Shown here: one piece after another, positions 1-30,509 of the stretch
How the letters are laid out: every line of letters begins with the position of its first letter
Position numbering within the stretch: position 1 is the stretch's first letter
DNA from: DATKZS01 sp035527835 [NCBI: bacterium]
GTDB taxonomy: Bacteria > RBG-13-61-14
Direction: 5' to 3'
NCBI GenBank assembly: GCA_035527835.1
Contig: DATKZS010000075.1
Location: 1-30,509 of the forward strand
DNA: 30,509 nt
Notes under the pieces: generated by a model
The model's input: the letters and a program-made list of their open reading frames with translations, nothing else
Told to the model about the DNA's origin: nothing
The model's database searches: none
Program-made: the position numbers and the translations under genes

Positions 1-73
1 CCTAGTTTCCAATAACTCCGGAAATGAGGCTGATAAAACGCTGCCTCTCCCAAAGTACAGATAAAACAAAAAC

Positions 74-176
74 CTTTGCGCTCTTTGCGTCTTTGCGCTG
101 AAAAAAATCTTTCATGCGATTTGTGTTTTGGACAGCAATGAATAAAACTCTGTGCTCTCTGCGCCTCGGTGTGAGA
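74..176. repeat. Two direct copies of a 'TTTGCG'-type intergenic repeat
   Basis: Two related stretches lie at 74-103 and 148-176. Each is built from iterated units of the type CTTTGCG / CTCTGCG and ends in a purine run (CTGAAA or TGTGAGA). They sit in the leader upstream of the phosphatase-like gene, and no ORF with a convincing start covers them. They resemble, in style, the other iterated-unit elements in this window. No function can be read from the sequence. Confidence 0.5.
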
Positions 177-214
177 CAAATCTCTTGAAATTAAAATTGG
201 CCTCGGGAAGAATA

Positions 215-1588
215 ATGACCGCGACCGAAAAAAAGAAGGGAAAAATAATCAGGGCCATCCTGGTCGCCGCCGCCCTGGCCGCCTTCGGCGCCGGCGCATT
301 CCTCGCCTGGCATCAGACCCAAAAAGGACCCTCCATCGTCCTCGTCGGCATGGACGCCCTCGATTGGAAAATCCTGGACCCCCTCCTCAAGGAGGGCAAG
401 CTCCCGCATTTCCAGGCCCTCATTGACCGCGGCGTGCACGGCGAGCTCATCACCTTGCAGTCCACCTACATCTCCGCCTCCATCTGGAACACCATTCTCA
501 CCGGGAAAATACCGGCCCACCACGGCATCCACGGCTTCGTCACCACCCAGGGCTTCGCCTTCAACTCCACCGCGCGCATCACCAAGTTCCTGCCCCAGAT
601 CCTGTCCGACCAGGGAATCGTCACCGCCGCCATCGGGTTCTGGGCCACCTGGCCCGCCGACAAGATCAGCGGATACATCGTCTCCGACCTCGCCAGCTAC
701 GGACGCTTCAAGGACTTGAACCCCGCCGTCAACAAGAACGTCCGCGACTATAACTACCTGAAAGACATCCAGCGCGTCACCTGGCCCGAGGACCTGCTAA
801 ATGAGATCCTGCCCGTCATGCTCAGCCCCGGCCAGGTCCCGCGATCCGTCTATGAGCGAGTCCTCTCCATGACCGATCCCCGGTGGGAAGAGTTCAAGAA
901 GATCGAGGAGGTTCAAAGGGACAGCGACCTGTCGCTCCTCAAGTTCTCCGTGGTCACCGATTACAACTTTCACCGCGCCGGCCTCGAAATCATCCGCCGC
1001 CACCACCCCAGGGCCTACATGATCTATTTCCAGGGGCCCGACATCATGGAGCACTTCTTCTGGAAATACATGGAGCCCGAGTACTTCCAGGACCATGTCA
1101 CCCCCGAACAGGCCCAACGCTTCGGAGAGGTGATCCGCAATTACTATATCTTCATGGACGGACTCCTCGGCGAAACCATGGCCGCCGCCGACAAAAACGC
1201 CCTCGTCGTTCTCTGCTCCGACCACGGACAGAATCGAGTCTCCTACTGGGGACAGGACGCCACGCATTCCGGAGAGCACTGCGTCACCCGGCCCCCCGGC
1301 GTCTTCATCATCGCCGGACCCGGGGTCGCCGTCGAGCCCGATAAAAAAATCTCCGGACCCGAGGTCGTTGACATCGCACCCACCCTCCTCTACCTCCTCG
1401 GACTGCCCATCGGAAAGGACATGGACGGAATGGTCGCCATCCAGCTCGTCACCGACGAATTCAAGAAAAACCACGAGCTGCGCTACATCCCCACCTACGA
1501 CAAAGACCTCGAACGCAAGGAAGAGACCTTCTCGCCCCTCGACCAGGAGATCAAGTCAAGACTCAGGGCCATCGGATACGTTGATTGA
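215..1588 (+). CDS. Membrane-anchored alkaline-phosphatase-superfamily hydrolase (type I phosphodiesterase/nucleotide pyrophosphatase-like)
   Basis: This protein of about 457 residues is expected to hydrolyse a phosphate mono- or diester; the substrate is unknown. ATG 215 was chosen because GGGAAG lies 4 bases upstream and a basic stretch (KKKGK) followed by one hydrophobic helix (about residues 10-33) begins there. A GTG at 152 would add 21 unlikely residues. The topology is therefore an N-terminal signal anchor with the catalytic domain outside the cytoplasm. Superfamily motifs are visible: metal-ligand Asp in VGMDALDW (D47), the nucleophile region ISASIWNTILTG, HHGIHGF, the GPDIMEHFFWKY segment, SDHG (D336, H337) and THSGEH near the C-terminus. 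The exact nucleophile (Ser or Thr) is not certain. It stands alone on the + strand. Related proteins are often annotated simply as alkaline phosphatase family protein; the assignment to the superfamily is firm, the reaction is not. Confidence 0.85.
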   Translation: MTATEKKKGKIIRAILVAAALAAFGAGAFLAWHQTQKGPSIVLVGMDALDWKILDPLLKEGKLPHFQALIDRGVHGELITLQSTYISASIWNTILTGKIPAHHGIHGFVTTQGFAFNSTARITKFLPQILSDQGIVTAAIGFWATWPADKISGYIVSDLASYGRFKDLNPAVNKNVRDYNYLKDIQRVTWPEDLLNEILPVMLSPGQVPRSVYERVLSMTDPRWEEFKKIEEVQRDSDLSLLKFSVVTDYNFHRAGLEIIRRHHPRAYMIYFQGPDIMEHFFWKYMEPEYFQDHVTPEQAQRFGEVIRNYYIFMDGLLGETMAAADKNALVVLCSDHGQNRVSYWGQDATHSGEHCVTRPPGVFIIAGPGVAVEPDKKISGPEVVDIAPTLLYLLGLPIGKDMDGMVAIQLVTDEFKKNHELRYIPTYDKDLERKEETFSPLDQEIKSRLRAIGYVD

Positions 1589-1659
1589 GAAAGTCCTTCA
1601 GAATCATTAAGGGTTCTCTGCACTCGAGAGTGGATCATCCTCAGGCTGGGCTAAAGAAT

Positions 1660-1885
1660 TTACACGGATGAACACGGATGAGACGGATGACACGGATCCG
1701 GACAATGTTTGGGGGCAATTATCCGTGACATCCGTTATCATCCGTGGGCTTAAGGAAGAGGATGAATTGCCATGACCGGAAGCGGACCGGCTCGATTGAT
1801 GCCTACGGATGGAAGACGGATCACACGGATACTCTGTCCTTCCGATCCGTGAAATCCGTTTTAATCCGTTCCATCCGTGTAAAAA
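1660..1885. repeat. Nested inverted-repeat array of ACACGGATG-type units
   Basis: Four arms are made of iterated (A)CACGGAT(G/T)A units: CGGAT sense at 1661-1700, ATCCG antisense at 1720-1748, sense at 1804-1830 and antisense at 1844-1882. Inner arms can pair locally, and the outermost arms (1660-1700 with 1845-1885) can pair over their whole length because the order of the units is mirrored. The same unit family recurs at 7436-7514 and 17481-17546, always between genes. Confidence 0.75.
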
Positions 1886-1984
1886 TTCTTCGCGGCGCCT
1901 AGGCGTATCCATCCACTTTGCAGGGCACGGAGCCAAAAAACGGAACCTTTTCCCCGCCCGGGTATCTTAGAGTTGTGCCCTAGC

Positions 1985-1999
1985 GCGGCCTAAGGCCGC
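1985..1999. repeat. Short GC palindrome
   Basis: A perfect 6-bp stem with a 3-base loop, GCGGCC-TAA-GGCCGC. A similar CGCGGC-AAAAG-GCCGCG hairpin lies at 17570-17586. There is no T-tract on either side, so a simple terminator is not supported. Confidence 0.45.
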
Positions 2000-2015
2000 A
2001 ACCAAAGAGTTTATT

Positions 2016-2080
2016 AACAAGGATAATCAGGATGTCAAGGATAAGATTTTTTCATCCTGAATATCCTTTATATCCTTGTT
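2016..2080. repeat. Long imperfect hairpin built from AAGGATA units
   Basis: The left arm (2016-2045) begins AACAAGGATAATCAGGATG and carries three AGGAT units. The right arm (2046-2080) ends ATATCCTTGTT and is its imperfect reverse complement, giving an arm of about 30 bases with almost no loop. There is a run of six T at the apex. It lies in the gap between the phosphatase gene and the sigma factor gene. It has the same architecture as, but a different sequence from, the CGGAT elements. Confidence 0.7.
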
Positions 2081-2560
2081 CATTCATTCTTTCAGCCGGT
2101 TGCGCATGATTTCGCTAAAAGCGCAAAGAAATTTATGCATCTTGCATTAGTAGTACAGGGGTTGACCTTCCCCGAACAATGACCACGTTTAAGGTAGAAG
2201 AACCGAACTTGGCGACTAGGCAATTATTTCCAGATTCCCGCGCCGTTTCGGAACATATTTCGTGACCGGGACCGGGAACCGGGAAATCTCGGCCATGGCG
2301 AACAGGAAAAAATGTCCAGACCAGCCGGTTAGTCCGGTGGCGGAGCGGATCAAGTTAAATTAGGAATTTCAACCGGTTGAGGGCGACGACCGAAAACGAG
2401 GCGCAGTGGTCCGGGCCGGGGAATTAAAATTTTCTTAGCTTGGCCGCGATCAGGGCACGAGGTTTGAATCATTAGCCAGGCAAGGCCACGGGCCTGCCGC
2501 GCTAAACAGGGAGTGTGACATCAGCAAGGAGACCGGCAGTACGCGCAAGAGGTACATTTA

Positions 2561-3745
2561 ATGAGAGTAAAAGAGAGAGAGATCGAGGAGTATGAAGTGA
2601 AGGACGAGGTCTCCGACGAGTTCCCCGAAGAAGTTAACGCTGCCGAGGACAAGATCGAGGAGGAAGTGCCCGTCGAGACGGTCGAGGAGCGTCCCGCCGA
2701 TGCCCGCAACGACGCGCTTTATATTTACCTCCAGGAAATGGACACGGTTGACCTGTTCACCCCCGAAAAGGAAGTCGAGAAGGCCCGCGAGGTCTTCGAG
2801 GCCAAGGCCGAGGTCATTGACATCCTCGATACCCTGGCCTTTGTCCCCGATTCCGCCGACGTGACCGAGGCCAAGATCCACGCCGTGGTGGGCAAGCTCG
2901 AAAAATATCAGCGCGAGCTCCGCCGCAAGGCCGGCCGCTCCGTCACCAGGGACCTGGGAATCCCGCCCCGCGAGATCGCCCCTACCTTGAAGCGCCTGAA
3001 AATCGCCCACCGCCGCCTCGTGCTCAAAAGAAACGAGTTCGTCGAGGCCAACCTCCGCCTGGTGGTCAAGATCGCCAACCGCTACCGAAACCGGCTGCTC
3101 CCGACCTCCGACCTCATCCAGGAGGGCAACCTCGGCCTCATCCGCGCCGTGGAGAAGTTCGATTACAGAAAGGGCTTCAAGTTCTCCAGCTACGCCACCT
3201 GGTGGATCCACCAGTCCATCATCCGGGCCATCGCCGAGAAGAGCAAGCTCATCAAGGTCCCGGTCTATCTGAACGACCGCATCCGCCGCCTCGACAAGGA
3301 AACCCGACGCCTCTCCCGCGAGCTGGAAAAGGACCCGTGCGTCAACGAGCTCGCAACCAGCCTCGAAATGGAGGAAAAGGACGTGCTCGGGCTGATCCAG
3401 ATGTCACGCGAGCCCGTGTCCCTCGAGACCCATCTCTCCGACATGGAGGAGATCGTCCTGGGCGACGTGCTCGAGGACACCAGGGTGGACCGAACCGACG
3501 AGTCCGTGCTCAAGTCCCTCATGTTCGAGGAGATCGAGGACGCGCTCCGTACCCTGTCCCCCAAGGAGGAGATGATCGTCCGCATGCGCTTCGGAATCGG
3601 AATGGACACCGAGTACACCCTCGAGGAAATCGGCAACGCCTTCAACATCTCCCGCGAGCGCGTCCGCCAGATCGTCGAAAAAAGCCTGAAAAAGCTCCGC
3701 CACCCCACCAGGTGCGAGCTGCTCCAGAACTGCGCGAACAACTAG
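2561..3745 (+). CDS. RNA polymerase sigma factor, sigma-70 family (RpoD/group 2-like)
   Basis: This promoter-recognition subunit of RNA polymerase is 394 residues long. The first 45 residues are very acidic and there is no full region 1.1. Region 1.2 (DALYIYLQEMDTVDLFTPEKE) is at about 47-70. A charged spacer follows, then region 2 at about 155-235, with DLIQEGNLGLIRAVEKFD (core binding) and FSSYATWWIHQSIIRAIAE (-10 recognition and melting). Region 3 runs from about 235 to 300. Region 4, at about 320-390, contains a helix-turn-helix in YTLEEIGNAFNISRERVRQI followed by KSLKKLRHPTR. ATG 2561 is preceded by AGAGG at 8 bases. The protein is shorter than typical RpoD and the spacer differs, so an alternative (group 2, stress or developmental) sigma factor is more likely than the housekeeping one; this is inference. 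It converges on the - strand gene at 3783. Confidence 0.92.
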   Translation: MRVKEREIEEYEVKDEVSDEFPEEVNAAEDKIEEEVPVETVEERPADARNDALYIYLQEMDTVDLFTPEKEVEKAREVFEAKAEVIDILDTLAFVPDSADVTEAKIHAVVGKLEKYQRELRRKAGRSVTRDLGIPPREIAPTLKRLKIAHRRLVLKRNEFVEANLRLVVKIANRYRNRLLPTSDLIQEGNLGLIRAVEKFDYRKGFKFSSYATWWIHQSIIRAIAEKSKLIKVPVYLNDRIRRLDKETRRLSRELEKDPCVNELATSLEMEEKDVLGLIQMSREPVSLETHLSDMEEIVLGDVLEDTRVDRTDESVLKSLMFEEIEDALRTLSPKEEMIVRMRFGIGMDTEYTLEEIGNAFNISRERVRQIVEKSLKKLRHPTRCELLQNCANN

Positions 3746-3780
3746 TCCTTCACCCGGACGGCCCCGGCGGACCGGAAGGA
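3746..3780. terminator. Possible hairpin between convergent genes
   Basis: The 37-bp gap between the two convergent stop codons contains a possible stem of TCCTT..CCGG (3746-3757) with CCGG-AAGGA (3772-3780). There is no T-tract on either strand, so this is only a candidate bidirectional terminator. Confidence 0.25.
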
Positions 3781-3782
3781 AA

Positions 3783-5414
3783 TCAGAGGCCGTCCGACCG
3801 CTTGATCATGGCGGACGCGCTCGGGAGCTCAATGCGCGGGCCGAGCACTTCCTTGATCAGGTCCGCGACCCTCAACAGATCCCCGTGCCTCAGCCATCCC
3901 AAATAGAACTCCGGCCCCAAATAGAAGTCCTGCAAGGGGCCCAGGTAAATGCGCGAATTGGAGATCGAGATCCCCCTGATGTCGTCTACGCTTATTTTCC
4001 TCTCTCGGCGGTAAGGCCACAGCGTCCCCTTTACGCTCACGCCGCCGGGTCCGGCGTCAATGATCTGCCGGTTAAAAAGCTCGAGGAAAATACGCCAGAC
4101 AATTACACTCTCCAACGCGAGGCAGCCCAGGAAAATCCCCAAATACACCCAGAATTCCCTGCCAATGGAATGGTCTTGCAGCAACGTGACCAGGGGCAGA
4201 GCCAGAAGCCATAGGAAGACCGATCCAACAAGGACAAGCCCGGCATAGCCCGTCACGGTCCGGGGCTGGCGGCGGGGCTCGGACTCGATCAACATCCTCT
4301 CCCCCTCGCGCCGCACCCTGATGCGCGAGTCGCCCTCCGGCTCGGCCCCGGTTTCCTCCGGGCCCAATGCCTTGCCCAGGCTCCACAGCAAAAAGACAAC
4401 GTCGTCGGGCTTGAGGTCCGCATCCTCTCCGAAGGTGATTGTCCGCCCACCGTAGTCAAACGCCAGCGCGTTCCTCGGGTCCAGCATGTTGATCAGCTCA
4501 GGAAAAAAAGGCACATCATCGGCCGAGGTCCATCTGGCGATCACCTCATCGGCGCTGATGCGCGTGCCCGAGGAACCGAAGGCGCGGAGGTTGCGCACCT
4601 GACTGATTTTGTACCTTTTCCGGGACCTCGGCATGGAGGGAACATACCTGATCGAAAGCCAGCCCGGACTCGTGCTCACCTCGAACCGGCGGCGTGTGTA
4701 GCGCCAGCCCTGTACCCAGCAGATGGCCGCGCCCAGGGCGCTGCCCGAGATCAGCGAGATGGTCAAGGCCCCGCGCGAAGCGGTGGTGATGAAAATGTAA
4801 ATAAACCCCGCCAACGTGGCCGTGAGACAAAACGCCGCGCCATACAACAGCAGGCTGGCGGGATCGCCCACTTCCGTCATGAAAACCCACCCTTCCGGCG
4901 TGGATTTAAAAATAACCCTGGAACCCTCGCCCAGGGAGGGGCCGCTCCCGATGAGCCCAAGCTCTTCCCGCCGCTTCCGCGAAAAAAAACGGATCTCATC
5001 GGCCACCGCCGCCGCCTCGAAAATTCCCTCCAGCACTTTCGGGCCCGAGGAAAAATGCACGATCACCGTGCCCGTGCCTTTGGATTGATCATTGCTGGAA
5101 TAGAAAACCTCTACTTTGCGCACCTCCTTCAGGGGCAGACTCCAGTCCTTGAGCCTCCGGTTGACCGCGGCCGAGAGTCGGTCATTGGTTAGACAATAGG
5201 TCCTGGGAGCGACGGCAATCAGGCCCATCACCGTGAAAACGCCAGCTATTACGTGGGCCGATAAATGCGCACCCGCACCGCCTCCCAAGATTGAGATCAT
5301 TGCCGCGAGCCCTAAGAAAAAAATCAGGTGGGCGGAGCGGCGCTGGCCCAGATTGATCCGATGCGCGCTCTTTTGCGACCAGACCGCCTCGCTTTTATTT
5401 CCCTTCGTAATCAT
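3783..5414 (-). CDS. Multi-pass membrane protein with three TM-pair + PH-like modules, function unknown
   Basis: This 543-residue protein looks like three repeats of one module: a hydrophobic helix pair followed by a soluble beta-rich segment. Helix pairs are at about 28-65, 180-230 and 390-440. Each is followed by a segment with the same logic: a short strand, a basic stretch, then a (K/I)-x-(S/V)-x-(I/V)-x-x-(I/V) strand. Examples are LTNDRLSAAVNRRLKDWSLP..EVRKVEV in module 1, GWLSIRYVPSMPRSRKRYKI..VRNLRAF in module 2 and GGVSVKGTLWPYRRERKI..IRGISI in module 3. This resembles bacterial PH-domain membrane proteins (YdbT/bPH_2 type), but I recognise it only by architecture. No catalytic motif is visible. 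ATG 5414 has no good Shine-Dalgarno site, so the true start is uncertain; the next Met is at residue 38. It is convergent with the sigma factor gene and separated from the radical SAM gene upstream by a 542-bp gap. Confidence 0.65.
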   Translation of the reverse strand: MITKGNKSEAVWSQKSAHRINLGQRRSAHLIFFLGLAAMISILGGGAGAHLSAHVIAGVFTVMGLIAVAPRTYCLTNDRLSAAVNRRLKDWSLPLKEVRKVEVFYSSNDQSKGTGTVIVHFSSGPKVLEGIFEAAAVADEIRFFSRKRREELGLIGSGPSLGEGSRVIFKSTPEGWVFMTEVGDPASLLLYGAAFCLTATLAGFIYIFITTASRGALTISLISGSALGAAICWVQGWRYTRRRFEVSTSPGWLSIRYVPSMPRSRKRYKISQVRNLRAFGSSGTRISADEVIARWTSADDVPFFPELINMLDPRNALAFDYGGRTITFGEDADLKPDDVVFLLWSLGKALGPEETGAEPEGDSRIRVRREGERMLIESEPRRQPRTVTGYAGLVLVGSVFLWLLALPLVTLLQDHSIGREFWVYLGIFLGCLALESVIVWRIFLELFNRQIIDAGPGGVSVKGTLWPYRRERKISVDDIRGISISNSRIYLGPLQDFYLGPEFYLGWLRHGDLLRVADLIKEVLGPRIELPSASAMIKRSDGL

Positions 5415-5680
5415 CGAACTGCATCAATTCTGCCGGCCCCGCCAGGGACGGCTGAGATTTTCCCTGTCCCGGAGGGACAAAGACCCCATGGCCCCTTTCT
5501 GCCGGACTCATTGTATAGACCTCATTTCATGAATGCAACTCAACATAACCGGTAAAAATTACATCCCGGGTGCGACCATTTTACTAATAATAGAGGGGGA
5601 TGATTTTGGCGATCAGGGAAGATGGTTCGGGGGCGGCGCTGCCATACGCACGCGCATTTCCCGTGTCCGATTTCGCGTTC

Positions 5681-5747
5681 GGACGGGCGAACGCGGGTGG
5701 CCTGGACGGGCGAACGCGGGTGGCCGGACGGGCGAACGCGAAATGGC
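5681..5747. repeat. Three-copy 22/23-bp tandem repeat with internal palindrome
   Basis: Units start at 5681, 5704 and 5726. Each begins GGACGGGCGAACGCG and ends GTGGCC or ATGGCC. The first unit is preceded by CGCGTTCG, an exact inverted match to the CGAACGCG inside each unit, so hairpins can form. The degenerate flanks (GTGTCC..TTCGCG on the left; GTCGTGTCCCGG and GGATCGGACGCGG on the right) look like older, decayed copies. Confidence 0.75.
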
Positions 5748-5931
5748 CGTCGTGTCCCGGGGGCGAGGACGCGCGGATCGGACGCGGAAAAGACAACTCC
5801 CGGTTTTCATTGGAAACAGGCCCGGCAAAGCCGGGAAATTTTTCGCCGGAGCGCGTCCGTGTCCTTATTTTCAGGCCAGCCACCGGCGCCTCGCTCACAA
5901 TCACCATGAGCTCGGGCGCCGTCAGAAGGGG

Positions 5932-5951
5932 CGCGGGTGCCCTCACCCGCG
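5932..5951. repeat. Copy 1 of the 20-bp coding-invading palindrome (intergenic)
   Basis: A perfect 8-bp stem CGCGGGTG with CACCCGCG around the loop CCCT, preceded by GGGG as in other copies. It starts 5 bases downstream of the radical SAM stop codon (TAA 5959-5957), so in the mRNA it would form a hairpin at the 3' end. Five more copies are inside larB (24074) and cheA (27271, 27451, 27652, 27694). Confidence 0.8.
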
Positions 5952-5956
5952 TACTC

Positions 5957-7396
5957 TTATCCTGCCTCCCTCCTCAGTATGTCCCAATACGCCCCGCGGG
6001 CGCCTTTCTTGATGGCTTGGCCCAGGGGGCGGTTGTTGTTGTAGTTGTAGTTAGCCGCGAGCTGTTTTCGGGAGGCGAAGAGGAAGATGGGGTCGTCGGA
6101 GATGAGGCTGGCAAGATATGTTTCGGGGTCGGGCCCGAGTTTTTCGGAGACGAAGAAGACGGGCTTGAGCAGCGCGTCGTTGTGGCGGACCGCGCCGTGG
6201 AGCGCGGGGTTCTGGTCCATGGGCCCGGCGGCGCTGACCATTGCGCCCAGCGCGGTCCCGGCAAAGACGCGGACGCCGAAGCTGACGCCCACGCGGTCCG
6301 GCCGGAGGCGTTTCATGCGCTTCACGGTCTGGGCCATGGTCTTTCCGGTCTCGCCGGGCCCGCCGATCAGGAGGTCGTACATGAAGACGATGCCGGCTTG
6401 GCGGCACGCCCGGGCGCAGGTCTCGAGGGCGTCGGGCCCGAACTCGCGGCCGAGCGCGTGGAGCATGGCCGCGCTGGCGGAGTCCACGCTGAAGTCAATG
6501 CCGGCGCACCCGGAAGCGGCCATGAGGCTGGCGAGGTCCGGGTCCATGGGATCGGGCAGGGCGTAGGTGTACCACTTGATCTTGCCGGAGAGGCCGGCCC
6601 GGATGATGGCTCGGCACACGGCCTCCGCGTGGCGGCGGGACAGGTTGAACTCCGGATCGCACAGGTGGATGGCGGATACGCCTTGCCTGGCGAGGCGCGC
6701 GATTTCCTCCGCCACGCTCTCCGGCTCGCGGAAGCGGATGCTCCGGCCCTTGGCCAACGGGTCCGCGCAGTAGATGCACTTCTTGTTGCAGCCGCGCTGG
6801 GTCTCGATATTGCCCTGGCCGCCCATCCGGAAGTAGCGGGGCAGGTCCAGCGTATCGCGGACCGGCGCGGCCACGTGTTTGAGAGCAATAGCGGCGGGCG
6901 GAGGGGCCTTCTCCCCGGGCCGGACCAGGCCTTCGATTCCATCGGGGGTCTTGCCGGCGGCGATCATCTCGCAGAGACGCGGGAACGATTCCTCGCCGTC
7001 GCCGGAGAGCCCGTAGTCCGCGCCCAGGTAGGCGAGCGTTGCCTCCGGCGCGATGGAGAAGCCGACGCCCCCGAGCACGACGGGCGCGTCGGTGGCCTCC
7101 TTGATCGCGCGCACGATGTTGCGCAGAGGCGGGAGCAGGAAGGCGCGGCTCGCGTAATAGCAGTCGTCGAGGTTGCGCACGGTGAGGCCGATGATGGATG
7201 GCCGGCTCTGTTCCACGGCCCTGCCCACCGCGGCGGCGCTATTCTCCCACGAGAGGTCGAGGATGGAGCAGGCGATGCCGCGGCGGCCCAGCGCCTCGGC
7301 CACCAGTTCGAGCCCGAGCGGCCCGACCGGCGGCTTCATGCGGTTTCCGTTGATGAGCAGGACCCGGGCCGCCCGCGATTTATTTGGTTCCATCAT
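5957..7396 (-). CDS. Radical SAM protein with N-terminal B12-binding-type domain
   Basis: This is a predicted cytoplasmic [4Fe-4S] radical enzyme of 479 residues. The N-terminal region (about 10-165) has the Rossmann-like cobalamin-binding fold pattern (RVLLINGN..PPVGPLGLELVAEAL; PSIIGLTVR; APVVLGGVGFSIAPEATLAYLGADYGLSGDGEE). It lacks the classical DxHxxG histidine, as is common in this class. The radical SAM core starts at about 195 with QRGCNKKCIYC, giving cluster ligands C203, C207 and C210 (CX3CX2C). It continues with an SAM-binding-like segment and IDFSVDSAS, then YDLLIGGPGET. The C-terminal part is unassigned and contains an Asn/Tyr-rich stretch (NYNYNNN). Start ATG 7396 has GAGG upstream. 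The substrate cannot be inferred from its neighbours, which are a hydrolase and a membrane protein separated by repeats. Confidence 0.88.
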   Translation of the reverse strand: MMEPNKSRAARVLLINGNRMKPPVGPLGLELVAEALGRRGIACSILDLSWENSAAAVGRAVEQSRPSIIGLTVRNLDDCYYASRAFLLPPLRNIVRAIKEATDAPVVLGGVGFSIAPEATLAYLGADYGLSGDGEESFPRLCEMIAAGKTPDGIEGLVRPGEKAPPPAAIALKHVAAPVRDTLDLPRYFRMGGQGNIETQRGCNKKCIYCADPLAKGRSIRFREPESVAEEIARLARQGVSAIHLCDPEFNLSRRHAEAVCRAIIRAGLSGKIKWYTYALPDPMDPDLASLMAASGCAGIDFSVDSASAAMLHALGREFGPDALETCARACRQAGIVFMYDLLIGGPGETGKTMAQTVKRMKRLRPDRVGVSFGVRVFAGTALGAMVSAAGPMDQNPALHGAVRHNDALLKPVFFVSEKLGPDPETYLASLISDDPIFLFASRKQLAANYNYNNNRPLGQAIKKGARGAYWDILRREAG

Positions 7397-7435
7397 CAGA
7401 TCAGCCTCAACTTATTTTAGACGACAAAAAGGAAA

Positions 7436-7514
7436 CCACGGATGAACACAGATTAACACGGATAAGATGGGACAGAGAAATAATTCATCCGTGTTCATCT
7501 GTGTTAATCTGTGG
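7436..7514. repeat. Long inverted repeat of ACACGGATG/ACACAGATT units
   Basis: The left arm (7436-7466) is CCACGGATGAACACAG followed by ATTAACACGGATAAG. The right arm (7483-7514) is its near reverse complement and ends TTAATCTGTGG. It lies between the stop of the hydrolase gene (7532) and the start of the radical SAM gene (7396), both on the - strand. It belongs to the same family as 1660-1885 and 17481-17546. Confidence 0.8.
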
Positions 7515-7531
7515 TTGAAAAATGCGGCTTC

Positions 7532-8305
7532 TCACCAGTGGTCCCTGAGCTCGCGGATGAGGCGGAAGACTTCGAGGGGGTCGTCGAGGGGGTGCTCGGG
7601 GTATTCGGTGCGGAGGCTCTCGATGAGCTCGGGGCGTTTGAAGCGCATGAAGGGGTTGTATTTCTTTTCCTGGCCGATGGTGCTTTTGAGGCGGTGTCCG
7701 TTGCGGTTGGCGTCCTTGAGCTCCTTGAGCTTGGCCTCGATGTTGGGGTTGTCGGGTTCGAGGGTGCGGGCGAAGCGGAGGTTATTCTCGGCGTAATCGT
7801 GTCCGGGGCAGACCTCGGTGCGGTCGGAGAGCGGGAGGATCTTGTCGCGGAAAGAGACGAACATGTCCTCGACCGTTCCTCCGAAGCGGGTGTTGCCGGC
7901 GCCGGCCAGGAACAGGGTGTCGCCGGTGAAGAGCTTGTTGTTGACCTTGAAGCACAGCGAGCCCATGGTGTGGCCCGGGGTGTGGATGACCTTGATCTTG
8001 AACTTGCCGACCTTGATTTCGTCATTGTTTTTGAGGGGCGTGGAGATGTTGACGATGCGGTCGGCGGGGTGGGCCATGACCCGGGCGCCGGTGGACGAGG
8101 CGATGACCTCGTTGCCGCTGGTGTGGTCGGGATGGCCATGGGTGTTGAGGATGCAGATGACCCGGAGCTTCTTCTTGCCGCAGAATTCGAGGATGGTGTG
8201 GGCGCTGACGGGGTCAATCACGGCCACTTCCTTGAGGCTCGAGCAGCCGACGACGTAAGCGAAGTTGTCGCTCCCGCCCTTGATGACCTCGATAATCAGC
8301 GCCAT
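7532..8305 (-). CDS. Metallo-beta-lactamase-fold hydrolase, glyoxalase II (hydroxyacylglutathione hydrolase)-like
   Basis: This 257-residue cytoplasmic zinc hydrolase has the length of GloB. The metal motif is THGHPDH (H56, H58, D60, H61), followed by HTPGH (H112), GDTLF (D129) and CPGHDY (H169). The C-terminal segment CPGHDYAENNLRFARTLEPDN matches the layout of hydroxyacylglutathione hydrolases, where it precedes the thiol-ester-binding helices. Thioester hydrolysis of an acyl-glutathione or other low-molecular-weight thiol conjugate is therefore likely, but the thiol used by this organism is unknown. Start ATG 8305 has GGACGGA shortly upstream. A strong hairpin ends only 22 bases before this start codon, so its transcription may depend on read-through from the LysM gene. 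Confidence 0.85.
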   Translation of the reverse strand: MALIIEVIKGGSDNFAYVVGCSSLKEVAVIDPVSAHTILEFCGKKKLRVICILNTHGHPDHTSGNEVIASSTGARVMAHPADRIVNISTPLKNNDEIKVGKFKIKVIHTPGHTMGSLCFKVNNKLFTGDTLFLAGAGNTRFGGTVEDMFVSFRDKILPLSDRTEVCPGHDYAENNLRFARTLEPDNPNIEAKLKELKDANRNGHRLKSTIGQEKKYNPFMRFKRPELIESLRTEYPEHPLDDPLEVFRLIRELRDHW

Positions 8306-8327
8306 GATCGTCCGTCCCGGAAAATAA

Positions 8328-8356
8328 ACAACCCCCGTCGGATCAACGGGGGTTGT
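8328..8356 (-). terminator. Rho-independent terminator downstream of the LysM gene
   Basis: A perfect 11-bp stem, ACAACCCCCGT with ACGGGGGTTGT, around the 7-base loop CGGATCA. On the - strand it is followed by a T-rich tail (TTATTTTCC). It lies 45 bases downstream of the LysM stop codon and 22 bases upstream of the hydrolase start codon. Confidence 0.8.
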
Positions 8357-8401
8357 TCAAGGTTTTCATTTTGTGTCCCGACACCATTAATCTCCGCGTT
8401 C

Positions 8402-9022
8402 TTATTGGACTCCGCCTCCGGATTCCTCGGGGGATGTCTCGCCCCCTCCTTCGGGTGGCTCCGCCGGCGGCGGGGTCTCGGGAACTTGGGGGATGGGTCC
8501 CACCCCGGGGATAATCGTGGGCGGCTTCTCGGGCTTTTCCGTCTCACCCTCTTCCGGGGTTTCCTCGATGATGACCTGGACCGAGGGCAGGATGACCTCG
8601 TGGCTCCGGTACTCCATGGGTTTTTCGCCGGGCGCGCGCTTCATCAGCTCCTCGCGGCGCCTCTCGAGACGGAGGAACTCCTGGAGGTCGAAGCGCGGGG
8701 TCCAGCACGCGGGGATCTCGATCTTGATGACCTGGCCGGCCCGGACCATGTTCGGGTTCCTGATGGTCTTCTTGTTGAGCTCATAAATACGCCGCCACGC
8801 CCGGGCATCGCCGTAATAGTACGCGGCGAGGATATGGAGGTTCTCGCCGGGCCCGATCTGGTGGAGAAGAAGGCACTGCTGGCCGGAGGGCACCGTGGAT
8901 ACGCCCTCGTTGCAGCACGCTCCGCCCGTCATGGGCGCCCCGCCCATCTGCGCCGACACTACCCCGCCGGCCATAAGAAACGCCGCCATCGCCGCCAATA
9001 TCAGGAACCGCTTCCGCATCAT
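8402..9022 (-). CDS. Secreted LysM-domain protein
   Basis: This 206-residue exported protein probably binds peptidoglycan. It starts with a signal peptide (MMRKRF basic end, hydrophobic core to about residue 22, VSAQ cleavage-like site). One LysM domain lies at about 53-104 (LLLHQIGPGENLHILAAYYYGDARAWRRIYELN, then NPNMVRAGQVIKIEIP), with the usual GDA..W..IY.LN pattern. The C-terminal third is a Pro/Glu/Gly-rich low-complexity tail, which suggests an extended periplasmic or wall-spanning arm. The start is well supported: AGGAGG lies 7 bases upstream of ATG 9022. It is followed by a clear terminator at 8328-8356. No catalytic domain is visible, so it is an adaptor or scaffold rather than a hydrolase. 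Confidence 0.88.
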   Translation of the reverse strand: MMRKRFLILAAMAAFLMAGGVVSAQMGGAPMTGGACCNEGVSTVPSGQQCLLLHQIGPGENLHILAAYYYGDARAWRRIYELNKKTIRNPNMVRAGQVIKIEIPACWTPRFDLQEFLRLERRREELMKRAPGEKPMEYRSHEVILPSVQVIIEETPEEGETEKPEKPPTIIPGVGPIPQVPETPPPAEPPEGGGETSPEESGGGVQ

Positions 9023-9115
9023 CTTTCCGCCTCCTTAGCCTACGAGCGATCACCTTGGCCCAGGTCCCTTCCGGCCCCGGCCACTATTCCGCTTATAACA
9101 AGTACCCTTTATTTA

Positions 9116-9151
9116 ATCATATTTTCAAGAGAATGTAAAGTCTCTTGTCAA
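9116..9151 (-). promoter_or_regulatory. Candidate promoter/operator upstream of the LysM gene
   Basis: In this AT-rich strip the - strand carries TTGACA (9151-9146), a TATGAT box (9121-9116) and a perfect 6-bp inverted repeat AAGAGA-N8-TCTCTT (9127-9146). The two boxes are 24 bases apart, too far for one standard promoter, so only the region, not a specific -35/-10 pair, is supported. The inverted repeat could be an operator. Confidence 0.35.
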
Positions 9152-9184
9152 ATCGGGCCTCGCGGGCGGGTTTCGGCCCGAGGG

Positions 9185-11896
9185 TCAATGGCGGGCGGCC
9201 GGTTTTTCATCTTGCCCGGGCGATGGGCTCCTCCGCCCGGGCAGGGCCGCGAGAATGAGCAACATCAGGAAAGAAGCGCTCGACACGAAGACCGCGATTC
9301 GGAAGGCCTGGGGGCGATACTTGAGTTCCAGCTTGTGCATCCCGGCATCCACCGGCGCCGCGGTGAAGGCCCAGTCCGCGGGGGCGAGCCGGGTCTCGAC
9401 CCCATCCACCCATGCCCGCCAGCCGGGCAGCAGGTTCTGGCTCAAGAAGAAGATCGAGCGAGTCGGCGATTCCACGGCAAAGACGCGGCGGCCGGGAAGG
9501 CTGATTTGCTCGGACACTCGTCCCGCTGTCAGCGGAAAGCTGATCGGGGAGACCCATTGCGTAAGCCGCCGCGATTCCGGGCCATCAACCAGGAACAAGG
9601 TCGAGGCCAGCTCTTCCCTGTTTGCTTGGCGGAGCCGGTCCAGGACCGCATCCTTGCCGGCCATGACCATGACCCGCCCGGCGAGGAAGGCCTCCGGCAG
9701 CGCCCCGCGGTTTTCGAAGAGGTCGAACTCATCGCAGGAGAAGATCATCTGAAAGGGCTTTTGGGGGTCCACGATGAGGAAGCGGCGGAAGCGGAGCTGC
9801 ATGGGCCGGGAATCAGGACCGGGCTCGACCGAGACGGCGATCGCGGCGGGCCTCCCTTGCAGCGCGGCCAGACTTACGGAAACCGGAGCGGACAGGTATT
9901 GGCCGCCGGGCCCGGGTCTCAATTCCATCTCCTGGTCGAGGAGGATCGTGGCGCCGGCGCTGATTCGGACCCGGCAGGAGACGGCGGGTGGGGAGCCGGA
10001 CACCGGGTCCGCCGCCATGGAGAACGCGAGCTGGGCCGCCGGGCCGGGCTGGAGAGTGAAGGTGAGCGGCGCGCGATCCGCTTTCAGGTCAAGCCACTGT
10101 CCCGGGAACAGGCGGTCTTTGAGCTGACGCGGGTCGAGCAGCCAGTACACGTCTTGCGGCGAGGTCCACTTCACGGGGATGTGCTGGTCAAAAAGGTACC
10201 TGACGCTGAGGAGGTCGAGCAGGTCAAGGGCGTTCCCGCGGAGCAGCGACCCGTTCATATGGCCAAAGACAAAGTCCATCCCGGCGAGCTTGCCGTTGTC
10301 ATAGGCAATGATGGCGGGGTCAATCAGGGCGATGACGTCCAGGTAGCGCCGGGGCGGGACCCGGTTCCAGCCGAAGACCTCGGGCCTTTGGCGCACCATG
10401 CTCTCCTGGGTGTAGAGGTGGGGCGCGGAAACGGCGAGGTTGGCGGCGATGAGATAGCGGGAGGGCCGGTCCATGAGGGCAAAGGCCCGGCCGGCCGGGG
10501 AGGACTGCAAATCCTTTGGGTCCGACTCCCTCATGTTGAGCAACAGGGGCACAAAGTTCGCGGCGATGATAATGGCCGCGACCATCAGGGGCGCAAGCCT
10601 CGGCCAGGACCGGCCGGGGCGCATCATCATCAGGACGAGAAGGACCGCGAACAGCAGCGGCAAGATTCCCAGAACCGAACGGCCGACGTAGATGGCGCCG
10701 GCCGTGTCCATGGCGGCAAAGGCGGCGAGCGCGGCCACGGCATAACGATTTTTCGATGCCAGGGGGGAGCCGATAAAGTCCCTGGCCCCCATGAGGGCGA
10801 GCCAGTGCAGGATGAAGATGATCTCATTGTTCGCGTCCACCCGCCGCATGAATATTCCCATGAGGGGGACGGCGTGCCAGATCCTCTCCATGAACAGGGA
10901 CGAGCGGCCAGCAAAGGTCCCCGCGATCAGGCAGGCCCCGAAGAGGGCCCAGGAAGCCTTGCGGCGCGTGACCAGCAGATGATAGGCCAGGAAAAAAAGG
11001 GTGACCGATCTCAGCGGGTGGCGCTGCAACAAGGGCAAAAAAACCGCCATGAGCTTGATCAGGCCGCGGCTTTTATGATGGGCGGCCAGGTCCGCGTACA
11101 AATTAAAGGCGACCCCATTGGCCCTGACGTTAAAAGGAAAATACTCGGAGAGGGGCATCCACATCATGCTTGCGATGATGAAGGCCAGCGCGAAGCCGCC
11201 GAGGAGAAGCGCGGGCCGGCCGCGCTTCAGTGATGGTTTGAAGCCGGGCCAGGCCAGGGCGATGAAAAGCGGCATGAAGGCCATGGTATAGCATGAGCCT
11301 TCCACGTCCCCGATCAGGAACTGGAGGGACAGGGCCATGGTCCACGCCGCCAGGGAACGGAGGCTCGCGGTTTCCAGGGCGCGGATGCCGAGGTACAGGA
11401 GCACGGGAAACCAACTGGCCGAGGCCAACGCGATGTAAAAGTCCCTGGTGAACATGGCCCAGCCGTTGCCCGCCATCAGGAACACGCCCGCGAACGACAG
11501 GGCCGGACCAAGCCCCAGATGGCGGAGCAGGCGGAACACGCCCCAGCTCATGAGGTAGATGTGAAAGACGTAAAACGCGTTAATGCCTGAAACCAGGGGC
11601 AGGAGCAGGGAGAGGGCCATCACCGGGTAGGCGGACATGGTGTGGCTGAAGGCCCAGAACGGCATGCCGCCGAAGATGTACGGGTTCCACAACGGGAAAA
11701 CGCCGCCGCGGCAGCAATCGCCCATGAACACCCGAAACGGCATCCATTGGGTGATCATCTCGCCCTGCGTATAATCGCAGGGCAACAATCCCAGTGCCCA
11801 GGGAATGAACACGATGGCTGAGATCATGGTCCCGGCAACGAGGAAGGCCCATCGCTCGTTTTTCAGGATCAGATTTTTCACTTGGCCGGGTGACAT
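9185..11896 (-). CDS. YfhO-like / GT-C-type multi-pass membrane protein
   Basis: This is a 903-residue integral membrane protein. After one N-terminal helix comes the GT-C-like loop GEMITQWMPFRVFM..GGVFPLWNPYIFGGMPFWA (about 40-80), then around ten further hydrophobic helices to about residue 450. A large extracytoplasmic domain follows (about 460-860). The region near the C-terminus, FFLSQNLLPGWRAWVDG and the following GMHKLELKY, is the hallmark ending of YfhO-family proteins, and a last helix closes the protein (about 870-890). YfhO homologues act in glycosylation of surface polymers such as lipoteichoic acid in Gram-positives, using lipid-linked sugars. The acceptor here is unknown and the organism need not have teichoic acids. 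ATG 11896 has only a weak ribosome-binding site. No glycan genes surround it in the window. Confidence 0.82.
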   Translation of the reverse strand: MSPGQVKNLILKNERWAFLVAGTMISAIVFIPWALGLLPCDYTQGEMITQWMPFRVFMGDCCRGGVFPLWNPYIFGGMPFWAFSHTMSAYPVMALSLLLPLVSGINAFYVFHIYLMSWGVFRLLRHLGLGPALSFAGVFLMAGNGWAMFTRDFYIALASASWFPVLLYLGIRALETASLRSLAAWTMALSLQFLIGDVEGSCYTMAFMPLFIALAWPGFKPSLKRGRPALLLGGFALAFIIASMMWMPLSEYFPFNVRANGVAFNLYADLAAHHKSRGLIKLMAVFLPLLQRHPLRSVTLFFLAYHLLVTRRKASWALFGACLIAGTFAGRSSLFMERIWHAVPLMGIFMRRVDANNEIIFILHWLALMGARDFIGSPLASKNRYAVAALAAFAAMDTAGAIYVGRSVLGILPLLFAVLLVLMMMRPGRSWPRLAPLMVAAIIIAANFVPLLLNMRESDPKDLQSSPAGRAFALMDRPSRYLIAANLAVSAPHLYTQESMVRQRPEVFGWNRVPPRRYLDVIALIDPAIIAYDNGKLAGMDFVFGHMNGSLLRGNALDLLDLLSVRYLFDQHIPVKWTSPQDVYWLLDPRQLKDRLFPGQWLDLKADRAPLTFTLQPGPAAQLAFSMAADPVSGSPPAVSCRVRISAGATILLDQEMELRPGPGGQYLSAPVSVSLAALQGRPAAIAVSVEPGPDSRPMQLRFRRFLIVDPQKPFQMIFSCDEFDLFENRGALPEAFLAGRVMVMAGKDAVLDRLRQANREELASTLFLVDGPESRRLTQWVSPISFPLTAGRVSEQISLPGRRVFAVESPTRSIFFLSQNLLPGWRAWVDGVETRLAPADWAFTAAPVDAGMHKLELKYRPQAFRIAVFVSSASFLMLLILAALPGRRSPSPGQDEKPAARH

Positions 11897-11978
11897 GCGA
11901 GAGCGTCCGCCATCCGCGGCCGGAACCCGCCGCGGGAAATCCGCTGCATCTTAACATGAAATAAACCGCGGGGGAAGA

Positions 11979-13217
11979 TCAGGGACAATGCGAGCGCCGC
12001 CATTGCTCGAGGGAGCGCAGGTCGCCGAACTTGTACAACTTCTTGTAGAGGCGGGTGGCGCCGTCGAGCGCTGTGGTGAGCTCGGGGGAACAGGCGGGTT
12101 GTTTGCGCGCTTCATCGGCGGCGGGCGGCGAGGGGGCGGCCTGGCCGCGGCGGCCGGTATCTTCCTTGTTATAACCCATGAGCGCGAGCGCCTGCTCGTA
12201 GAGGGCGAGGGCCTCGCGGTAGCGCTTTTGGGCTTCGAGCGCCTGGGCCTGTTGGAGCAGGGCCTTGGCGTCGGGCCGAGGCGCCGCGGAGGTCTTGGCC
12301 GCCGGCGCCTTCTTCATCATCTCCGATCCGGCGCCGCCGGCGCTGCTTCCGGTGGCCGCGCGGGCGGCGGGTTTTGGCGATTGCAATTCATCGCTCCCGG
12401 CGGACTGGGCCGCCACCGAGACGGATGGAGGGGCTGCGGGAACGGTCTTGGCCGGTCCTTCCCCTGCTTCCTCGGCCCGCTTGGAGATGCCGGCCAGGGC
12501 GAGGGCGTCGAGGCCCGGGGGTTGGGCGGGAGCGGTGGCGCCGCCCTCCGGAGCGGTGATGCCGCTCTCGGGGGCCGCGGACTCTTCCTGGGCCTTGGCC
12601 TCGGCTTCCTTATTATCGGGCGCCGCCGCTTCCTCCGGCGTGACCTCCGCGATGGGCGGCTCCGCCGTCTCGGGCGCCGCCGCTTCCGCGGGCGCCGCGG
12701 GCTGGCCTTCCGGCTGGGCTTCCGGCGGTATGGCCTCCGGCAGCTCGCGGTGGCGGTCCTTGTCCTTTTCCAGGTAGCCCAGGGAGGCGAGGGGAGCGGA
12801 GCCGGGGGCATTGGCCGGCTTGGCGGCTTCCAGCTTGACGGTTTCGGCCACGGTCTTCCGGGGCGCGCCGGGCTCCAGCGCGCCTTGCTCGCGCATGACG
12901 ATGGCGACGGAGGCGGTGATCACGGTGACGGCGGCCAGGCCCAAGGCGGGCCGCATGAGCCTGGACCACGCGGTGCGGGGCCGGGCGGATTTTTGGGCGG
13001 CCTCTTTGGCGTGCGCGGCGATGCGGGCATCGAGGAACGGCGGGACCTCGGGGTCGGGCAAGGCGCGGACGGCGGAGAGGGTCAGGCCCAGCTCTTTGTA
13101 TTCGCGCGCGCAATCCGGGCAGGAGGCAAGGTGGTCCTCGAGCTCGCGCTTTCTGGCGGGGGCCAGCTCCGCGTAAAGCAGGTCGAGGATCATCTCGCGG
13201 CAGTCATCGCAGTTCAT
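11979..13217 (-). CDS. Zinc-finger anti-sigma factor with long periplasmic tail
   Basis: This 412-residue protein is the predicted membrane-bound inhibitor of the ECF sigma factor encoded just upstream. Its ATG overlaps the sigma stop codon (ATGA, 4-base overlap), which indicates translational coupling. The N-terminus is a zf-HC2 domain: C3, C6, then H29-x3-C33-x2-C36 (DHLASCPDC). One transmembrane helix follows at about 89-109. The outside part is unusually long: about 110-315 is Ala/Pro/Glu-rich low complexity, then a TPR-like pair of helices (ALLQQAQALEAQKRYREALA, about 318-345), then a Cys-containing C-terminal domain ending RRSHCP. The TPR-like end could bind a periplasmic partner that controls sigma release; this is inference. 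Confidence 0.87.
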   Translation of the reverse strand: MNCDDCREMILDLLYAELAPARKRELEDHLASCPDCAREYKELGLTLSAVRALPDPEVPPFLDARIAAHAKEAAQKSARPRTAWSRLMRPALGLAAVTVITASVAIVMREQGALEPGAPRKTVAETVKLEAAKPANAPGSAPLASLGYLEKDKDRHRELPEAIPPEAQPEGQPAAPAEAAAPETAEPPIAEVTPEEAAAPDNKEAEAKAQEESAAPESGITAPEGGATAPAQPPGLDALALAGISKRAEEAGEGPAKTVPAAPPSVSVAAQSAGSDELQSPKPAARAATGSSAGGAGSEMMKKAPAAKTSAAPRPDAKALLQQAQALEAQKRYREALALYEQALALMGYNKEDTGRRGQAAPSPPAADEARKQPACSPELTTALDGATRLYKKLYKFGDLRSLEQWRRSHCP

Positions 13218-13864
13218 CGGTTGCCTTCTTCCATCAGTCCCTGGGCCAGGAGCGCCTTGCGCAGGTGGTTGAGGGCGTAATGCATCCTGGTCTTCACGGT
13301 GTTTATGGGCGCCCGGGTCATGTCGGCGATTTCCTTGAAGCTCAAGCCGGTGCGCTCGCGGAGCAGGAAGACCTCGCGCTGCTCCTCGGGCAGAACGGCG
13401 ATGGCGGCTTCCAGGGCCGTCTGCATCTCCCGTCCGCGCAGCTCCTCTTCCGGGTCCGGGCCGTGGCCGGCCACCTGGCTTACGCGGCTCGCGTCGCCGT
13501 CGTCATAGGCAGGCGCGTCCAGCGACTCCGTCTCGCGGAAGCGGTCTCTCCTCGCCATGTCAATCACCACGTTCCTCGCGATGGTGTAGAGCCAGGCCGT
13601 GAAGCGGGCCTTGGGCTGATAGCCGGGCGCGGCGCGGACCACTTTGAGGAACACCTCCTGATACGCGTCCTCGGCCTTGTCGCGCGAGCCCGTGCTCCGG
13701 ACCAGGAACCCGAAGAGCGGCCGGCCGTGGCGGCTCACAATCTCCTCCATCGCGGCCGCGTCGCCCTGGCGGAACCTCCGCATCAGGTCCTCGTCCGGGA
13801 CCTCATGGCTCGGGCGATCCTCCGGTTGCTCGCGATGCGCCTGGCTCTTTTTACTCTTCACCAT
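13214..13864 (-). CDS. ECF-type RNA polymerase sigma factor (RpoE-like)
   Basis: This alternative sigma factor has 216 residues counted from ATG 13864; a TTG at 13900 would add 12 residues with no support. Region 2 is at about 40-110, with FRQGDAAAMEEIVSRHGRPLFGFL, AEDAYQEVFLKV and FTAWLYTIARNVVIDMARR. A variable linker carries an acidic patch. Region 4 is at about 145-205, with LPEEQREVFLLRERTGLSFKEIA, then a helix-turn-helix and INTVKTRMHYALNHLRKAL. There is no region 3, as expected for the ECF class. It is coupled to its anti-sigma factor by a 4-base overlap, the usual ECF regulatory pair. The signal it responds to is not evident. Confidence 0.92.
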   Translation of the reverse strand: MVKSKKSQAHREQPEDRPSHEVPDEDLMRRFRQGDAAAMEEIVSRHGRPLFGFLVRSTGSRDKAEDAYQEVFLKVVRAAPGYQPKARFTAWLYTIARNVVIDMARRDRFRETESLDAPAYDDGDASRVSQVAGHGPDPEEELRGREMQTALEAAIAVLPEEQREVFLLRERTGLSFKEIADMTRAPINTVKTRMHYALNHLRKALLAQGLMEEGNR

Positions 13865-13867
13865 TAA

Positions 13868-13893
13868 TAACGTATGAACCCTTTGAAAGTTTC
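13868..13893 (-). promoter_or_regulatory. ECF-type promoter-like motif next to the sigma factor start
   Basis: The - strand shows GAAAC (13893-13889), 16 bases, then CGTTA (13872-13868), which resembles ECF promoters (GGAAC-N16/17-CGTC class). If real, transcription would begin at or inside ATG 13864, giving a leaderless mRNA or a later translation start. Autoregulation is common for ECF sigma factors, but the match is partial. Confidence 0.25.
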
Positions 13894-13907
13894 GGGCCAA
13901 ATATCAG

Positions 13908-13986
13908 CCGCCAAGCCGCCAAGATCGCCAAGGCGAATTTATTTAAATTTTTCTTCCCGGACTTGGCGGGCTTGGTGGCTTGGCGG
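13908..13986. repeat. Long inverted repeat of GCCAAG units
   Basis: The left arm (13908-13936) is CCGCCAAGCCGCCAAG followed by ATCGCCAAGGCG. The right arm (13961-13986) is its imperfect reverse complement (ACTTGGCGGGCTTGGTG then GCTTGGCGG). The AT-rich loop between them contains TTTATTTAAATTT. It lies between the sigma factor start and the stop of the gene at 14005, so it may also shape the 3' end of that mRNA. Confidence 0.8.
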
Positions 13987-14004
13987 TTTTCTTCGCCCTC
14001 GTCG

Positions 14005-14535
14005 TCATGCCTTGGCCAGTAATTCGTCCACGCCGCCGAAGTCGGAGACGTCCTTGCCGTAATGGGCGTGGAGCACCTCGGCTTCGGGCGAGAGGAGGAA
14101 GGCGGCGGGGACCTGGAACTCGTCGCCCTCGAAGCGCCCGTGCATGTGGCCCTTCAAGGTGGCGCGGACGGTGGCCGCGAAGGCGGCGGGGGCGGTGAAC
14201 TCCTTGAGTCCGCCGCGCCTCACCTCGAACTGGTTGTATAGAATTTTCCCGCGGTCGGGAACCAGGAGGTAGGGGATTTTTTCTTTTTCCGCGAACTCCG
14301 AGACGCGCCTGGGTGTTGATTGGACCACCACGATGAGGAGCACGGAGCCGGCCTGGAATTGCGCGTAAGCAGCCTTGAGCTCGGCCACTTTGGCCTTGCA
14401 CAGCGGGCAGCCCAGGTGGCGGAGGAAGAACAGGGCGGTCTTTTGGCCCTTGAAGTCGTCGGGGAATTTCCTGGTGGCGCCGGTTTGATCGGCGAAGGTG
14501 AAGGGCTGGATTTTGGCGCCGGGGGTAATGGCCAT
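14005..14535 (-). CDS. Peroxiredoxin-like (PRXL2/AhpC-TSA type) thioredoxin-fold protein
   Basis: This 176-residue predicted cytoplasmic redox protein has the thioredoxin fold. The N-terminal part (PGAKIQPFTFADQTG..RKFPDDFKGQKTALFFLRHLGCPLC) ends in a CPLC motif (C43, C46) in the usual active-site position. In the related selenoprotein L/PRXL2 group this site is CxxC or contains selenocysteine; here both are plain cysteines. The following LKAAYAQFQAGSVLLIVVVQS..IPYLLVPDR segment is typical of the family. ATG 14535 was chosen because AGGAG lies 6 bases upstream; the longer reading from 14649 runs through an intergenic hairpin and is not credible. It is flanked on both sides by hairpin repeats, so it is probably transcribed alone. 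The physiological substrate (peroxide or a protein disulfide) is unknown. Confidence 0.85.
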   Translation of the reverse strand: MAITPGAKIQPFTFADQTGATRKFPDDFKGQKTALFFLRHLGCPLCKAKVAELKAAYAQFQAGSVLLIVVVQSTPRRVSEFAEKEKIPYLLVPDRGKILYNQFEVRRGGLKEFTAPAAFAATVRATLKGHMHGRFEGDEFQVPAAFLLSPEAEVLHAHYGKDVSDFGGVDELLAKA

Positions 14536-14558
14536 GATTGTCTCCTTTCCGAAATAAT

Positions 14559-14634
14559 GTGGGAGGCCGGCTCCGCCGGGCGACCGTTTCGCCCGGGTGC
14601 ATCGAAGAGTCGCCAGCCGGAGGCTGCCTCCCAC
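14559..14634. repeat. Long inverted repeat with GTGGGAGGC ends
   Basis: Arms 14559-14584 (starting GTGGGAGGCCGGCTCCG) and 14609-14634 (ending GGCTGCCTCCCAC) are imperfect reverse complements over 26 bases, with few mismatches. The loop includes GTTTCGCCCGGGTGC. The element occupies the gap between the pilT stop and the PRXL2-like gene. A long ORF that extends through it is an artefact. Confidence 0.8.
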
Positions 14635-14698
14635 TTTGCTCGCCGCCATTATAGCCGAATCGTGGCGGGGGAATCCAGTTACAGGCGACCGGGATGGC

Positions 14699-15757
14699 TC
14701 ATGGTTTTTTAAGGAATGACTCGAACTGTTTTTTCTCGACGGCGTAGGCGTAGGCGTCTTCGGGGGTTATGCGCTTGGCCATGAGGTGTTCCATGATGGC
14801 CTGGTCCATGGTCTGCATTCCGTCGCGCTTCCCGGTCTGGATGACGGAGACGAGCTGGTAGGTCTTTCCCTCGCGGATGAGGTTGTTGGAGGCGCTGGTG
14901 GCGATGAGGATTTCGAGGGCGGCGACGCGTCCGTTTCCGTCGGCCTTTTTAATGAGGTTCTGGGCGATGACCCCGCGCAGCGACTCGGCGAGCATGGTGC
15001 GGATTTGCTCCTGCTGGGTCACGGGGAAGACGTTGATGATGCGGTCCACGGTCTTGGGCGCGGAGGCGGTGTGGAGGGTTCCGAAGACGAGGTGTCCGGT
15101 CTCGGCGGCGGTGATGGCGAGCTCGATGGTTTCGAGGTCTCTCATTTCTCCGACCAGGATGATGTCGGGGTCCTCGCGCAGCGCGGCGCGGAGAGCGGAG
15201 GCGAAGGATTTGGTGTGGGTGCTGACCTCGCGCTGGTTGATGAGGCAGAGCTTGTTTTGGTGGACGAACTCGATGGGGTCCTCGACGGTGAGGATGTGTT
15301 CCTTGCGGGTGGCGTTGATGTGGTCCACGAGGGCGGCCAGGGTGGTTGACTTTCCGGAGCCGGTGGCGCCGGTGACGAGGACGAGTCCCTTTTTGAATTC
15401 GGCGAGCTTGAGGATCTGCGGGGGGAGGTTCAGGTCCTGGACGGTGAGGATCTTGGCGGGGATGACGCGGAAGACGGCGGCCATTCCCTTGCGCTGGTGG
15501 AAGAGGTTGACCCGGAGGCGGTATTCACCGAACTCGTGGGCGAAGTCGATGTCGCGGGTCTCCTTGAATTTTTGGGCCTTCTGCTCGTCGAGGAGTTCGA
15601 GGAGGATGTCCTGGGTGTTCTGCGCGGTGAGGATCTTCTGGCTGATGGCGACCATCTCTCCGTGGCGGCGGATCATGGGGGTAGCGCCGGTTGAGATGTG
15701 GAGGTCGGAGGCCCCGCGCTCGAGCATGGCGTTAAAGAAGACGTCAATTTTAGACAT
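14699..15757 (-). CDS. pilT: Type IV pilus retraction ATPase PilT
   Basis: This 352-residue hexameric motor depolymerises the pilus at the inner-membrane base and powers retraction and twitching. The N-terminal PAS-like domain contains GASDLHISTGATPMIRRHGEMV (about 12-33). Walker A is GATGSGKSTT, the Asp box is LTVEDPIEFVH, Walker B is DPDIILVGEMRD and the His box is TGHLVFGTLHT, all intact. The C-terminal end VEKKQFESFLKKP is typical of PilT. ATG 15757 begins MSKIDVFFNAML, matching the usual PilT start; the extra 71 residues of the longest frame have no family resemblance. The PilB-like gene ends 22 bases upstream, so the two are probably cotranscribed. Confidence 0.95.
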   Translation of the reverse strand: MSKIDVFFNAMLERGASDLHISTGATPMIRRHGEMVAISQKILTAQNTQDILLELLDEQKAQKFKETRDIDFAHEFGEYRLRVNLFHQRKGMAAVFRVIPAKILTVQDLNLPPQILKLAEFKKGLVLVTGATGSGKSTTLAALVDHINATRKEHILTVEDPIEFVHQNKLCLINQREVSTHTKSFASALRAALREDPDIILVGEMRDLETIELAITAAETGHLVFGTLHTASAPKTVDRIINVFPVTQQEQIRTMLAESLRGVIAQNLIKKADGNGRVAALEILIATSASNNLIREGKTYQLVSVIQTGKRDGMQTMDQAIMEHLMAKRITPEDAYAYAVEKKQFESFLKKP

Positions 15758-15779
15758 GGCCTTTTCCCCCGCCCTCGAA

Positions 15780-17432
15780 CTAGCGGAACGCCAGGATTTC
15801 CGTCCAGGCGGCCGTTCCCTTGCGGATTTTCTCCAGCACCCGGTCCGGCAGCTCGTGGCGCGGCTTGCCGTAGTCGAGGGGCAGTCCGGCCACGGCGATT
15901 CCGGAGGCCACGGCGTCGTGGAGCTTTTCGTCCATGGTGAGGACCTCGAAGACGGCCTCCCGGCCGTCAAAGCCGGTCCCGGCGCAGGCCTTGCATCCCC
16001 TGGGGGCGAAGACGGCGGCGGCGCGGAGCTGCTCTTGGATCTCGGGTCGGAGTCCGGCGAGGGCGTTCTTTTTGAGTTTTGCTTTTATCTTGCACTTGGG
16101 GCATAGCTTTTTGATGAGTCGCTGGGCGATAATGCCGGTGAGGCCGTCGGCGACGAGGGTGGGCTGGATTCCGATTCCGGCGGCGTAGGAGAGGGCGGAA
16201 GCGGCGCGGCGGAATCCCATGAGGGTGAAGACGAAGGTCCCGGCCATTCCGGCGCGGAGGGCGGCTTCCATCTCCGGAGCGTTGGCGAGACTTTCGAGGT
16301 ACATGGCGTCGGGGTCGAGGGCGGCCAAGGCGGCGACGCGGGGCTCTGCGGGGTCGAAGGAGTCGGGCGACACCTGGACGTGGCTCGGGTGCTCGGCTCG
16401 GGAAAAGTCCTCGACGGTGATGATGCGTCGGTCGCCTCGGCCCAGGCGGCCGAGCAGGCTCATGACGGTGGTGGCCCGTCCGGAGCCGGAGGGCCCGGTG
16501 ACGACCACCAGTCCGGGATTTTGGAGGATGGCCTCGATAAGCGCGCGCTGCTCCGGAGTCAGGCCGAGCCTGGCCAGAGCGATGTTGCCGGACCGCTTGC
16601 CGAGGATGCGGAGGACGGCGGCCTCGCCGGAGCGGGCGCGGCGGCGGTTGACCTCGATGGTCACGCGCTCGCCTTGCGCATCCATATCCACGCGCCAGTC
16701 TCCGGCGCGTTCGTCCTTGCGCGCCCCGAGCAGGGCGAGGCGGGAGAGGATGGCGCCGCCAAGCCCGCGGTCCATGACCATGGCGGTGGATAGCGCGCCT
16801 TCCTTGCGGAAGCGGACGCGGGCCTCGGCGGGGCGGAGGTCCAGGTGGATAATGCTGACGCCCTCGCGCAGGCATTCGGCGACGATTCGTTCCAGGAGGC
16901 GGAGCCCGCTGCGGTCGGCGGCGAGGGGGGCGAGGTCTTCCTGGGAGTAGCGGTCGGAACGGAGGTACTCCTGCTCGCGGATCGGCGGGGCGGAGGTCTT
17001 TCCGTGGACCAGGTCGAGGGCGGCGGCGATGTCCTGGGCCCGGGCGAGGCAGAGGAGGACGGCGCATCCGGTGAGTCGTCCGATGTCGTCGAAGAGCTCG
17101 GACTGGAGGGGGTCATTGACGGCCAGGGTTAGCTCGGCCCCGATGCGGATCAGGGGAAGGATGGAGTTCCTGCGGGCCATGTCTTCGGGGACGAGGCGCA
17201 CGGTCTCGGGGATGACCTGGTCCTCGGTGACGCGGACGAAGCTCAAGCCGAGCTGTTCGGCCAGGGTCCATATGATCCGGTCCTCGGAGAGGATCCCGAG
17301 CGCGATCAGGGCCTCGCCGATGCGGAGTCCGTTTTGCTTTCCGTAGGCCAGGGCGCGGTCGCGGTCGGCCACGGAGATGATTGACATCTCGGTGAGAATG
17401 TCACCCAGCCGGCGCCGGTCGCTTTTAGCCAT
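15780..17432 (-). CDS. PilB/GspE-family protein with degenerate ATPase site (pseudo-motor)
   Basis: This 550-residue homologue of secretion and pilus-extension ATPases appears to be catalytically dead. Residues about 5-75 form an MshEN/GspE-N domain with the RRLGDIL...RIGEALIALGIL repeat pattern associated with c-di-GMP binding. A further N-domain follows, then the motor domain from about 180. The Walker A site reads GPSGSGRATT (R319, A320 in place of Lys, Ser/Thr). The Walker B position reads DPDAMYLESLAN instead of DPD..LVGE.RD. The His box reads AGTFVFTLMGF, with both histidines lost, and the Asp box is VEDFSR. The structural cysteine motifs remain: CPKC, then GCKAC with GTGFDGREAVFEVL. 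The frame is intact from a strong start (GGAGG 5 bases before ATG 17432) to stop, so this is not a pseudogene by frameshift. It is immediately upstream of pilT. A regulatory or scaffold subunit is the likely role (inference). Confidence 0.88.
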   Translation of the reverse strand: MAKSDRRRLGDILTEMSIISVADRDRALAYGKQNGLRIGEALIALGILSEDRIIWTLAEQLGLSFVRVTEDQVIPETVRLVPEDMARRNSILPLIRIGAELTLAVNDPLQSELFDDIGRLTGCAVLLCLARAQDIAAALDLVHGKTSAPPIREQEYLRSDRYSQEDLAPLAADRSGLRLLERIVAECLREGVSIIHLDLRPAEARVRFRKEGALSTAMVMDRGLGGAILSRLALLGARKDERAGDWRVDMDAQGERVTIEVNRRRARSGEAAVLRILGKRSGNIALARLGLTPEQRALIEAILQNPGLVVVTGPSGSGRATTVMSLLGRLGRGDRRIITVEDFSRAEHPSHVQVSPDSFDPAEPRVAALAALDPDAMYLESLANAPEMEAALRAGMAGTFVFTLMGFRRAASALSYAAGIGIQPTLVADGLTGIIAQRLIKKLCPKCKIKAKLKKNALAGLRPEIQEQLRAAAVFAPRGCKACAGTGFDGREAVFEVLTMDEKLHDAVASGIAVAGLPLDYGKPRHELPDRVLEKIRKGTAAWTEILAFR

Positions 17433-17480
17433 CCTTTCCTCCGCTCTGGATCATCTTGCTTAAAACCGACTTTTATTATA

Positions 17481-17546
17481 ACCACAGATGAACACGGATT
17501 AACACGGATATTTTTAATTTTTTCTTAATCGGTGTTCATCCGTGGT
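17481..17546. repeat. Long inverted repeat of ACACGGATT units
   Basis: The left arm (17481-17510) is ACCACAGATGAACACGG then ATTAACACGGATA. The right arm (17527-17546) is ATCGGTGTTCATCCGTGGT, with an AT-rich loop of T and A runs. It lies between the stop of the giant kinase and the start of the PilB-like gene, and is the third copy of the family at 1660-1885 and 7436-7514. Confidence 0.78.
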
Positions 17547-17569
17547 TCCTTTCTTTAGCGCCGATTGGC

Positions 17570-17586
17570 CGCGGCAAAAGGCCGCG
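17570..17586 (-). terminator. Candidate hairpin after the kinase gene
   Basis: A perfect 6-bp GC stem, CGCGGC-AAAAG-GCCGCG, begins 21 bases downstream of the kinase stop codon. There is no T-tract after it on the - strand, so termination is uncertain. It resembles the short palindrome at 1985-1999. Confidence 0.3.
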
Positions 17587-17607
17587 CCTTGCACTCATGG
17601 CCCCTGG

Positions 17608-22481
<4,874 letters not shown>

Positions 22482-22482
<1 letters not shown>

Positions 22483-23657
22483 CACCTTTTCCCCGTTCTC
22501 CGTCCCGGGAGGGCGTCCATGACCGCCTTCTCCACCGTTTCGAGGGTCACGCCCGCTTTCCGGGCCGCCTTCTTTACCTGGTCGTATTCGGGATGTACTC
22601 GGGTCGCGCCGTCGGGCCGCGTGGCCAGCTTGGCGGCGATGGCTCCGAAGGGGGTCTTTGCCACCACGCTTCGGCGGGGCAGGACTTGGCGCGTGACCTC
22701 GTGGAGACGGACGCCCAGGGTGGTGGAGTGGTTGAAGAGCGCGGCAATGACGGCCTCCCTCGATGGGGCGGCGGCGAGGGCGCGGACCAGGGTCCCGGGC
22801 CGGTTCTTTTTCATCTGGGCGGGGATAAAGAGGACCTCGATGGCGCCGGCCTCATGGAGCTTGTCCATGAGGAATTCGAAGCGCTCGGCGGGCATGTCGT
22901 CAATCGCGGCCTCGATCTGGAACACGGGTCCGCCCTCGCCGGCGGTCCGGCCGACGACCAGGCGCATGATGTTGGGCCGGCCGGGGATTTCGCGGTCTCC
23001 GAGCCCGGAGCCGATCTTCTCGATGATCATCGCGGGCATGGGCCCGAAGGATGACGAGAGGGTGACGGCGAGGGCGGCGCCGGTGGGGGTGACCATCTCG
23101 GTCTCGACGGCGACGCCGCGCACCGGCACACCCTTGAGCAGCTCCATGACGGCGGGCGCGGGCAGGGGCAGGGTGCCGTGGGCGCATTGCACCTCGCCGT
23201 AATTCACGGGGAGCGGCGAGCAGGCGATGGTCTCGATGGCCAGGCGTTCGAGCCCGGCCACGCATCCGACCACGTCCACGATGGCGTCCACGGCGCCGAC
23301 CTCGTGGAAGTGCACCTCATCGGGGGCGATACGGTGGACCCTGGCCTCAGCCGCCGCGAGTCTCGTAAAGACCTTGATGCTGTTTTCCCGGACGCGGGCG
23401 GAGAGCTTGCTGGACTGGATCATCTTGATGATATGGCCGAGGCGGCGCGCGGGCTGGCCCTCTCTCTTGTAAGCGACGCGGACGTGCTTGCCGCCGAGGC
23501 GCGCGCGCGTGTCGTCCTTGATAATGAGGCGGAATTCGGGGACCACGCTTTTCACCTGGGCCTTGAGCCAGCGCGGGTCCACGCCGGCGTCGAGCACGGC
23601 CCCCAGGAGCATGTTGCCGGAGATGCCGGCGAAGCAGTCGAGCCAGGCCGCGCGCAT
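22482..23657 (-). CDS. larC: Nickel-pincer cofactor biosynthesis protein LarC
   Basis: This 391-residue protein is of the family that inserts nickel, in a CTP-dependent step, into the dithio-carboxylated pyridinium mononucleotide to finish the nickel-pincer nucleotide. Family hallmarks are the start LDCFAGISGNMLLGAVLDAG (residues 6-25), DEVHFHEVGAVDAIVDVVG and the following ACSPLPVNYGEVQCAHGTLP, TPTGAALAVTL and ETNIDD-like EAAIDDMPAERFEFLMDKL segments. In Lactobacillus the gene is split as larC1/larC2 joined by ribosomal frameshifting; here the whole protein is one uninterrupted frame. Its start overlaps the larB stop and its stop overlaps the kinase start (both TGATG), which predicts translational coupling of all three. 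Confidence 0.94.
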
Positions 23658-24460
23658 CAGCGCTCCCCCGCCGCTCTCAGGATGCGGGCGGCGGCGCAGG
23701 CCGCGCCGAAGCCGTTGTCAATGTTGGTGACCATGACGCCGGAGGCGCAGGAATTGAGCATGCCGAGCAGAGCCGCGATTCCTCCGGCCCCGGCGCCGTA
23801 GCCCACTGACACCGGGACGCCGATCACCGGCTTGTCCACCAGTCCGCCCACCACGCTGGCCAGCGCGCCCTCCATGCCCGCCACCACGATGATCACCCGC
23901 GCCCGCTCGATCTCTTCATGGTGCGCGAGCAGGCGGTGGATGCCGGCCACGCCCACGTCGGTAATGACCACCGGCCTAAGGCCCAGCCACAGGAGCGTCT
24001 CGCGGATCTCCTCCACCACCGGCGAGTCCGCGGTCCCGCCGCTCACGACCGCCACCGGGCCGCCGGAAGATGCGCGGGTGAGGGCACCCGCGCCCCTTCC
24101 CGCGCCCCTTCGCACGCCAGGCCGCGCGCCCGGCACGCGCAGGGTGCGGCCGCGGCGGTTATGGCGGGCGCGCGGAAAGGCCTTCTTCACGGCCCGGGCC
24201 TGCTCCTCGGAAACGCGGGTGACCAGGGCCTCGGACTGGGACGCCGTCATTTCCTTGAGGATGGAGATGATGTCGGCGGCGGTCTTGCCCGGGGCGAAGA
24301 TGACCTCGCCCATGCCCTGGCGCAGGGCGCGGTGGTGGTCCACCTTGGTGTGTCCCAGGTCGGCGAAGGGGAGCTTCTTCAGGACCTTCATGGCCTCGGC
24401 TTCCGACACCTTGCCTTGGCGGATGCCGCGGACCAGATCTTTTAAGGTCTTTTCATTCAT
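23657..24460 (-). CDS. larB: Nickel-pincer cofactor biosynthesis protein LarB
   Basis: This 267-residue protein makes the first step of the nickel-pincer pathway, carboxylating nicotinic acid adenine dinucleotide and releasing AMP to give pyridinium biscarboxylate mononucleotide. The N-terminal region (1-95) has the family pattern KLPFADLGHTKVDHHRALRQGMGEVIFAPGKT. The C-terminal PurE-like domain begins at PVAVVSGGTADSPVVEEI and contains VGVAGIHRLL, VVAGMEGALASVVGG and VIGVPVSVGYGAGAGG. The linker between the domains is expanded and contains the residues GRGAGALTRAS, encoded by a 20-bp palindrome that also occurs elsewhere (24074-24093). GGAGG lies 11 bases before ATG 24460. LarE and a LarA-type enzyme are not in the window. 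Confidence 0.94.
   Translation of the reverse strand: MNEKTLKDLVRGIRQGKVSEAEAMKVLKKLPFADLGHTKVDHHRALRQGMGEVIFAPGKTAADIISILKEMTASQSEALVTRVSEEQARAVKKAFPRARHNRRGRTLRVPGARPGVRRGAGRGAGALTRASSGGPVAVVSGGTADSPVVEEIRETLLWLGLRPVVITDVGVAGIHRLLAHHEEIERARVIIVVAGMEGALASVVGGLVDKPVIGVPVSVGYGAGAGGIAALLGMLNSCASGVMVTNIDNGFGAACAAARILRAAGER
24074..24112. repeat. Copy 2 of the 20-bp palindrome inside larB, plus 12-bp tandem duplication
   Basis: CGCGGGTGAGGGCACCCGCG at 24074-24093 is a perfect 8-bp stem with loop AGGG. Next to it CCGCGCCCCTTC occurs twice in tandem (24089-24100 and 24101-24112). Together they encode the glycine/alanine/arginine-rich linker of LarB. The coding frame differs from that of the copies in cheA. 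Confidence 0.85.
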
Positions 24461-24497
24461 TTGATTAACGGCCTCCCCGGCGGGTCGCCGGCCCGGG

Positions 24498-25025
24498 TCA
24501 GAGCTTGACGGTATTGCCCTTGGAGTCGGCGATGATCATGGCGCCGGTGGCGAGCTCGAAGGATACGTTCCTTCCGGCGCCGCCCCCGGTTTCCTCGCCG
24601 ACGAGGGGAACTGCCAGGGCGGCCAGGCGCTTCTTCACGGCCTCCACGTTCCTCTCTCCGACGCGCGGCTTCAAGGGCGAGAACTTGTCAAGGCCGTCGG
24701 CGGCCGAGAACATGTTGGCGCCACCGGCGATCTTGGCCACCAGGCCTCCGGCGCGGCTTCCTTGCGCGGCCAGGGCCTCGACCAGAGCGGCGATGGCGCG
24801 GTCCGCGTACTTGTTGGGGTTATGGGATACGGTCCCTTGCTCGGCGCCGGGCTCGGGCGCCGGCCCGGGCAGCAGGATGTGGGCCATGCCTCCCCTTTTC
24901 CCGGCCTGGTCGTAGAGGGTCAGGGCCACGCATGAGCCGAGCCCTGAGATCTTGAACACCGCGGGCGCGGAGGCCACCCGGAACTCGGCGATCTTTACAT
25001 GGAGCACGGTCTCGGCCAATGCCAT
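24498..25025 (-). CDS. cheD: Chemoreceptor glutamine deamidase CheD
   Basis: CheD converts receptor glutamines to glutamates and forms a complex with CheC. It has 175 residues. The catalytic Cys is in SGLGSCVALTLYD (C32) and the His in GGMAHILLP (H49). NPNKYADRAI, KIAGGANMF and the VGERNVEAVKKRL region are typical. The residue aligned with the catalytic Thr (T21 of the Thermotoga enzyme, in the TxGLGSC pattern) is isoleucine here (I26), followed by Ser. The annotated ATG 25025 directly abuts AAAGGAG with no spacer, so translation may instead start at TTG 25019, which has a 6-base spacing. It is separated from cheC by 16 bases and from larB by 37, consistent with one operon. Confidence 0.92.
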   Translation of the reverse strand: MALAETVLHVKIAEFRVASAPAVFKISGLGSCVALTLYDQAGKRGGMAHILLPGPAPEPGAEQGTVSHNPNKYADRAIAALVEALAAQGSRAGGLVAKIAGGANMFSAADGLDKFSPLKPRVGERNVEAVKKRLAALAVPLVGEETGGGAGRNVSFELATGAMIIADSKGNTVKL

Positions 25026-25041
25026 CTCCTTTGGCGGGGGA

Positions 25042-25692
25042 TCATCTTCCCCGGTCCTCGGCGGCGAGCACCTTGGCCGCTTGCAGGATCAGGCGCAGGG
25101 ACTTGGGGTCGGGCAGCAGGAAGAAATGTCCCTGGATGCCTTGTTCGATCCCGGTAAAAACTGCTTCCACCACCAGGACCTTGTCGGTTTCCTCGTCCAT
25201 CTGGGCGAGGACGTACTGGACGATGGCCCCGGCCATGTCAAAGGCCACGCTGGGCACGGAGGGGAACAGGGTCTTGCCGAGCAGCCGCTCCAGGGCGGAG
25301 AGGTAGCTCGAGCACAGGATGTTTCCGACCTCGCGCAGCGCCGAGGCGTGCATCTCGGAGAGGAAGAGCTCGTTCTCGGGCGCTCCTCCGGTGAGCAGGG
25401 AGCAGATGGCGCGGGTGCTGTCGCGGGGGAAGATGAGGAGGATGCTGCCCTGGATGTCGCCCCAGACCTTGAGGTAAATCCCGGCCACCAACTGCTCGGC
25501 GCCGCCCACGATCTCGGGGACATCGGAGAGCGGGGCGAGTCTCACCTGGGGGATGGAGAGTCCGATCGGCCGTCCGATCATCTGGTTGAGGGCGGTGGCG
25601 GCATGTCCCATGCCGATGTTGCAGATTTCCCGGAGCGCGTCCACGTGGACTTCGGAGAGCTCGAGGTCGAAGAATTTCATTACGGGTTCCAT
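25042..25692 (-). CDS. cheC: CheY-P phosphatase CheC
   Basis: CheC dephosphorylates CheY-P and modulates CheD. It has 216 residues. Both catalytic motifs of the family (D/S-x3-E-x2-N) are present: DALREICN (D18, E22, N25) and SALREVGN (S117, E121, N124), so two active sites are expected, as in the CheC class rather than CheX. The GIYLKVWGDIQGSILLIFP strand region (about 70-88) and GHFFLLPDPKSL near the C-terminus fit the CheC fold. It starts 9 bases after the cheA stop, with AGGA upstream of ATG 25692. Confidence 0.93.
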   Translation of the reverse strand: MEPVMKFFDLELSEVHVDALREICNIGMGHAATALNQMIGRPIGLSIPQVRLAPLSDVPEIVGGAEQLVAGIYLKVWGDIQGSILLIFPRDSTRAICSLLTGGAPENELFLSEMHASALREVGNILCSSYLSALERLLGKTLFPSVPSVAFDMAGAIVQYVLAQMDEETDKVLVVEAVFTGIEQGIQGHFFLLPDPKSLRLILQAAKVLAAEDRGR

Positions 25693-25701
25693 GTTGCCGT
25701 C

Positions 25702-28128
25702 CTATAAGAGTCCCATGGTGTCGAGGACAAAGACCACGCGGCCGTCGCCCAGCATGGTGACGCCGGAGAGGCCGCTGATTTTTTCGAGGGGCTTTCCGAG
25801 CGGGCGGATGAATGCCTCCTCCTGTCCGATGAGCTCGTCCACGATGAGGGCGGTCTTTTTCTTGTTGAGCTCCACGATCAGGGCGGGCCACGGCCCGCGT
25901 CCTCCGTCCTCGGGCTCGGGCAGGTCGAGGAAGCGGTGGAGCGGCTTCAAGGGGACCAGCTCCTGGCGTTCGAGGTAGAACTTCTGGCCCTGGCTGCGCC
26001 GGATCTGGTGGGGCAGGATCTCGACGTTCTTGAGGATCTTGGCGATGGGCAGGGCAAAGGTCTCCTTGCCGATGCGGATGAGGAGGACATTGACGACGGC
26101 GATGGTGCGGGGCAGGTGGAGGGTGAAGGTGGTGCCGAGCCCGATGGCGGTTGACACGGTGACGTATCCGCCGACTCCCTCGACCACGTTCTTGACCGCG
26201 TCCATGCCCACGCCCCGGCCCGAGACCATGCCCACGGACCTGGCGGTGGAGAAGCCGGGCGCGAAGATCAACTGGTAGGCGTCTTCATCCGCCATGGCAT
26301 CGGCGGCCTCCGGGGTGAGCATGCCCTTGTGCACCGCGCTTTCCTTGAGCATGAACGGGTCCATGCCGCGGCCGTCGTCGCGGACCTCGATCAGGACCAG
26401 GTCGCGCAGCCGATAGGCCTCGATCTCGATGCCGCCCTCCGGCGGCTTGCCCAGCCGGGCGCGCTCGTCGGGCGGCTCGATGCCGTGGCCCACGCAGTTG
26501 CGCAAGAGATGGATCAGCGGGTCGGCGAGCTGTTCGAGGATGGCGCGGTCGAGCTCGATGTCCTGGCCCTTGACGGTGAAGCGGACCTGCTTGCCCTCGT
26601 CCTTGGCCAGGTCGCGGACCACTCGGGGCAGCCGGGCCACCACGCTCTCCAGCGGCATCATGCGGATGCTCATGACCTGGTCGTGGAAATCGCGGACCAG
26701 CGACTCCAGCCGGTCCAGGCCGGCCTCCAGCGCCGGGATCGGGTGCTTCTTCGCCACCTCCCGGAGCTCGCTCTTTACCAGGATCATCTCACCCAGCGCA
26801 TTGATGAAGCGGTCCAGCGCCTGGGTCTTCACCCGCACGGTCTGGGGCAGGCCCGGGGCCTGGGCGAACGGGTCGTAGGGGGCTTCGGGCCTGACGGGTT
26901 CCCGGGCCGCGCCTTCCCGCGGCAGCGCCTCCACCGCGGGCTCCGGCGCCGCGGGCCGCTGCTCCAGGCTTTTCAACTCGAAGCTCTGGATGTCCGCCAT
27001 CGAGTTCATGATCTTGACGACCTCGTCGTCCTCCGTCTCCGCGATGAAGTCAATCTCCACCGCCAGGCCCTTGGCGTCGGCCAGGAAATTTCCGCTTTTC
27101 ACGTCCTCCAGCGGCGGCCGCGACTCGACGATCTCGCCGGCCTCCCCGAGGCGCTTGAACAGTATGAGCCCCCGCACTCCCGGGGAAGCGGTTTGCGGAG
27201 AGAAGATCACGCGCACGGTCTTGTTCGGGACCCGGCCGGCCGCATCGGCCCGCGGGGGCGCCGGCGCCGGCGCGGGTGAGGGCGCCCGCGCCCCATTGGC
27301 CGGCGATGGAGATGGCGTCCACGCGCCAGTGGCGGGCGCGGGTGGGGGCGGGCGCGGAAGCTCGAAGTCGATGGGGAGCGAGGAGGCGTCGGTCCGGGGC
27401 GCCGGCGCGACCGCGGCGGAGGCGGTCGTTGCGCGGGCGTCGGGAGCGGACGCGGGTGAGGGCACCCGCGCCCCCTTGTTTGCTCCGGCCCCCGGCCCGG
27501 CTACGGGCTTGGGAGCGGAGCGGGGCTTGAAGTCAAATACGATCTCGCCGTCCATGTCGAGCACGGGCTCGGAGCGCGGCTTTGTTGGCTTGGCCGCAGC
27601 CCCGCTCTCGGGTTGTTGCGGGGCGGGCGCGGCCGGCGCGGGTGCGGCTGGCGCGGGTGAGGGCACCCGCTCCCCTTTGTCCGGCGGGGTCGGCGTGGGT
27701 GAGGGCGCAGGCGCCCCCTCGGCGGGCGTTGCGGCGAGGACGGGCCTGTCCTGGGCGTGGAAGTTCCTGATGCGGCTGGTGAGGTCCACGGAGGCTGGGG
27801 AGAACTCGCGGTCGTTGGCCACGTCCTGGAGCAGGCTCTCCAGGGTATCCATGCCCTTGAAGAGGAGGTCCATGGCCACGGGGTCCGGCTCGCGCAGTCC
27901 CTCCCTGATGTCGTCCATCAGGTCTTCCATGGCGTGGGAGAGGTCGCGGATGGCTTCGTAGCCCATGCTCGCGGCCATGCCCTTGATGGAGTGGGCGTTT
28001 CTGAAGACCTCGGCGATGGCGTCCTTGTCCGCGCGGTCCTGCTCGATCTTGACCAGTCCCTGGTTCATGGACTGGAGGTGTTCCGCAGTCTCGGAGACGA
28101 ACATCGCTTTGTATTTGGTCATGTCCAT
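25702..28128 (-). CDS. cheA: Chemotaxis histidine kinase CheA
   Basis: CheA is the kinase core of the chemosensory array and phosphorylates CheY. It has 808 residues. The HPt domain has the phospho-acceptor in NAHSIKGMAASMGY (H46). A very Ala/Pro/Ser-rich linker follows (about 115-290) and carries four copies of a palindromic DNA repeat, read as GARVPSPA-type octapeptides. A CheY-binding-like P2 domain (TVRVIFSPQTASPGVRGLIL.., about 293-385) comes next, then P3 dimerisation (about 425-485, ending near RDFHDQVMSIRMMPLE), P4 ATPase with N-box HLLRNCVGHGIE (about 540), G1 DDGRGMD and G2 GRGVGMDAVK, and P5 CheW-like (about 665-808). The start ATG 28128 has no clear ribosome-binding site and is preceded by the hairpin repeat 28144-28288. 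CheC begins 9 bases downstream. Confidence 0.95.
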   Translation of the reverse strand: MDMTKYKAMFVSETAEHLQSMNQGLVKIEQDRADKDAIAEVFRNAHSIKGMAASMGYEAIRDLSHAMEDLMDDIREGLREPDPVAMDLLFKGMDTLESLLQDVANDREFSPASVDLTSRIRNFHAQDRPVLAATPAEGAPAPSPTPTPPDKGERVPSPAPAAPAPAAPAPQQPESGAAAKPTKPRSEPVLDMDGEIVFDFKPRSAPKPVAGPGAGANKGARVPSPASAPDARATTASAAVAPAPRTDASSLPIDFELPRPPPPAPATGAWTPSPSPANGARAPSPAPAPAPPRADAAGRVPNKTVRVIFSPQTASPGVRGLILFKRLGEAGEIVESRPPLEDVKSGNFLADAKGLAVEIDFIAETEDDEVVKIMNSMADIQSFELKSLEQRPAAPEPAVEALPREGAAREPVRPEAPYDPFAQAPGLPQTVRVKTQALDRFINALGEMILVKSELREVAKKHPIPALEAGLDRLESLVRDFHDQVMSIRMMPLESVVARLPRVVRDLAKDEGKQVRFTVKGQDIELDRAILEQLADPLIHLLRNCVGHGIEPPDERARLGKPPEGGIEIEAYRLRDLVLIEVRDDGRGMDPFMLKESAVHKGMLTPEAADAMADEDAYQLIFAPGFSTARSVGMVSGRGVGMDAVKNVVEGVGGYVTVSTAIGLGTTFTLHLPRTIAVVNVLLIRIGKETFALPIAKILKNVEILPHQIRRSQGQKFYLERQELVPLKPLHRFLDLPEPEDGGRGPWPALIVELNKKKTALIVDELIGQEEAFIRPLGKPLEKISGLSGVTMLGDGRVVFVLDTMGLL
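27271..27290. repeat. Copy 3 of the 20-bp palindrome (in cheA linker)
   Basis: CGCGGGTGAGGGCGCCCGCG: the stem has one G-T wobble in place of the A-T pair. Followed by CCCC, as in other copies. Encodes GARAPSPA in CheA. Confidence 0.75.
27451..27470. repeat. Copy 4 of the 20-bp palindrome (in cheA linker)
   Basis: CGCGGGTGAGGGCACCCGCG, identical to the larB copy, with CCCCCTT after it. Encodes GARVPSPA in CheA, in a different frame from larB. Confidence 0.85.
27652..27671. repeat. Copy 5 of the 20-bp palindrome (in cheA linker)
   Basis: CGCGGGTGAGGGCACCCGCT differs from the perfect form only in the last base. Followed by CCCCTTT. Encodes GERVPSPA. Confidence 0.8.
27694..27713. repeat. Copy 6 of the 20-bp palindrome (degenerate, in cheA linker)
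   Basis: CGTGGGTGAGGGCGCAGGCG keeps the loop and half of the stem, followed by CCCCC. Encodes GAPAPSPT. It lies 22 bases from copy 5, so the pair may reflect a local duplication. Confidence 0.6.
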
Positions 28129-28143
28129 GGTCGGGCCCGGGAA

Positions 28144-28288
28144 ATTAAAAGTGATGAATTATGAATGATGAATGATGAAGGATGACTCAAGTAATGGGAG
28201 GGAAGATCCTTCCATGGAGAGCGGGCGGAGTTTTCACCCGTTAGTGTTCATGTTTTTTTCATCATTCATAATTCATCATTCATAATTA
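28144..28288. repeat. Long inverted repeat of GATGAAT units between cheY and cheA
   Basis: The left arm (28144-28185) consists of GTGATGAATTATGAATG and further ATGATGAA units. The right arm (28253-28288) is TTTTTTTCATCATTCAT then AATTCATCATTCATAATTA, its reverse complement over most of its length. The arms enclose a GC-richer loop of about 65 bases. The right arm begins directly at the cheY stop codon. The element interrupts an otherwise tight chemotaxis operon, just before cheA. Confidence 0.82.
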
Positions 28289-28654
28289 TCAGAGATTAAC
28301 CACCTTGCGCACGATTTCGAGCACCTTTTCGGGTTTGAAGGGCTTGACGATGAAGTCGGCGGCTCCGGCCTCGATGGCCTCCATGACCAGGGACTCCTGT
28401 CCCAGGGCGGAGCACATGACGATCTTGGCGGCCTTGTCGAACTTGACGATCTCGCGCACGGCCTCGATCCCGCTCTTCTGGGGCATGACGATGTCCATGG
28501 TGGTGATGTCCGGCTTGAGCTCCCTGTACCGCTCCACGGCCTCCACCCCGTTGGCGGCCTCGCCGACGACCTCGAAGTCGTCTCCGGAAAAAACGTCCTT
28601 GATCATGTTGCGCATGAACAGGGCATCGTCAGCGATAAGTACCCGTATTGGCAT
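28289..28654 (-). CDS. cheY: Single-domain response regulator CheY
   Basis: This 121-residue receiver carries the chemosensory signal from CheA to its target motor. The acidic pair is D9/D10, the phosphorylation site D54 (TMDIVMPQKSG), the switch residue S82 and the conserved Lys K104 (VKPFKPEK). There is no output domain. The start is strong: AGGAGG lies 6 bases before ATG 28654. Together with CheC downstream it forms a phosphorylation/dephosphorylation pair. Its target, flagellar switch or pilus machinery, is not shown by the window; the only motor genes here are pilus-type. Confidence 0.95.
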   Translation of the reverse strand: MPIRVLIADDALFMRNMIKDVFSGDDFEVVGEAANGVEAVERYRELKPDITTMDIVMPQKSGIEAVREIVKFDKAAKIVMCSALGQESLVMEAIEAGAADFIVKPFKPEKVLEIVRKVVNL

Positions 28655-28678
28655 TCACAACCTCCTCCGTTGCCAAGC

Positions 28679-29146
28679 TCAGGCAAAATAGTTATCAATC
28701 TCGACGAGCAGCTTCTCCACGTCAATCAGGTTGAGGATCCGCCCGCCCAGGTTGATCATTTTCGCGACGTACGGATTGGTCTCGCCCGGGTCGGGCGACT
28801 GCACCAGCGGCCCGCGCACCGGCACGGACTCGATGCGCTCCACCCGGTCCACCAAGAGGCCCAGGTGGTAGACGTCGCTGGCCAGGACCAGGATCCTCGA
28901 ATCCAGGGTCGGCTCGGCCCGCTCCATGCCCACGAACTCACGGAAGTCCACCACCGCGATCACCTTGCCGTGATGGTTGATGGCGCCGCGCACAAAGGCC
29001 GGCGCGCGGGGCACGAAGCTGAACTTGCCGACCTCCACCACCTTCTCCACGTATTTCAATTCAAAGCCCATGAGCTCGGGATCGAGCACAAAGCTTATAA
29101 CCTGCCGCCGGAAGTCACCGGCGGGCGCTTTGGCCATGGCGCCCAT
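28679..29146 (-). CDS. cheW: Chemotaxis coupling protein CheW
   Basis: CheW links receptors to CheA in the array. It has about 155 residues and a single CheW domain: QVISFVLDPELMGFELKYVEKVVEV (about 15-40), FVRGAINHHGKVIAVVDFREF (about 52-72), ILVLASDVYHLGLLVDRVERIESV (about 85-108) and the C-terminal VAKMINLGGRILNLIDVEKLL. The start is ATG 29146, which overlaps the MCP stop by one base (TGATG); GTG 29149 is an alternative. It is separated from cheY by 24 bases that include the cheY ribosome-binding site. Confidence 0.94.
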   Translation of the reverse strand: MGAMAKAPAGDFRRQVISFVLDPELMGFELKYVEKVVEVGKFSFVPRAPAFVRGAINHHGKVIAVVDFREFVGMERAEPTLDSRILVLASDVYHLGLLVDRVERIESVPVRGPLVQSPDPGETNPYVAKMINLGGRILNLIDVEKLLVEIDNYFA

Positions 29147-30509
29147 CACTCGAAGATGAATTCCATGTCGTCAGGGTCCTTGCCCTTGCCCTTCTTGCGG
29201 GGCTTTTTGTCCGCGGGCCCGTTATTTTTTCCCGTAGGCATCGGCTCTTGCTTCTTGATGCGGTCCTCCGGCTCGGGCACGAACTCGGCCCCGCCCGCCG
29301 CGGGCATGGTCATCCGCTCGGCGTCGAGGCGGAACCGGGAGACTACTTTCTTCAGCTCATCGCTCAGATGATAAAGCTCCTGGGCCGAGGTCGCCATTTC
29401 CTGCATGGACGCGGTCTGCTCCTCGGTGGCCGCGCTCACTTCCTCGGTGGAACTCGCGTTGTCATGGGCCACCTTGGCGATCTCGTCAATGCTGCGCACG
29501 AGCTGGCGCGCTCCCTCCGACTGCACCTGGCTGAGCTCGGCGATGTTGCGCACCTTCTCCGCCGCGTCGTTCACCATTTCCACGATCTCCTCGAGGCTCT
29601 GGTTGATGGTGCCGATGTCTTCCCGCCCCTCGGCGATGTTCTGGGCGGTCTCTTTCATGGAGGACACCACGCGCTCTGACTCGGTGGCCACTTCCTGGAT
29701 CAGATCGGTGATCTGCTCGGCGGAGTTACTGGTGCTCTCCGCGAGCTTGCGCACCTCGTCGGCGACCACGGCGAATCCCTTGCCGTACTCTCCGGCGCGC
29801 GCGGCCTCGATGGTGGCGTTCAAGGCGAGCAGGTTGGTCTGGCGGGCGATGTTGGTGATCATCTCGACGATCTTGCCGATGCGCTGGGTCTTGCCGCCGA
29901 AGAGGACGACCATTTCCTGGGAGTTGGCCATCTTCTCGAAGACCTGCTTCATTTTTTCCATGGCCATGTTGGCGAGCTCGCCGGAGGACTGGGCCTTCCG
30001 GGCGGCCTCGGACACCGAGGTCGAGGTGACCATGGCGTTGGAAGAAGTCAGCTCGATGGCGCCGGCCATCTCGCGCACGGTCTTGGAGGTGTTCTCGACG
30101 AGCTCGGCCTGGAGCTCGGCGCCCCTGGAGATGTCCTCGATGGTGGATGCAACCTCGACGGTGGAGGCGTTGATTTCCTCGGAGGTCGCGGAGAGGTTCT
30201 GGGCGGCCTGGCTGATGTTGATGGCCGTGCCCTGGGTCCGGGCGGTGAGCTCGCGCAGGCTCTCGAGCATGGCGTTGACCGATTCCATGAGGTCGTCAAT
30301 CTCGTCCTTGAACCGCTTCTGGCGGGACAGGCTCACCTCCTGGGTGAGGTCTCCCTCCGAGATGCGGCGGGCGGAGCGGATCAGGCGGTTCAGGTCCAAG
30401 GTGACGCTGCGGGCCCAGATCCGGCCGGCGACGAAGGTGATCGCGACCACCAGGAACAGCGCGATCAGGCCGGCCTGTAACGAGCTCAGCTCGGGGAGAC
30501 TGTCCGCCA
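29146..30509 (-). CDS. Methyl-accepting chemotaxis protein (5' end outside window)
   Basis: This is the C-terminal 453 or so residues of a transmembrane chemoreceptor; the frame is open to the window edge, so the sensor domain is not visible. The part present begins in a short extracytoplasmic piece, then one transmembrane helix ([19 protein letters not shown]), a HAMP domain ([20 protein letters not shown]..) and the long cytoplasmic coiled-coil hairpin. Its tip, [20 protein letters not shown] then [16 protein letters not shown], is the conserved CheA/CheW contact region. The C-terminal tail (about the last 60 residues) is Pro/Lys/Gly-rich and ends MEFIFE; it has no NWETF-type CheR tether. 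It is first in the chemosensory operon and coupled to cheW. Confidence 0.94.

Follow-up and report, generated by a model that had tools for sequence, protein, structure and literature searches.

A REP element with a GGGG head in larB and cheA of an uncultured deltaproteobacterial lineage is most likely moved by a RAYT transposase

The stretch of DNA analysed here, referred to as the window, is 30,509 nt long and carries larB (23657-24460, minus strand) and cheA (25702-28128, minus strand). The LarB protein has 267 amino acids with an AIRC domain at residues 136-263 (Pfam AIRC, 6.1e-16) and matches the solved pyridinium-3,5-biscarboxylic acid mononucleotide synthase 8soq at 1.9e-53. CheA has 808 amino acids and carries the Pfam domains Hpt (residues 7-104), P2 (residues 305-386), H-kinase_dim, HATPase_c and CheW. 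A 20-nt palindrome, CGCGGGTGAGGGCACCCGCG, is present as exact copies at 5932-5951 (minus strand), 24073-24092 (plus strand) and 27451-27470 (plus strand), and with one mismatch at 27271-27290 and 27652-27671. A preliminary description of this DNA had reported that the palindrome recurs in larB, in cheA and between genes. This was confirmed: the window holds five matches at up to three mismatches, far above shuffled sequence, where the mean was 0.03 and the largest count 1. The coordinates given there for the copies at 5932 and 27451 were right, whereas the larB copy, placed at 24074-24093, was off by one.

On the strand of the genes, the element reads AAGGGG-CGCGGGTG-CCCT-CACCCGCG, which is a head followed by a hairpin. 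The CCCC that follows the palindrome is the GGGG head seen on the opposite strand. The element agrees with the short hairpin rule given in PMC6006769 (stem of 7-20 bp, loop of 2-5 nt). As single-stranded DNA, the three exact copies fold with z-scores of -3.8 to -4.1, the 27652 copy folds at about -3.6, and the 27271 copy folds weakly at about -1.3. The sequence, which the preliminary description did not recognise, is a REP sequence of the RAYT/TnpA-REP system. No Rfam family was matched at gathering scores.

The intergenic copy (5926-5951, plus strand; exact 20-mer; profile score 40.1) has a DNA hairpin of -11.5 kcal/mol (z -3.82) with the GGGG head at 5928-5931, and lies five bases beyond the stop codon of a radical-SAM gene (5957-7396, minus strand). 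The other four good copies in the window lie within genes. In larB, the copy at 24073-24098 (minus strand; exact 20-mer; profile score 41.4; z -4.02) is read as RGAGALTRA at about residue 123, in the linker before the AIR-carboxylase-like domain. Directly 5′ of it, a truncated second copy (AAGGGGCGCGGG) was read from the sequence at 24099-24110 (minus strand). The copies in cheA, all on the minus strand, fall at about residues 140-290, between Hpt and P2. They are read as GARAPSPA (27271-27296; one mismatch; profile score 33.6; z -1.28), GARVPSPA (27451-27476; exact 20-mer; profile score 35.9; z -4.14) and GERVPSPA (27652-27677; one mismatch; profile score 38.0; z -3.58). A further cheA copy is read as GAPAPSPTP (27692-27718, minus strand). 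By eye it differs from the 20-mer at 4 of 20 positions (at 27694), and its stem and fold are lost (z -0.72). Its score with a 27-position profile is 13.3, above the best of 20 shuffles (9.1), and it is therefore a decayed REP copy. Accordingly, two of the positions previously listed as close variants, 27271 and 27652, hold with one mismatch each, whereas 27694 is the decayed copy. The earlier readings GAGALTRA in LarB and GARVPSPA in CheA are right, as is the statement that five of the six frames lack a stop codon. Two of the CheA copies and the 5932 copy have about a dozen upstream bases in common. Some copies may thus have arisen by duplication of another copy and not by an insertion of their own, or the element here may extend further.

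Other repeats were observed in the window. A second dispersed repeat, AACCACGGATGAACACAGATTAACACGGATA, occurs at 7434-7464, 17480-17510, 1650-1680 and 1801-1831 in direct and inverted orientation, seemingly between genes. Just upstream of cheA, at 28143-28287, there are inverted arms of the ATTCATCATTCATAATTCATC type, 26-31 nt long and spaced by 62-85 nt. The long intergenic stretch before the 5932 copy carries tandem GGACGGGCGAACGCGGGTGGCC-like units at about 5680-5745.

To follow the element across genomes, the contigs of 84,980 species genomes were scanned with the extended form GGGGMGCGGGTGCCCTCACCCGC, which yielded 11 stretches. Ten of these lie in the metagenome-assembled genome (MAG) Deltaproteobacteria bacterium RBG_13_61_14 (G001; 4.7 Mb), which is a relative and not the window's own genome. 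The remaining one lies in an Acidobacteria gp1 MAG (G002). An 18-nt core was found in G001 26 times exactly, 55 times at up to one mismatch and 74 times at up to two mismatches, counts that include some sites twice, once per strand. As a control, the reversed pattern gave 0 and 2 matches at up to one and two mismatches, so that the genome-wide count in this relative is well above the control. In G003 and G004, two other members of G001's class, the core gave no match at up to one mismatch, and viral contigs gave no match to the 23-mer. In G002 (Acidobacteria gp1 AA150; e.g. L012-L040), 21 exact copies of the core were observed, mostly with a CACGTAGGG 5′ flank, that is, a canonical GTAG head (all but one or two of the 15 loci displayed). 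On one contig of this genome, a RAYT-like match with one stop codon lies about 50 bases from a REP copy. The core that is common to G002, with its GTAG head, may reflect descent, transfer or convergence.

The stem positions are paired in 74-77 of 77 copies, and these positions lie within the search core. The foot pair -1/18 lies outside the core and is nevertheless paired in 70 of 77 copies (48 C-G, 18 T-A, 3 A-T and 1 other; two loci are counted on both strands and kinship of the copies is uncorrected). None of 2000 shuffles reached 70, with a mean of 51.8. The head was surveyed in 766 kb of G001, where 362 perfect hairpins were found and the tetranucleotides at their feet counted. GTAG was the most enriched (28 seen, 1.3 expected, 21-fold). 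GGGG ranked second by excess, with an enrichment that is modest beside GTAG (17 seen, 3.7 expected, 4.6-fold), followed by GGTT, AAAA and AGGG and, in sixth place, GTGG (11 seen, 3.8 expected); copies of one family make these counts non-independent. The head is GGGG in the window subtype, one base off the canonical GT[AG]G, and GTGG in a sister subtype. Since both GTAG and GGGG/GTGG are enriched at the hairpin feet, G001 has canonical GTAG REPs besides the G[GT]GG family. Further REP families with a GTAG head, distinct from this one and with stems that include GGGCGCGATTTATCGCGCCC and GGGCGCGGCTTGCCGCGCCC, were observed on G001 contigs C81, C53, C82, C125, C130, C63 and C66. A CGTC head was not found: most copies carry G[GT]GG, with no CGTC on the other side.

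The insertions in the host genes were examined by comparison with orthologues. Across the GAGALTRA stretch of the window's LarB, the LarB proteins of G001, G003 and G004 show a gap of 13 residues plus one more, and the solved LarB chains 8soq and 7mj0 likewise lack the inserted segment. The linker peptide is thus absent from the three relatives and the two solved chains; the insertion is deduced from orthologues at 45-57% identity and not from close strain pairs. The CheA linkers of G001, G003 and G004 contain no REP peptide and are much shorter than that of the window, a comparison in which the G001 CheA is split over two frames with unknown residues past the linker. Window and G001 are 57% identical in LarB and 67% identical in CheA over residues 415-808, and larB and cheA are close together in G001 too. 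The plasmid collection gave no near match to the larB-cheA DNA. The earlier interpretation is supported: the DNA and not the protein is conserved, the element is repeated across the genome of the relative, copies stand in frame in genes, and orthologues lack the insert. Both tests by which the preliminary description could have been refuted, the copy count and the LarB comparison, spoke for it.

In G001, the position of the copies relative to genes was assessed with gene calls that came throughout from our own codon-usage script. The sample comprised 766 kb on seven large contigs, all known to carry copies, three of them partial, picked irrespective of gene position. Within it, 20 of 24 copies lie between called genes at a coding density of 0.854. 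The other four lie inside called genes, two of them near a protein end. Copies in genes are depleted in this sample, as expected if most gene insertions are lost. An earlier figure of 33 of 78 copies inside genes (window included), obtained with a first, loose gene caller, was rejected as inflated. A strict test, in which coding signal had to be present in one frame on both sides of the copy, flagged 18 of 76 copies: 2 of the 5 in the window and 16 of the 71 in G001. Two of the G001 loci (L063 and L092) were rejected as antisense shadows of a stronger coding signal on the other strand, leaving 14 of 71 in frame inside genes. Of the four good copies that lie in genes of the window, this test recovers just two, and it therefore errs low in Pro/Ala-rich linkers.

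The hosts of these 14 copies have a Pfam match over the cut-off in seven cases, a match below it in two and none in five. Among them are alanyl-tRNA synthetase (tRNA-synt_2c, 3.4e-196), KdtA, an O-antigen ligase, a TonB-like protein, a TPR protein, an Eco57I-type methylase and GrpE. The G001 AlaRS contains a 21-residue stretch with LGARVPSPA that is absent from the solved AlaRS 9jc7. For KdtA, a weaker alignment with 2xci has a gap of 10 residues where the REP peptide lies. The gaps exceed the 8-9 residues that a REP encodes, with 13-14 amino acids in LarB and 21 in AlaRS, the exact ends being unfixed. Ten of the 14 copies are on the same strand as the gene and four on the opposite strand, a number too small for a claim about orientation. 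The ten same-strand copies are read seven times in a frame close to GARVPSPA, twice close to GAGALTR and once as GCPHPH. In this third frame, the 5′ flank that is usual in G001, CTTTAGGGG, supplies a TAG, which may be the reason why the frame is rare.

These data bear on the idea that the repeats are convergent, low-complexity, GC-rich coding sequence that specifies Ala/Pro/Gly linkers, with no inserted DNA element. Several in-gene copies are indeed surrounded by Pro/Ala-rich sequence, and in CheA the whole linker is of this composition. However, one and the same 20-mer is translated in different frames and occurs between genes as well, the 55 copies in G001 compare with none in the reversed control, and a stem pair outside the search core covaries. 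In addition, the copies in AlaRS, KdtA and a His-rich membrane protein (weak DsbD_2 match) are at sites that are not Pro/Ala-rich. We regard convergence of this kind as extremely improbable.

A regulatory role was considered as well. A DNA or RNA hairpin acting as terminator, mRNA stabiliser or protein binding site might be selected at gene ends and reach the interior of genes via gene conversion or duplication. With 20 of 24 copies between called genes in the 766-kb sample, many of them near 3′ ends, and with the stem pairing maintained, the G001 data are partly in line with such a role. The context of the copies in G001 is unidirectional in 13 cases, convergent in 5, divergent in 1 and inside genes in 4, and the distance to a gene 3′ end is below 20 bp in 10 of 23, a distribution that resembles that of published REPs. 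On the other hand, a terminator scan of window positions 5000-6500 left the 5932 copy unmarked, copies stand in mid-gene, and RAYT genes are flanked by matching subtypes of the hairpin. Regulation as the full explanation therefore seems improbable to us, and a role at gene ends and mobility could be compatible.

A search of G001 for PF01797 (IS200-like Y1 transposase) gave 19 matches, and a search of this genome with one of these matches added two further places (C63 and C103). Four RAYT genes among these loci are tied to REP hairpins, three of them by copies at both flanks. RAYT-A (C130:43673-44161) lies between two hairpins in inverted orientation, one headed by GTGG and the other by GTGA. 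RAYT-B (C130:61889-62491) is flanked on both sides by exact GGGG-headed copies of the window type in inverted orientation, so that for the window subtype a RAYT gene between inverted copies of the same REP is present at this locus. Its 3′ flanking copy is read into the end of the open reading frame, and two more copies with a broken stem lie upstream. The RAYT-B frame itself contains one full and two truncated REP copies between the HVH and Y motifs. RAYT-C (C63:15754-16308) has the sister stems GCGCCTG and GCGGCTG both at its flanks and, in frame, within the gene. A RAYT at the end of contig C71 is 90% identical to RAYT-A; the hairpin that comes after it has a GTGG head and a loop of 3 nt. 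At 18 of the 21 RAYT-like loci in G001, a number that includes the C71 locus with its shorter loop, none of the three stems was found at up to three mismatches; matches occurred only at RAYT-A, RAYT-B and RAYT-C.

The best solved match of RAYT-A is E. coli TnpA-REP (4er8, 3.9e-8), with HVH, WQ, R and Y---NP in register. These positions and the class-2 motif are given in PMC6006769. RAYT-A reads DHVH, IWQ and YLLQNP, and the motifs of class 2 RAYT/TnpA-REP proteins (HUH, W and Y---NP) are thus present. Just upstream of RAYT-B, in L071 at 2133-2240 (G001:C130:62532-62640), a tandem array is built from a 43-bp unit that carries a truncated REP stem, and the array ends in one intact REP. Many Y1 transposases of G001 have open frames of about 320-330 amino acids and occur beside the short RAYTs; those that were checked have no flanking REP of the window kind.

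The window genes tested with Pfam include no RAYT. This, together with the in-frame copies in unrelated genes, would suit a family of protein-invading palindromes of the RPE type known from Rickettsia, with no relation to RAYTs. Such a family is hardly credible here: hairpins and RAYTs are paired in G001, and RPE-4 and RPE-6 are grouped with the CGTC REPs in PMC3733652, whereas the head of the present family is G[GT]GG.

Taken together, we consider it about 90% probable that the palindrome is a REP, most likely moved via single-stranded DNA by a cognate RAYT, whose in-frame insertions survive in linkers and loops. The REP is a non-autonomous element of about 26 nt. Its hairpin has a stem of 8-9 bp (7 bp and one or two further pairs at the foot) and a loop of 4 nt, and the tetranucleotide next to the hairpin foot, GGGG or, in the sister subtype, GTGG, forms the head. 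Copying and insertion most likely proceed through single-stranded DNA by the HUH/Y1 transposase RAYT (TnpA-REP). In G001, RAYT paralogues have different REP subtypes at their flanks: inverted GTGG/GTGA hairpins at one gene, inverted GGGG hairpins at another and the sister stems GCGGCTG/GCGCCTG at a third. The architecture of the loci suggests that the RAYT moves the REP, and the window's own genome presumably has such a RAYT as well. Insertions in coding sequence would survive if the frame is kept and a linker or loop is struck, and the two readings met most often give Gly/Ala/Pro-rich peptides. These peptides are probably tolerated rather than useful. A bolder version holds that, in this lineage, REPs have repeatedly supplied ready-made disordered linkers by inserting into genes, that the CheA linker between Hpt and P2 was built largely by successive insertions and decay, that the (L)GARVPSPA orientation and frame (7 of 10 same-strand in-gene copies) is favoured, and that the hairpin is in the course of domestication as a protein spacer. 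This seems doubtful to us.

Our findings add an uncultured deltaproteobacterial lineage to the hosts in which RAYT-linked REPs enter proteins. Within a single genome, G001, different RAYT paralogues are accompanied by different subtypes of the hairpin, and one transposase gene has its own REP inserted in frame. LarB, CheA and AlaRS are well-studied proteins and provide concrete cases for measuring what a translated REP does to them. Translated inserts of this kind can also pass for lineage-specific protein features.

A literature search, whose scope was other than subscription papers and supplements, found no description of this sequence family. Among the titles and abstract starts listed for RAYT and Deltaproteobacteria, none was about REPs. 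The MAG name RBG_13_61_14 returned no paper, and the combination of REPIN, RAYT and intragenic returned only PMC3733652. As far as these searches go, the REP family itself, the GGGG head, the host lineage and the particular genes hit are new. REPs inside genes, the link to RPE-4/RPE-6 and REPs inside RAYT genes are already published, and there is precedent for every part of this case.

The Rickettsia repeats, to which the preliminary description compared the palindrome, belong to an AT-rich host. The comparison was apt: intragenic repeats of R. conorii correspond to RPE-4/RPE-6, and these small palindromes, translated in unrelated proteins, are placed among the REPs in PMC3733652. They differ from the present family in their CGTC head and in belonging to a superfamily that the survey in PMC3733652 lists as without association to a transposase gene. 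A close likeness is to the intragenic REPs described by Di Nocera et al. 2013 (PMC3733652), where whole REPs, sometimes several per gene, lie within ORFs of Opitutus terrae, Thauera, Xanthomonas and others, and where linkers and loops are suggested to tolerate them. In that paper, genes for DNA synthesis and repair are stressed and tRNA synthetases are also named, whereas the genes hit here are larB and cheA and, in G001, alaS, kdtA and grpE. Nunvar 2010 (PMC2817692) described inverted REPs that flank RAYTs and coevolve with these, and GTAG-type REPs with RAYT/TnpA-REP transposases are covered in PMC2817692, PMC3116915 and PMC6006769. Compared with these GTAG-type REPs, the present family carries the head GGGG, or GTGG in the sister subtype, and resides in an uncultured deltaproteobacterial lineage.
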